Shown: one piece after another, positions 1 to 64,000 of the stretch
Numbering within the stretch: position 1 is the first letter of the stretch
How the letters are laid out: each line of letters opens with the position of its first letter
Assembly: GCF_003074055.1 (NCBI RefSeq)
Contig: NZ_CP029043.1
Location: 5,262,501 to 5,326,500 of the forward strand
DNA length: 64,000 bases
Origin: Streptomyces nigra
GTDB taxonomy: Bacteria > Actinomycetota > Actinomycetes > Streptomycetales > Streptomycetaceae
Reading direction: 5' to 3'
The notes under the pieces: generated by a model
Told to the model about the DNA's origin: nothing
The model's input: the letters and a program-made list of their open reading frames with translations, nothing else
Databases searched by the model: none
Position numbers and translations under genes: made by a program

Positions 1-515
1 TTCAGGCCGTCCAGATCGGCGTCGGTGAGCGACTTCAGGATGCCGGGGGACTCGGGGCCCTGGACGGCGATCAGCGCGTACGCGTCACGGTCGTCGCGGA
101 CCTCGGCGTCGAAGCCGGCCACCCGCTCGGTCAGCGCGTCGAGCACGACCTGGGCGTTGGAGGCGTTGGCGACGACCATGTACTCGGTCTCGTCGAGCCG
201 GTAGACGATCAGGTCGTCCAGGATGCCGCCGTCGGCCCGGCAGATCATGGTGTAGCGGGCGCGGCCCACCCCGACGGAGGCGATGTTGCCCACCAGGGCG
301 TGGTTCAGGAAGGCGGCCGCCTGGGCGCCGGTGACCGTGATCTCGCCCATGTGCGAGAGGTCGAACAGGCCGGCGCGGGTGCGCACCGCGTTGTGCTCGT
401 CGCGCTCGGAGCCGTAGCGCAGGGGCATGTCCCAGCCGGCGAAGTCGGTCATGGTGGCGCCCAGCGAGCGGTGCAGGGCGTCCAGGGCGGTACGGCGCGG
501 TTCGGAACTGCTCAT
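1..515 (-). CDS. gcvT: Aminomethyltransferase, glycine cleavage T protein (5' part, runs off the window)
   Basis: This is the T protein of the glycine cleavage system. It transfers the aminomethyl carbon of glycine to tetrahydrofolate and releases ammonia. The reading frame opens at the ATG ending at 515 (MSSSEPRRTALDALH) and stays open to the window edge, giving about 171 codons. Family landmarks are GWDMPLRYGS near residue 28, LFDLSHMGEI near residue 50 and AVQGPES near residue 155. The folate-binding and C-terminal barrel domains lie outside the window. A tandem glycine riboswitch sits directly upstream, which independently supports the call. A longer out-of-frame ORF over this locus is a shadow. 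Confidence 0.95.
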   Translation of the reverse strand, partial: MSSSEPRRTALDALHRSLGATMTDFAGWDMPLRYGSERDEHNAVRTRAGLFDLSHMGEITVTGAQAAAFLNHALVGNIASVGVGRARYTMICRADGGILDDLIVYRLDETEYMVVANASNAQVVLDALTERVAGFDAEVRDDRDAYALIAVQGPESPGILKSLTDADLDGL

Positions 516-558
516 CGGTCGGTCGTCTCCCAAGGCATGACGGGCGGTCGTTCCTCCC

Positions 559-754
559 CATCTGTCATCGGAACCTGAGAGGTTCGTCATGACCGCGCGT
601 GGGCATGACTTGCACCTTGGGTGGGACCACCGGCGACGGCGGCCCGCTTTTCAGATGTGCCTCGCCCGCGCGGTAACGGGGCCTGAGAGATTCAAGGGAG
701 GGACTTGCTCCTTCGGCGCCCCGGCGGCGTACAGCCGGGGACTCTCCCGCGCGG
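559..754 (-). promoter_or_regulatory. Tandem glycine riboswitch upstream of gcvT
   Basis: Read on the minus strand, two aptamers lie in the gcvT leader. Aptamer I (666-754) is closed by the self-complementary octamer CCGCGCGG at both ends. It carries GGAGAG, GCCGAAGGAGCAA and AATCTCTCAGGCCCC, the conserved glycine-aptamer core. Aptamer II (559-657) is closed by CATCTG/CAGATG and carries CCCAAGGTGCAAG and CCTCTCAGGTTCC. The linker is 8 nt and aptamer II ends 43 nt before the gcvT ATG. In the known family, glycine binding turns on glycine cleavage genes. No U-rich terminator is visible, so control by translation or by a weak terminator cannot be separated here. Confidence 0.93.
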
Positions 755-929
755 ATTCAAACGGCCGGTATGCAGTTGGCGCCGCCATCATCGCATGCCC
801 GGCCCCGTCTGCCCCAGGCCACATCTGTAACCGGCCTGTGGCAGTAAGCGAACGAAAACAGAGAGGATCCTCCATTACCTTCTCTTTACGCTCGGTGGGG
901 ATGGGGAAGCCTGTATGCGGAGGAGGACG

Positions 930-1601
930 ATGACGGTGAAGCGCACCACGGCGTACGCCACCACGTCGGGCATCGCCCTGCCCGGGCAGCCGGGGGCCTC
1001 GGCCGTCGAGGCCCGGACGCGTCCCGCGCCGGTGGTGCGGGACCTGCGCGAGCGGTCGGGCCGCGGCCCGACCGCCCTGCTCTTCGGCCCCCGCGACCTC
1101 GTCGTGATCACCGGCCTGCCCGGCAGCGGCAAGTCCACCCTGATGCGGCGGACCGTCCGCGGCCCGCGCGTCGACTCCCAGGACACCCGGGACCGCTGGG
1201 ACGCCCGGATGCCCGGTTTCCTGCCCTACGCCCTCTACCGTCCCCTGGTCCGTCTCTCCCACTACGCCGGGCTGCGCCGCGCCGTCCGCCGCGGCGGCGG
1301 GGTCGTCGTGCACGACTGCGGCACCCAGGCGTGGGTGCGCGGCTGGCTGGCCCGGGCCGCCCGGCGCCGCGGCGGCGTCCTGCACCTGCTGGTGCTCGAC
1401 GTCGACCCGGACACCGCTCTGGAGGGGCAGCGCGAGCGCGGCCGGGGCGTCTCCCGGTACGCCTTCCTGCGTCACCGGCGCGCCGCCGCCCGGCTGCTGC
1501 GCGCCGTCGACAGCGGTGAGCTGCCCCGGGGCTGCGGCTCCGCGGTGCTGCTCGACCGGGACGCGGCCGGCACCCTGCGCCGGATCGGGTTCACGGGCTG
1601 A
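930..1601 (+). CDS. P-loop ATPase/kinase-like protein
   Basis: The protein is 223 aa with a clear Walker A motif, GLPGSGKST, near residue 62, preceded by the hydrophobic strand DLVVITG. The size and layout fit the AAA_33/zeta-toxin-like group of small P-loop kinases; the substrate is unknown. A later strand, GVLHLLVLDVD, and the Arg-rich stretch RERGRGVSRYAF may form the lid. I chose the ATG at 930 because AGGAGG lies 3 nt upstream. An in-frame ATG at 915 would add five residues. It is divergent from gcvT and shares its upstream region, but no functional link is evident. Confidence 0.7.
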   Translation: MTVKRTTAYATTSGIALPGQPGASAVEARTRPAPVVRDLRERSGRGPTALLFGPRDLVVITGLPGSGKSTLMRRTVRGPRVDSQDTRDRWDARMPGFLPYALYRPLVRLSHYAGLRRAVRRGGGVVVHDCGTQAWVRGWLARAARRRGGVLHLLVLDVDPDTALEGQRERGRGVSRYAFLRHRRAAARLLRAVDSGELPRGCGSAVLLDRDAAGTLRRIGFTG

Positions 1602-1681
1602 CCCGGGCCCGGCCGGGCGGGGCCGGGTCCCGGTAGCCTTTCGACCCTCAGACGTGATTCACAGCAGGCGGTCACAGACAG

Positions 1682-2473
1682 ATGGACTTCGCAGCGGATC
1701 TCCCCGCGGACTTCCCGGCAGGCTCTCCCCTCCACCCGCACGGCGGCTGGCCCGGCAACGAACTGGAGGAGGTGCTCTCGGCCTCCCTCGGCCAGCCGTC
1801 GGCCGGCGGCCGGATCGTGGAGGTGCTGGGCCGCAGCTTCGTCTGGGTGCCGCTGCCCAACGGCGGCGGCCCGGACAGCGGTCCGCTCGACCTGCCCGGC
1901 ATGGAGATCGACGGCCAGGGCTATGTCCCGGTGTTCTCCTCAGAGGAGCAGTTCCGGCAGGTCGTCGGCTCCCACATGGCGTACACCGTCGCCCCGGCCG
2001 TGGAGTTCGCCCGCGGGCTGCCGCCGCACGTGGGCATCGCGGTCAACCCGGGCGGAGTGGTCGGCGTGCCGCTGCCCCCGGCCGCGGTGGCCGAGGTGTG
2101 CCGGGCGGGCCGTACCCCGCTGGACGGCTTCGCCTCCGGAGGCCGCGTCAAGCTCTACGAGCCCGACTGGCAGGACGACCCGGTCGACTTCCTGTCCGCG
2201 GCGTCCGCCGAGTTCGCCGCGATCGGCGTCGTCGCCACCGCCCGCCGCTGTCTCGGCGCGATCGAGGACGGCGAGCCGGTGCTGTTCGTCGGCGTCGAAC
2301 TGACGCAGTGGGAGGGCGACTTGCGGGCCGCCCCGATGGACGCCCTGGGCCGCGCCCTCGGCCGTGTGCCGGTGCGCTGGCCGGTCAACCTGGTCCTCCT
2401 CGACGTGGCCCAGGACCCGGTCATCGACTGGATGCGCGCCAAGGTCCGCCCGTTCTACACACGCGAGCCCTGA
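1682..2473 (+). CDS. SseB-family protein (first of two tandem paralogues)
   Basis: This 263-aa protein fits the SseB family (enhanced serine sensitivity), named after an E. coli gene whose overexpression alters serine sensitivity. It has an N-terminal SseB domain (about residues 20-150, containing LEEVL and a VPVFSSEEQF motif) and a C-terminal SseB_C domain ending in DPVIDWMRAKVRPFYTRE. There is no signal peptide or membrane segment. The next gene encodes a protein with the same two-domain plan and a near-identical end (DPVAMWMRQAARPFYDRE), so the two look like an old tandem duplication. The biochemical function is unknown. Confidence 0.8.
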   Translation: MDFAADLPADFPAGSPLHPHGGWPGNELEEVLSASLGQPSAGGRIVEVLGRSFVWVPLPNGGGPDSGPLDLPGMEIDGQGYVPVFSSEEQFRQVVGSHMAYTVAPAVEFARGLPPHVGIAVNPGGVVGVPLPPAAVAEVCRAGRTPLDGFASGGRVKLYEPDWQDDPVDFLSAASAEFAAIGVVATARRCLGAIEDGEPVLFVGVELTQWEGDLRAAPMDALGRALGRVPVRWPVNLVLLDVAQDPVIDWMRAKVRPFYTREP

Positions 2474-2615
2474 GATCCCGGACGCGTGGTCCCCGAGATT
2501 TTCGACGAGCGGTCCGGCGCCCCGCGACGCCGGACCGATCCGGACGACAGGCCCTAAGCTGGGCTCAGAGCCATGTCGGGCTCAATGCCATGTTTTCCCG
2601 AAGGGGCGGTAAAAG

Positions 2616-3404
2616 GTGAGCGCGAGCGGCACAACCTCGACCGGGCAGGTCGAGCACATGCTGCGCCAGGTGACCCCCGGGCGCTACGACGCCTACGAGG
2701 CACTCCTGCGCGCCCTCGCCACCCCGGCCACCGGCCAGGTCTGGATGCTGCTGTGGCACGGTCAGGCGGGCTCCCCGGACGCCCAGTACGGGAACATGGA
2801 GGTCGACGGTCACGCCTACGCCCCGTGCGTCACCTCCGCCCAGGAGCTGTCGGCCAGCGGCTGGAACCGCAGCTACGAGGTCGTCGACGGACTCGACGTG
2901 GCCCGCACCCTCCACCCCGACCACTACGGCCTCTGGCTGAACCCGCACGCCCCCGGCGGCGGCGTCGGCATCCCCTGGCTCGACCTGCGCCGGATCGCCA
3001 CCGGCCTGGACCGCCAGCCCGCCGGACCGCTGCGGCTGTCGGAGCCCGCCATCGAGATCCCGCAGTTCTACGCCCTGCTCTCGCAGAACGCCCACCGCAC
3101 CCCGGCCGTGCGCACCCTGCGCCGCGCCTGGGTCCAGCCCGCGCTCGGGGCCCCGTATCTGGCGATCGGCCTGGACGTCTACGACACCAGCCCGCCCGCC
3201 GTGGACGCGGTGCGCTCCATGATGCTCCAGTCGGTCGGCGCGGTCCCGGACGGACTGCCCGTCTCCACGGTCGCGATGGCCGACGAGGACGATCCGGTGG
3301 CGATGTGGATGCGGCAGGCCGCGCGCCCCTTCTACGACCGCGAGGCACACGCCACCGCCCCCGCCGCGGGCTACGGCTACCCTCCGGCACAGGGCCGTTA
3401 CTGA
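2616..3404 (+). CDS. SseB-family protein (second tandem paralogue)
   Basis: This 262-aa protein is the second SseB-type gene and starts at a GTG 142 nt after the first. Shared features with its neighbour are the central GGGVGIPW / GGVVGVPL segment and the C-terminal MWMRQAARPFYDRE block. It has its own short C-terminal tail rich in Ala, Gly and Tyr (GYGYPPAQGRY). The GTG at 2616 follows an A/G-rich stretch (AAAAGG). No transmembrane segment or catalytic motif is visible. The role is unknown; the pair may be co-transcribed. Confidence 0.75.
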   Translation: MSASGTTSTGQVEHMLRQVTPGRYDAYEALLRALATPATGQVWMLLWHGQAGSPDAQYGNMEVDGHAYAPCVTSAQELSASGWNRSYEVVDGLDVARTLHPDHYGLWLNPHAPGGGVGIPWLDLRRIATGLDRQPAGPLRLSEPAIEIPQFYALLSQNAHRTPAVRTLRRAWVQPALGAPYLAIGLDVYDTSPPAVDAVRSMMLQSVGAVPDGLPVSTVAMADEDDPVAMWMRQAARPFYDREAHATAPAAGYGYPPAQGRY

Positions 3405-3766
3405 GCTTCGGCTTGCCATGACGCCGGTTCGCCCCACCCCCCTCTGTCGTAGGTGTGAGCGCCTTCCCGCTGTCGTTTCCCAGGCGGATCTCCGCGCGTA
3501 GATGCGATCAGAAGGTCCCGGTCCGCCCTCATACGCCCCAACTGGTGCCCGTCCGGCCGCTGTTACCCGCTGTTCGGATAACGGAATCCCCCAAACAGCA
3601 TCACGGTTACGCATCCTTTCCCCGCCAGCTCTGGCGACTGATCGCCCCCGCATTGAAGACTCCCCGCTAGGCACGGGCCGGTCGGCCCTGTGTGCGAGTG
3701 AGAGCAACCGCTACCGCGGCAGCCAGGGGGGTCGGCAACCGCCGGCCGAGAGGGGTCAATTCCACT
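3405..3766. other. 362-nt intergenic region upstream of the peptide ABC operon
   Basis: No supported gene lies here. The stretch from about 3540 to 3660 is less GC-rich than the flanking coding sequence, as expected for a promoter region. The only candidate ribosome binding site tied to a gene is GAGAGGGGTC at 3748-3757, ahead of the GTG at 3767. I could not identify a convincing -35/-10 pair. A 71-aa ORF at 3455-3670 has no coding-like composition and was not accepted. Confidence 0.5.
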
Positions 3767-4765
3767 GTGACCGCACCGATCGAGACAACGGGAGCGGAGG
3801 CCGGGGCACAGCCCGAGGCCGTGCTCTCAGGGATCGAGAAGAGCAAGATCGAGGGGCGTTCGCTGGGGCAGATCGCCTGGTCCCGGTTCAAGAAGGACAA
3901 GGTGGCCGTCGCCGGCGGCGTCATCGTCATCCTGCTGATCCTGCTCGCGATCCTGTCACGCCCCCTCCAGGCGCTGTTCGGCCTGGACCCCAACGCGCTC
4001 AACCAGGACCTCATCGATCCCAACACCTCGCTGCCCAAGGGTGACTTCGGCGGCATGAGCTGGGAGCACCCGCTGGGTGTCGAGCCGAAGTTCGGCCGTG
4101 ACATCGCCACCCGCATCCTCGAGGGCTCCTGGGTGTCCCTGGTCGTCGCGTTCGGCGCCACGCTCCTGTCGAACACGATCGGCGCCGTCCTCGGCGTCGT
4201 CGCCGGCTACTACGGCGGCCGGGTCGACACGATCATCAGCCGGCTGATGGACACCTTCCTGGCCTTCCCGCTGCTGCTGTTCGCCATCGCCATCTCGGCC
4301 ACCCTGCAGGGCGGTGCCTTCGGCCTGGAGGGCCTGCCGCTGCACATCAGCGTGCTGATCTTCATCATCGGTTTCTTCAACTGGCCGTATCTGGGCCGCA
4401 TCGTCCGCGGTCAGACCCTGGCCCTCAGGGAGCGCGAGTTCGTCGACGCCTCCCGGGGGATGGGAGCCAAGGGGCCGTACATCCTCTTCCGGGAGCTCCT
4501 CCCGAACCTGGTCGGCCCGATCATCGTCTACTCGACGCTGCTCATCCCGACGAACATCCTTTTCGAGGCCAGCCTGAGCTTCCTCGGTGTCGGCATCCAG
4601 CCCCCGCAGGCTTCCTGGGGCGGCATGCTCAACCAGGCGGTCGACTTCTACGAGGTCGACCCGCAGTTCATGATCGTGCCCGGCCTCGCCATCTTCGTCA
4701 CCGTCCTGGCGTTCAACCTGCTCGGCGACGGACTCCGCGACGCTCTCGACCCGCGCAGCCGCTGA
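3767..4765 (+). CDS. Dipeptide/oligopeptide ABC transporter permease (DppC-type)
   Basis: The inner-membrane permease has 332 aa, with the DppC/OppC signature. An N-terminal cytoplasmic segment (SLGQIAWSRFKKDKVAVAGG) leads into a first membrane helix. A periplasmic part with HPLGVEPKFGRDIATRIL follows, then five more helices with the EAA-type coupling loop EFVDASRGMGAKGPYILFRE near residues 223-242. I chose the GTG at 3767 because it has a GAGGGG site and matches the usual N-terminal length; an upstream ATG at 3692 would add 25 Arg-rich residues. It is the first gene of a five-gene operon ending at 10104. The permease preceding the binding protein is less usual than the order binding protein first. 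Confidence 0.92.
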   Translation: MTAPIETTGAEAGAQPEAVLSGIEKSKIEGRSLGQIAWSRFKKDKVAVAGGVIVILLILLAILSRPLQALFGLDPNALNQDLIDPNTSLPKGDFGGMSWEHPLGVEPKFGRDIATRILEGSWVSLVVAFGATLLSNTIGAVLGVVAGYYGGRVDTIISRLMDTFLAFPLLLFAIAISATLQGGAFGLEGLPLHISVLIFIIGFFNWPYLGRIVRGQTLALREREFVDASRGMGAKGPYILFRELLPNLVGPIIVYSTLLIPTNILFEASLSFLGVGIQPPQASWGGMLNQAVDFYEVDPQFMIVPGLAIFVTVLAFNLLGDGLRDALDPRSR

Positions 4766-4823
4766 CATGCGGCCGCGACGAGAGCCCATCAAGTTTCCAA
4801 CTATGGAGGGGAAGCAGACCATC

Positions 4824-6575
4824 ATGCGAAGGTCAGTGCTGGCCGCGGTTGCGGTCGTCGGCAGTGCGAGCTTGCTGCTTTCGGCCTGCAGCAAGGCCGA
4901 TGACAAGTCGGACAACAACGGATCGAAGTCGGCCGGTGCCAACGCCGCGACCAAGGGCGTCGTCAACGCTTCCACCCAGGCGGGTGGGACGGTCACGTAC
5001 GAGTACTCCGACGTCCCGGACTCCTTCGACCCGGGCAACACGTACTACGCGTACATGTACAACCTCAGCCGGCTGTACGCCCGTCCGCTGATGACGTTCA
5101 AGCCCGGTGCCGGCGAGGCCGGCAACGAGCTGGTCCCGGACCTGGCCTCCGCCCCGGGCGAGCCCAGCGACGGCGGCAAGACCTGGACGTACAAGCTGCG
5201 TCCGGGCCTGAAGTACGAGGACGGCACCCCGATCACGTCGAAGGACGTGAAGTACGCCGTCGAGCGCTCCAACTTCGCGCGTGACGTGCTCTCCCTCGGC
5301 CCCAGCTACTTCCAGCAGTTCCTCGAGGGCGGCGACAAGTACAAGGGCCCGTACAAGGACAAGAGCGACAAGGGCATCTCGTCCATCCAGACCCCGGACG
5401 ACACCACGATCGTCTTCAAGCTGAACCGCGCCTTCCAGGAGTTCGACTACCTGGTCGCCACCCCGCAGACGGCCCCCGTGCCGAAGGCGCAGGACACCGG
5501 CGTCGACTACGTCAAGAAGATCGTGTCGTCGGGCTCCTACAAGTTCCAGAGCTACCAGGAGGGCAAGGAAGCCGTCCTGGTCCGCAACGAGAACTGGGAC
5601 GCCAAGAGCGACCCGCTGCGCAAGCAGTACCCCGAGAAGATCGTCGTCAAGCTGAAGGTCAACGCCGAGACGATCGACCAGGACGTCATGTCCGGCAAGG
5701 CCATCGACCTCGGTGGTACGGGCGTCCAGGCCGCGACCCAGGCGAAGGTCGTCAACTCCTCGGACCAGAAGGCCAACACCGACAACACCTACGGTGGCCG
5801 CCTGGTCTACATGGCGATCAACACCAAGCTCGCGCCGTTCGACAAGGTCGAGTGCCGCAAGGCCGTGGAGTTCGCGGTCAACAAGGTCTCCGTGCAGACG
5901 GCCCTCGGCGGCCCGATCCGCGGTGACATCGCCTCCACCGTCCTGCCGCCGGACATCCCGGGCTACCAGAAGTCCGACCTGTACGCGACGCCCGGCAACA
6001 AGGGCGACGTGGCCAAGGCCAAGGACCAGCTGAAGGCCTGCGGCAAGACGTCGATCGACACCAACATCTCGGCGCGCAGCGACCGTCCGGCGGAGATCGA
6101 CGCGGCCACCGCGATCATCGACTCGCTGAAGAAGGTCGGCATCAACGCCAGCCTGAAGCAGTTCCCGTCGGGCAAGTACTTCACCGACGCCGCGGGTGTG
6201 CCGCAGTTCAACAAGAAGCAGAACATCGGCCTGCACATGATGCAGTGGGGTGCCGACTGGCCGTCCGGCTACGGCTTCCTGCAGCAGATCCTGCACAGCG
6301 ACGCGATCGGCGAGTCCGGCAACACCAACCTGTCGCAGCTCGACAACAAGGACGTCGACTCGCTGCTGGAGAAGGCCATCGCCAGCGAGGACCAGGGCGA
6401 GCGCGACGGCCTCTACGCCCAGATCGACAAGAAGGCGATGGAGGAGGCGGCCCTCGTTCCGCTGACCTACTTCAAGGTCCTGCTGTACCGCCCGGCCGGC
6501 TTCACCAACCTGGTGTCGACGGCTGCCTTCAGCGGTCAGTACGACTACCTCAACATCGGTACGACCAAGAAGTAG
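4824..6575 (+). CDS. Peptide ABC transporter substrate-binding lipoprotein (family 5)
   Basis: The protein is 583 aa. It starts with a lipoprotein signal (MRRSVLAAVAVVGSASLLLS, lipobox LSAC, Cys near residue 20) and a Lys/Asp/Ser-rich linker. The SBP_bac_5 domain follows, with TYEYSDVPDSFDPG near residue 55 and KTWTYKLRPGLKYEDGTPIT near residues 118-137. The ATG at 4824 is chosen because GGAGGGGAA precedes it and it gives a perfect signal peptide; an upstream in-frame ATG at 4767 would bury the signal. It binds peptides outside the membrane and delivers them to the two permeases. Substrate specificity cannot be read from the sequence. Confidence 0.93.
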   Translation: MRRSVLAAVAVVGSASLLLSACSKADDKSDNNGSKSAGANAATKGVVNASTQAGGTVTYEYSDVPDSFDPGNTYYAYMYNLSRLYARPLMTFKPGAGEAGNELVPDLASAPGEPSDGGKTWTYKLRPGLKYEDGTPITSKDVKYAVERSNFARDVLSLGPSYFQQFLEGGDKYKGPYKDKSDKGISSIQTPDDTTIVFKLNRAFQEFDYLVATPQTAPVPKAQDTGVDYVKKIVSSGSYKFQSYQEGKEAVLVRNENWDAKSDPLRKQYPEKIVVKLKVNAETIDQDVMSGKAIDLGGTGVQAATQAKVVNSSDQKANTDNTYGGRLVYMAINTKLAPFDKVECRKAVEFAVNKVSVQTALGGPIRGDIASTVLPPDIPGYQKSDLYATPGNKGDVAKAKDQLKACGKTSIDTNISARSDRPAEIDAATAIIDSLKKVGINASLKQFPSGKYFTDAAGVPQFNKKQNIGLHMMQWGADWPSGYGFLQQILHSDAIGESGNTNLSQLDNKDVDSLLEKAIASEDQGERDGLYAQIDKKAMEEAALVPLTYFKVLLYRPAGFTNLVSTAAFSGQYDYLNIGTTKK

Positions 6576-6599
6576 CCCCGGAAGGCAGGTGAAGGCTTT

Positions 6600-6631
6600 G
6601 GTGCCCGCGGGCCATGCGGCCCGCGGGCACC
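6600..6631 (+). promoter_or_regulatory. Intercistronic hairpin after the binding-protein gene
   Basis: A perfect 14-bp inverted repeat, GGTGCCCGCGGGCC and GGCCCGCGGGCACC with the 4-nt loop ATGC, lies 24 nt after the binding-protein stop and 13 nt before the GTG of the next permease. There is no U tract, so it is unlikely to be a full terminator. In ABC operons such hairpins commonly protect or partly terminate the upstream transcript so that binding protein exceeds permease. That role is inferred here. Confidence 0.7.
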
Positions 6632-6644
6632 AGCGCCGATCCCC

Positions 6645-7648
6645 GTGATCTCGTATATCCTCCGCCGGACGCTCGCGGCAGTGATCCTGCTGCTGGTCGT
6701 CACCGCGGTCACCTTCGCGATCTTCTTCCTGCTGCCCCGGCTCGCCGGCCAGACGGCCGACCAGCTGGCCCAGCAGTACATCGGGAAGAGTCCCACCCAG
6801 GCCGACATCGAGGCGGTCAAGCAGAACCTCGGTCTCGACCAGCCCGTGTACGTGCAGTACTGGGACTTCATCAAGGGGATCGTCTCCGGCGCCACCTACG
6901 ACCTCGGCCCCACCACGGCGCACTGCAACGCGCCGTGCTTCGGCTACTCCTTCAAGACGCACGTCGAGGTCTGGCCCCAGCTCACCGACCGGATGCCCGT
7001 GACGGTCTCCCTGGCCGCCGGTGCCGCCGTGCTGTGGCTGGTGGGCGGTGTGACGGCCGGTGTGATCTCCGCGCTGAAGCCGCGGTCGTTCGCCGACCGC
7101 ACGTTCATGGGCATCGCCCTCGCGGGTGTCTCGCTGCCCATGTTCTTCACCGGCCAGCTGGCGCTGTTCCTTTTCACCTACCAGTGGCCGATCTTCGGCC
7201 GGGAGTACGTGCCGTTCACCGAGAACCCCTCGCAGTGGGCCAACACGCTCTTCCCCGCCTGGTGTTCGCTCGCCCTGCTGTACTCCGCCATCTACGCCCG
7301 GCTCACCCGCTCGGGGATGCTGGAAACGATGAACGAGGACTTCATCCGCAGCGCCCGCGCCAAGGGCCTGCGGGAGCGCAAGGTCGTCGTCCGGCACGGT
7401 CTGCGGGCCGCGCTGACGCCGATCATCACCGTGTTCGGCATGGACCTCGGACTGCTGCTCGGCGGCGCCGTGATCACCGAGACGGTCTTCTCCCTGCACG
7501 GCATCGGCGAGTACGCGGTGCAGTCCATCCGGGACAACGACCTGCCGCCCATCCTCGGCGTCACGCTCCTGGCCGCCTTCTTCGTCGTCCTCGCAAACTT
7601 CCTGGTGGACCTGTTGTACGCCGCCGCCGACCCGCGGGTGAGGATCTC

Positions 7649-7652
<4 letters not shown>
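6645..7652 (+). CDS. Dipeptide/oligopeptide ABC transporter permease (DppB-type)
   Basis: This 335-aa inner-membrane permease has the DppB/OppB plan. The first helix begins at residue 1 ([19 protein letters not shown]). The periplasmic region contains [18 protein letters not shown], and the EAA loop [20 protein letters not shown] lies near residues 228-247. The end [10 protein letters not shown] is typical of the family. It starts at GTG 6645, preceded by GATCCCC and the hairpin at 6600-6631. It should pair with the 3767 permease to form the channel. A cysteine-containing insert, [10 protein letters not shown], in the first periplasmic loop (residues about 89-98) could form a disulfide. Confidence 0.92.
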
Positions 7653-8742
<1,090 letters not shown>

Positions 8743-8746
<4 letters not shown>

Positions 8747-10104
8747 GTGAGACGAAGAAATCGGACGCGGCCGTACCGGCCCAGGCGCCGGCCCCCGCCG
8801 AGGAGCGCGAGGTGCTGCTCAAGGTCGAGGGCCTGCAGAAGCACTTCCCGATCCGCAAGGGCGTCCTCCAGCGTCAGGTCGGCGCGGTCAAGGCCGTCGA
8901 CGGCATCGACTTCGAGGTGCGCAAGGGCGAGACCCTGGGCGTGGTCGGGGAGTCCGGCTGCGGCAAGTCGACCATGGGCCGGGTCATCACCCGCCTCCAG
9001 GACCCGACGGGCGGCTCGATCCACTTCGAGGGCAAGGACATCACGCGGCTGAACACGGCCGGGATGCGCCCGCTGCGGCGGGACATCCAGATGATCTTCC
9101 AGGACCCGTACGGCTCCCTGAACCCGCGGCACACCATCGGCTCGATCGTCTCGGCGCCCTTCCGGCTCCAGGGCGTCGAGCCCGAGGGCGGGGTGAAGAA
9201 GGAGGTCCAGCGGCTCCTGGAGCTGGTGGGCCTGAGCCCCGAGCACTACAACCGCTACCCGCACGAGTTCTCCGGCGGCCAGCGCCAGCGCATCGGCATC
9301 GCCCGCGCGCTCGCGCTCAAGCCGAAGCTGGTCGTGGCGGACGAGCCGGTCTCCGCCCTGGACGTCTCCATCCAGGCGCAGGTCGTCAACCTCATGGACG
9401 ACCTCCAGGAGGAGCTCGGCCTGACCTACGTGATCATCGCGCACGACCTCTCGGTCGTCCGGCACGTGTCGGACCGTATCGCGGTGATGTACCTCGGCAA
9501 GATCGTCGAGCTCGCCGACCGCACCTCGCTGTACGAGGCGCCGATGCACCCGTACACCAAGGCCCTGATGTCGGCGGTGCCGGTCCCGGACCCCAAGCGC
9601 CGGGGCGCCAAGAGCGAGCGCATCCTGCTCCGTGGCGACGTGCCCTCGCCGATCGCCCCGCCGCCCGGCTGCCGTTTCCACACGCGCTGCTGGAAGGCGA
9701 CCGAGGTCTGCCGGACGGTGGAGCCCCCGCTGCTGGAGCTGCGGCCCGGCCAGCGCGTGGCCTGCCACCACCCGGAGAACTTCGAGGACCAGCAGCCGCA
9801 GGACACGGTGCTGCTGACCGCCGCCAAGGAGGCCGCCGAGCTGGTGGCCGACGAGGTGCTCGCGGAGTCCGCGCAGACGTCGGCGGCGGTGGCGGCCGAG
9901 GTGCTGCCGCAGGCCGGGAAGGTCACGAAGGACGCCTCGAAGGATGTCTCGAAGGGCGTCTCCGAGGGCGACTCGCAGGACGTCTCCAAGGACGTCTCGA
10001 AGGCGCCGGAGCCGGCTGCCGAGGCCCCGGAGCCGGCTGCCGAGGCCCCGGAGACGGACGCCGAGGCGCCCGCGGACGCTCCCGCCGAGGGCGACGAGAA
10101 GTAG
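8743..10104 (+). CDS. Peptide ABC transporter ATP-binding protein (DppF-type) with a repetitive tail
   Basis: This 453-aa ATPase is the second nucleotide-binding subunit. It shows Walker [10 protein letters not shown] near residue 69, [15 protein letters not shown], signature [15 protein letters not shown], Walker [13 protein letters not shown] and H-loop IIAHDLSVV. The family domain ends with [15 protein letters not shown] and a CHHPE motif near residue 346. About 105 more residues follow that are not part of the family: Ala/Glu-rich, with KDVSK-like repeats (from about 395) and EPAAEAP repeats (from about 425). It starts at a GTG overlapping the previous stop. The tail is probably disordered and its role is unknown. 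Confidence 0.9.
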
Positions 10105-10112
10105 CCACGCCG

Positions 10113-10145
10113 CAGCCCTCGCCTTCTTTTGTAAGGCGGGGGCTG
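10113..10145 (+). terminator. Terminator of the peptide ABC operon
   Basis: The inverted repeat CAGCCCTCGCCTT / AAGGCGGGGGCTG encloses the short loop CTTTTGT, just after the last ATPase stop at 10104. The stem has a single G-T wobble. A short T run (TTT) follows. It fits a factor-independent terminator before the divergent-function gene at 10168. Confidence 0.85.
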
Positions 10146-10167
10146 TTTGCTGCGTAAGAATGTACGG

Positions 10168-10824
10168 GTGCTCCAGCAACTTTTCGCCCCGTCCGTCCAG
10201 CACACGCTCGACCTGATCGGGATCTTCGTGTTCGCGATCTCGGGCGCCCTGCTCGCGGTCCGCAAGAACTTCGACGTCTTCGGCATCGCCGTCCTCGCCG
10301 AGGTCACTGCCCTGGGCGGCGGACTGTTCCGGGACGTGGTCATCGGCGCCGTGCCACCGGCCGCCTTCACCGACCTGGGGTACTTCCTCACCCCGCTGCT
10401 CGCCGCGATGCTGGTGTTCTTCCTGCACCCGCACGTGGAGCGCATCCAGACCGGCGTCAACGTCTTCGACGCGGCGGGCCTCGGTCTGTTCTGCGTCGCC
10501 GGGACGGCGAAGGCGTACGACTACGGGCTGAACCTCACCGCCTCCGTGGCCCTCGGCCTGGCCACCGCCGTCGGCGGCGGTGTGCTGCGGGACGTGCTGG
10601 CCAACGAGGTGCCGTCCCTGCTGCGCTGGGACCGCGACCTGTACGCCGTCCCCGCGATCGTCGGCGCCTCGCTGACCGTCCTGTGCATCCACTACGACGT
10701 GCTGACCCCGGTCACCGGCACGCTCGCGGCGGTCACGGCCTTCGTGCTGCGGCTGCTCGCCATGCGGTTCCACTGGCGGGCTCCGCGAGCGTGGAACCGG
10801 CGCTCGACCGTGCGAGAGGAGTAG
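10168..10824 (+). CDS. TRIC-type (trimeric intracellular cation) channel family protein, UPF0126
   Basis: The 218-aa membrane protein has two repeats of a UPF0126/TRIC unit. The first is DLIGIFVFAISGALLAVRKN with the glycine-rich ALGGGLFRDVVIG; the second is DAAGLGLFCVAGTAKAYDYG with AVGGGVLRDVLANEVP. Seven hydrophobic segments are expected. In prokaryotic TRIC proteins these glycine-rich elements line a cation (K+) pore; the function here is by family only. Start choices are TTG 10147 and GTG 10168; I prefer GTG because it gives the usual N-terminus (VLQQLFAP). The 3' end overlaps the opposite-strand esterase by 92 nt. Confidence 0.85.
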   Translation: MLQQLFAPSVQHTLDLIGIFVFAISGALLAVRKNFDVFGIAVLAEVTALGGGLFRDVVIGAVPPAAFTDLGYFLTPLLAAMLVFFLHPHVERIQTGVNVFDAAGLGLFCVAGTAKAYDYGLNLTASVALGLATAVGGGVLRDVLANEVPSLLRWDRDLYAVPAIVGASLTVLCIHYDVLTPVTGTLAAVTAFVLRLLAMRFHWRAPRAWNRRSTVREE

Positions 10825-11959
10825 CGCGGGGCGCGTCCTCGGCGGTCATCACCTCGCTCAGCCACCGGAAGGCGGGCACCATCTGCGGCTTCCACAGCGC
10901 CATGGTGTGGCCCCCCGCGCTGCCCGGGACGAACACCACGTCCACCCGCGTCGGCGGCCGGGCGGCCCGGTCGAGGGCCTGCGCGGCCTCGTAGCCGTCG
11001 CCGGGCTGCCCCGACAGGTACAGGGCGATCGGCGGCGGCGCGGGGGACCGCGTCAGCAGGACGTACGGGTCGTTGGCCGCCCGCAGCGCGGGGGTGCGGG
11101 ACGCGAGCGAGCCGGCCTCGGCGGCGGGGTCGTTGTACCCGGACAGGCTGACGGCCGCCCGGTAGCGGTCGGGGTGGGCCACGGCCAGCTTCGCCGCGCA
11201 GTGGGCGCCCGCCGAGTAGCCGGCCACCGCCCAGCCGTCGGGCGCGGGCAGCGCCCGGAAGTTGTCCATGACCATCTTCGGCACGTCCACGCTCAGCCAG
11301 GTGTCGGCGTTGACCCGGCCGGCCACATTGGCGCACCCGGTGTCCGCGCCCGGCAGCAGGTTGGTGCGCGGCGAGACGAGGATGAACGGCTCGATCCGCC
11401 CGGCGCGCATCAGCGGAGCCAACTGCTCGGTGGCGTCCATCGACCCGAACCAGGCCTTCGAGGAGCCCGGATACCCGGGCAGCAGCTCCACCACCGGGAA
11501 CCGGTGCTCGCGGTAGGCGGGGTCGTCGTACTGGGGCGGCAGCCAGACGTTGACCTCGGCGTGGACCCCCGACACCCGGCCGTCGAGCCGGGTGACGAGC
11601 ACACCGCCCTCGGCGCGCATGCCCGGCCCCCTGCCCGGCTCGAAGGTCTGGCGGACCCTGGGCAGGGTCTCCACGGCTATGCCCCCGGTGCCGCTCGCGC
11701 CGAGGTCGGCGGCCGTGCGGACGTGGTCGCCGGTGCCGAGCAGGTCGTCCCAGTTGTCGTAGAGCTGGTTGGAGTTGTTGACCAGCGTGAAGACCAGGGC
11801 GACCGCCGTGGCCTGGGCGAAGAGCAGCATGGCCAGCCGGGCCGCGGCGCGCGCGGCCCTGGGCCCGGGCACCCGTGACCACAGGGCCAGCGGCAGGGCG
11901 ACGGCGACGGCGCACAGCACGCCGAGTGTGACGAGGAACGGGGTCCCGGTGAGACTCAT
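10733..11959 (-). CDS. Membrane-anchored esterase of the alpha/beta hydrolase fold (esterase D-like)
   Basis: This 408-aa protein has two N-terminal membrane segments (about residues 7-27 and 42-60), then an extracytoplasmic hydrolase domain. The nucleophile elbow is GYSAGAH near residue 247 and the likely catalytic His is in GSAGGHTM near residue 350. The domain resembles esterase D/mycolyltransferase-type serine hydrolases (LPPQYDDPAYREHRFPVVELLPGYPG). The substrate is unknown. Its C-terminal 30 or so codons overlap the end of the TRIC-type gene, in a low-complexity Ala/Arg-rich tail that is not part of the fold. Confidence 0.8.
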   Translation of the reverse strand: MSLTGTPFLVTLGVLCAVAVALPLALWSRVPGPRAARAAARLAMLLFAQATAVALVFTLVNNSNQLYDNWDDLLGTGDHVRTAADLGASGTGGIAVETLPRVRQTFEPGRGPGMRAEGGVLVTRLDGRVSGVHAEVNVWLPPQYDDPAYREHRFPVVELLPGYPGSSKAWFGSMDATEQLAPLMRAGRIEPFILVSPRTNLLPGADTGCANVAGRVNADTWLSVDVPKMVMDNFRALPAPDGWAVAGYSAGAHCAAKLAVAHPDRYRAAVSLSGYNDPAAEAGSLASRTPALRAANDPYVLLTRSPAPPPIALYLSGQPGDGYEAAQALDRAARPPTRVDVVFVPGSAGGHTMALWKPQMVPAFRWLSEVMTAEDAPRATPLARSSAGSTLAEPASGTAWRAAAARRP

Positions 11960-12057
11960 GTCCTCATAGAGGGGCGAAGCGGGCCCCGGGTTTCACGCTC
12001 AAGCCCTCGCCGAACGAAAAGCTACCGCTTAGTAGTTAGCTGTTGTACCGTTCAGGC

Positions 12058-12921
12058 ATGTCAGAAGCAGCCTCCGCCACCACGGCCCAGCGGGCCACGA
12101 TCGGCGACAGCGAGTTCGACCGCGACACCGCGCTCTCCCGGCGCGAGCCCGGCGTGTACGACATCGATCTCTCCGCCGGCTGGACCATCATCAGCGCCGT
12201 CAACGGCGGCTATCTGCTGGCCGTGCTCGGCCGCGCCCTCGCGGACGCCCTGCCGCACCGCGACCCGTTCACGATCTCCGCGCACTATCTGACCGCGTCC
12301 CAGCCGGGCCCCGCGGTCGTGCGCACGGACGTCGTCCGCACCGGCCGCACCCTTTCGACCGGCCAGGCCTCCCTCTTCCAGTACGACGCCGAGGGCAACG
12401 AGGTCGAGCGCATCCGGGTCCTCGCCTCCTACGGCGACCTGGACACCCTGCCCGACGACGTCCGCACCACCGCCCGGCCGCCGGCGATCCCGCCCATCGA
12501 GCACTGCTTCGGCGCCGACGACGGTCCCGCCCCGGTCGACGGCAGCTCCGCCATCACCGAGCGGCTGATGCTCAAGCTGGACCCCGCCACCGTCGGCTGG
12601 GCGATCGGCCGGCCCTCGGGCAAGGGGGAGATGCGCGCCTGGTTCGGCCTCGCCGACGGCCGCGACGCCGACCCGCTCTCGCTGCTGCTCGCCGTGGACG
12701 CGCTGCCGCCCACCGCCTTCGAGATCGGCATCTCCGGCTGGGTCCCGACCGTCGAGCTGACGGTCCATGTGCGCCACCGCCCCGCGCCCGGCCCGCTGCG
12801 CGTCTCCATCACCACCCGCAATCTCGCGGGCGGCTTCCTGGAGGAGGACGCCGAGGTCTGGGACAGCGCGGACCGGCTCGTCGCCCAGTCGCGCCAGCTG
12901 GCGCGGGTGCGGCTCGGCTGA
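12058..12921 (+). CDS. Acyl-CoA thioesterase-like protein (double hotdog, TesB-like)
   Basis: The 287-aa protein fits the thioesterase family with two hotdog domains. The first half has SAVNGGYLLAVLGRAL near residue 40, the place of the hotdog central helix, and TISAHYLTASQPGPAVVRTD. The second half holds ISGWVPTVELTVHVRHRP and ends in the VWDSADRLVAQSRQLARVR strand typical of TesB-like proteins. I chose the ATG at 12058; an upstream TTG at 12043 is less likely. It is divergent from the esterase. A terminator hairpin follows the stop. The acyl substrate is not predictable. Confidence 0.82.
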   Translation: MSEAASATTAQRATIGDSEFDRDTALSRREPGVYDIDLSAGWTIISAVNGGYLLAVLGRALADALPHRDPFTISAHYLTASQPGPAVVRTDVVRTGRTLSTGQASLFQYDAEGNEVERIRVLASYGDLDTLPDDVRTTARPPAIPPIEHCFGADDGPAPVDGSSAITERLMLKLDPATVGWAIGRPSGKGEMRAWFGLADGRDADPLSLLLAVDALPPTAFEIGISGWVPTVELTVHVRHRPAPGPLRVSITTRNLAGGFLEEDAEVWDSADRLVAQSRQLARVRLG

Positions 12922-12939
12922 GGCCGTACACGTACGACA

Positions 12940-12976
12940 AGGGGCGGCACGCCCGGTGAACGGGGGTGCCGCCCCT
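12940..12976 (+). terminator. Terminator after the thioesterase gene
   Basis: The arms AGGGGCGGCAC and GTGCCGCCCCT form a perfect 11-bp stem 18 nt after the thioesterase stop. No clear T tract follows, so strength is uncertain. It lies between convergent genes and could serve both strands. Confidence 0.75.
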
Positions 12977-13042
12977 CTGTGTTCGCCGCCCCTCGGCGTC
13001 CGCCGCCGCTCTGCGTTCGCGGTCCCTCGGCGTCCGCCGCCG
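12975..13042. repeat. Two tandem 34-bp units between convergent genes
   Basis: Units 12975-13008 and 13009-13042 match at 31 of 34 positions by eye. Each starts CTCTG(T/C)GTTCGC and ends CCTCGGCGTCCGCCGCCG. The array sits between the thioesterase terminator and the stop of the TetR gene (13044). It looks like a local slippage duplication rather than a functional array. Confidence 0.85.
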
Positions 13043-13043
13043 C

Positions 13044-13670
13044 TCAGTCCAGCCAGTGCTCCCGGCCGAGGGTGATCAGCCGCATCCGCCGGATCGCGTC
13101 CTCGGCGACCTGCCGGCGTGCGTCCTCCGGGTCCTCCAGGGCCTCAAGGAACAGCGAGGCCGTCACCAGCATCTGGTCGACGTAGAGATGGGCGAGCATC
13201 CGCAGGTCGTCGTCCTGCCAGCCCTCCGAGACGGGGTCCTGCGCCAGCGCGGCCTTCACCTCCTCGCCGAACAGGGCGAGTTGGTCCTGTATCGCCGCCC
13301 GCACGGGCTGCACGCCGCCGTGCCGCTCCCGGGAGATGAACCGCACATGGGCGGGGTACCGCTCGACATGGTCCGCGATCAGCTCGACCGCCCGCTCGAT
13401 GCGCCGGTCGCTCTCACCGGCCGAGGCGACGATGTTGCGGATCATCGGGTGCAGGCTGCCGAGCGCCTCCTCGACCAGGGCGACGCCCAGATCGGCGGTG
13501 GAGCGGAAGTGCCGGTAGAAGGCGGTCGGCGCGACGCCCACGGCCCGGGTGACCTCGCGCAGACCCAGGCTGCTCAGGCTCTGGTCCTCCAGTAGCGCCA
13601 ACGCGGCGTCCAGGAGCGCCTGCCGGGTCTTCTGCTTCTGGGCCTGCCGTATGCCGAGGGTGTGACTCAT
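13044..13670 (-). CDS. TetR-family transcriptional regulator
   Basis: The 208-aa regulator has an N-terminal HTH (about residues 14-60: QALLDAALALLEDQ, then LGLREVTRAVGVAPTAFYRHF) and a C-terminal helical ligand domain with the RHGGVQPVR segment. The HTH with APTAFYRHF resembles the fatty-acid-related FabR-type group, but that is only suggestive. The ATG at 13670 is 7 nt from a palindrome (13677-13689), so it probably represses itself. Two small membrane-protein genes lie divergently beyond a second, larger palindrome. Confidence 0.88.
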   Translation of the reverse strand: MSHTLGIRQAQKQKTRQALLDAALALLEDQSLSSLGLREVTRAVGVAPTAFYRHFRSTADLGVALVEEALGSLHPMIRNIVASAGESDRRIERAVELIADHVERYPAHVRFISRERHGGVQPVRAAIQDQLALFGEEVKAALAQDPVSEGWQDDDLRMLAHLYVDQMLVTASLFLEALEDPEDARRQVAEDAIRRMRLITLGREHWLD

Positions 13671-13676
13671 GCCATG

Positions 13677-13689
13677 CAGTTAACAACTG
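13677..13689. promoter_or_regulatory. Candidate operator 1 of the TetR regulator
   Basis: The palindrome CAGTT-AAC-AACTG lies directly upstream of the TetR start codon. It extends into the half-site AACTGTTC, which recurs in the second site at 13753-13760. The assignment rests on position and the shared half-site only. Confidence 0.45.
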
Positions 13690-13734
13690 TTCTCTGGAGT
13701 TGGGAAGTCATGGGGCGGGGTACTCTGAAGTCAG

Positions 13735-13760
13735 TGAACAAGTGTAACCACAACTGTTCA
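13735..13760. promoter_or_regulatory. Candidate operator 2 of the TetR regulator
   Basis: The imperfect inverted repeat TGAACAaGTGT / ACAACTGTTCA has 9 of 11 arm positions complementary. It shares ACAACTGTTC with the site next to the TetR start and lies 47 nt before the GTG/ATG region of the small membrane-protein gene. Binding here could control both directions. Confidence 0.5.
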
Positions 13761-13806
13761 CCGAATTGAGAGAGATCGACACGTGATCTCGGAGGGGGAT
13801 CCGACC

Positions 13807-13959
13807 ATGTTGTTCCTCGTCGCAGCGCTCCTGCTGCTGGGCGTTCTGCTGGGCGCCGTCGCCCACGCGCCGCTCGCCTTCAGCGCCGTCACCGCCGCCG
13901 TGATCGCCGGCTGGCTGGCCGTCTTCGCCGCCCGCGAGCGGCACGCCCGCCGCCACTGA
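13807..13959 (+). CDS. Small 50-aa membrane protein
   Basis: This short gene encodes MLFLVAALLLLGVLLGAVAH followed by a second hydrophobic stretch (SAVTAAVIAGWLAVFAAR) and a basic end, RERHARRH. Two membrane helices are expected. The ATG at 13807 is preceded by GGAGGGGG at a good distance; a GTG at 13783 in frame lacks such a site. It lies divergent from the TetR gene and 73 nt upstream of a DUF4190 gene, probably in one transcript. I do not recognise a function. Confidence 0.65.
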   Translation: MLFLVAALLLLGVLLGAVAHAPLAFSAVTAAVIAGWLAVFAARERHARRH

Positions 13960-14032
13960 CACGTCCGTCATCGACACGTCCGTCACCGGCAGCCGACCGG
14001 TCGGTCCGACGACCCCACAGGAGCTGACACTC

Positions 14033-14311
14033 ATGCATCTCACCGCACCGGCCGCCGAACGGCCGCGCACCCGGACCCGCACCCGTGACGCCGACGGCAT
14101 GGCCGTCGCGTCCTTCATCCTCGGCCTGCTCGGCCTCCTCGTCTTCAACATCTTCCTCGGCCCGACCGCCGTCGTCCTGGCCGCGGTGGCCCTGTGGCGG
14201 GGCACCGCGCGCAAGGGCCGCGCCTACCTCGGCATGGGCCTGGGCGTCGCCGACCTGGTCGTGCTGCTCGCCTTCCTGCAGCTGGACGACACGCTGTCCT
14301 GGAGTCTGTAG
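14033..14311 (+). CDS. DUF4190-like small membrane protein
   Basis: The 92-aa protein has a basic N-terminal tail (RPRTRTRTRDADG). Two membrane helices follow, MAVASFILGLLGLLVFNIFL and GMGLGVADLVVLLAFLQL, separated by WRGTARKGRAYL. The GxAxxSxxLG-type first helix and Arg/Lys loop fit the DUF4190 family, which has no known function. AGGAGC precedes the ATG. The likely partner is the 50-aa gene just upstream. Confidence 0.7.
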   Translation: MHLTAPAAERPRTRTRTRDADGMAVASFILGLLGLLVFNIFLGPTAVVLAAVALWRGTARKGRAYLGMGLGVADLVVLLAFLQLDDTLSWSL

Positions 14312-14388
14312 GCCGGACACGACCCAGGGGGTCCCGCCCGGGTCCCGCCCCCGGGGGCCTTGACACGAAAGCGCTCACCGGGGCCCTC

Positions 14389-14394
14389 TAGAAT
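14389..14394 (+). promoter_or_regulatory. -10 hexamer suggesting a near-leaderless cysteine desulfurase transcript
   Basis: TAGAAT ends 10 nt before the ATG at 14405, so transcription should begin at or within a few bases of the start codon. No Shine-Dalgarno sequence precedes the ATG. TTGACA at 14360-14365 is 23 nt upstream, too far for a standard -35. Leaderless mRNAs are common in Streptomyces. Confidence 0.5.
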
Positions 14395-14404
14395 CGTGGC
14401 CACC

Positions 14405-15574
14405 ATGGCTTACCTCGACCACGCCGCGACCACTCCGATGCTCCCGGAGGCGGCTGAGGCACTGACCGCCCAGCTGGGCGTCACCGGCAACGCCTCCTCC
14501 CTGCACGCTTCCGGCCGCCGCGCGCGGCGCACCGTCGAGGAGGCCCGCGAGACCCTCGCGGAAGCGCTCGGCGCCCGCCCCAGCGAGGTCGTCTTCACCT
14601 CCGGCGGCACCGAGGCCGACAACCTCGCGGTGAAGGGCCTGTACTGGGCCCGCCGCGACGCCGAGCCGGCCCGCACCCGCGTCCTCGCCAGCCCCGTCGA
14701 GCACCACGCCGTCCTCGACGCCGTCCACTGGCTCGCCGAGCACGAGGGCGCCACCGTCGAGTACCTGCCCGTCGACACACACGGCCGGGTCCACCCGGAC
14801 GCCCTGCGCAAGGCCATCGCCCGCAACCCCGACGACGTCGCCCTCGCCACCGTGATGTGGGCCAACAACGAGATCGGCACGGTCATGCCGGTCCGTGAAC
14901 TGGCCGAGGCCGCCGCCGAGTTCGGGGTGCCGCTGCACGCCGACGCGGTCCAGGCCTTCGGTCAGGTCCCGGTCGACTTCGGCGCGTCCGGGCTCGCCGC
15001 GATGACGGTCTCCGGCCACAAGATCGGCGGCCCGTACGGCATCGGCGCCCTCCTCCTCGGCCGCGACCAGACCCCCGTCCCCGTCCTGCACGGCGGCGGC
15101 CAGGAGCGGCACGTCCGCTCCGGCACCCTCGACGTCCCCGCCATCGCCTCGTTCGCCGTCGCCGGACGCCTCGCCGCCGAGCAGCGCGACTGGTTCGCCC
15201 GCGAGATCGGCGCTCTGCGCGACTCCCTCGTCGAGGCCGTCCGTACGGCCGTCCCGGACGCGATCCTCGGCGGCGACCCCGCACCCGGCGGGCGGCTGCC
15301 GGCCAACGCGCACTTCACCTTCCCCGGCTGCGAGGGCGACTCCCTGCTCCTGCTGCTGGACGCCCAGGGCATCGAGTGCTCCACCGGCTCCGCCTGCACC
15401 GCGGGCGTCGCCCAGCCCAGCCATGTCCTGCTCGCCACCGGCACCGATCCCGACCTGGCCCGAGGCACCCTGCGCTTCTCCCTCGGCCACACCTCGACCG
15501 AGGCCGATGTGGAGGCCGTCGCCCGGGCGATCGGCCCGGCGGTGGAACGGGCCCGCGCGGCCGGTCTGACCTGA
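14405..15574 (+). CDS. Cysteine desulfurase (IscS/NifS type)
   Basis: The 389-aa PLP enzyme removes sulfur from cysteine as an enzyme-bound persulfide. The PLP lysine is in [18 protein letters not shown] near residue 205, the cofactor His in [10 protein letters not shown] near residue 100, and the active-site Cys in [17 protein letters not shown] near residue 327. A near neighbour is mnmA, which needs this sulfur for tRNA 2-thiouridine, so tRNA thiolation is the probable use; supply to other pathways is possible. The ATG at 14405 gives the usual N-terminus [12 protein letters not shown]. It converges with the amidase gene with only 4 nt between stop codons. Confidence 0.92.
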
Positions 15575-15578
15575 CGAT

Positions 15579-16244
15579 CTACGCGGGTGCCGTGCGGGCC
15601 GCGCGCACCAGCTTCATGTACCGGTCCCAGTCCCAGTGCTTGCCGGGGTCCGTGTGGTCGGTCCCCGGCACCTCCACATGCCCGACGATGTGCTCCCGGT
15701 CGACCGGGATGTCGTAGCGCGCGCATATCCGGGCCGTCAGCCTGGCCGACGCCTCGTACATCGCGTCCGTGAGGTCCTCGGGACGCTCCACGAAACCCTC
15801 GTGCTCGATGCCGACGCTGCGTTCGTTGTAGGCGCGGTTGCCCGCGTGGTACGCCACGTCGAGCTCGCGGATCATCTGTGTGACGTGCCCGTCCTTGCGG
15901 ACGATGTAGTGCGCGGCCGCCTTGTGCCCCGGGTCCTGGAAGACCTTCACCGCGCTGGCGAAGCTGCCCTGCGTGACATGGATGACGACCATGTCGATGC
16001 CGTAGTCGTCGGGGCGGTCCGCCCGCCGCCAGTTGGCCTCCGACGCGGCCACCCAGCGCGCCCCCGCGTAGTCGACCTCGCCCTCCTTGCGCGGCTTCTC
16101 CACGCCCGGCGCCCGCCACCACAGGCGGGCCAGCTCGTCACGGGCGAGCACGGCCGAGCCCGCCGCGGCCACCGCCCCGCCGATCAGCACCGCGCGGCGC
16201 CCGATCCTCCGGTCGCCGTCCTTGGAAGCCTTCCCCTGTCCCAT
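15579..16244 (-). CDS. Exported N-acetylmuramoyl-L-alanine amidase (Amidase_2)
   Basis: This 221-aa protein begins with a possible twin-arginine signal ([20 protein letters not shown]). The amidase_2 fold follows from about residue 75, with zinc-ligand-type motifs VVIHVTQG (His near residue 89), [19 protein letters not shown], and [18 protein letters not shown] near residue 190. It should cleave the amide between MurNAc and L-Ala in peptidoglycan outside the cell. The gene lies between cysteine desulfurase and mnmA on the opposite strand. No strong ribosome binding site precedes the ATG. Confidence 0.88.
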
Positions 16245-16304
16245 GTGATCGTCAACGGATACCCGGGGGTCCTGGTTCCCGCGTCCCCGTACCCTGGAGG
16301 GGTT

Positions 16305-17438
16305 ATGACTGACACCGCGCAGCCCTCCCGCCCTCTCCGCGTCCTCGCCGCCATGTCCGGCGGGGTCGATTCCGCCGTCGCCGCCGCCCGCGCGGCCGAA
16401 GCGGGGCACGACGTGACCGGCGTCCATCTCGCGCTCTCCGCGAACCCCCAATCCTTCCGCACGGGCGCGCGGGGCTGCTGCACCATCGAGGACTCCCGTG
16501 ACGCGCGCCGCGCCGCCGACGTCATCGGCATCCCGTTCTACGTGTGGGACCTCGCCGACCGCTTCCGCGAGGACGTCGTCGAGGACTTCGTCGCCGAGTA
16601 CGAGGCCGGCCGCACCCCCAACCCCTGCCTGCGATGCAACGAGAAGATCAAGTTCGCGGCGCTGCTCGACAAGGCCCTCGCCCTCGGCTTCGACGCGGTC
16701 TGCACCGGCCACTACGCCCAGGTGATCGTCCGCGAGGACGGCACGCGCGAGCTGCACCGCGCCTCCGACATGGCCAAGGACCAGAGCTACGTCCTCGGCG
16801 TGCTCGACGACCGCCAGCTCGCCCACGCGATGTTCCCGCTCGGCGACACCGTCACCACCAAGGACGAGATCCGCGCGGAGGCCGAGCGCCGCGGCCTCGC
16901 GGTCGCCAAGAAGCCCGACTCGCACGACATCTGCTTCATCGCCGACGGCGACACCCAGGGCTTCCTCGCCAAGCGGCTCGGCAAGGCGGAGGGCGACATC
17001 GTCGACGAGTCCGGCGCCAAGGTCGGTACCCACGAGGGCGCGTACGGCTTCACCATCGGCCAGCGCAAGGGGCTCCGCATCGGCACCCCGGCACCCGACG
17101 GCAAGCCGCGCTACGTCCTGGACATCTCGCCGGTAGACAACACCGTCACGGTCGGCCCGGCCGCCGCCCTCGACGTGTCCGCCCTGACCGCGGTCAAGCC
17201 CCGCTGGTGCGGCGTGGCCCCGTCCGGCCCCGGCACCTACACCGCCCAGCTGCGCGCCCACGGCGGCGAGACCGAGGTGCGCGCCGAACTGGTCGGCGAC
17301 CGCCTGGAGGTCACCTTCGGCGAGCCGGTCCGCGGGGTCGCCCCCGGCCAGGCGATCGTCCTGTACGACGGCACGCGCGTGGTGGGCTCGGCCACGATCG
17401 CCTCGACCGTGCGGACGGGGTCCACGGCGGCCGTCTGA
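16305..17438 (+). CDS. mnmA: tRNA-specific 2-thiouridylase
   Basis: MnmA puts the 2-thio group on U34 of Lys, Glu and Gln tRNAs. The 377-aa protein has the PP-loop [12 protein letters not shown] near residue 17, the catalytic Cys in [12 protein letters not shown] near residue 107, the second catalytic Cys in [14 protein letters not shown] near residue 210, and the C-terminal beta-barrel ([14 protein letters not shown]). CTGGAGGGG lies 4 nt before the ATG. A cysteine desulfurase gene upstream fits as the sulfur donor. It is divergent from the amidase. Confidence 0.96.
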
Positions 17439-17504
17439 GGGCCCCGCGCGACGGGAGGGGCCCTGCGCGCGAGGGCCCCGCACGCGCGCGTGTCCCGCTC
17501 CGGG

Positions 17505-18284
17505 TCACTGCCCGAAGAACTCCGCCAGGACCGGCGCCAGCACCTCCGGCTCCACCATGTGGGACTGCCGCTCCAGCACCCGGTACGTCCCCCGGGGCGC
17601 CGTGTCCGCGACGGTGCGGGCCGCCTCGCGCATCCACTCGGGGCTCGCGCCGCCCGCGAGCGACAGGACCGGTGCCGTGATCGACGCCAGCCGGGCCTCC
17701 GGCACCAGACCGTCGCCCATCACGGCGTCGTCGTAGGCCAGGCTCGGCGCGATCGACTCCATGCCGGGCCACATCGGGGACTGCCGGGCGCCCTGGATGA
17801 GGCCCTCGCCGAGCCCGGTCAGCCGCAGGAACAGCTCGACCGCGTCCCCGCGCCGGTCCTGCTCCAGCGCGCTCGTCAGCCGCTCGGTGTACTCCGCCCG
17901 CTCCTCGGCGCCGCCCTCGTACACGGCGAACGGCACCTCGTACACGGCGATCCGGCGCACCGGCAGCCCGCTCGCGGCCGCCCGCAGCGCCAGCGCGCCG
18001 CCCGAGGAGACGCCGTACAGCGCCGCCTCGCCGCCGACGGCGTCGATCAGCGCCGCCAGGTCCTCCACCTCGCGCTCCACCGCGTACGGCCGGGTGTCAC
18101 CGCTCGCGCCGCGCCCCCGGCGGTCGTAGACGACGGCCGTGAAGCGGTCCGCGAGCGCCTCCGCAAGGGGCGCCACGGTGTCCCCGGTGGACATCGCGCC
18201 GCTGACGAGGATCACCGGCGGACCCTCGCCCCGGCTCGCGTAGGCGAGGGAGGTGCCGTCGGCTGAAATGGTCTTCTTGTCCAT
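17505..18284 (-). CDS. Alpha/beta hydrolase
   Basis: The 259-aa protein has the nucleophile motif GVSSGGALAL near residue 90, the oxyanion strand GPPVILVSGAM near residue 20 and a C-terminal His in RQSHMVEPEVLAP near residue 240. The acid is probably the Asp of an Ala/Gly-rich strand near residue 206, though that residue is not clear. YDRRGRGASGDTRPY is the usual lid-entry segment. It is a soluble cytoplasmic hydrolase of unknown substrate. It is likely read with or near the DUF427 gene upstream. Confidence 0.82.
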   Translation of the reverse strand: MDKKTISADGTSLAYASRGEGPPVILVSGAMSTGDTVAPLAEALADRFTAVVYDRRGRGASGDTRPYAVEREVEDLAALIDAVGGEAALYGVSSGGALALRAAASGLPVRRIAVYEVPFAVYEGGAEERAEYTERLTSALEQDRRGDAVELFLRLTGLGEGLIQGARQSPMWPGMESIAPSLAYDDAVMGDGLVPEARLASITAPVLSLAGGASPEWMREAARTVADTAPRGTYRVLERQSHMVEPEVLAPVLAEFFGQ

Positions 18285-18321
18285 GCCTGTGCAGATTGCC
18301 GTACGGCACGGAACTAATCGC

Positions 18322-18645
18322 CTACGACACCTCGACTTCGTAGAAGCAGAGGTGGTCCTTGATCGCCGCGACGTCCGGCTTCGGGTCCGGGTAGGCCCAG
18401 ACCAGGTCCGCGGAGCCGCCGTGCGACCAGTAGGAGGCGTCACCCTTGAAGGGGCAGTGGGTGTGGGTGGCCGACGGGGTCAGCAGGTCCAGGCGGACGT
18501 CCTCCGGCGGGAGGTAGTAGCGCACGGGACAGCCCGTCTCCCGCAGTACCAGCGGGCGGTCGCTCTCCGCCAGCACCTGGCCGTCGTGCACGACCCGTAC
18601 GCGCCGGGTCCCCTGTTCGATCGTGATCGTGTGTCCAAGGGTCAT
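18322..18645 (-). CDS. DUF427 family protein
   Basis: The 107-aa protein matches the DUF427 plan: GQVLAESDRPLVLRETG near residue 20, YYLPPEDV near residue 43, THTHCPFKGDASYWS near residue 60, and the end DHLCFYEVEV. The family is cytoplasmic and of unknown function. It lies 50 nt from the divergent LOG gene and 37 nt upstream of the hydrolase, so the two minus-strand genes may form one unit. Confidence 0.85.
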   Translation of the reverse strand: MTLGHTITIEQGTRRVRVVHDGQVLAESDRPLVLRETGCPVRYYLPPEDVRLDLLTPSATHTHCPFKGDASYWSHGGSADLVWAYPDPKPDVAAIKDHLCFYEVEVS

Positions 18646-18695
18646 GTGGGGACAGCGCGCGCGGGCCGCCGGTTCTTCCCGCGTACCGTGGGCCC

Positions 18696-19235
18696 ATGCG
18701 TATCTGCGTCTTCCTCTCCGCCGCCGACCTCGACGACCGCTACACCGGCCCCGCGCGCGAGTTCGCGGAACTGCTGGGCAAGGGCGGGCACACGCTCGTC
18801 TGGGGCGGTTCCGACGTGGGGCTGATGAAGGTCGTCGCGGACGGTGTGCAGGAGGCGGGCGGCCGGCTCGTCGGGGTGTCCGTGGAGTTCCTCGCCGCCA
18901 AGGCGCGGCCGGGCGTCGACGAGATGGTGGTCGCCAAGGACCTCGCCGAGCGCAAGAGGGTGCTCCTGGAGAAGGCCGACGCCGTGGTGATCATGGTCGG
19001 CGGCACCGGCACCCTGGACGAGGCGACCGAGATCCTGGAGCTGAAGAAGCACGGCCACACCGAGATGCCGGTCGTCCTGCTCAACACCGCCGGGTTCTAC
19101 GACGGCCTGAAGGAGCAGTTCCGGCGCATGGACGACGAGGGCTTCCTGCCCCGCCCGCTCACCGACCTGGTCTTCTTCGCCGAGGAGCCCGTGGGCGCCC
19201 TCGCCTACCTGGAGGAGAGCCAGGGCGTGGCCTGA
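18696..19235 (+). CDS. LOG-family (Rossmann-fold) protein
   Basis: The 179-aa protein has the LOG layout: an N-terminal strand MRICVFLSAADLDD, LVWGGSDVGLM near residue 35, the ERKRVLLEKADAVV segment near residue 84 and GGTGTLDEATEILELK near residue 102. The family includes cytokinin riboside 5'-monophosphate phosphoribohydrolases with the signature PGGxGTxxE. Here the Pro is a Val (VGGTGTLDE), so enzyme activity should not be assumed. It is divergent from the DUF427 gene. Confidence 0.78.
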   Translation: MRICVFLSAADLDDRYTGPAREFAELLGKGGHTLVWGGSDVGLMKVVADGVQEAGGRLVGVSVEFLAAKARPGVDEMVVAKDLAERKRVLLEKADAVVIMVGGTGTLDEATEILELKKHGHTEMPVVLLNTAGFYDGLKEQFRRMDDEGFLPRPLTDLVFFAEEPVGALAYLEESQGVA

Positions 19236-19262
19236 TCCGGACCTGGTGCGAGCATGGCGGGT

Positions 19263-19952
19263 ATGGCTACACATGTGATCACCGGAGCCGGCTCCGGAAT
19301 CGGCGCGGCCGTCGCCCGCCGTCTGCACGCGCGCGGGGACGACCTCGTTCTGCACGCGCGCGACGCCGCCCGCGCGAAGGAACTCGCCGCCCGGTACGAG
19401 GGCGCGAGGACCCTGGTCGGCGACCTGGCCGACCCGGACCGGCTGTCCTGGGCCTTCTCCCACCAGTCGCTGCCCGACCGGGTCGACTCCCTGCTGCACA
19501 TCGCCGGCGTCGTCGACCTCGGCCCGGTCGGCGACCTCACCCCCAAGACCTGGCGCCACCAGCTGAACGTCAACCTGATCGCCCCCGCCGAACTGACGCG
19601 CCACTTCCTGCCCCAGCTGCGCGCCGCGCGCGGGCACGTGCTGTTCGTGAACTCCGGCGCCGGGCTCACCGCCCACGCCCGATGGGGGGCGTACGCGGCC
19701 TCCAAGCACGGTCTGAAGGCCCTGGCGGACTCCCTGCGGGCCGAGGAGCACGGCAACGGCGTCCGGGTCACCTCGGTCTACCCGGGCCGCACGGCGAGCC
19801 CCATGCAGGCCAAGGTGCACCAGCAGGAGGGCAAGGAGTACGACCCCGAGCGCTGGATCGACCCCGAGTCGGTCGCCACGACGATCCTGATGACCCTGGA
19901 CCTGCCGCGCGACGCGGAGGTGAACGACCTGACGGTCCGGCCCGGCAGATGA
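19263..19952 (+). CDS. Short-chain dehydrogenase/reductase (SDR)
   Basis: The 229-aa oxidoreductase has the NAD(P)-binding motif TGAGSGIG at residues 6-13, NSGAG near residue 123 and the catalytic YAASK near residue 139. Catalytic Ser should lie in the NSGAG strand. The end DAEVNDLTVRPGR is typical of the classical SDR group. The substrate is unknown. An ATG at 19254 would add three residues (MAG); neither start has a clear ribosome binding site. Confidence 0.88.
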   Translation: MATHVITGAGSGIGAAVARRLHARGDDLVLHARDAARAKELAARYEGARTLVGDLADPDRLSWAFSHQSLPDRVDSLLHIAGVVDLGPVGDLTPKTWRHQLNVNLIAPAELTRHFLPQLRAARGHVLFVNSGAGLTAHARWGAYAASKHGLKALADSLRAEEHGNGVRVTSVYPGRTASPMQAKVHQQEGKEYDPERWIDPESVATTILMTLDLPRDAEVNDLTVRPGR

Positions 19953-19991
19953 GCGGCGGTGGGCCCGCCCGGCGTTGCATAGTCTTTCCGG

Positions 19992-23208
<3,217 letters not shown>

Positions 23209-23480
23209 CGGTTGAACCTGGCCCGATGGGCGCATATCAGATGCATACGGGTGGCTGGGGCGCATTCGGGCAACCGTCGACGACCGCTGCCCGTACGCGC
23301 CTTCAGCGGCCTACTGTTGAGATGTGCGCCTGCCGTGCCCAGCTGCGGTCGGGGCATCCCTTCGCCGTCGAGGAGCAAGGAAGGGCGGGGGGAAGGGTTT
23401 TCCAGCGCGGGGCCGTCGAGGGAAGTTGTCGGGCGACGGGCCGCGTGGCGTGGGCACCGCCGGCTGTGAGAGGGACGGGA

Positions 23481-25691
23481 ATGGAACCGACCGAGAGTGC
23501 CGCCCCGCACTCACGGCTGCGCCGGACGGCCGGCGCATGGCGCGGGTGGGCGACACGGACCGCGGATCGCCCGGGCACGGGCACCGGGCGGGACACCACG
23601 GACGGCGGCGGCGTACGACGCGACGGCGAGCCCGGCGCCGGGCTGCCCGACTCCGGACAGGAACGGCACCTCCACTGGCCCGCGTTGCCCGCTGCGGTGG
23701 TCGGGGCCGCCGCGTTCGTCCTCGGCGCCGGGTTCTACCGGGCCTTCACCGGCGGCCACGCCCTCTTCCCGTCCGGCACCGTCGGCTGGTCCCTGGCCGT
23801 GCTGACCGGCGTCATCGTCGGCCATCTGGTGGCCCTCGGCCGCGCCCGCTGGTGGGGCGGCACCGGCTCCGGCGCCGCCCTCACCCTCGCCGTCCTGCTG
23901 CTCTACGGCTGGGTGCCGGCCGGCATGGTCAGCCTCACCGTCGTCGTCCTGGTCGGCGTCGCCCGCCGCGGCAGCTGGCGCCAGGGCGTGCTGCACGGCG
24001 CGGTCGACATCCTCGGCATCGCCTCCGGCGCCCTGGTGCTGGCCGCGTTCGGCCGGGTGCCGAGCGTCGAGAGACCCTGGAGCCCCGACGCCTGGACGCC
24101 GTACACCGCGCCGGGTGTCGTCCTGGTCGCGGTCGCCTATCTCCTCGTCACCCGCGTCCTGCACTGGTATCTGCACGCCCCGCGCGGCGGCCTGCCCACC
24201 GTCGCCCGTACCGCCCTGGTCAGACAGGGCCTGGTCGCCGTCGCGCTGCTCGGCATCGCCCCGCTGGTGTGCGTGGTCGCCGTCGCCAAGCCCCTGCTGC
24301 TGCCGCTGTTCGCCATACCGCTCATCGCCCTGGACTCCACGCTGTGGATCGCCAGGGCCCGGGCGGAGGAGCAGCTGCGCGATCCGCTGACCGGGCTGCC
24401 GAACCGCCAGTGGCTGCAGGAGCGGATCTGGACCGCGCTGGACGACGCCGAACGCATCGGCGCCCGGTCCGCGCTCATGCTGATCGACCTCGACCGTTTC
24501 CGGTCGGTCAACGACACCCTGGGGCATCTCGCCGGTGACCGGCTGCTGTTGCAGATCGCCGACCGGCTGCGGCTCGCCCTGCCGCGCGGGGCGGAGGCCG
24601 CGCGGCTCGGGGGAGACGAGTTCGCCGTCCTGCTGCCCGTCGCCGACTCCACCACGTCCGCGACCCGCATCGCCCGCGGCCTGGTCGCCGCGCTCAGCTC
24701 ACCGCTCGACCTGGACGGCCTCACCCTGGTGCTGGAGGCCAGCGCCGGGGTCGCCGTCTTCCCGGACCACGCGCTCGACGCCGAGGGGATGCTGCGCCGC
24801 GCGGACGTCGCCATGTACCAGGCGAAGCGGGACCGTACGGGCGTCGAGGTCTACGAGTCCAAGCGGGACTCCAACACCCCGGACCGGCTCGGCCTGCTCG
24901 GCGATCTGCGCCGCGCCCTGGACGCGCACGAGGTCGAGCTGCACTACCAGCCGAAGGTCCGCTTCGACGGACAGGTCGCCGGCCTCGAGGCCCTGGTCCG
25001 CTGGGTGCACCCCGAGCGCGGGAAGGTGCCGCCGGACGAGTTCATAGCGATAGCCGAGTCCTCGGGGCTGATGCCGCACCTCACCGAGTACGTCCTGGAG
25101 ACCGCGCTCGGCCAGGTGGCGCGCTGGCGCTCGCAGGGCCTGTTCGTACCGGTCGCCGTCAACGTCTCCCCGCGCGACGTGCACACCCCCGGATTCGCCG
25201 GCTCCGTCGCCGCCCGCCTCGCCCGGCACGGCGTCCCGGCGGGGGCGCTCCAGCTGGAGATCACCGAGCACGTCCTGCTGGAGGACCCGACCCGCGCCGC
25301 CGACACCCTCGCCGCCCTCACCGGGCACGGCGTGAAGATGTCCCTCGACGACTTCGGAACCGGCTACTCCTCACTGGTGCATCTACGGCGGCTGCCGGTC
25401 AGCGAGCTGAAGATCGACCGCTCGTTCGTGGCCCGGCTCGCGGTGGACACCGAGGACGCGGAGATCGTGCGCTGCACGGTCGACCTCGCGCACTCCCTCG
25501 GCCTGCTCGTCGTCGCCGAGGGCGTCGAGGACGACGAGACCTGGGAGCGGCTGCGCGATCTGCGCTGCGACGCCGTCCAGGGCTGGCTGGTGGCGGCCGC
25601 CATGCCGCCCGAGGAGACGACGGCCTGGCTGCGGGCGCGCGGATCGCGCGGCTGGCAGCGTCCGAAGGCGGCGCTCCCGGCCGCCGAGTGA
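23481..25691 (+). CDS. Membrane GGDEF-EAL c-di-GMP protein, RmdB-like
   Basis: This 736-aa protein has several membrane helices in residues about 55-290, then a GGDEF domain (motif [13 protein letters not shown] near residue 375) and an EAL domain (LEALVRW near residue 501). The EAL side keeps [20 protein letters not shown] near residue 623, LKIDRSF and VVAEGVEDD, so it should be an active phosphodiesterase. The GGDEF side lacks the RxxD inhibitory site. Position next to ligA matches S. coelicolor RmdB (SCO5495), from memory; RmdB is a known c-di-GMP phosphodiesterase affecting development. The ATG at 23481 is preceded by GAGAGGGACGG. Confidence 0.85.
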
Positions 25692-25875
25692 CACGTCGGC
25701 GCCCTCGGTCCCGGGCGTGCCGCCGGCGCTGCCGGAAAGCTCCGCGACCGGACGTGGCGCTGCCGGCGTCCGCCGGTGCCGGTGCGCGGGAAACCGATGC
25801 ACGGGCACGGCCCCCCGCCCCATAGGATTGGGCCAAACCGCCAAACCACACACACTCACCCCAGAGGATCGCTGC

Positions 25876-26172
25876 ATGCCTGGCATCACGCGCGAGGAGG
25901 TCGCCCACCTCGCCCGGCTGGCGCGTCTGGAGCTGAAGCCCGAAGAGCTCGACCACTTCGCGGGACAGCTGGACGACATCATCGGCGCGGTCGCCCGCGT
26001 CAGTGAGGTCGCCGACCAAGACGTACCGCCGACCTCGCACCCGCTCCCGCTGACGAACGTCATGCGTGAGGACGAGGTCCGTCCCTCGCTCACCCCCGAG
26101 CAGGCGCTCTCCGGCGCCCCGGCCCAGGAGCAGCAGCGTTTCAAGGTGCCGCAGATCCTGGGGGAGGACTAA
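25876..26172 (+). CDS. gatC: Asp-tRNA(Asn)/Glu-tRNA(Gln) amidotransferase subunit C
   Basis: The 98-aa GatC is the small linker subunit of the GatCAB amidotransferase, which converts Glu-tRNA(Gln) and Asp-tRNA(Asn) to their amide forms. It shows the GatC core [36 protein letters not shown] and the conserved C-terminus KVPQILGED. The gene starts the gatC-gatA-small ORF-gatB operon and is 6 nt before gatA. AGAGGATCGC lies upstream of the ATG. Confidence 0.95.
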
Positions 26173-26178
26173 GAAGTC

Positions 26179-27668
<1,490 letters not shown>

Positions 27669-27672
<4 letters not shown>

Positions 27673-27911
27673 GCAAGGCAATGTCGAAGGCCAAGGGCTT
27701 CAAGAAGTCGAAGTCCGGGCTGTACCTGTCCATGGCCACCACCGCGTTCGGTGCGGTCAACGTCGTCAAGCAGGCCCGGAAGGCCCGCGTGGAGAGCGAC
27801 ACGCTGCGTCTGATCGACGCCGCCGTCTCCGCCACCGCGATCGTCACCGGCCTCGCCATCCTCTACCGCGAGCTGAAGCGGCTGGGCGACGACGACGTCC
27901 TGCTGGGCTGA
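27669..27911 (+). CDS. Small 80-aa protein between gatA and gatB
   Basis: The protein is 80 aa, starting at a GTG that overlaps the gatA stop as GTGA. It is basic at its N-terminus ([15 protein letters not shown]), with two moderately hydrophobic segments ([16 protein letters not shown] and [19 protein letters not shown]). The C-terminus is acidic (GDDDVLLG). gatB follows 15 nt later. I recall that Streptomyces genomes carry a gene here (S. coelicolor SCO5500), but do not recognise its function. Coupled translation suggests a link to GatCAB or to its membrane placement, which is inference. Confidence 0.7.
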
Positions 27912-27926
27912 GAGGGAAGTTTCACC

Positions 27927-29441
27927 GTGACCACCACGACCGACCTGGTGTCGTACGAGGACGCACTCGCGTCGTACGACCCCGTCATGGGCCTCGAGGT
28001 CCATGTCGAACTCGGCACCAAGACCAAGATGTTCTGCGGTTGCTCGACCGCGCTCGGCCAGGACGCCAACACGCAGACCTGCCCGGTCTGCCTCGGCCTG
28101 CCCGGCGCGCTCCCGGTCGTCAACGCGACCGGTGTCGAGTCCGCCATCAAGATCGGCCTCGCGCTGAACTGCGAGATCGCCGAATGGTGCCGCTTCGCCC
28201 GGAAGAACTACTTCTATCCGGACATGCCGAAGAACTTCCAGACCTCCCAGTACGACGAGCCGATCGCCTTCGACGGCTACCTCGACGTGCAGCTGGAGGA
28301 CGGGGAGACCTTCCGCGTCGAGATCGAGCGCGCCCACATGGAGGAGGACACCGGCAAGTCGACGCACGTCGGCGGCGCCACCGGCCGTATCCACGGCGCG
28401 TCCCACTCCCTGCTGGACTACAACCGCGCCGGCATCCCGCTCATCGAGATCGTCACCAAGCCGATCGAGGGCGCCGGCGAACGCGCCCCCGAGGTCGCGA
28501 AGGCGTACGTCCGTGAGCTGCGCGAGGTCATCAAGGCGCTCGGTGTCTCCGAGGCCCGGATGGAGATGGGCCAGATGCGCTGCGACGTGAACCTGTCGCT
28601 GCGCCCGCACGGCACCGAGAAGTTCGGCACCCGTTCGGAGACGAAGAACGTCAACTCGCTGCGGTCCGTGGAGCGCGCGGCCCGTTTCGAGATCCAGCGG
28701 CACGCGGCCGTGCTGTCGTCCGGCGGCACGATCGTGCAGGAGACCCGGCACTTCCACGAGGACACGGGGTCCACGACCTCGGGGCGTGTGAAGGAGGAGG
28801 CCGAGGACTACCGGTACTTCCCCGAGCCGGACCTGGTGCCGGTGGCTCCCTCGCGCGAGTGGGTCGAGGAGATCCGCGCCGGGCTGCCGGAGCTTCCGCT
28901 GGCCCGCCGCAACCGGCTCCGCGAGGAGTGGGGCATCTCGGCCACCGACATGCAGGCGATCCTCAACGCCGGCGCGCTGGACCTGATCGTCGCCACGATC
29001 GACGCGGGTGCCGACGCGGCCTCCGCCCGCAAGTGGTGGATGGGCGAGCTGGCCCGCAGCGCCAACGAGTCGGGCAAGGCGCTGGACGAGCTGTCCATCA
29101 CGCCCGAGCAGGTCGCCCGGGTCACCGAGCTCGTCGCGAAGGGTGACCTGAACGACAAGCTGGCCCGTCAGGTCATCGAGGGCGTCCTCGCGGGCGAGGG
29201 CACCCCGGACGAGGTCGTCGACAAGCGCGGTCTGAAGGTCGTCTCCGACGAGGGCGCCCTCGGTGCCGCCGTCGACGAGGCCATCGCCGGCAACCCGGGC
29301 ATCGCCGACAAGATCCGCTCCGGCAAGGTCGCCGCGGCCGGCGCCCTGGTCGGCGCGGTCATGAAGGCCACCCGCGGCCAGGCCGACGCGGCCCGCGTCA
29401 AGGAACTCATCCTGGAGAAGCTGGGCGCCGGCGAGGGCTGA
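27927..29441 (+). CDS. gatB: Asp-tRNA(Asn)/Glu-tRNA(Gln) amidotransferase subunit B
   Basis: The 504-aa GatB binds the charged tRNA and activates its carboxylate. It has the N-terminal catalytic core ([20 protein letters not shown] and [20 protein letters not shown], a zinc-type cysteine set) and [23 protein letters not shown] near residue 213. The C-terminal tRNA-binding domain contains [11 protein letters not shown] and [20 protein letters not shown]. It starts at GTG 27927 after AGGGAAG. A strong terminator hairpin follows at 29461-29497. Confidence 0.96.
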
Positions 29442-29460
29442 GCCCGCGGCAGGACACCCC

Positions 29461-29497
29461 GAGGGGGGACGCACCGGATGCCGGTGCGTCCCCCCTC
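29461..29497. terminator. Terminator hairpin between gatB and the convergent methyltransferase
   Basis: Arms GAGGGGGGACGCACCGG and CCGGTGCGTCCCCCCTC form a perfect 17-bp stem with the loop ATG. It sits between the gatB stop and the methyltransferase stop at 29502, so it can end both transcripts. No T tract follows. Confidence 0.85.
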
Positions 29498-29501
29498 GTC
29501 G

Positions 29502-30305
29502 TCACAGGCGGCGCCCCACCAGGCGGACGAAGCCCAGCGTGCGGCCCTCGTCCCGGCGGACCATCTCGGCGACCTGGCGGGCCATCGTGCGGTGGAACTC
29601 CTCCGGGCTCTCCTCGGCGACGACCTCGCACCACAGCAGCCAGTCCCGCCAGCCGTCGTCCAGCCAGTCGGCGGCCTCGACCTCCACGGCACCACTGCGG
29701 GTCCAGTGGCGCCGCCACCAGCCGGCGCTGTGGAAGCACCAGTACGCGGGCTCCCAGTACGGCCGCAGATGCTCCGGCGGCTCCACGCCGTCCAGCTCCT
29801 CGCGCAGAGCGGGGACGACCACGCCGATCCGGCCGCCGGGGCTCAGCAGCCGGGTGAGCGTGGGCAGGTAGAGGTCGTCGGTGCCGAAATACTGGTAGGC
29901 GTCGATGCTGACGATCGTGTCGAAGCAGCCCTCGGCGAACGGCAGGTCGTGCGCCTCCGCCTTCACGGGCAGCACCCGGTCGGCGAAGCCGGCCTCGGCG
30001 ACCCGGCGGGCGTTGTCGTCGGGCTCGATCCACAGGTCGGCGGCGGTGACCTGAGCGTCGTACTCCCTGGCCAGGAAGACGGAGGTCATGGCACGGCCGC
30101 AGCCCAGATCGAGGACGCGGGCGCCGGGGCGCAGGGCGTCCAGGCCGAGGGCGGGGGCCAGCCACTCCAGCAGCCAGAGCGCGTTCGGCCCCATCTGGTT
30201 GTCGATCACCCAGCGGGGGTCGTAGTGGCCGGAGCGCGGATAGCGGGGGTGGGTCAGCCGTGCGGCGAGGTGCTCACTCGGGGTGTGCGGGGTGTGGTCC
30301 GGCAT
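29502..30305 (-). CDS. SAM-dependent methyltransferase (class I)
   Basis: The 267-aa protein has motif I VLDLGCGRAMTSVFLA near residue 63, motif post-I DLWIEPDDNARRV and motif II ILPFAEGCFDTIVSIDAYQYF near residue 115. These fit UbiE/small-molecule class I methyltransferases. Features such as EPAYWCFHSAGWWRRHW resemble the group with a Trp-rich C-terminal half. The substrate is unknown. The minus-strand gene is divergent from the MMPL exporter. Confidence 0.8.
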   Translation of the reverse strand: MPDHTPHTPSEHLAARLTHPRYPRSGHYDPRWVIDNQMGPNALWLLEWLAPALGLDALRPGARVLDLGCGRAMTSVFLAREYDAQVTAADLWIEPDDNARRVAEAGFADRVLPVKAEAHDLPFAEGCFDTIVSIDAYQYFGTDDLYLPTLTRLLSPGGRIGVVVPALREELDGVEPPEHLRPYWEPAYWCFHSAGWWRRHWTRSGAVEVEAADWLDDGWRDWLLWCEVVAEESPEEFHRTMARQVAEMVRRDEGRTLGFVRLVGRRL

Positions 30306-30611
30306 GGGTGGATGGGCTCCTTGGGTCCGGGGCAGCGGAAAGGATACGGAGGAGCCCGGCCGGGCGCTCAGAATAAGTTCCCGGTGCGCGGGGGCACTTC
30401 TGTGAGAGGCGCCACCTGCGACGACGCAAACGCCGTTACTTTCCTGTGACCTTCCTCCTATTGCTGTGAACAACCCCACGATCGGGGCAAACGATCATTT
30501 TCTGATGCAAGGGTTGTCTCACATCGCTCATGCGTTCTTTGCGGGCTGTTCACTTCATGAACGACTGTTCCCGGTCAAAGATCCACACATCGTCCCCCTG
30601 GGAGCACGTTC
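30306..30611. other. 306-nt divergent intergenic region (methyltransferase / MMPL exporter)
   Basis: No supported gene lies here. The region 30350-30600 is distinctly less GC-rich than its surroundings and should hold promoters in both directions. An inverted repeat GTTCA-N5-TGAAC lies at 30548-30562, 50 nt before the exporter start, and could be an operator. GGGAGCACGTTC at 30600-30611 is the likely ribosome binding site for the GTG at 30612. A 74-aa ORF at 30466-30690 overlaps the exporter and is not accepted. Confidence 0.45.
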
Positions 30612-32840
30612 GTGGCAGCTCTTGCACGCTGGTGTGTCCAACGCCGCCTCGTCGCCGTACTGCTCTGGCTCCTCGCCTTCGGCGGGGTGACCGCGGCCGC
30701 CGCCGTCACGGGCTCCGCGTACTCCAACGACTACGAGGTCCCCGGCACCGAGTCGGGCCGCGCCACCCAGCTGCTGCAGGACGGCTTCCGCGGACTCGGC
30801 GGTGACAGCGACACCGTCGTGTGGCACACCGAGTCGGGCACCGTCCGCGCCGGCGCCGTCGAGCAGACCATGACGCGCACCCTGGACGACATCGCCCACC
30901 TGCCCGGCGTCGCGTCCGTGGACAACCCCTACGACAAGCAGGGCCCCGCCCGGATCAGCGAGGACGGGCACACCGCGTACGCCACCGTGACCTTCGACGC
31001 CGGCGCCGAGCACCTCGACGCGGGCGAGGCCCGTACCGTCGTGGACACGGCGAAGGCCGCCGCGACCGACGATCTCCAGGTCGAACTCGGCGGGTCCGCC
31101 GTCGCGCTCACCGAGTCGCCGGGCGGGCACACCGCCGAGATCGTCGGTGTGGCCGTCGCCGCCGTCGTGCTCTTCCTCGCCTTCGGCTCGCTCGCCGCCT
31201 CGCTGCTGCCCATCGCCACCGCCCTGGTGAGCGTCGGCACCGCCTACGCGGGCATCGCGCTCCTCGGGCACGCCATGACGGTCGCCGACTTCGCCCCCAT
31301 GCTCGGCATGCTGATCGGGCTCGGTGTCGGCATCGACTACGCCCTGTTCATCGTCACCAGACACCGGCGGGGGCTCAAACGCGGCCTGCCCGTGGCCGAG
31401 TCGATCACCAACGCCGTGGCGACCACCGGGCGCGCGGTGGTGTTCGCGGGCGCCACGGTGTGCATCGCCCTGCTCGGCATGCTCATCCTGCGGCTGAGCT
31501 TCCTCAACGGCGTGGCGATCGCCGCGTCCCTCACCGTCGTCCTCACCGTCGCCGCGTCCGTCACCCTGCTGCCCGCCCTGCTGTCCCTCATCGGCATGCG
31601 CGCCCTCAGCCGCCGCGAGCGGCGCCGGCTCGCCGAGCGCGGCCCCCAGCCCGAACTGCCCACCGGGCTCGCCGCCCGCTGGTCCGCGTTCGTCGAACGG
31701 CACCCCAAGGCGCTCGGCGCGATCGCCCTCGCCGTCATCACGGTCCTCGCGCTGCCCACCCTGGGCCTGCGCCTGGGCACCTCCGACCAGGGCAACAACC
31801 CGGCGACCTCCACCACCCGCCAGGCCTACGACCTCCTCGCCGACGGCTTCGGCCCCGGCGTCAACGGGCCGCTGACCCTCGTCACCGAGGTCCACGGCGC
31901 CGAGGACAAGCTCGCCCTGGACAGCCTCGACGCCACCCTGCGCGCCACCGAGGGCGTCGCCTCGGTGACCCCGGTGACGTACAACGCGCACAGCGACACC
32001 GCCTACCTCACCGTGCTTCCCGAGTCCTCCCCGCAGTCCCAGCGGACCAGCGACCTCGTGGACCGGCTGCGCGACGAGGTCCTGCCGCGCGCCGAGACCG
32101 GCACCGCCCTCGACATACAGGTGGGCGGTATGACGGCCGGCTACGACGACTTCGCCGACGTGATCGTCGGCAAGCTCCCGCTGTTCGTGGGGGTCGTCAT
32201 CAGCCTGGGCTGTCTGCTGCTCCTGCTCGCCTTCCGCTCGGTCGGCATCCCGCTCAAGGCCGCCGCGATGAACGTGGCCGCCGTCGCCGCCGCCTTCGGC
32301 GTGGTCGTCGCGGTCTTCCAGTGGGGGTGGGGGAGCGAGCTGCTGGGGCTGGGCCGGGCCGGCCCGATCGAGCCCTTCCTCCCCGTGATCATGGTGTCCG
32401 TCCTCTTCGGGCTCTCCATGGACTACCAGGTCTTCCTGGTCAGCCGGATGTACGAGGAGTGGCTGGAGACCGGCGACAACCGGCGGGCCGTACGCATCGG
32501 CCTCGCCGAGACCAGCCGGGTGATCAACTCCGCCGCGGTCATCATGATCTCGGTGTTCCTCGCCTTCGTCCTCAGCGGCGACCGCGTGATCGCCATGTTC
32601 GGCATCGCCCTCGCGGCGGCCGTCGCCCTGGACGCCTTCGTACTGCGCACCCTCCTCGTCCCCGCCCTGATGCATCTGCTCGGCGGTGCCAACTGGTGGC
32701 TGCCCCGCTGGCTCGACAAGCGCATGCCCCGCATCAGCATCGAACCGCCCGAGTGCCGTGCCGCCCATGAGACGCTCACCGACGTCGTGGCGGAACTGGA
32801 GAAGGAGCAACGGGGCGATGTACGCGATATCCCTGGGTGA
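30612..32840 (+). CDS. MMPL-family (RND superfamily) exporter
   Basis: The 742-aa transporter has two MMPL halves: six membrane helices each, with large extracytoplasmic loops after the first helix of each half. Landmarks are MLGMLIGLGVGIDYALFIVT near residue 236 and the paired GLSMDYQVFLVSRMYEEW near residue 600. The Asp-Tyr pairs in these helices are the family's proton-relay positions. MMPL proteins export lipids, peptides or drugs; the substrate here is unknown. The GTG at 30612 has GGAG upstream. The 3' end overlaps the acetyltransferase by 23 nt. Confidence 0.88.
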   Translation: MAALARWCVQRRLVAVLLWLLAFGGVTAAAAVTGSAYSNDYEVPGTESGRATQLLQDGFRGLGGDSDTVVWHTESGTVRAGAVEQTMTRTLDDIAHLPGVASVDNPYDKQGPARISEDGHTAYATVTFDAGAEHLDAGEARTVVDTAKAAATDDLQVELGGSAVALTESPGGHTAEIVGVAVAAVVLFLAFGSLAASLLPIATALVSVGTAYAGIALLGHAMTVADFAPMLGMLIGLGVGIDYALFIVTRHRRGLKRGLPVAESITNAVATTGRAVVFAGATVCIALLGMLILRLSFLNGVAIAASLTVVLTVAASVTLLPALLSLIGMRALSRRERRRLAERGPQPELPTGLAARWSAFVERHPKALGAIALAVITVLALPTLGLRLGTSDQGNNPATSTTRQAYDLLADGFGPGVNGPLTLVTEVHGAEDKLALDSLDATLRATEGVASVTPVTYNAHSDTAYLTVLPESSPQSQRTSDLVDRLRDEVLPRAETGTALDIQVGGMTAGYDDFADVIVGKLPLFVGVVISLGCLLLLLAFRSVGIPLKAAAMNVAAVAAAFGVVVAVFQWGWGSELLGLGRAGPIEPFLPVIMVSVLFGLSMDYQVFLVSRMYEEWLETGDNRRAVRIGLAETSRVINSAAVIMISVFLAFVLSGDRVIAMFGIALAAAVALDAFVLRTLLVPALMHLLGGANWWLPRWLDKRMPRISIEPPECRAAHETLTDVVAELEKEQRGDVRDIPG

Positions 32841-33393
32841 CGACGGAGCCGAGCTGAGGCCGCTGGAACCGTGGCACGCGGAGGAGTTCCTGGCCCATCT
32901 GGAGCGGGGCCGGGAGTTCATCGGACGGTTCATCCCGTTCGGCTCGGCCGTCACCGACCCGGTGTCCGCCCGCGAGACCCTCCAGCGCTACGCCGACCTG
33001 CGCGCCGCCGACAAGGCGTCGTACCACGGCATCTGGCTGGACGGACGGCTCGTCGGCGGCGTCCTCACCCTGAACTTCGACGCCGCCGCCGGGGTCTGCG
33101 AGGTCGGCTGCTGGCTGGAACCCGCGGCGACCGGGCGCGGCCTCGTCACCCGGGCCATGCGGCCCCTCATCGACTGGGCCGTCGAGGAACGCGGCATCCA
33201 CCGCGTCGAATGGGTGGCCGCCGCCGGGAACACCTCCAGCCTGAACGTCGCCCGCCGCCTCGGGATGACCCGGGACGGCGTACGCCGGCAGGCCCACCTC
33301 TATGGTGGGGTGCGCCACGACCTGGAACTGTGGTCGATCCTCGCCCCGGAGTGGCGCGAAGCACGCGTGCGCACCGCGCACAGCGATCATTAA
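32818..33393 (+). CDS. GNAT acetyltransferase, RimJ/RimL-like
   Basis: The 191-aa protein fits the ribosomal-protein-alanine-acetyltransferase-like GNATs: RPLEPWHAEEFLAHLERGRE at residues 13-32, GGVLTLNFDAAAGVCEVGCW, and an acetyl-CoA segment near TGRGLVTRAMRPLIDWAVEE. RRLGMTRDGVRRQAHLYGG is the usual C-terminal block with its Gly-Met-Thr. The ATG at 32818 is in the last 23 nt of the MMPL gene and is preceded by AAGGAGCAACGG, so translation is coupled. The acyl acceptor is unknown. Confidence 0.82.
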   Translation: MYAISLGDDGAELRPLEPWHAEEFLAHLERGREFIGRFIPFGSAVTDPVSARETLQRYADLRAADKASYHGIWLDGRLVGGVLTLNFDAAAGVCEVGCWLEPAATGRGLVTRAMRPLIDWAVEERGIHRVEWVAAAGNTSSLNVARRLGMTRDGVRRQAHLYGGVRHDLELWSILAPEWREARVRTAHSDH

Positions 33394-33428
33394 GACACCT
33401 CTCAGGAAGCGTCCGTACGGTGCCAGAC

Positions 33429-33971
33429 ATGGGAACGAAGACAGTGGACGAGACCGTGACCCCGGCCAAGGCCGACGACGAGAACGTGGACGTCACCGAG
33501 ACGACCGAGGCCCCGGCCGAGGCCGTCACCGGCGACGAGAGCGAGGAGGTGGCCGCCGAGGCGACGGAAGCGGCGCCCTCCTTCGTCGGCCAGGGCGCCG
33601 CCGCGGTGGTCTCCGCCGCCCTCGGCCTCGTGTCCCTGACCGGCGGCTGGATCGGCACCGTCGCCGCCGCCCGCCAGACGCTCATCGGCCAGTTGGAGAC
33701 CCGCTCCGACGCCGCCGTCGCCACCCAGATCCAGGCGGTCTACGGCGACGCCTGGCAGGCCTCCGCGCTGTTCGCCGGCCTGTTCGCGGTGGTCGCGCTG
33801 ATCGTCGGCGTCGTGGCGCTGGCCCGGCCCGCGTTCGGCGCTCCCGGCCTGCCGCAGCCCGCCTGGATCAAGTCGGTCGCCTGGGGCGGTGTCGCCCTCG
33901 GCGTCATCGGCCTGCTGCTGGCCGTCCTGAAGTACACCGACGCCCTGCTCGGCCTGCCCTCCGCCGGCTGA
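33429..33971 (+). CDS. Small three-helix membrane protein with acidic N-terminus
   Basis: The 180-aa protein has a highly acidic N-terminal tail (residues about 1-48, Glu/Thr/Ala rich). Three hydrophobic segments follow: AAAVVSAALGLVSLTGGWIG, SALFAGLFAVVALIVGVVAL and SVAWGGVALGVIGLLLAVLK. No catalytic motif is visible and I do not recognise the family. It follows the acetyltransferase by 35 nt, so the two may share an operon. Confidence 0.7.
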   Translation: MGTKTVDETVTPAKADDENVDVTETTEAPAEAVTGDESEEVAAEATEAAPSFVGQGAAAVVSAALGLVSLTGGWIGTVAAARQTLIGQLETRSDAAVATQIQAVYGDAWQASALFAGLFAVVALIVGVVALARPAFGAPGLPQPAWIKSVAWGGVALGVIGLLLAVLKYTDALLGLPSAG

Positions 33972-34015
33972 GACACCGCGCACCGCGCCGATCGGAGCGG
34001 GATCAGCGCAGATCA

Positions 34016-34067
34016 GAGGGGCCTCAGAGCCGCCGTAAGCACCTTAGACGGCGGCCTGAGGCCCCTC
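34016..34067 (+). terminator. Strong hairpin terminator after the membrane protein
   Basis: GAGGGGCCTCAGAGCCGCCGT pairs with ACGGCGGCCTGAGGCCCCTC across a short loop, giving a stem of about 20 bp with one unpaired base. It lies 45 nt after the stop at 33971. No T tract is present, as is common in Streptomyces. Confidence 0.8.
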
Positions 34068-34198
34068 AGCCGTGTCTAAGGCACCCACCGGCCCGGCAAG
34101 ATGCGGCACTCTCCCGATGTGGCGGACCCCCCTGGGAGACGAAGGTTGAGGCATCGCAGGAAGCGATGACAACCAGGACCCACCAGGGGGAAACCACC

Positions 34199-34402
34199 AT
34201 GTTCGACCACTTCGAGCACGAGATGCACCACCTCCGCACCGACGAACTGATCCGCCAGGCCGAGCACCAGCGCCTGGTCCGCGAGGCCGTCCGGGTCCGC
34301 CGCGCCCAGCGCCGCGCCGCCCAGCGCCCCGCACGGAACGCGGAGGACACGCCCTCGCCCAGCGCCCGCCCCGGCCGGCACGGCACCGCACGCGCCGCGT
34401 GA
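34199..34402 (+). CDS. Small basic protein (67 aa)
   Basis: The protein begins MFDHFEHEMHHLRTDELIR and continues with a strongly basic helix (VREAVRVRRAQRRAAQRPAR), ending in a Pro/Ser/Arg tail. GGGGGAAACC precedes the ATG at 34199; an in-frame ATG at 34166 with AGGAAGC upstream is possible and would add 11 residues. The stop overlaps a GTG of the LAL-gene frame. The family is not recognised. Confidence 0.55.
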   Translation: MFDHFEHEMHHLRTDELIRQAEHQRLVREAVRVRRAQRRAAQRPARNAEDTPSPSARPGRHGTARAA

Positions 34403-34470
34403 GGCCGCGGGACACCGGATCCGGGGACGGCCCCCGGAAAACCGGTGCCGCGCCGACCGCGCCGCGTGCG

Positions 34471-37400
34471 ATGCTCGGGCCCGTGGAGAGCCGCTCCGTA
34501 AGTCCCGTGTTCGTCGGCCGCACCACCGAGTTGGAGACGTTGGACGACGCGCTCGCCCGTGCCACCGCGGGCGAGCCGCAGGCTTTGGTCATCGGCGGCG
34601 AGGCGGGCGTCGGCAAGACCCGCCTCGTCGAGGAGTTCGCCGGCGCCGCCGCCCGCGCGGGCGCCGTCGTCGCCCTCGGCGGCTGCGTCGAGATCGGCGC
34701 CGACGGCCTTCCGTTCGCCCCCTTCTCCACCGCGCTGCGCGCCCTGCGCCGGCAACTGCCCGACGAGCTGGCCGCGGCCGCCGCCGGACAGGAGGACGAA
34801 CTGGCCCGGCTGCTGCCCGAGGTCGGCGAGACCCCCGCCGTCCTCGGCGCGGACCGCTCCGGCGAGGAGGGCATGGCCCGCCTCTTCGAACTCACCGCCC
34901 GCCTCCTGGAACGCCTCGCCGCCCACCGCACCGTCGTCGTCGCCCTGGAGGACCTGCACTGGGCCGACGCCTCCACCCGCCACCTGCTGACCTACCTCTT
35001 CCGCACCCTGCGCACCGGCCGCCTCGTCGTCCTCGCCACCTACCGCTCCGACGACATCCACCGCCGTCACCCGCTGCGCCCCCTCCTCGCCGAACTCGAC
35101 CGGCTGCGCACCGTCCGCCGTATCGAGCTCGGCCGCTTCACCCGCGACGAGGTCGGCTGCCAGATCGCCGGCATCCTCGCCCGCGAACCCGACCCGGCCC
35201 AGGTCGACGCGATCTTCGAACGCTCCGACGGGAACGCCTTCTTCGTCGAGGAACTCGCCGTCGCCACCCACGAGGGCGGCTGCACCGGCCTCACCGACTC
35301 CCTGCGCGACCTCCTCCTCGTCCGTGTCGAACGGCTGCCCGAGAGCGCCCAGCGGATCGCCCGGCTCGTCGCCGAGGGCGGCTCCACCGTCGAGTACCGG
35401 CTGCTCGCCGCCGTCGCCGACCTCGCCGAGGACGATCTGATCGAGGCGCTGCGGGCCGCCGTCAACGCCAGCATCCTCACCGTCGCGCCCGGCGACGACG
35501 GCTACCGCTTCCGGCACTCCCTGGTCCGCGAGGCCGTCGCCGACGACCTGCTGCCCGGCGAACGCTCCCGCCTCAACCGCCGCTACGCCGAAGCCCTCGA
35601 AGCCGACCCGACGCTCGTCCCGGCCGGCGAACGCGTCATGCGGCTGGCCAGCTACTGGTACCACGCCCACGACCCGGCCAAGGCCCTGCCCGCCGTCCTG
35701 GACGCCTCCGTCACCGCCCGCCGCCGGCGCGCCCACTCCGAACAGCTCCGGCTGCTGGAACGCGCGATGGAACTCTGGGACGCCACCCCCGCCGGCATCC
35801 GCGCCACCCTGCGCCCCGTCGACTACACCGAGGCCTATCCGCCGCCGCTGGCCGAGCGGCGCGGCGAGGCCCACGACCCCGCCCCCACCCCGCTGCGCTA
35901 TCTCGACCTGATGGCCGAGGCGGCGGTCGCCGGGCGGCGCTGCGGGGAACGCGAACGCGCCCTGAAGATCACCAAGCGGGCCCTGCACCTGCTGGAGGAG
36001 GAGCAGGACCCGCTGCGCGCCGCCTGGTTCTGGATCCAGCGCTCCCGGCTGATGCAGGCCCTGGCCCGCGGCGACGGCTGGAAGGAGATCGGTACCGCCC
36101 AGGACCTGGTGCGCGGACTGCCGCCGTCCGAGGTGCACGCCGAGGTGCTGGCCACCGCCGCCAACTGGTCCATGCTGCGCGACCCCGGCCCCGACGCCGT
36201 GTCCGCGGCCGAACGGGCCGTGGAGTACGCGCGCATGGTGGGCGCCGAGGACATCGAGCTGAACGCCCGCCTCACCCTCGGCGGACTCATGGTCGAAGCC
36301 GGCGAGAGCGTCGGTCTCGCCCAGATGTACGAGGTCAAGGAAGCCGTCCTGGCCCGGGGCCTGACCGCGGTCGTGGGCCGCAGCCATACGAACCTGCCGT
36401 CCGCCCTGGAGGCCGTCGGCCGCTCCGCGGAGGCCGTGGCCATCCTGCGCGAGGGCCTGCGGCTCACCCAGGAGTGGGGTCTGCGCGACTCCGAGGCCTG
36501 GGTGTGGGTCAACCTCGCCGAGTCCCTGACGACCCTGGGCCGTTGGGACGAGGCGGCCGAGGCCGCCGTGAGCGCCCAGCGCACCAGCCAGTCCGCCAAG
36601 CCGCGCGGCGGCGCCGCCAACCGCCTGGCCCAGCTCGCGCTCGGACGCGGCGAGACCGCCGAGGCCGCCCGCCATCTCGCCGCCGCCCGCGCCTCCTACG
36701 GCACCCACGACCCGATGCCCCAGCACAACCTCCCCATGTCCCACCTCGCCCTGGAGATCGCCGCCGCCGAGGGCCGTCTCCTCGACGCCCGCGCCGAGGC
36801 CGACCGGGCCCTCGACGCCGGCTTCCCGCCCGGCACCCAGCGCTACGCCTGGCCGCTGCTGCTGGCCGCCGCCGTCGCCGAGTCCGAGGCCCGCGCCCTC
36901 CCGCCGCCGGACGGGCCCGAGGCACGCCTCGCCTATCTGCGCCGCCTCTTCGACGCCGTACGCACCCTCGCCACGGGCTCGCCCGTGTGGCGCGCCCACG
37001 AGCGGTGGACCCGCGCCGAGCTCGACCGGGCCGAGGACCACACCGACCCCGGCACCTGGTCCGACGTCGTCACCGCCTTCGAGGCCCTGGAACGCCCCTA
37101 CGACCTCGCCCGGGTCCGCCTGCGCCTGGCCGAGGCGCTGCTGACCGCGGGCGGAGACGACGAGCGCGCCCGCGCCACGGAACTGCTCCGGCTCACCCGG
37201 GCCACCGCCGACCACCTGGGCGCCCGCCCCCTCGCCGACGCCACGACCCTGCTGGCCCAGCGGGCCCGCCTCAGCCTGACCACGGCCCCGCCCGCCGCCG
37301 ACCCGGCCGACACCCTCGGCCTCACCAGCCGCGAGCGCGATGTGCTGCGCCTGGTCTCCGCGGGCCGCACCAACCGCCAGATCGCCGAGGAACTCTTCAT

Positions 37401-37539
37401 CTCCCCGAAGACCGCCAGCGTCCATGTGTCGAACATCCTGGCCAAGCTCGGTGTCTCCGGCCGGGGCGAGGCGGCCGCCGTGGCGCACCGGATGGGGCTG
37501 TTCCCCCTGGAGACGCTCGGCTCCGGAACGCACGCCTGA
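34471..37539 (+). CDS. Large ATP-binding LuxR-family (LAL) transcriptional regulator
   Basis: The 1022-aa regulator has an N-terminal AAA-type ATPase: Walker A GEAGVGKTRLVEEF near residue 43 and Walker B VVVALEDLHWADAS near residue 156. A long helical TPR-like middle (residues about 400-900) follows. The C-terminal LuxR HTH is near residue 952 (LTSRERDVLRLVSAGRTNRQ and IAEELFISPKTASVHVSNIL). LALs of this size are common Streptomyces pathway regulators; the target is not known. Start candidates are ATG 34471 and GTG 34483; the frame also extends to 34399 without a ribosome binding site. Confidence 0.88.
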   Translation: MLGPVESRSVSPVFVGRTTELETLDDALARATAGEPQALVIGGEAGVGKTRLVEEFAGAAARAGAVVALGGCVEIGADGLPFAPFSTALRALRRQLPDELAAAAAGQEDELARLLPEVGETPAVLGADRSGEEGMARLFELTARLLERLAAHRTVVVALEDLHWADASTRHLLTYLFRTLRTGRLVVLATYRSDDIHRRHPLRPLLAELDRLRTVRRIELGRFTRDEVGCQIAGILAREPDPAQVDAIFERSDGNAFFVEELAVATHEGGCTGLTDSLRDLLLVRVERLPESAQRIARLVAEGGSTVEYRLLAAVADLAEDDLIEALRAAVNASILTVAPGDDGYRFRHSLVREAVADDLLPGERSRLNRRYAEALEADPTLVPAGERVMRLASYWYHAHDPAKALPAVLDASVTARRRRAHSEQLRLLERAMELWDATPAGIRATLRPVDYTEAYPPPLAERRGEAHDPAPTPLRYLDLMAEAAVAGRRCGERERALKITKRALHLLEEEQDPLRAAWFWIQRSRLMQALARGDGWKEIGTAQDLVRGLPPSEVHAEVLATAANWSMLRDPGPDAVSAAERAVEYARMVGAEDIELNARLTLGGLMVEAGESVGLAQMYEVKEAVLARGLTAVVGRSHTNLPSALEAVGRSAEAVAILREGLRLTQEWGLRDSEAWVWVNLAESLTTLGRWDEAAEAAVSAQRTSQSAKPRGGAANRLAQLALGRGETAEAARHLAAARASYGTHDPMPQHNLPMSHLALEIAAAEGRLLDARAEADRALDAGFPPGTQRYAWPLLLAAAVAESEARALPPPDGPEARLAYLRRLFDAVRTLATGSPVWRAHERWTRAELDRAEDHTDPGTWSDVVTAFEALERPYDLARVRLRLAEALLTAGGDDERARATELLRLTRATADHLGARPLADATTLLAQRARLSLTTAPPAADPADTLGLTSRERDVLRLVSAGRTNRQIAEELFISPKTASVHVSNILAKLGVSGRGEAAAVAHRMGLFPLETLGSGTHA

Positions 37540-37577
37540 GGCATACGCTGAGAAGGACGCCGGCCGTGGGAGGTCCT

Positions 37578-37814
37578 GTGTTCAACCCGTTCGAGGAACT
37601 CTTCGCACCGGGCCGCAAGCACACCCGCGACGAACAGAAGCGCCTGGAGCTGAGCCGCGAGGACGTCGGCGACAACGACCCCGGACGCGGCCCCATAGAC
37701 CTCGCCTCCGGGAAGGTGGTCATACGGGTCACGGAGACGTCCGACGAGGAGGACGGCGCCGACGAGCCCCAGGATCAGGACCGGGCCCCCGGCCGGAGGC
37801 TCAGCTCACCTTGA
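37578..37814 (+). CDS. Small DUF6191-like protein
   Basis: The 78-aa protein begins VFNPFEELFAPGRKHTRDEQ and continues with RLELSREDVGDNDPGRGPI, IDLASGKVVIRV and an acidic tail. The pattern fits the Streptomyces DUF6191 group, as I recall it. It follows the LAL gene by 38 nt; GGGAGGTCCT precedes the GTG at 37578. Its last 14 nt overlap the stop of the opposite-strand lipoprotein gene. Function unknown. Confidence 0.6.
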   Translation: MFNPFEELFAPGRKHTRDEQKRLELSREDVGDNDPGRGPIDLASGKVVIRVTETSDEEDGADEPQDQDRAPGRRLSSP

Positions 37815-38964
37815 GCTCCAGGATGCGGTCGTCGCCGGCCTTGGGGTCGCCCCGCCCGTCGGTGTTGCTCGTCACCAGCCACAGCCTGTCACCGCCCGCC
37901 GCCACGACCGTCCGCAGCCGGCCGTACTCCTCCTTCAGGAAGGGCTGCGGGTCGGCCGACGCCTCGGTGCCGCCCAGCGGGACGCGCCACAGGGTCCGTC
38001 CTCTCAGCCCCGCCATCCACAGGGAGCCCTCGGCGTGGGCCAGCCCGCTGGGGGAGGCCTCGTCGGTGGCCCACTGGGCGAGCGGACTGTGGAAGGCGTC
38101 GTCGTCGGTGCGGCCCTCCGCCTCGGGCCAGCCGTAGTTGTCGCCCGGCTTGATCGCGTTCAGTTCGTCCCAGGTGTCCTGGCCGAACTCCGAGGCGAAC
38201 AGCCGCTGTTCACGGTCCCAGGCGAGCCCCTGCACATTGCGGTGGCCGTACGAGTACACCGGGGAGTCCGGGAAGGGGTTGCCCGGCGCCGGCTCGCCCT
38301 CCGGGGTCATCCGCAGGATCTTGCCGCCCAGCGACTTCTTGTCCTGCGACAGACCGGTGTCACCGCTCTCGCCCGTGCCCGCGTAGAGCATCCGGTCGGG
38401 GCCGAAGGCGATCCGGCCGCCGTTGTGGATGAAGCCCTTGGGTATGCCCTTGAAGATCGTGTCCGGTGCGCCCAGCTGCTGTCCGGCGGGCCGCTTCTCG
38501 TCGTAGAGCATCCGCACGACGCGGTTGTCCGAGGCCGAGGTGAAGTAGGCGTAGATCATGTGGTCCGCGGCGAAGTCCGGGGACAGGGCGATGCCCATCA
38601 GCCCGCCCTCGCCGGCCGGCGACACCCCGGGCACCTGGCCCAGCTCGGTCTTCTTCCCGGTCTTCGTGTCGATCCGGGTGATCGTGGCCTCGTCGCGAGA
38701 GGAGACCAGCAGGTCGCCGCCCGGGATCGGGGCGAGACCCCAGGGGGTCTTCAGGCCCTCGGCGACCGTGCGCACCACGGAGACGGAGCCCTTCGCGGGC
38801 GGTGTCGCGGTCGCCCGGGCGCTCGGCGACGTCTCCGAGCCGGCGGTGGCGGTCGGTCTCGCCCCTCCGTTCTTCTCCGGCGCGTCACCGTCGCCGGACG
38901 AACATCCGGCCGTCAGCAGGAGTGCGGCCGCGGCCAACACGGCCGACACAGCTCGACGTTGCAC
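37801..38964 (-). CDS. Lipoprotein of the PQQ-dependent sugar dehydrogenase / GSDH-like family
   Basis: The 387-aa protein has a lipoprotein signal VQRRAVSAVLAAAALLLTAG with the lipobox Cys near residue 21 (TAGCSSG), then a Thr/Ser/Ala linker. The GSDH-type six-bladed propeller follows from about residue 65: TPWGLAPIPGGDLLVSSRDE, GEGGLMGIALSPDF, DNYGWPEAEGRTDDD and WMAGLRGRTLWRVPL. Members bind PQQ and oxidise sugars; whether this one does is unknown. GTG at 38964 has GAAGGGACC at a good distance. Upstream GTG 38970 and ATG 39003 are alternatives. Confidence 0.82.
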   Translation of the reverse strand: MQRRAVSAVLAAAALLLTAGCSSGDGDAPEKNGGARPTATAGSETSPSARATATPPAKGSVSVVRTVAEGLKTPWGLAPIPGGDLLVSSRDEATITRIDTKTGKKTELGQVPGVSPAGEGGLMGIALSPDFAADHMIYAYFTSASDNRVVRMLYDEKRPAGQQLGAPDTIFKGIPKGFIHNGGRIAFGPDRMLYAGTGESGDTGLSQDKKSLGGKILRMTPEGEPAPGNPFPDSPVYSYGHRNVQGLAWDREQRLFASEFGQDTWDELNAIKPGDNYGWPEAEGRTDDDAFHSPLAQWATDEASPSGLAHAEGSLWMAGLRGRTLWRVPLGGTEASADPQPFLKEEYGRLRTVVAAGGDRLWLVTSNTDGRGDPKAGDDRILELKVS

Positions 38965-39116
38965 GATCACGGTCCCTTCGACGCGGCGGGTCTCACTCTT
39001 CATACACCGCCCGGGCCCCACGGGTTCCCGATCTCCGCTCACGGATCTCGGATCACGGGTCCGGATCTCCGGTCAGGGGACACGCGGCCCGGTCCGGCCG
39101 GGCAGCGGGACCGCCG

Positions 39117-40115
<999 letters not shown>

Positions 40116-40190
40116 CTGGCCGTAACCCTCCCTCTTCCGGCACCCCAACCTAACCTCTGCACTCCAGTTCGCCTGACATAGCCTCCAGAC

Positions 40191-41141
40191 ATGACTGCTG
40201 ACGTGTGGCTCCCCCTCCGTCCCGACGAGATCGAGGGCCTTCCCGCAGGTCCCGCGTACCGCTTCTGGGACGGCGCCGAGGACTATCCCGCCGACCCCGC
40301 GGACTGCGCCTTCTACGTCGTGCCGTACATGAAGCCGTCCCCGGTCGGGCAGCGGCCCCTGCCGGAGATGACCGCCGTCGAGGTCGTGCAGACGCTGTCC
40401 GCCGGCACCGACCACGTGGAGCCGGGTCTGCGGCATCTGCGACCCGGCGTGCGACTGTGCAACGCGCGCGGGGTGCACGAGGCGAGCACCTCCGAGCTCA
40501 CGCTCGCGCTGATCCTCGCGTCCCTGCGCGGCATCCCCGACTTCGTGCGCGCGCAGGACAAGGGGGAGTGGCGCGGTGGTTTCCGCCCGGCGCTCGCCGA
40601 CAGAAACGTTCTGATCGTGGGATACGGCTCGATCGGCGCCGCCATCGAGGACCGGCTCGTCCCCTTCGAGGTGGCGCGGGTGGCGCGCGTCGCGCGCTCG
40701 GCGCGCACCACGGCGCGCGGCCCTGTGCATCCACTCACCGATCTGTCCGCGCTGCTGCCCGACGCGGACGTCGTCATCCTGTCCACGCCCCTCACGGACG
40801 AGACCCGGCACCTGGTCGACGCCTCCTTCCTCGCCCGGATGAAGGACGGCGCCCTGCTGGTCAACGTGGCCCGCGGCGGCGTCGTGGACACCAAGGCCCT
40901 GCTGGCCGAGCTGGAGACCGGTCGCATCACCGCGGCCCTGGACGTCACCGACCCCGAGCCGCTTCCGCCGGCGCACGCCCTCTGGCGCGCCCCCGGCGTT
41001 CTGATCAGCCCGCACGTCGGCGGACCCACCTCCGCGTTCCTGCCGCGCGCGAAGCGGTTGCTGGTGGACCAGTTGACTCGTTGGGTGAACCGGGAGCCCT
41101 TGCGGAACGTGATCCTTACGACGGGCGCGAACCCCGCGTGA
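40191..41141 (+). CDS. D-isomer-specific 2-hydroxyacid dehydrogenase
   Basis: The 316-aa enzyme has the NAD-binding motif VGYGSIGAAIEDRL near residue 141. The catalytic residues are Arg in NVARGGVVDT near residue 227, Glu in DVTDPEPLPP near residue 255 and His in ISPHVGGPTS near residue 277. It oxidises or reduces 2-hydroxy/2-oxo acids. It is not the serA found later in this window. The gene is divergent from the aldo/keto reductase with 75 nt between starts. Confidence 0.88.
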   Translation: MTADVWLPLRPDEIEGLPAGPAYRFWDGAEDYPADPADCAFYVVPYMKPSPVGQRPLPEMTAVEVVQTLSAGTDHVEPGLRHLRPGVRLCNARGVHEASTSELTLALILASLRGIPDFVRAQDKGEWRGGFRPALADRNVLIVGYGSIGAAIEDRLVPFEVARVARVARSARTTARGPVHPLTDLSALLPDADVVILSTPLTDETRHLVDASFLARMKDGALLVNVARGGVVDTKALLAELETGRITAALDVTDPEPLPPAHALWRAPGVLISPHVGGPTSAFLPRAKRLLVDQLTRWVNREPLRNVILTTGANPA

Positions 41142-41282
41142 CGCCCACCGGCCGACCACGCGCGGGGTGACGCGCGCGCCGCCACGCAACAAGCCGGAAA
41201 TCCGCTTCGAGTACCGTCCGCAACCCTTCGGAGACGGTCCGTACGCGCATATGCGCTGGTCGTCACGGAGAGTAGAGGTGCT

Positions 41283-44200
41283 ATGTCCCTGAGTGACGAG
41301 ACTGGTGTATCGTCCGGACAGGGGCTGCGCCGTGCACCGTTCGGCGCCGGGGACGGACAGACCAGATGTGTGAGGGGGGCGACGGGCGATGCACGGCCTA
41401 TGGACGATCGATCCGACGCGGCGGGGCCGCCGACGGCGACCCTGGAGGACGGCCGCCCGCGGACGCGGCCACGAGGATGGTCACGGCTGCCGTCACGGCC
41501 GCCATCACGGTGGGCCCGGCGGCAGGAGGCGGCAGACCCGCCCGGCCCACCCGGACCCACGGGACCCGCGAGCGGCGCACACAGGAGGAGACCGGTGAGC
41601 TCGCCGCCGCCCTCCCCGACACGCGTCGACGGAGTGCGGAACCGGCGCCTGCCGCGGCCGACCCTGCCCCACCGCCCCCTGCTCGGCGGCTCGGCGCTCG
41701 TCCAGCAGGTCGCGCTGGCCCTGGTGTGCGCGGCCTACGCCGTCGGGTCCGCGCTCGGCTGGGGCTCGGGCCGACTCGCGCTGATCATGGGCGACTTCGG
41801 GCTGGCCGCCGCCGCCGCGGTCGCCGCAGTCTCCTGCTTCCGGTACGCCCGCAGCCGCCGGATCCGCTTCCGGCCCGCCTGGCTGCTGTTCGCGCTCTCC
41901 TCGGCTATGGCCGCCCTCGGCAATCTGGTCTGGGGGTGGTACGAGGTCGTCCTGGAGCGGCCCGTGCCGAGTCCCTCGTACGCCGACGGGTTCTTCCTGT
42001 GCTTCGCCCCGCCCGCCATCGTCGGTCTCCTGGTGCTCGCCAAGCGGCCCGTGACCAAGGCCGGCTGGGTCTGCCTCGGGCTGGACGCCTGGCTGATCGG
42101 CGGCTCGCTGCTGACGCTGGCCTGGAGCCTCGCCCTCGCCCAGGCCGCCAAGTCCGAAGGGCCCGGCGTGGCGCACACCGCGCTCTCGCTCGCCTATCCG
42201 CTGCTGGACATCGCCCTGGTCAGCATGGTGCTCGCCCTGCACTTCCGGCGCTCCTCGGCCAACCGCACCGCGGTCAACACCGCGATCGGCGCGCTCGCCC
42301 TGACCGTCATGTGCGACGCCCTGTTCACCTCGCCGCTGTTCCACCACTCGTACCAGTCCGGCCAGTTGCTCGACGCCGGCTGGTTCGCCGGCTCCCTGCT
42401 CCTCGCCTACGCGCCCTGGGCGGCGCCCCGGCGCGGGAAGGACGACGCAGGGCGGCAGGACGACGGGGGGCACTCCCGCGTGGTCCACGAGCACCTGCCC
42501 GGCCAGCGCGGCGCCGGCCACCACCACCCGGCCCCGCAGCAGGGCGACCAGCCCCGGTACCCGCTGACCCGGCCGATCGCCGGTTCCCTGGCCGCGCTCA
42601 CGCCCTACCTCGCGGCCGCCGTCTGCACCCTGGGCATCCTGTACAACGTCCTCAACGGCCGGAGCGTCGACCAGGTGGTGCTCATCACCGGCGGCACCGT
42701 GGTGCTCGCCCTCGTCGTGCGCCAGGGCATCATGCTGCTCGACAACATCACCCTCACCCAGGAACTGGCCCAGAAGGAGAACCACTTCCGCTCCCTGGTG
42801 CAGGGCTCCAGCGACGTCATCATGATCGCCGCGCCCAACGGCATCCTGCGGTACGTCTCCCCGGCCGCCGCCGGCGTCTACGGCCGCTCGGCCGAGGAGC
42901 TGGTCGGCTCGGAGCTGGCCGGCCTGATCCACCCGGAGGACCTGGGCTGCGTGGTGCACGAGGTGCGCCGCTTCCTCGCCACCAGCCCGCTGGAGGAACC
43001 CACCACCCGCATCGAGTGCCGGTTCCGCTCGGGCGACGGCGGCTGGCTCAACGTCGAGTCGACGGTCAACCGGCACCACGGCGGGCTGATCTTCAACAGC
43101 CGGGACGTCACCGAGCGGGTCCGCCTCCAGGCCCAGCTCCAGCACAACGCCGAGCACGACCCGCTCACCGACCTGCCCAACCGCGCCCTGTTCACCAAGC
43201 GCGTCCAGCAGGCCCTGTCCGGCCGCCGCGCCACCGACCGGGGCGTCGCCCTGCGCAACACGGCCGTGCTCTTCATCGACCTCGACGGCTTCAAGGGCGT
43301 CAACGACACGATCGGACACCAGGCCGGGGACGAGCTGCTCGTCCAGGCCGCCCGCAGACTCCAGGACGCGGTCCGCGGCGGGGACATCGCCTCGCGGCTG
43401 GGCGGCGACGAGTTCGCGGCCCTGATCACCGGGGACGGCACACGCGACCGTACCGCCCGGGAAGGACACATCCTGGAGCTCGCCGACCGCCTCAGGGTGA
43501 CGCTGTCCCAGCCCTACCTCATCGACGGCAACGATGTCCGCGTCAACGCCTCCATCGGCGTCGCCTTCGCCGAACCTGGCCTCGGCGCGGGCGAGTTGCT
43601 GCGCAACGCCGACCTGGCCATGTACCGGGCGAAGGCGGGCGGCAAGGGCCGCGTCGAGCTGTACAAGCCGCAGATGCAGCAGGACGTCGTCCGCAAGGCG
43701 GAGCTGGCCACGCGTCTGCGGGCCGCGCTCCACGACGGCGAGTTCGCGCTGCTGCACCAGCCGGTGGTGTGCCTGGAGACCGGCCGGATCACCTCGGTCG
43801 CCACCCAGGCGCGCTGGCGGTCCTCGCAGGGCGTGCTGTTCACCCCCGCCGAGTTCCTGCGGGTGGCCGAGGACAGCGACAAGACCGCCGAGCTCGGCCG
43901 CTGGATGCTGGAGGAGGCCGTCGAGCAGGCCGCCGAGCGCACCGCGACCGGACACGCCGTCCCCGTCGCCGTACGGGTGGGTGCGCGCCGCCTGCTCGAC
44001 CGGTCGATGCCCCTCGGCTCCGTGGAGACGCTCCTGACCCGGTACGGGCTGCCGTCCGGGTCGCTCGTCATCGAGCTGGCCGACCTCGACCCGCGGATCT
44101 CGCTGGACGAGCTGGAGCGCCGGCTCAGCGGGCTGCGCCGGCTCGGCGTCCGGATCGCCCTCGACGGTTTCGGCAGCGGCTACGCGGCCATCACCGCCCT

Positions 44201-44618
44201 GCGCCGGCTCCCCGTCGACGTGCTCAAGCTCGACCGGGGCCTGGTCGAGGGCGTCGTCGAGTCCGCCCGGCTGCACAAGATCACCGGCGGGCTGCTCCGG
44301 ATCGCGTCCGACCTCGGGCTCCAGTCGGTGGCCGACGGGGTGGACCTCCCCGAACAGGTGGTCGCGCTGCGCTCCATGGGCTGCACCCATGGACAGGGCA
44401 TGGCCTTCTCCGGTCCGCTGGACGAGTACCGGCTGCGCCGGGCGCTCACCGCCGGCCACTACCCGGTGCCGAACGGCGCCGTCGAACCGGCGTTCGTGGG
44501 CAGTGCGCGGGAGCCCGCCGACCGGGGGACGGGCAGGTACACCGGAGGGGTTCCGGCCGTTCTCGGCGGCGGGACGGGGCTCCGCTCACATAATGAGACT
44601 CCCGTCCCACCCACTTGA
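41283..44618 (+). CDS. Membrane PAS-GGDEF protein with degenerate EAL domain
   Basis: The 1111-aa protein has a Pro/Arg-rich N-terminal tail (about 110 aa), multiple membrane helices (about 135-490), a PAS domain (ENHFRSLVQGSSDVIMIAAP, near residue 499), a GGDEF domain ([12 protein letters not shown] near residue 706) and an EAL-like region. The GGDEF keeps FIDLDGFKGVNDTIGH and an RxxD inhibitory site (RGGD, five residues before GGDEF). The EAL region has lost its motifs: EAL reads TQA, DDFGTG reads DGFGSG, and AEGVE reads ADGVD. A diguanylate cyclase with a non-catalytic EAL is the prediction. ATG 41283 follows AGAGGTGCT. It corresponds, from memory, to SCO5511. Confidence 0.85.
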   Translation: MSLSDETGVSSGQGLRRAPFGAGDGQTRCVRGATGDARPMDDRSDAAGPPTATLEDGRPRTRPRGWSRLPSRPPSRWARRQEAADPPGPPGPTGPASGAHRRRPVSSPPPSPTRVDGVRNRRLPRPTLPHRPLLGGSALVQQVALALVCAAYAVGSALGWGSGRLALIMGDFGLAAAAAVAAVSCFRYARSRRIRFRPAWLLFALSSAMAALGNLVWGWYEVVLERPVPSPSYADGFFLCFAPPAIVGLLVLAKRPVTKAGWVCLGLDAWLIGGSLLTLAWSLALAQAAKSEGPGVAHTALSLAYPLLDIALVSMVLALHFRRSSANRTAVNTAIGALALTVMCDALFTSPLFHHSYQSGQLLDAGWFAGSLLLAYAPWAAPRRGKDDAGRQDDGGHSRVVHEHLPGQRGAGHHHPAPQQGDQPRYPLTRPIAGSLAALTPYLAAAVCTLGILYNVLNGRSVDQVVLITGGTVVLALVVRQGIMLLDNITLTQELAQKENHFRSLVQGSSDVIMIAAPNGILRYVSPAAAGVYGRSAEELVGSELAGLIHPEDLGCVVHEVRRFLATSPLEEPTTRIECRFRSGDGGWLNVESTVNRHHGGLIFNSRDVTERVRLQAQLQHNAEHDPLTDLPNRALFTKRVQQALSGRRATDRGVALRNTAVLFIDLDGFKGVNDTIGHQAGDELLVQAARRLQDAVRGGDIASRLGGDEFAALITGDGTRDRTAREGHILELADRLRVTLSQPYLIDGNDVRVNASIGVAFAEPGLGAGELLRNADLAMYRAKAGGKGRVELYKPQMQQDVVRKAELATRLRAALHDGEFALLHQPVVCLETGRITSVATQARWRSSQGVLFTPAEFLRVAEDSDKTAELGRWMLEEAVEQAAERTATGHAVPVAVRVGARRLLDRSMPLGSVETLLTRYGLPSGSLVIELADLDPRISLDELERRLSGLRRLGVRIALDGFGSGYAAITALRRLPVDVLKLDRGLVEGVVESARLHKITGGLLRIASDLGLQSVADGVDLPEQVVALRSMGCTHGQGMAFSGPLDEYRLRRALTAGHYPVPNGAVEPAFVGSAREPADRGTGRYTGGVPAVLGGGTGLRSHNETPVPPT

Positions 44619-44651
44619 CACCGGGTGCGCGCCGGGGGGAGGGTCAGTGCC

Positions 44652-44693
44652 ATGCGCACCCGAATTCTCGTACTTGGAAAGCGCGTCGGCTGA
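44652..44693 (+). CDS. ilvB leader peptide (13 aa)
   Basis: ATG 44652 opens a 13-codon ORF reading MRTRILVLGKRVG, stop TGA 44691-44693. Ile, Leu, Val and Leu occur in a row, all products or precursors of the pathway that follows. GGGAGGGTC lies upstream. A terminator hairpin follows at 44748-44781, before ilvB. Together they form a classic leader-peptide attenuation arrangement: ribosome stalling at the ILVL codons under branched-chain starvation should favour antitermination. The Streptomyces ilvBNC leader has been described before, as I recall. Too short for most ORF callers. Confidence 0.75.
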   Translation: MRTRILVLGKRVG

Positions 44694-44747
44694 AGCTGGT
44701 GACGTCCGGACCGACCCGGAATCCCAGCGACCCACACCCGGCGCGCT

Positions 44748-44781
44748 CCCCTCGCTTGCCTTATGGCACGAGGGGTTTTTT
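44748..44781 (+). terminator. Attenuator terminator ahead of ilvB
   Basis: CCCCTCG and CGAGGGG, with inner GCC/GGC pairing, form a hairpin followed by a run of six T (44776-44781), unlike most hairpins in this window. A second possible pairing joins GCGCGCCGGG (44627-44636) to CCCGGCGCGC (44737-44746), ten perfect base pairs; it could act as an antiterminator-type structure if transcription starts upstream of 44627. Confidence 0.8.
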
Positions 44782-44855
44782 GTTGCACCAGCACCTGTGA
44801 TGCAACGCCGACACTCCGCCCAAACCTCGCAAAAACCCTCAGCATCGAGAAGAGA

Positions 44856-46706
44856 ATGCCGATGACCGAGCAGGCCTCCGGGGCTCACCCACAGCCCCGG
44901 CCCCGATCCGGAGGACAGCAGTCCATGCCCGAGCACGTCACGGGTGCGCAGTCCCTCATCCGCTCGCTCGAGGAGGTCGGCGCCGACACCGTGTTCGGCA
45001 TCCCCGGGGGCACGATCCTGCCGGCCTACGACCCACTGATGGACTCCACCCGGGTGCGCCACGTGCTGGTCCGCCACGAGCAGGGCGCGGGCCACGCGGC
45101 CACCGGCTACGCGCAGGCCACCGGCAAGGTCGGGGTGTGCATGGCGACGTCGGGTCCCGGCGCCACCAACCTGGTCACCCCGATCGCCGACGCGCACATG
45201 GACTCCGTGCCGCTCGTCGCGATCACCGGCCAGGTCGTGTCCAAGGCGATCGGCACGGACGCCTTCCAGGAGGCGGACATCGTCGGCATCACCATGCCGA
45301 TCACCAAGCACAGCTTCCTCGTCACCAAGGCGGAGGACATCCCGCGGACCATCGCGCAGGCGTTCCACATCGCCTCCACCGGCCGCCCCGGACCCGTCCT
45401 GGTCGACATCCCCAAGGACATCCTCCAGTCGAGGACCACCTTCACCTGGCCGCCCGTCATGGACCTGCCCGGCTACCGGCCCGTCACCAAGCCGCACGCC
45501 AAGCAGATCCGCGAGGCCGCCAAGCTCATCACCTCCGCGAAGCGCCCCGTTCTCTACGTCGGCGGCGGCGTCCTCAAGGCCGGCGCCACCGCCGAGCTGA
45601 AGGTCCTCGCGGAACTCACCGGAGCGCCCGTCACCACCACCCTGATGGCGCTCGGCGCATTCCCCGACAGCCACCCGCTGCACGTGGGCATGCCGGGCAT
45701 GCACGGTTCGGTCACCGCCGTCACCGCGCTGCAGAAGGCCGACCTGATCGTCGCCCTCGGAGCCCGCTTCGACGACCGCGTCACCGGCAAGCTGGACAGC
45801 TTCGCCCCGTACGCCAAGATCGTCCACGCCGACATCGACCCCGCCGAGATCGGCAAGAACCGCGCCGCCGACGTGCCGATCGTCGGTGACGCGCGCGAGG
45901 TCATCGCCGACCTCGTCCAGGCCGTCCAGAAGGAGCACGCCGAGGGCCACCAGGGCGACTACACCGCCTGGTGGAAGGACCTCAGCCGCTGGCGCGACAC
46001 CTACCCGCTCGGCTACGACCTGCCCGAGGACGGCTCGCTCTCCCCGCAGCAGGTCATCGAGCGGATCGGCCGGCTCGCCCCGGAGAACACCGTCTTCGCG
46101 GCGGGCGTCGGCCAGCACCAGATGTGGGCCGCGCACTTCGTCCAGTACGAGAAGCCCGCCACCTGGCTGAACTCCGGCGGCGCCGGGACGATGGGCTACG
46201 CGGTGCCGGCCGCCATGGGCGCCAAGGCCGGCGTCCCGGACCGGACCGTCTGGGCGATCGACGGCGACGGCTGCTTCCAGATGACCAATCAGGAGCTCAC
46301 CACCTGCGCCCTGAACAACATCCCGATCAAGGTCGCCATCATCAACAACGGCGCCCTCGGGATGGTCCGCCAGTGGCAGACCCTGTTCTACAACCAGCGC
46401 TACTCCAACACCGTGCTGCACTCCGGCCCGGACGACGTCAACCCGCAGGCCAAGGGCACCCGCGTGCCGGACTTCGTCAAGCTGGCCGAGGCCATGGGCT
46501 GCGTGGGCCTGCGCTGCGAGTCGCCGGACGAGCTCGACAAGGTGATCGAGGAGGCGAACTCCATCAACGACCGCCCCGTCGTCGTCGACTTCATCGTCCA
46601 CGAGGACGCCATGGTGTGGCCGATGGTCGCCGCCGGCACCTCCAACGACGAGATCATGGCCGCCCGGGACGTCCGCCCCGACTTCGGCGACAACGAAGAC
46701 GACTGA
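44856..46706 (+). CDS. ilvB: Acetolactate synthase large (catalytic) subunit
   Basis: The 616-aa ThDP enzyme condenses pyruvate (or 2-oxobutyrate) in the first common step of valine, leucine and isoleucine synthesis. The ThDP glutamate is in [15 protein letters not shown] near residue 72, and the Mg/ThDP motif is [19 protein letters not shown] near residue 470. A short Pro/Ser-rich N-terminal extension precedes the family domain. Start candidates are ATG 44856 and 44862, neither with a strong site. It forms an operon with ilvN, regulated by the leader at 44652. Confidence 0.95.
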
Positions 46707-46727
46707 GCGAGAGAGACGTAAAAGATC

Positions 46728-48369
<1,642 letters not shown>

Positions 48370-48380
48370 GCCTCGTGCCG

Positions 48381-48410
48381 ACAGGGTCGGAGCAGCTGCT
48401 CCGACCCTGT
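48381..48410 (+). terminator. Terminator of the ilv operon
   Basis: ACAGGGTCGGAGCAG and CTGCTCCGACCCTGT form a perfect 15-bp inverted repeat 11 nt after the ilvC stop. TTGT follows. It separates ilvC from serA, which begins 190 nt later. Confidence 0.88.
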
Positions 48411-48598
48411 TGTCCATCTCGTCCAACCACGGACGAGTGATCCTTCCGCGGGGGCGTGAGACCGCCTCCGTCACGGCACTACACTGCCGTACTACATACG
48501 CGTCAGGCCCACAGCGTCGTGCGTCTTCCGCGGCCACCTTCCCTCCACCGCCTGCGGCCGTCGGGACGGCCGTCCGCAATGGACTTGTGAGGACTCAC

Positions 48599-50188
48599 GT
48601 GAGCTCGAAACCCGTCGTACTCATCGCTGAAGAGCTTTCGCCCGCGACCGTGGACGCGCTTGGTCCGGACTTCGAGATCCGGCACTGCAACGGCGCCGAC
48701 CGGGCCGAGCTGCTGCCCGCCATCGCCGAGGTGGACGCGATCCTGATCCGCTCCGCGACCAAGGTGGACGCCGAGGCGATCGCCGCCGCCAACAAGCTCA
48801 AGGTCGTCGCGCGAGCCGGCGTCGGCCTGGACAACGTCGACGTCTCCGCCGCCACCAAGGCCGGCGTCATGGTCGTCAACGCCCCCACCTCGAACATCGT
48901 GACCGCCGCCGAGCTGGCCTGCGGTCTGCTGCTCGCCACCGCCCGCAACATCCCGCAGGCCAACGCCGCGCTGAAGAACGGCGAGTGGAAGCGCAGCAAG
49001 TACACCGGCGTGGAGCTGGCCGAGAAGACGCTCGGTGTCGTCGGCCTCGGCCGCATCGGCGCGCTCGTCGCCCAGCGCATGTCCGCCTTCGGCATGAAGG
49101 TCGTCGCCTACGACCCCTACATCCAGCCGGCCCGCGCCGCGCAGATGGGCGTCAAGGTGCTGTCCCTGGACGAGCTGCTCGAGGTCTCCGACTTCATCAC
49201 CGTCCACCTGCCGAAGACCCCGGAGACGGTCGGCCTGATCGGCGACGAGGCGCTGCGCAAGGTCAAGCCGAGCGTGCGCATCGTCAACGCCGCGCGCGGC
49301 GGCATCGTCGACGAGGAGGCGCTGTACTCCGCCCTCAAGGAGGGCCGGGTCGCCGGCGCCGGTCTCGACGTGTACGCGAAGGAGCCCTGCACGGACTCGC
49401 CGCTGTTCGAGTTCGACCAGGTCGTCAGCACCCCGCACCTCGGCGCCTCCACCGACGAGGCGCAGGAGAAGGCCGGTATCGCCGTCGCCCGCTCCGTGCG
49501 GCTCGCGCTCGCCGGTGAGCTGGTCCCCGACGCGGTGAACGTCCAGGGCGGCGTCATCGCCGAGGACGTCAAGCCGGGCCTGCCGCTCGCCGAGCGCCTC
49601 GGCCGCATCTTCACGGCGCTCGCCGGCGAGGTCGCGGTCCGCCTCGACGTCGAGGTGTACGGCGAGATCACCCAGCACGATGTGAAGGTGCTGGAGCTCT
49701 CCGCCCTCAAGGGTGTCTTCGAGGACGTCGTCGACGAGACCGTGTCGTACGTCAACGCCCCGCTGTTCGCGCAGGAGCGCGGCGTCGAGGTCCGGCTGAC
49801 GACCAGCTCCGAGTCGGCCGACCACCGCAACGTCGTCACCGTGCGCGGCACTCTCGCGAACGGCGAGGAGGTGTCGGTCTCCGGCACGCTGGCCGGCCCG
49901 AAGCACCTCCAGAAGATCGTCGCCGTCGGCGAGTACGACGTGGACCTCGCGCTGGCCGACCACATGGCCGTCCTGCGCTACGAGGACCGCCCGGGTGTCG
50001 TCGGCACCGTCGGCCGCATCCTCGGAGAGGCGGGCCTGAACATCGCCGGTATGCAGGTCTCGCGTGCCGTGGCCGGCGGCGAGGCGCTGGCCGTCCTCAC
50101 CGTCGACGACACGGTGCCCGCCGGGGTGCTGGCGGAGGTCGCGGCCGAGATCGGCGCGACGTCCGCGCGTGCGGTGAACCTGACCTGA
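48599..50188 (+). CDS. serA: D-3-phosphoglycerate dehydrogenase (long, ACT-containing form)
   Basis: The 529-aa enzyme makes 3-phosphohydroxypyruvate, the first step of serine synthesis. It has the NAD site VGLGRIGALVAQRMSAFGM near residue 145, catalytic Arg in NAARGGIVDEEAL, Glu in DVYAKEPC and His in STPHLGASTDEAQ near residue 281. The C-terminal intervening domain and ACT domain (HMAVLRYEDRPGVVGTVGR, near residue 459) are present, as in the long actinobacterial form, where the ACT domain binds serine. It starts at GTG 48599. Confidence 0.95.
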   Translation: MSSKPVVLIAEELSPATVDALGPDFEIRHCNGADRAELLPAIAEVDAILIRSATKVDAEAIAAANKLKVVARAGVGLDNVDVSAATKAGVMVVNAPTSNIVTAAELACGLLLATARNIPQANAALKNGEWKRSKYTGVELAEKTLGVVGLGRIGALVAQRMSAFGMKVVAYDPYIQPARAAQMGVKVLSLDELLEVSDFITVHLPKTPETVGLIGDEALRKVKPSVRIVNAARGGIVDEEALYSALKEGRVAGAGLDVYAKEPCTDSPLFEFDQVVSTPHLGASTDEAQEKAGIAVARSVRLALAGELVPDAVNVQGGVIAEDVKPGLPLAERLGRIFTALAGEVAVRLDVEVYGEITQHDVKVLELSALKGVFEDVVDETVSYVNAPLFAQERGVEVRLTTSSESADHRNVVTVRGTLANGEEVSVSGTLAGPKHLQKIVAVGEYDVDLALADHMAVLRYEDRPGVVGTVGRILGEAGLNIAGMQVSRAVAGGEALAVLTVDDTVPAGVLAEVAAEIGATSARAVNLT

Positions 50189-50208
50189 TCCAGGTCCAGG
50201 TCGTCTCC

Positions 50209-51759
50209 TCAGACGCCGGACGGGCCGAGCGTGCTCGGCTCGTCCGGCGTTTCGCATGTCCGCCCCCAGGTGCGGGCCCGCCGCAGGGTGAGCGCGGCCA
50301 TCACCGCCGCCCCGGCCAGTACGGCGGCCCCGGCGAGTGCCGCGCCCTGCATCCCACTGGTGAACGCCTCGCGCGCGACCGCCGCCAGCCCCGGCACCCG
50401 GTCCGCGACGGCCAGCGCACCGCCCAGGGTCTCGCGGGCCGCGTCCGGCGCCGACGCGGGGACCTCATGGCGGTAGACGGCGGCCCCGATCGAGCCGAGC
50501 ACCGCCATGCCCATCGCCCCGCCGAACTCGCTCGACGTCTCCATCAGCGAGGACGCGGCCCCCGCCCGCTCCACCGGCACGGCTCCCAGCGCCATATCCA
50601 TGATCTGGGACATCGCGACGACACCGCCGACCGCGAGGATCGCGCAGGCCCCGAGGACCAGGGCCAGTGAGTCGGGGCCGGCCAGGGACAGCACCCCGAA
50701 GCCGGCCGAGGCGACGAGGAAGCCCCCCGCGACGACATGGGCCCGGTGCACGCCCCGGTTCACCAGCCCGGTGGCGACGGGGGCCGCCGCGGCGATCGGC
50801 ACCGAGGGCAACAGCGCCCACAGGGCCGCCTCCAGGGCGCTCTTGCCGAGCACCGACTGCAGATACTGCGTGGTGAAATAGGCCGAGCCCATCACACCGA
50901 ACGCCGAGAGCAGGTTGAGGGCGACGGCCGGTGCGAAACCCCGGCCACGGAACAGCTCCGGGGAGATCATCGGCGCCGCCGCCGTGCGCTGCCGATGCAC
51001 GAACAGGGCCGCGAAGAGCAGGCCGACGGTGATCGACACGACGTAGCGGACGTTCCAGCCGTCGGCGGCGATCTCCTTCAGCCCGTAGATCACGGGAAGC
51101 ACGGCCGCCAGCGACAGCGGGACGCTCAGCAGGTCGAAGCGGCCGGGGCGGTCCGCTCGCGACTCCGGCAGCAGCAGCGGGCCGAGGACCAGCAGCAGGG
51201 CCATCGCGGGCAGATTGACCAGGAAGACCGAGCCCCACCAGAAGAACTCCACCAGCACCCCGCTCAGCACCGAGCCGAGCGCGATCCCCGCCGTCATCAC
51301 GCCCGACCACACCCCGATCGCCTTCGCGCGCTGGCCGGAGTCATGGAACAGCGCGCGCAGCATGGCCAGGGTCGACGGCATCAGGGTGGCGCCGCCGACG
51401 CCGAGGACCGCGCGGGCCGCGATCAGCATCCCGGCGCTGCCGGCGTAGGCCGCCGCGAGCGAGGCCGCGCCGAACGCGGCGGCGCCGGTGAGCAGTAGCC
51501 GGCGGTGGCCGACGCGGTCGCCGAGGGCGCCCATCGTCATCAGCAGCCCGGCGAGGACGAAGGCGTAGATGTCGAAGATCCACAGCTGCTGGGTGCCGCT
51601 GGGCCGCAGGTCCGCGCCGATCGCCGGGATGGCGAAGTAGAGGACGGAGACGTCCATGGAGACCAGCAGCAGCGGCAGCATCAGCACGCCCAGGGCCGTC
51701 CATTCGCGGCGGCCGGCACGGGTCGGCACACGGGTGGCGCTCTTCGGTTCGGAAGTCAT
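50209..51759 (-). CDS. MFS drug/solute exporter (DHA2-type, 14 helices)
   Basis: The 516-aa transporter has about 14 hydrophobic segments. Motifs of the DHA2 drug:H+ antiporter group include MDVSVLYFAIPAIGADL near residue 33, LWIFDIYAFVLAGLLMTMG and GALGDRVGHRRLLLTGA (loop 2-3) and VLGVGGATLMPSTLAMLRALF near residue 117. It should export small hydrophobic compounds. ATG 51759 was preferred over GTG 51777. The divergent TetR gene and the repeat at 51795-51820 suggest inducible control. Confidence 0.88.
   Translation of the reverse strand: MTSEPKSATRVPTRAGRREWTALGVLMLPLLLVSMDVSVLYFAIPAIGADLRPSGTQQLWIFDIYAFVLAGLLMTMGALGDRVGHRRLLLTGAAAFGAASLAAAYAGSAGMLIAARAVLGVGGATLMPSTLAMLRALFHDSGQRAKAIGVWSGVMTAGIALGSVLSGVLVEFFWWGSVFLVNLPAMALLLVLGPLLLPESRADRPGRFDLLSVPLSLAAVLPVIYGLKEIAADGWNVRYVVSITVGLLFAALFVHRQRTAAAPMISPELFRGRGFAPAVALNLLSAFGVMGSAYFTTQYLQSVLGKSALEAALWALLPSVPIAAAAPVATGLVNRGVHRAHVVAGGFLVASAGFGVLSLAGPDSLALVLGACAILAVGGVVAMSQIMDMALGAVPVERAGAASSLMETSSEFGGAMGMAVLGSIGAAVYRHEVPASAPDAARETLGGALAVADRVPGLAAVAREAFTSGMQGAALAGAAVLAGAAVMAALTLRRARTWGRTCETPDEPSTLGPSGV
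50213..50250. terminator. Bidirectional terminator between serA and the MFS gene
   Basis: ACGCCGGACGGGCCGAG and CTCGGCTCGTCCGGCGT are complementary except for one position. The hairpin begins 24 nt after the serA stop and lies just inside the 3' end of the convergent MFS gene, whose stop is at 50209-50211. Confidence 0.8.
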
Positions 51760-51794
51760 GCCGGTGAATGTACGCACGTCTTAAACGCTTGTCT

Positions 51795-51820
51795 AGGACG
51801 GCTGTATAGGACGGCTGTAT
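51795..51820. repeat. Perfect 13-bp tandem repeat in the MFS/TetR divergent promoter
   Basis: AGGACGGCTGTAT occurs twice head to tail (51795-51807 and 51808-51820), followed by a partial third copy, GGACGG. The site lies 36 nt upstream of the MFS start and 24 nt upstream of the TetR start. Its position suits a regulator-binding site, but no palindrome is visible. TAGGGT at 51831-51836 is a possible -10 for a short-leader TetR transcript. Confidence 0.6.
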
Positions 51821-51843
51821 GGACGGGCGGTAGGGTAAGTCGC

Positions 51844-52422
51844 ATGGGACACCGTGAGGATCTGCTCGAAGGCGCCAAGCGCTGCCTGCTGGCGAAGGGG
51901 TTCGCGCGCACGACGGCACGCGACATCGTCAAGGAGTCGGGGACCAACCTGGCGTCGATCGGCTATCACTACGGCTCGAAGGACGCGCTGCTGGCGGAGG
52001 CCTACCTGGCCCTGGTCGGCGAGCTGTCCGACGCCTTCGAGGGTGCGGAGGGCGGGGGTGTCACGGCCCCGCCCGGCTCCCTGGAGCGGTTCCGCGAGGT
52101 GTGGGCCAACATCATCGCCACCATGCGCGAGCCCGGTTCGATGTGGCGGCTCAGCGTCGAGATCGTGGCCATGGGGGACCAACTGCCCGCCGTACGCGAT
52201 CACCTGGCGCGCCAGCAGCGGGACGCCGAACGGGCCCTCGTCGCCCTGTTCACGGGCGTGCCCGAGAAGGATGTCCCGGACAGGACCCTGGACACGCTCG
52301 GCCGCTTCTACACCACCCTGATGACCGGCCTCATCGTCCAGTGGCAGTTCGACCCCGACCGCGCGCCCGACGCCGACGCGCTCGCCGAGGGGCTCGGCAT
52401 GGTCATCGAGGCCGCCGGTTAG
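51844..52422 (+). CDS. TetR-family regulator of the divergent MFS gene
   Basis: The 192-aa regulator has the HTH at residues about 5-50 (DLLEGAKRCLLAKGFARTTA, then SIGYHYGSKDALL) and a C-terminal ligand domain. Divergence from an efflux gene across a short region strongly suggests that it represses the exporter until a ligand binds; that is inference from arrangement. It ends 7 nt from the stop of the convergent PucR-type gene. Confidence 0.88.
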   Translation: MGHREDLLEGAKRCLLAKGFARTTARDIVKESGTNLASIGYHYGSKDALLAEAYLALVGELSDAFEGAEGGGVTAPPGSLERFREVWANIIATMREPGSMWRLSVEIVAMGDQLPAVRDHLARQQRDAERALVALFTGVPEKDVPDRTLDTLGRFYTTLMTGLIVQWQFDPDRAPDADALAEGLGMVIEAAG

Positions 52423-52429
52423 GCAACCT

Positions 52430-53605
52430 CTAGAGCCGGACGGCCTTCAACGCCATGTGCAGCAACAGGCGGTCCTCGCCGTCGTCCAGGTCCAGGCCCG
52501 TGAGCTGCTCGACGCGGGAGAGGCGGTAGTACAGGGTCTGGCGGTGGATGCCGAGTTCGGCGGCCGTGCGGCCCGCCTGGCCCGCGCGGTCCAGGTAGAC
52601 CTCGGCGGTGTGGGCGAGCTCGCGCTGGGCGGGGGAGAGCAGCGGGGCGACCGCCGCGTCGCGGGACGCCTCCGGGGGCAGTGCGGTCAGCAGGCGGTAC
52701 GGGCCGATGCCGGACCACTCGGCCACCGGGCCGAGGCGAGGCTCCGCCAGCGCCGCGCGCGCCGCCGCCGACGCCTCCCGCCAGGACGCGGCCAGCTCGG
52801 AGAGCCCGGTGCGCGGTTCGCCGAGGCCCGCGGAGGGGCGGGCCGGGGTCGTGCCGTCCTTCAGGAGCCGGGCCGCCGCCGCGTGCGCCGCCGTCCGTAC
52901 GTCCGCCGAGCGCAGCCGGACGAGCACCGCGAGGCTCTGCCCGGCCGCGCCCCAGGGGACCGTGCACAGCGCGGTGGCGTGCGGCACCGTCCGGACCGAC
53001 GGGGCGTCGTCCGGGTCCGCGGACGGCCAGGGGGCCACGCAGAGCACCGTGTGGACGCCGTCCGCGCGTGGGCCGAGGGCCGTGCGCAGCTCGGCGACGG
53101 CCATGTCGCTCTGCCAGCCGCGCTCCGCGGTCAGCACCGCGCGCAGCTCACGGCTCAGATCGGCGCCGTGCTGCGCCTCGTCCGCGAGCAGCGCGCCGAT
53201 CCGCGCGGTCACTGCCATCGCGTCGTCCAGCTGCCGGTCGGTGGGGCCGGGATCGCCGTCCAGCAGCCACACATAGCCGAGGACGACACCCCGATGGCGT
53301 ACCGGGAGGCAGATCCGTGCGCGGTACACCCCGGCCTCCGGGGTGCGCGGGATACGCACCGGGCCGCTCGCCCGGGTGATGCCGAAGCCCTCGAACCAGG
53401 TCCGCACGGCCGCCGTGGAGCGCCGGGTCAGGATCGAGCGGGTGCGCACCGGGTCCAGAGCCGACGCGTCGAGCTCGCCCTCGCTGTCGTACGCGCCGAA
53501 GGCGATCAGCTCGAAGTCGCGGTTCTCCAGCGTCGCCGGCGCGCCCAGAAGCTCGGAGATCTCGTCCACGAGCTCCTGGTAGTCGGCCTTGTCTGCGGGC
53601 GTCAC
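52430..53605 (-). CDS. PucR-type transcriptional regulator, probable proline-catabolism regulator
   Basis: The 391-aa regulator has an N-terminal GAF-like sensor domain (residues about 20-160), a middle segment and a C-terminal PucR-type HTH near residue 340 ([31 protein letters not shown]). It starts at GTG 53605 with GAGGGAGAA upstream. The gene lies divergent from proline dehydrogenase and P5C dehydrogenase, so it probably activates them in response to proline; the assignment rests on position. It reads away from the putBA genes. Confidence 0.82.
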
Positions 53606-53673
53606 GCGGGCAATTCTCCCTCATTCCACCGAGGGCTTCATACATATGTCTGAGATCTCCGGCACGGATGCGT

Positions 53674-53683
53674 GACAGCTGTC
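53674..53683. promoter_or_regulatory. Candidate operator palindrome in the put divergent region
   Basis: GACAGCTGTC is a perfect 10-bp palindrome between the PucR-type gene (start 53605) and proline dehydrogenase (start 53787). It could be an operator for that regulator. Evidence is positional only; shorter palindromes occur by chance. Confidence 0.3.
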
Positions 53684-53786
53684 GATGGCCGACGATCGGA
53701 GAGATCCCTAGGTTTCACGGTGGTTCTCCGTGCCGTACCCGAATGGTCGGGATTCGGCCGCCTTTCGTTGTCTGTGGAGGTGCCCC

Positions 53787-54713
53787 GTGCTGGGTCCCGT
53801 GATTCTCGCCGCGTCGCGCAGCGACCGGATGCGACGCCTGATCTCGGCGGCCCCGGTGACGAAGCAGGTCGTCGACCGGTTCATCCCCGGCGAGACCGTC
53901 GACGAGATCGTGCCGATCGTCCTGGAGCTCACCGGCAAGGGCCTGGAGCTGACCATGGACGTCGTCGGCGAGGACATCACCCGCCCCGAGCAGGCCGCCG
54001 CCGCCCGCGACGCCTATCTGCACCTCATCGACCGCATCAAGGACCTGGAGCTCGGCGAGCGCGTCGAGATGTCCGTGAAGCTGTCCATGTTCGGCCAGGC
54101 GCTGGAGGGAGGCCACGAGCTGGCCCTCGCCAACGTCCGCCCCGTCGTCGAGGCCGCCGCCGCCATCGGTACGACGGTCACCCTGGACGCCGAGGACCAC
54201 ACCACCCTCGACTCGATGTTCGCCATCCACGAAGAGCTGCGGAAGGACTTCCCGCAGACCGGCTGCGTCATCCAGGCCTATCTGTTCCGCACCGAGGACG
54301 ACGCCCGCCGCCTCGCCGCGACCGGCAGCCGGGTCCGCCTGGTCAAGGGCGCCTACAAGGAGCCCGCCGAGGTCGCCCTCCAGCGCAAGCAGGACATCGA
54401 CAAGGCGTACGTCCGGATCCTGCGGATCCTGATGGAGGGCACCGGGTACCCGATGATCGGCTCCCACGACCCGCGACTGATCTCCATCGGACAGGAGCTC
54501 GCCCGCCGCGCGGGGCGCAAACTGGACGAGTACGAGTTCCAGATGCTGTACGGCATCCGCAGTGACGAGCACCTGCGGCTGGCCGCCGAGGGCCACCGCA
54601 TGCGCGTCTACACGGCCTACGGCACCGACTGGTACGGCTACTTCATGCGGCGGCTCGCGGAGAAGCCCGCCAACCTGCGGTTCTTCGTCCGCTCCATGGT
54701 CAGCAAGGGCTGA
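53787..54713 (+). CDS. Proline dehydrogenase
   Basis: The 308-aa FAD enzyme oxidises proline to P5C. Features of the PRODH barrel are VEMSVKLSMFGQAL near residue 91, GCVIQAYLFRTEDDARRLA near residue 160, VRLVKGAYKEP, and the C-terminal GIRSDEHLRLAAEGHRMRVY. It is the short monofunctional form. GTG 53787 follows GTGGAGGTGCCCC. It precedes P5C dehydrogenase by 78 nt; with it, proline is converted to glutamate. Confidence 0.94.
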   Translation: MLGPVILAASRSDRMRRLISAAPVTKQVVDRFIPGETVDEIVPIVLELTGKGLELTMDVVGEDITRPEQAAAARDAYLHLIDRIKDLELGERVEMSVKLSMFGQALEGGHELALANVRPVVEAAAAIGTTVTLDAEDHTTLDSMFAIHEELRKDFPQTGCVIQAYLFRTEDDARRLAATGSRVRLVKGAYKEPAEVALQRKQDIDKAYVRILRILMEGTGYPMIGSHDPRLISIGQELARRAGRKLDEYEFQMLYGIRSDEHLRLAAEGHRMRVYTAYGTDWYGYFMRRLAEKPANLRFFVRSMVSKG

Positions 54714-54791
54714 GCCACCGCACCGCGGCCCCACCCCCCGGCCCCTGCACAACGGCTCGATACACACGCTCAGTAAGGAGTTACGGAACCC

Positions 54792-56423
54792 ATGGACGCT
54801 GTGACCCAGGTCCCCACCCCCGTCAACGAGCCGGTGCACGGCTACGCTCCCGGCTCGCCCGAGCGCGCTCGGCTGGAGGCCAAGCTCAAGGAGCTGGCCG
54901 AGAACCCCATCGACCTGCCGATGACCATCGGCGGTGAGAAGCGGATGGGCGGCGGCGACCGGATCGACGTCGTGCAGCCGCACAACCACAAGGCCCGCCT
55001 CGGCACCTTCGGCACCGCCACCCAGCAGGACGCCCAGGACGCCATCGACGCGGCCCTCGCCGCCGCGCCGGCCTGGCGTGCCATGTCCTTCGACGACCGC
55101 GCCGCGATCATCCTGCGCGCCGCCGAGCTGCTGGCCGGCCCCTGGCGCGAGACGCTGGCCGCCTCCACGATGCTCGGCCAGTCCAAGACCGCCCAGCAGG
55201 CCGAGATCGACACCCCGTGCGAGCTCGTCGACTTCTGGCGCTTCAACGTCAAGTACGCCCGCGACCTGCTTGCCGAGCAGCCCCCGGCGAACTCCCCGGG
55301 CGTGTGGAACCGCCTCGACCACCGCCCGCTGGAGGGCTTCGTCTACGCGATCACGCCGTTCAACTTCACGGCCATCGCGGGCAACCTGCCGACCGCGCCC
55401 GCCCTCATGGGCAACGTCGTCGTCTGGAAGCCGTCCCCGACGCAGACCCACGCCGCCGTGCTGCTCATGCAGCTCCTGGAGGAGGCCGGGCTGCCCAAGG
55501 GCGTCATCAACCTCGTCACCGGCGACGGCATCGAGGTCTCCAAGGTGGCGCTGGAGCACCGCGACCTCGCGGGCATCCACTTCACCGGCTCGACCAGGAC
55601 CTTCCAGTACCTGTGGAAGACGGTCGGCAACAACATCGAGAAGTACCGCTCGTACCCCCGGATCGTCGGCGAGACCGGGGGCAAGGACTTCGTCGTCGCG
55701 CACCCCAGCGCCGATCGCGCCGTCCGGAAGACCGCCCTGACCCGCGGTGCCTTCGAGTACCAGGGCCAGAAGTGCTCGGCGACCTCCCGGGCGTACATCC
55801 CGGCGTCGATCTGGAACTCCGGCTTCAAGGAGGAGTTCGCGGCCGAGGTCGACTACCTGACCATGGGTGACGTCACCGACCTGTCGAACTTCATCGGCGC
55901 CGTCATCGACGAGCGCGCCTTCGCCAAGAACAAGGCCGCCATCGACCGCGCCCAGGCCGACCCGTCCTGCACGATCGTCGCGGGCGGCTCCTACGACGAC
56001 TCGGTCGGCTACTTCGTGCGTCCGACCGTCATCGAGTGCAGCGACCCGGAGAACGAGGTCTTCACGACCGAGTACTTCGGCCCCATCCTCGCCGTGCACG
56101 TCTACGAGGACGACACGTACGACGAGATGCTGACCCAGATGGAGTCGGTGTCCGCGTACGCGCTGACCGGCTCGGTCATCTCGACCGACCGCGCGGCGAC
56201 CGCGTGCACCATGGAGAAGCTGCGCTACGCGGCCGGCAACTTCTACATCAACGACAAGTCGACCGGCGCCGTCGTCGGCCAGCAGCCCTTCGGCGGCGGC
56301 CGTGCCTCCGGCACCAACGACAAGGCCGGCGCCCCGCAGAACCTGATGCGCTGGACGCTGACCCGCGCCATCAAGGAGACGCTGGTCCCGCCGACCGACT
56401 ACGCGTACCCGCACATGGGCTGA
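54792..56423 (+). CDS. pruA: L-glutamate gamma-semialdehyde (P5C) dehydrogenase
   Basis: The 543-aa aldehyde dehydrogenase oxidises glutamate semialdehyde to glutamate. The catalytic Cys is in YQGQKCSATSRAYIPA near residue 325 and the catalytic Glu in GETGGKDFVVAHP near residue 293. ITPFNFTAIAGNLPTAPALM and FGGGRASGTNDKAGAPQN are P5CDH family signatures. AAGGAG lies upstream of the ATG. A terminator follows at 56443-56470. Confidence 0.95.
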   Translation: MDAVTQVPTPVNEPVHGYAPGSPERARLEAKLKELAENPIDLPMTIGGEKRMGGGDRIDVVQPHNHKARLGTFGTATQQDAQDAIDAALAAAPAWRAMSFDDRAAIILRAAELLAGPWRETLAASTMLGQSKTAQQAEIDTPCELVDFWRFNVKYARDLLAEQPPANSPGVWNRLDHRPLEGFVYAITPFNFTAIAGNLPTAPALMGNVVVWKPSPTQTHAAVLLMQLLEEAGLPKGVINLVTGDGIEVSKVALEHRDLAGIHFTGSTRTFQYLWKTVGNNIEKYRSYPRIVGETGGKDFVVAHPSADRAVRKTALTRGAFEYQGQKCSATSRAYIPASIWNSGFKEEFAAEVDYLTMGDVTDLSNFIGAVIDERAFAKNKAAIDRAQADPSCTIVAGGSYDDSVGYFVRPTVIECSDPENEVFTTEYFGPILAVHVYEDDTYDEMLTQMESVSAYALTGSVISTDRAATACTMEKLRYAAGNFYINDKSTGAVVGQQPFGGGRASGTNDKAGAPQNLMRWTLTRAIKETLVPPTDYAYPHMG

Positions 56424-56442
56424 CCCAGCCGTCGTGCGTGAC

Positions 56443-56470
56443 AGGGGCCGGGCGCTCGCGCCCGGCCCCT
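56443..56470 (+). terminator. Terminator after pruA
   Basis: AGGGGCCGGGCGC pairs with GCGCCCGGCCCCT, a perfect 13-bp stem with the loop TC, 19 nt after the pruA stop. It lies between pruA and the convergent DUF5988 gene (stop at 56491) and may serve both. Confidence 0.85.
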
Positions 56471-56490
56471 CGCGCTTCTCCGTAAGCCCG

Positions 56491-56697
56491 CTACCCGGGC
56501 ATCTCCGTGCGTTCCCACCACTCGTACACCGGCAGTTCCCCCTGCGGTGTCCCGGTGCGGCGGGAGGTCGGCCGGAAGTGCTCGTAGCCGTTGCGCAGCT
56601 CGATCTTCACGTCCGGGCCGGGGGACGGGGCCGGGACGATGCGCTCGGGCAGATCGTCCGGGCCGCCTTCCAGGAACACCTTCGCCGTGTCGTTCAT
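56491..56697 (-). CDS. DUF5988-like small protein
   Basis: The 68-aa protein reads MNDTAKVFLEGGPDDLPERI, then VKIELRNGYEHFRPT and ends PVYEWWERTEMPG. The pattern VFLEGGPDDLPERI and the NGYEHF segment fit DUF5988, a small family I recall from Streptomyces, often near secondary metabolism genes. It is divergent from the AAC(2')-like gene with 107 nt between starts. Function unknown. Confidence 0.75.
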   Translation of the reverse strand: MNDTAKVFLEGGPDDLPERIVPAPSPGPDVKIELRNGYEHFRPTSRRTGTPQGELPVYEWWERTEMPG

Positions 56698-56804
56698 GCA
56701 CCCAGCGTTCCCCCGGGCGCGGCGGTGCCTCCCGGGCCGTGCGGAGGATCAGCCGACTGGCTGACGCCCGACCCCGCCCCGGCGGCGGCCGGGACACTGG
56801 GCGT

Positions 56805-57362
56805 ATGACGTCCGCCGCAGCCGCCGGTGCCGCGCGCACCGCCCACACCGCCGATCTGACCGCCGCCGAACTCCACGCCGTGCGCGCATTGTTGGAGGAG
56901 GCCTTCGACGGCGATCTCGCCGACGAGGACTGGGAGCACGCGCTCGGCGGTGTCCACGCCCTCGTCCACGACGAGGCCGGGCGGCTCGCCGGGCACGGCT
57001 CGGTCGTGATGCGCCGGGTCCGGCACCGGGACCGCTGGCTGCGGGTCGGCTACATCGAGGCCGTCGCCGTCCGGGCCGACCGGCGCCGCCGCGGACTCGG
57101 CGGGCGCATCATGGCGGAGCTGGAGCGGATCGTCGACCGGGCGTACGACGCGGGGATGCTCTCCGCCGGCGACGAGGGCGCCGCGCTGTACGCCGCGCGC
57201 GGCTGGCGGGTGTGGCCCGGGCGGATCTGCGCGCTCGGCGTGGAGGGGGTCGTACGGCTGCCCGACGAGGAGGGGAGCACCTTCGTGCGGCCCGCGCTCG
57301 CCGGTCCGCTGGACCCCGCGTTCGAGCTGGTCTTCGACTGGCGGGACGGGGATGTGCTCTGA
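56805..57362 (+). CDS. Aminoglycoside 2'-N-acetyltransferase-like GNAT (AAC(2')-I type)
   Basis: The 185-aa GNAT closely resembles AAC(2')-I enzymes as I recall mycobacterial AAC(2')-Ic. It has TAHTADLTAAE near the N-terminus, DWEHALGGVHALV near residue 45, GYIEAVAVRADRRRRGLGG (acetyl-CoA loop) near residue 84, LYAARGWRVWPG and a C-terminal FDWRDGDVL. These enzymes acetylate the 2'-amine of aminoglycosides. The A-loop R/Q-x-x-G-x-G is RRRRGLGG. The natural role may be housekeeping. Substrate testing is needed to call resistance. Confidence 0.75.
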   Translation: MTSAAAAGAARTAHTADLTAAELHAVRALLEEAFDGDLADEDWEHALGGVHALVHDEAGRLAGHGSVVMRRVRHRDRWLRVGYIEAVAVRADRRRRGLGGRIMAELERIVDRAYDAGMLSAGDEGAALYAARGWRVWPGRICALGVEGVVRLPDEEGSTFVRPALAGPLDPAFELVFDWRDGDVL

Positions 57363-57620
57363 GGGGCGGACGGGAAAAGCACAGGTCAGACCGGTGTGAC
57401 CGAGGGTGCCGTCTCAGATAGTAGGAAGTCCGAGTAATTGTGGAGACAGACGCGTCCCGCTCCCTTAGCTTTGTAGGAGCCGAACGTCTCGCTCGATCAA
57501 GCGAATGGCGGTCGTGAGCCGGGCCCCGTGCAGGCAACCCCTGCGGCACCGCTCCCCGCCCCTTCCGGCGTCTCGTAACCCTCCCCGCACTCCCGTGCTT
57601 GCCGAAGGAGTCGATTTCCC

Positions 57621-57761
57621 ATGGCCGAGACGACCGCCCGCCGTCGAGTCCGTCATCTCTCCCGCACCAGCGACAACGACCGCAAGAACGCGGCCGCTGC
57701 CCTCCAGCGCGCCCTCGACCGCCGGGACAACGGCGGCGCGACCGGCCACCAGGCCGCGTAG
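57621..57761 (+). CDS. Small 46-aa basic protein upstream of leuB
   Basis: The ORF starts MAETTARRRVRHLSRTSDND and ends LDRRDNGGATGHQAA, rich in Arg and Ala. AAGGAG is 9 nt before the ATG. It has typical Streptomyces third-position GC and lies 79 nt upstream of leuB, possibly in the same transcript. It is too short for common ORF thresholds. I do not recognise a family; a translated regulatory ORF is possible but it has no run of Leu codons. Confidence 0.5.
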   Translation: MAETTARRRVRHLSRTSDNDRKNAAAALQRALDRRDNGGATGHQAA

Positions 57762-57840
57762 GGAACCTCGTCGCCGACACACGCTGTCCGTATGGCGGAC
57801 GGCGTGTGTCATCCCATGGGACGAGCAGTAGGGTGCCGAC

Positions 57841-58884
57841 ATGTCTCGCAGCATCGATCTCGCAGTGATCCCCGGTGACGGCATCGGCCAGGAGGTCGTG
57901 GCCGAAGGTCTGAAGGTCCTCTCCGCCGTCCTCCCGCAGGATGTGAAGCTGGAGACCAAGGAGTACGACTTCGGCGCCCGGCGCTACCACGCCACGGGGG
58001 AGACCCTCACCGACGCCGACCTCGACGCCCTCAAGGGCCACGACGCCATCCTGCTCGGCGCGATCGGCGACCCGTCGGTCCCCTCCGGCGTCCTGGAGCG
58101 CGGCTTCCTGCTGAAGCTCCGGTTCGCCTTCGACCACCACGTCAACCTGCGTCCCTCGAAGCTCCTGCCGGGTGTGGCCACCCCGCTCGCCGGCGAGCCG
58201 AGCATCGACTTCGTCGTGGTCCGCGAGGGCACCGAGGGCCCGTACACCGGCAACGGCGGCACGATCCGCAAGGGCACCCCGCACGAGGTCGCCACCGAGG
58301 TCTCCGTCAACACGGCCTTCGGTGTCGAGCGCGTCGTCCGCGACGCTTTCGCCCGCGCCCAGGCCCGCCCGCGCAAGAAGCTCGCCCTGATCCACAAGAA
58401 CAACGTGCTGACCTTCGCCGGTCATCTGTGGACGGACGTCTTCAACCGGGTGGCCGAGGAGTTCCCCGAGGTCACCACCGAGTACATGCACGTCGACGCG
58501 GCCACCATCTACCTGGTGACCCAGCCCGAGCGGTTCGACGTCATCGTCACCGACAACCTCTTCGGCGACATCGTCACCGACCTCGCCGCGGCCGTCTCCG
58601 GCGGCATCGGCGTCGCCGCCAGCGGGAACATCAACCCGTCCGGCGAGTTCCCGTCCATGTTCGAGCCGGTGCACGGCTCCGCCCCGGACATCGCGGGCCA
58701 GGGCAAGGCCGACCCCACCGCCACGGTCCTGTCCGTCGCCCTGCTCCTGCGCCACCTCGGCTACGAGGCCGAGGCCGCCCGGATCGACGAGGCGGTCTCC
58801 GCCGACCTGGCCGACCGCACCGGCAGGCCCGCGCGCAGCACGTCGGAGATCGGCGACGCGCTCTCCGTACGAGTAGCCGGCTGA
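57841..58884 (+). CDS. leuB: 3-isopropylmalate dehydrogenase
   Basis: The 347-aa enzyme oxidises 3-isopropylmalate in leucine synthesis. It shows [16 protein letters not shown] near residue 10, the substrate-binding [18 protein letters not shown] near residue 121, [13 protein letters not shown] near residue 182, the metal-binding [20 protein letters not shown] and [18 protein letters not shown]. It is monocistronic apart from the possible 46-aa ORF, with a terminator at 58906-58937. Confidence 0.94.
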
Positions 58885-58905
58885 CCCGCGCCGCTCGCAC
58901 CCCTC

Positions 58906-58937
58906 GAAGCCGCCGGGTCATCCCACCCGGCGGCTTC
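58906..58937 (+). terminator. Terminator after leuB
   Basis: GAAGCCGCCGGGT pairs perfectly with ACCCGGCGGCTTC (13 bp, loop CATCCC), 22 nt after the leuB stop. Confidence 0.88.
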
Positions 58938-59148
58938 CGCATGTCCGCCGCCGGGTGACACCATCGACCCCTGGGTCGCACTCCACGCCGAACGCACCGA
59001 ACAGGCCGATTTCGTCCACGCCCCGCTCTTGCGATAATCGAACAAGGAGCCGCGGAATGAGGGAATGCTCGGACGTCCTAGCACTGGCCACGGGCAGTAC
59101 AGGCGTGAGCGCGGCCCGTCACACACAACCGGTGAAGGACAACCACTC

Positions 59149-60237
59149 ATGACGACGCCCACGATCGAGCTCAAGCCCTCCGCCAGCCCGCTCTCCTCCG
59201 CGGAGCGCGACGCGATCCTGGCCGACCCGGGGTTCGGCCGCCACTTCACCGACCACATGGTGACGATCAAGTGGACCGAGGGCCGCGGCTGGCACGACGG
59301 CCAGCTCGTGCCGTACGCGCCGCTCTCCCTCGACCCGGCCACCATGGTCCTGCACTACGCGCAGGAGATCTTCGAGGGCCTCAAGGCGTACCGCCGGCCC
59401 GACGGGACCGTCGCCACCTTCCGCCCCGAGAAGAACGCCCTCCGCTTCCAGCGCTCGGCCCGCCGGCTCGGCATGCCCGAGCTGCCGGTCGAGACGTTCA
59501 TCGAGGCCTGTGACGCGCTGGTGAAGCAGGACCAGGCGTGGGTCCCCGCGCACGGCGGCGAGGAGTCCCTGTACCTGCGGCCGTTCATGTTCGCGACCGA
59601 GGTCGGGCTGGGCGTCCGGCCCGCCGGCGAGTACCTGTTCATCGTCATCGCCTCCCCGGCCGGCGCCTACTTCCCGGGCGGCGTCAAGCCGGTGTCGATC
59701 TGGGTCTCCGAGGACCACGTCCGCGCGGTGCCCGGCGGCATGGGCGACGCAAAGACCGGCGGCAACTACGCCGCCTCCCTGCTGGCCCAGGCCGAGGCGG
59801 CCGCCGAGGGCTGCGCCCAGGTCTGCTACCTCGACGCGGTCGAGCGCAAGTGGGTCGAGGAACTCGGCGGCATGAACCTGTACTTCGTGTACGGCGACCG
59901 GATCGTCACCCCGTCCCTCACCGGCTCCATCCTGGAGGGCGTCACCCGTGACTCGCTGCTGCAGGTCGCCCGTGACCTCGGCTACACGGCCGAGGAGGGC
60001 CGCGTCTCCGTCGACCAGTGGCAGCGCGACGCGGAGAACGGCACCCTCACCGAGGTCTTCGCCTGCGGCACCGCGGCGGTCATCACTCCGGTCGGCACCG
60101 TCAAGCGCACCGGCGCCGAGTGGCAGCAGGGCGGCGGCGAGCCCGGCGAGGTCACGATGAGGCTGCGCCAGGCTCTCCTCGACATCCAGCGCGGCACGGC
60201 CGACGACAAGCACGGCTGGATGCACCCGCTGGGTTAG
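59149..60237 (+). CDS. ilvE: Branched-chain amino acid aminotransferase
   Basis: The 362-aa PLP enzyme carries out the last step of valine, leucine and isoleucine synthesis and the first of their breakdown. The PLP lysine is in [13 protein letters not shown] near residue 204. [19 protein letters not shown] and [20 protein letters not shown] are family blocks. GTGAAGGAC precedes the ATG. A -10-like GATAAT lies at 59033-59038 in the 264-nt leader; no leader peptide was found. The stop overlaps that of the convergent NCS1 permease by a few nt. Confidence 0.95.
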
Positions 60238-61685
60238 TCGTCGGCAGGCACCTTCACGGCCGCCGTGGGCACGCTGTCCACGGCGGCCGCGGTGTTCGCG
60301 GGCGCGGCGGCGCCGGGGGTCAGCAGCAGATACGCCGCGCCCCCGACCAGCCCCGACAGCAGGAAGCTGCAGTCCACCCCGCCGGTCAGGCCCAGCAGCG
60401 GCCCCTCGTACGACGGCAGGGCGACCGCCAGGACGCCCACCACCGCGCCCAGCGTCCAGGACACCGTCGCCCGTATGTTCCAGCCGCCCCGGTACCAGTA
60501 GATCCCGCCCCGTGCCCGGCGGTTGAACACCTGGAGCGCCTCCGCGTCGTACACGCCCCCGCAGCGGGCGAAGCCGATGAGGGTGATGACCGCCCAGGGC
60601 GTGCCGATCGCCGTCAGCAGCAGCACGAACGACGTCATCGCGTCCTGGGTGCTGGAGGCGTAGTGCCCGGCGAAGACGCACACGGTGGCGACGACGGCGA
60701 CCGCGTACGTGGCCGTCGCGCGGGAGGCGCGCGGCAGGATCGCGTCCAGGTCCAGGCCCATCGAGTAGAGCATCAGGCCCGCGTTGCCGACCGATCCGGC
60801 CGAGGCGGCGAGCAGCAGCGGCAGCAGGTACCAGTCGGGGGAGGCGTCGACCAGCGGCCCCGCGTAGTCGAGGGCCGCGCGTGCCGCGTACGCCGTGAAG
60901 GTGCCGAAGAGCTGCGGCACCAGCAGGCCCAGGATCAGGCCGAGCCAGGTCGCGTGCAGCACCCGGCGCGCGGAGTGGCGGACGGGTGAGATGTAGCGGG
61001 TGTAGTCGCCGAGCAGGGTGATGAACGCGATCGGCCCGGACAGTCCGGCCGCGACCGCCGACAGCAGCCAGGTCGGCCAGAAGCCGCCCAGCAGATAGCC
61101 GCCGGCCTCCGGGAGCGCGCCGGTCGTGAAGTGCGGGGCGTAGGCGATCACGCCGAGGACCAGCAGGGCCGTCATGCCGATCGCGAGGACGCGGGACAGG
61201 GCGAGCAGCACGCGGTAGCCGTACACCGCGCCCGCGACGGTCGCGGCGGCCAGCAGCGCGTAGACCACGCCGTACGCGACGTCGTCGGCCGGCATGCCGG
61301 TCAGGCGGCCCAGTACGCCGACCATCACGTCGCCGCCGATCCACACGGTGAGCGCGGAGTATCCGAGAGCCAGCAGCAGGCCGACGACCGAGCCGACCAG
61401 GCGTCCGCGCACGCCGAACTGGGCGCCGGACGACGTCGACAGGTTGGTCGCCGTGCGCAGCGAGACCAGGGCCAGCGGGGCGGTGAGGACGGTGCCGGCC
61501 AGGGTGCCGAGCACGATCGAGCTGACGGAGGCCCACCAGCCGAGACCGAACGACGGCGGCAGCCAGCCGAAGACGATCACTCCCAGACAGAGATTCGACC
61601 CGAGCAGGATCGACACGAGGTCCTTCGGTCCACTGGTGCGTTCGTCCTCGGGGATGGTGTCGACCCCGCGCTGTTCCCTCGGCAT
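60234..61685 (-). CDS. NCS1-family nucleobase/ureide permease
   Basis: The 483-aa transporter has about 12 hydrophobic segments, including [20 protein letters not shown] near residue 28 and the NCS1-type helix with [17 protein letters not shown]. Members import cytosine, allantoin, hydantoins or purines with a cation. Being divergent from urease genes suggests a nitrogen-rich substrate whose breakdown releases urea (allantoin or similar); this is inference. Start ATG 61685 has GAGGGAGA upstream. It shares a sequence box with ureAB. Confidence 0.85.
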
Positions 61686-61701
61686 GGCTGATCTCCCTCG
61701 A

Positions 61702-61717
61702 TTAGAGTGCCGTTCAA
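61702..61717. promoter_or_regulatory. Shared box copy 1 (permease side)
   Basis: TTAGAGTGCCGTTCAA lies 17 nt upstream of the NCS1 permease start. It matches the copy at 61771-61786 in 13 of 16 positions (TTAGAGTG-N2-GTTC-N-A). Its spacing from the permease start suits an operator overlapping the promoter. Confidence 0.5.
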
Positions 61718-61770
61718 TCTGAGGTGCGATCGTCCTCGTCGTCAACCCTTGGAATGCTGGATTCTGACGT

Positions 61771-61786
61771 TTAGAGTGATGTTCTA
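61771..61786. promoter_or_regulatory. Shared box copy 2 (urease side)
   Basis: TTAGAGTGATGTTCTA, extended to TTAGA-N7-TCTAA, is a palindrome 31 nt upstream of the ureAB ATG. The two boxes are 69 nt apart. A single regulator bound to both could coordinate the divergent genes. Confidence 0.5.
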
Positions 61787-61816
61787 ACTTATGGCGGGCA
61801 AGGAGGAGGCCGCGGT

Positions 61817-62512
61817 ATGAGACTGACGCCCACGGAACGTGACCGGCTGCTGCTCTTCGGTGCCGCGGAACTGGCGCGGGCCCGCCGCGCGCGCGGGCTG
61901 CGGCTCAACGTCCCCGAGGCGACCGCGCTCATCGCGGACACGGTGTGCGAGGCCGCCCGCGACGGCCTCCGGCTCACCGAGGCGATCGGGCGGGCCCGCT
62001 CCGTGCTCGGCCCGGACGACGTCCTGCCCGGTGTCGCGGACGTCGTCACCGAGGTGCACGTCGAGGCCGTCTTCGACGACGGCTCCCGGCTCGCGGTCGT
62101 CTCCGACCCGATCGGCGGCGGCCTGGGCGAGCACGCCCCGGGCGCCCTGCTGCCCGGCCCCGAGCACGCCGAACCCGAGCCGGCCCTGCGGCTGACGGTC
62201 ACCAACACCGCCGCCGTGCCGGTCTCCGTCACCTCCCACTTCCACTTCTTCGAGGCCAACCCGCGCCTCGACTTCACCCGGGCCCAGGCGTACGGGATGC
62301 GGCTCGCCGTGCCCGCCGGGTCCTCCGTCCGGTTCGGGCCGGGGGAGAGCGCCGAGGTCGGGCTCGTCCCCATCGGCGGCGACCGCGTCGCCATCGGCTT
62401 CGCGGGCCTGGTCGACGGGCCGCTGGACGCGCCCGGCGCCCGCGAGGAGGCCCTGCGCCGGGCCGCCGCCTGCGGCTACCTGGGCACCGACGAGAAGGAG
62501 GCCGGCCGATGA
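61817..62512 (+). CDS. ureA: Urease gamma/beta fusion subunit
   Basis: The 231-aa protein fuses the gamma subunit (residues about 1-100: LTPTERDRLLLFGAAELARA, GVADVVTEVHVEAVFDDG) to the beta subunit (about 105-225: TNTAAVPVSVTSHFHFFEAN, NPRLDFTRAQAYGMRLAVPA). Urease hydrolyses urea to ammonia and carbamate. Fused gamma-beta subunits are known in some bacteria. AGGAGGAGG lies upstream. The stop overlaps ureC as ATGA. Confidence 0.88.
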   Translation: MRLTPTERDRLLLFGAAELARARRARGLRLNVPEATALIADTVCEAARDGLRLTEAIGRARSVLGPDDVLPGVADVVTEVHVEAVFDDGSRLAVVSDPIGGGLGEHAPGALLPGPEHAEPEPALRLTVTNTAAVPVSVTSHFHFFEANPRLDFTRAQAYGMRLAVPAGSSVRFGPGESAEVGLVPIGGDRVAIGFAGLVDGPLDAPGAREEALRRAAACGYLGTDEKEAGR

Positions 62513-64000
62513 GCCGTCCCGGAGGACACCCCGCCGAGGCCCGCCGCCTCACCCCGCACGAGTACGCGGCCACCCACGGCCCCCGCGCCGGTGACCGCGT
62601 CCGGCTCGGCGACTCCGGGCTGACCGTCCGCGTCGAGTCCGACTCCCAGCGCCCGGGCGACGAGTTCCTCGCCGGGTTCGGCAAGACCGCCCGGGACGGG
62701 CTGCATCTGAAGGCGGCGTCCGTCCGCGAGACCTGCGACGTCGTCATCAGCAACGTCGTGGTCGTCGACGCGGTCCTCGGCATCCGCAAGGTGTCCATCG
62801 GCATCCGGCAGGGGCGGATCAGCGCCATCGGGCGGGCCGGGAACCCGGACACCCTCGACGGGGTCGACGTCGTCGTCGGCACGGGCACCTCGATCGTCTC
62901 CGGCGAGGGCCTGATCGCCACCGCCGGCGCCGTCGACACCCATGTCCATCTGCTGTCCCCGCGGGTCATGGAGGCGTCGCTCGCCTCCGGCGTCACCACG
63001 ATCATCGGCCAGGAGTTCGGACCGGTCTGGGGCGTCGGCGTCAACTCGCCCTGGGCGCTGCGGCACGCGTTCGGCGCCTTCGACGCCTGGCCGGTCAACA
63101 TCGGCTTCCTCGCCCGGGGTTCGTCCTCCCACGAGGCACCCCTGGTCGAGGCCCTCGCCGAGGGCGGCGCCTCCGGATTCAAGGTGCACGAGGACATGGG
63201 CGCCCACACCCGCGCGCTCGACACCGCCCTGCGCGTCGCCGAGGACCACGACGTCCAGGTCGCCCTGCACAGCGACGGCCTGAACGAGTGCCTGTCCGTC
63301 GAGGACACCCTGAGGGTGCTGGAGGGCCGCACCATCCACGCCTTCCACATCGAGGGCTGCGGCGGCGGGCACGTCCCGAACGTCCTGAAGATGGCCGGCG
63401 TCCCGAACGTCATCGGGTCCTCCACCAACCCCACCCTGCCCTTCGGCCGGGACGCCGTCGCCGAGCACTACGGCATGATCGTCTCCGTCCACGACCTCAA
63501 GACCGACCTGCCAGGCGACGCCGCCATGGCCCGTGACCGGATCCGCGCCGGGACCATGGGCGCCGAGGACGTCCTGCACGACCTGGGTGCGATCGGCATC
63601 ACCTCGTCCGACGCGCAGGGCATGGGCCGGGCCGGCGAGACCGTCCGGCGCACCCTCGCGATGGCCGGGAAGATGAAGGCGCAGTTCGGCGCGCCCGAGG
63701 ACCACGACAACGAGCGCGTCCTGCGCTACATCGCCAAGCTGACCATCAACCCGGCCCTCGCACACGGCCTCGCCCACGAGGTCGGATCGATCGAGGTCGG
63801 CAAGCTCGCCGACCTCGTGCTGTGGCGCCCCGAGTTCTTCGGTGCCAAGCCACAGCTCGTCCTCAAGGCCGGGTTCCCCGCGTACGGGGTGACCGGCGAC
63901 CCCAACGCGGCCACCGACACCTGCGAGCCCCTGGTGCTCGGCCCGCAGTTCGGGGCGTACGGCGCCACGCCCGCCGACCTCTCCGTGGCCTTCGTCGCGC
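62509..64000 (+). CDS. ureC: Urease alpha (catalytic) subunit, divergent type (3' end outside the window)
   Basis: The open frame covers 497 codons from ATG 62509 and continues past the edge. Active-site features seen by eye are the nickel His pair in DTHVHLLSPR, the carbamylated Lys in GFKVHEDMGAH, substrate His in ALHSDGLNE, His in FHIEGCGGGH and the Asp in SSDAQGMGR. The mobile-flap motif, normally VCHHL, reads SVHDL here: the flap Cys is replaced by Val, the His is kept. ADLVLWRPEFFGAKP is the C-terminal family block. Streptomyces often carry a second, more canonical ureABC elsewhere (from memory). Accessory genes may follow outside the window. Confidence 0.85.
   Translation, partial: MSRPGGHPAEARRLTPHEYAATHGPRAGDRVRLGDSGLTVRVESDSQRPGDEFLAGFGKTARDGLHLKAASVRETCDVVISNVVVVDAVLGIRKVSIGIRQGRISAIGRAGNPDTLDGVDVVVGTGTSIVSGEGLIATAGAVDTHVHLLSPRVMEASLASGVTTIIGQEFGPVWGVGVNSPWALRHAFGAFDAWPVNIGFLARGSSSHEAPLVEALAEGGASGFKVHEDMGAHTRALDTALRVAEDHDVQVALHSDGLNECLSVEDTLRVLEGRTIHAFHIEGCGGGHVPNVLKMAGVPNVIGSSTNPTLPFGRDAVAEHYGMIVSVHDLKTDLPGDAAMARDRIRAGTMGAEDVLHDLGAIGITSSDAQGMGRAGETVRRTLAMAGKMKAQFGAPEDHDNERVLRYIAKLTINPALAHGLAHEVGSIEVGKLADLVLWRPEFFGAKPQLVLKAGFPAYGVTGDPNAATDTCEPLVLGPQFGAYGATPADLSVAFVA

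Follow-up and report, generated by a model that had tools for sequence, protein, structure and literature searches.

Paired palindromic sites between an NCS1 permease gene and a ureAB-ureC-aguA-tetR operon of Streptomyces are predicted operators of the operon's own TetR-family protein

Two regulators that go by the name AguR have been described for agmatine deiminase operons. The one from P. aeruginosa is, in the accessible text of its description, a TetR repressor of the operon aguBA, which acts between the -35 and -10 elements and is released by agmatine (PMC4287709). The one from E. faecalis likewise regulates an agmatine deiminase operon but, according to the accessible part of the source, is a LuxR-type activator rather than a TetR protein as found here (PMC3796520). 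In S. coelicolor, the accessible portion of a transcriptomic study gives ureABC as SCO5525-5526 and counts SCO5527 with the agmatine-route genes, reports no effect of arginine or ArgR on the urease genes SCO5525-5526, and describes no regulator for these urease genes; by annotation the SCO5525-SCO5527 locus holds the same genes as the operon considered below (PMC3293853). A further point of reference is the BetI/TetR_C_6 branch of the TetR family: the TetR protein studied here shares with it an N-terminal DNA-binding TetR_N domain (PF00440, 54.6 bits for a cut-off of 24) and a C-terminal ligand/dimer domain of the BetI type (TetR_C_6, PF13977, 85.1 bits for a cut-off of 27). It scores well short of the BetI equivalog thresholds (68.6 bits where 201.3 are needed and 57.5 where 118 are needed) and would control genes other than those of BetI.

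The locus lies at the end of a window of 64,000 nucleotides from Streptomyces nigra, where an NCS1-family permease gene is divergent from an operon with the gene order ureAB-ureC-aguA-tetR. The TetR-family gene is the fourth and last gene of this operon, 1.3 kb past the window end. From gene order, SCO5525-SCO5527 are presumed orthologues of the operon genes. The features are given below in window positions, unless marked as genome positions.

60234-61685, minus strand: NCS1-family permease gene (PF02133, 332.8 bits), divergent from the operon, start taken as the ATG at 61685
61686-61816: intergenic region, with the permease gene on one side and the fused ureAB gene on the other
61702-61718, plus strand: box 1, TTAGAGTGCCGTTCAAT, predicted operator at the permease promoter and probably also a helper operator of the ure operon
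61771-61787, plus strand: box 2, TTAGAGTGATGTTCTAA, predicted main operator at the ureAB-ureC-aguA-tetR promoter
61817-62512, plus strand: ureAB, fused urease gamma/beta subunit gene
62509-64000, plus strand: ureC, urease alpha-type gene, cut by the window end and continuing to genome position 5326718
genome 5326746-5327771, beyond the window: aguA (PF04371)
genome 5327783-5328382 (65283-65882 if the window is extended): tetR, 199 aa, starting 11 nt after aguA

Like the P. aeruginosa system, this locus encodes a TetR protein together with a PAD-type deiminase, aguA being directly upstream of tetR, and has a site that overlaps a putative promoter. Unlike that system, it has no aguB, has urease-type genes and an NCS1 permease added, and displays two predicted operators 69 bp apart. 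By this comparison, the present system most likely works like P. aeruginosa AguR; we nevertheless do not file it as AguR because aguB is absent, the likeness is one of gene content and site position, and agmatine is only a proposed ligand. A literature search, which had most subscription papers outside its reach, returned no description of the operon TetR or its boxes. An autoregulated TetR repressor acting on twin operators is an ordinary mechanism; the regulator/box pair would be a new example of it.

A 17-bp palindromic site (consensus TTWGAGYGNYGYTCWAA) is present twice in the intergenic region, at a spacing of 69 bp. The stretches TTAGAGTGCCGTTC at 61702-61715 and TTAGAGTGATGTTC at 61771-61784, both on the plus strand, are offset by exactly 69 nt, and the 16-nt cores of the two boxes are identical at 13 of 16 bases. 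Box 2 is a palindrome of the form TTAGA-N7-TCTAA, and box 1 is a diverged, degenerate palindrome of the same design. The permease ATG (61685, minus strand) is 16 bp from the end of the 17-bp core of box 1, and the ureAB ATG (61817) is 29 bp from the end of the core of box 2. These coordinates and shared core bases confirm the preliminary description of two near-identical boxes, one of them palindromic, 69 nt apart and each near one of the divergent start codons. In the complete genome of 7,641,029 bases (7.64 Mb), the 14-nt pattern TTAGAGTGNNGTTC occurs without mismatches only at boxes 1 and 2; the 17-bp consensus with up to two mismatches recovers both boxes and one borderline site, that is three matches, with five for the reversed-pattern control. 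A regulon spread through the genome, which was also considered, is not supported, the genome having only the two sites. Within the window alone the statistics are modest, with four matches at up to two mismatches versus 1.1 expected, and a repeated 18-mer pair as good as the observed one in 2 of 300 shuffles of the 131-bp gap.

It is the conservation across related loci that is decisive for regarding the boxes as real, strongly conserved sites, binding to which is predicted. The preliminary description had proposed looking for them in orthologous permease/ureAB promoters, and box 2 is indeed present there with at most one mismatch in 79 of 80 related loci, these being the best 80 of 554 confirmed Streptomyces loci encoding UreAB relatives. 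A second, upstream site occurs in 78 of the 80 (7 with no mismatch, 51 with one, 16 with two, three with three and one with four); the exceptions are L034, which has neither box, and L051, where the contig is cut. Elsewhere in the same 80 loci, no match with up to two mismatches was found on the plus strand over 1,286,145 positions (window and own-genome copy included). A separate box before tetR itself was rejected on the same grounds, as no match within two mismatches lies outside the intergenic region in the 80 loci. Across the 38 permease-bearing loci with a 69-bp spacing (own locus included), mean information reaches 1.70 bits per base in box 1 and 1.81 in box 2, as against 0.84 between the boxes and 0.45 in the flanks, and the consensus reads TTnGAGnGnCGnTCAATGTGA-n17-CGTCAA-n3-TT-...-GTTTAGAGTGnTGnTCTAA. 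Chance similarity of two promoters is ruled out by the genus-wide conservation together with the near absence of the site elsewhere. The TetR gene itself is recovered by tblastn in 78 of the best 80 of 554 loci; the two without a match are L079, which stops at a contig end and whose genome does have the gene, and L034 from S. jeddahensis.

From these sequence comparisons we propose that, very probably, the TetR-family product of the final gene in the ureAB-ureC-aguA-tetR operon is a repressor with the boxes as its operators, through which both transcription units would be silenced together until a ligand releases them. A palindrome of 17 bp is the usual TetR operator design, and such an operator-like site is present near the regulator's own operon, in the form of box 2 at the operon promoter, where binding is predicted. 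A TetR dimer on box 2 would cover the -10 element of the operon promoter, and one on box 1 would cover the -10 element and start region of the divergent permease promoter. Permease and operon, the repressor gene included, would then be off together, making the protein an autoregulated repressor that would bind directly and presumably repress rather than activate. The preliminary description had noted that no regulator gene lies in the intergenic region and that the regulator must hence act in trans; this is literally true but misleading, since box 2 would control an operon in which the TetR gene stands fourth. Its suggestion of one regulator common to the permease and urease genes is strongly supported by the conservation of the sites and by their co-occurrence with the TetR gene (see below). 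Agmatine, or some other guanidino compound on which the AguA-type deiminase acts, or else the product of that enzyme, would most likely be the releasing ligand; against agmatine, ureABC would be an odd partner for a pure agmatine pathway. With this proposal, the second urease set of Streptomyces, given as unresponsive to arginine and ArgR in the accessible text of one transcriptomic study, acquires a testable regulator, an operator consensus and a regulon.

The putative promoter elements around the boxes are as follows.

61740-61745, minus strand: TTGACG, putative -35 of the permease promoter
61716-61721, minus strand: CAGATT, putative -10 of the permease promoter, overlapping the right arm of box 1, with a spacer of 18 bp
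61749-61754, plus strand: TTGGAA, putative -35 of the ureAB promoter, 17 bp before TAGAGT, read from the sequence
61772-61777, plus strand: TAGAGT, putative -10 of the ureAB promoter, inside the left arm of box 2

Neither the permease nor the ureAB promoter was picked up when a strict promoter consensus was used, so we infer these elements from conservation. In the footprint of the 38 loci, an AATGTG-type element is conserved at the presumed permease -10, and only two T's are well conserved in the neighbourhood of the TTGGAA hexamer. Over 79 loci (own included, with L034 and L051 left out), 7 of the 8 positions in the left arm of box 2 never vary whereas the right arm does, which is the pattern expected where a -10 overlaps one arm. 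Each box appears to overlap the -10 element of its own divergent promoter.

Box 1 is not just the box of the permease, since it is kept in all 26 loci examined that lack the permease. A final T is found in it in 52 of the 53 permease-bearing loci (own included) versus 11 of the 26 permease-less ones, and CGTCAA, the permease -35, occurs at the right spacing with up to one mismatch in 50 of 53 (own included) versus 3 of 26. The simplest reading of these figures would be that the permease promoter constrains the last base of box 1 where the permease is present; for the association of permease presence with this base and with CGTCAA, phylogenetic independence is not shown, as only four supported pairs are available and give no power. 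Because box 1 is kept in permease-less species where the permease promoter is mostly lost, it probably has a second function as an upstream helper operator of the operon and, from its place 69 bp ahead of box 2, probably makes repression of the operon stronger. It is possible, if rather unlikely, that box 1 instead serves the permease only and box 2 the urease operon only, with box 1 persisting as a decaying relic in permease-less species. This is favoured by the weaker box 1 of the permease-less loci L026, L035 and L049 (three to four mismatches), although three mismatches are also seen in the permease-bearing L072, and the same lack of power in the phylogenetically independent test weighs on its side. 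A relic would nonetheless hardly be expected in 26 of 26 loci that are spread over a ureC tree on which permease state must have changed at least 11 times, with well-supported branches forcing 4 of these changes. Nor does it sit well with loss of the permease -35 in 23 of these 26 loci when 14 of them have a box 1 with a fully symmetric final A and 19 retain a box spacing of 65-70 bp. Most spacings in the permease-less loci fall in a similar helical phase, to which we give no weight because the loci are related to one another. In three permease-less loci (L066, L076 and L085), the two boxes upstream of ureAB are separated by just 19-24 bp, in place of the usual 67 or so.

The helper role of box 1 aside, the assignment of both boxes to the operon's own TetR draws on a survey of 199 Streptomyces genomes, in which the site was defined as TTWGAGYGNYRYTCWAA with up to one mismatch. 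TetR matches at E <= 1e-30 were obtained in 134 genomes, of which the weak ones in G002 and G144 were counted as absent, the weakest one kept having an E-value of 2.0e-79. The site occurs in 136 genomes, the TetR orthologue in 132 and ureAB (E <= 1e-60) in 118. The site is present in 130 of the 132 TetR-bearing genomes versus 6 of the 67 that lack TetR (Fisher p 1.6e-41, a value that overstates independence as the genomes are related). The anonymous TetR protein thereby gains predicted sites in roughly two of every three Streptomyces genomes surveyed. The two TetR-bearing genomes without the site are G072, where aguA is truncated and no site is found within one mismatch, and G198, which is cut by a contig end; in the two genomes with ureAB and no TetR (G002 and G073), the site is likewise missing. 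A perfect copy of the site in G039 lies far from the operon (L136, 5040-5056), where a Na/H exchanger (antiporter) gene ends and ahead of a gene for an MFS transporter.

All 16 loci from TetR genomes scored as lacking ureAB were inspected. G088 and G138 do carry a diverged ureAB, G056 and G198 are cut by contig ends, and G149 has only gene remnants beside tetR. In ten genomes aguA-tetR is intact and ureABC is gone, and in 10 of these 10 the site (up to two mismatches) lies upstream of aguA, three of them (L120, L133 and L134) having the permease and a 69-bp box pair as well. The site therefore belongs to the aguA-tetR pair, with ureABC and the permease as optional members. The initial suggestion that the boxes coordinate ureide or purine-type uptake with urea hydrolysis is accordingly not established, aguA being the most constant companion of the site and TetR, whereas ureABC and the permease come and go. 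The G149 locus (L132, 5425-6543) retains the boxes and tetR, but all that is left in between are short pieces resembling ureAB and aguA, as though the central part of the operon had dropped out. In S. jeddahensis (L034, 4705-11500), ureAB-ureC-aguA is kept and now stands behind amino-acid-permease and amidohydrolase (Amidohydro_3) genes; its whole 8.4-Mb genome has no TetR at E <= 1e-30 and no site within one mismatch. Both TetR and the sites are present in its neighbours in the ureC tree (L042, L047 and L065), and thus sites and TetR are jointly absent from this species, which still has the regulated genes.

TetR matches at E <= 1e-45 among 394 class-wide genomes come only from Streptomyces members and from four genomes of one other family (f17), whose proteins (L169-L172) are 48-51% identical to the operon TetR. 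All four f17 loci have TTTGAATGNCATTCAAA-type palindromes in tandem, 19-20 bp apart and within about 150 bp of the TetR gene, with the same 17-bp geometry as the boxes of the Streptomyces locus. The divergent neighbour in L169 is an amino-acid permease by Pfam scan, and that in L171 is alike, judging by its start. A Streptomyces paralogue of the operon TetR (47-49% identity; L175 and L176 examined) adjoins a different permease gene, for which PF02133 was shown in L175, with weaker related sites of one to three mismatches lying between. The recognition-helix region is nearly identical in the operon TetR, the f17 relatives and the Streptomyces paralogue. Since a second TetR of this branch stands beside another NCS1-type permease with related sites, members of this branch may regulate several transporters.

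It might instead be some other trans-acting protein that binds the boxes, perhaps a general nitrogen regulator like GlnR, with the operon's TetR gene conserved only as a passenger. Bacteria often place their urease genes under nitrogen control, and the binding of TetR to the boxes is here a prediction; we still regard such a regulator as very unlikely, in that a site confined to two places in the genome is a poor fit to a global regulator, and would not be expected to follow aguA-tetR where ureABC is gone, to be missing along with TetR from S. jeddahensis with the target genes still there, or to have a related palindrome beside distant TetR relatives with different neighbours. That the boxes are mainly promoter cores with TAGAGT-type -10 hexamers, alike by promoter similarity and without operator function, would account for the invariant left arm of box 2, which reads as a -10, and for the overlap of box 1 with the presumed permease -10, but is very improbable, given that the full 17-bp palindrome is conserved in both arms, that the left arm of box 1 is on the wrong strand for the permease -10 and box 1 persists where the permease promoter is gone, and that core elements would not co-occur with one TetR gene genus-wide.

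The proposed regulation by the operon's TetR suggests that an agmatine-deiminase-type enzyme, an NCS1 permease and a urease set are connected, the urease set lacking accessory genes of its own, none of which were seen in the ureAB-ureC-aguA-tetR operon. A second, conventional-looking urease cluster in the same genome (L010, 940000-956000), which we take to contain ureA-, ureC-, ureF- and ureG-like genes, probably supplies the maturation proteins for the operon's ureABC. No aguB-like gene was found in the operon, the nearest AguB-model matches being at 6.12 Mb and below the cut-off. The deiminase encoded by aguA is of the PAD type and the sole PF04371 protein of its genome; it is related to plant agmatine iminohydrolase, with which a C-terminal IHCITQQQP stretch is aligned. 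A PDB sequence search with the permease gave no match. Rather than joining urea hydrolysis with purine uptake, the regulon might be pictured as a dedicated guanidino pathway, in which the permease would import a guanidino compound, the AguA-like deiminase would convert it to urea or a ureido compound, UreABC would split this product and TetR would sense the substrate. In line with such a pathway, both enzymes score under the equivalog cut-offs of the standard families, the AguA-like protein with 306.6 of 381.8 for the NCBIfam agmatine deiminase and UreC with 624.6 of 680 for TIGR01792, and a differently arranged cluster of the same enzymes and an NCS1 permease exists in L173. We consider it doubtful, as UreC aligns along its length with true ureases and keeps the urease framework, and ten genomes have aguA-tetR without ureABC. 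In the L173 cluster (G002, 4078-9204), which has no box, the NCS1 permease gene, aguA, ureAB and ureC follow one another with the same orientation, and these members are much diverged.
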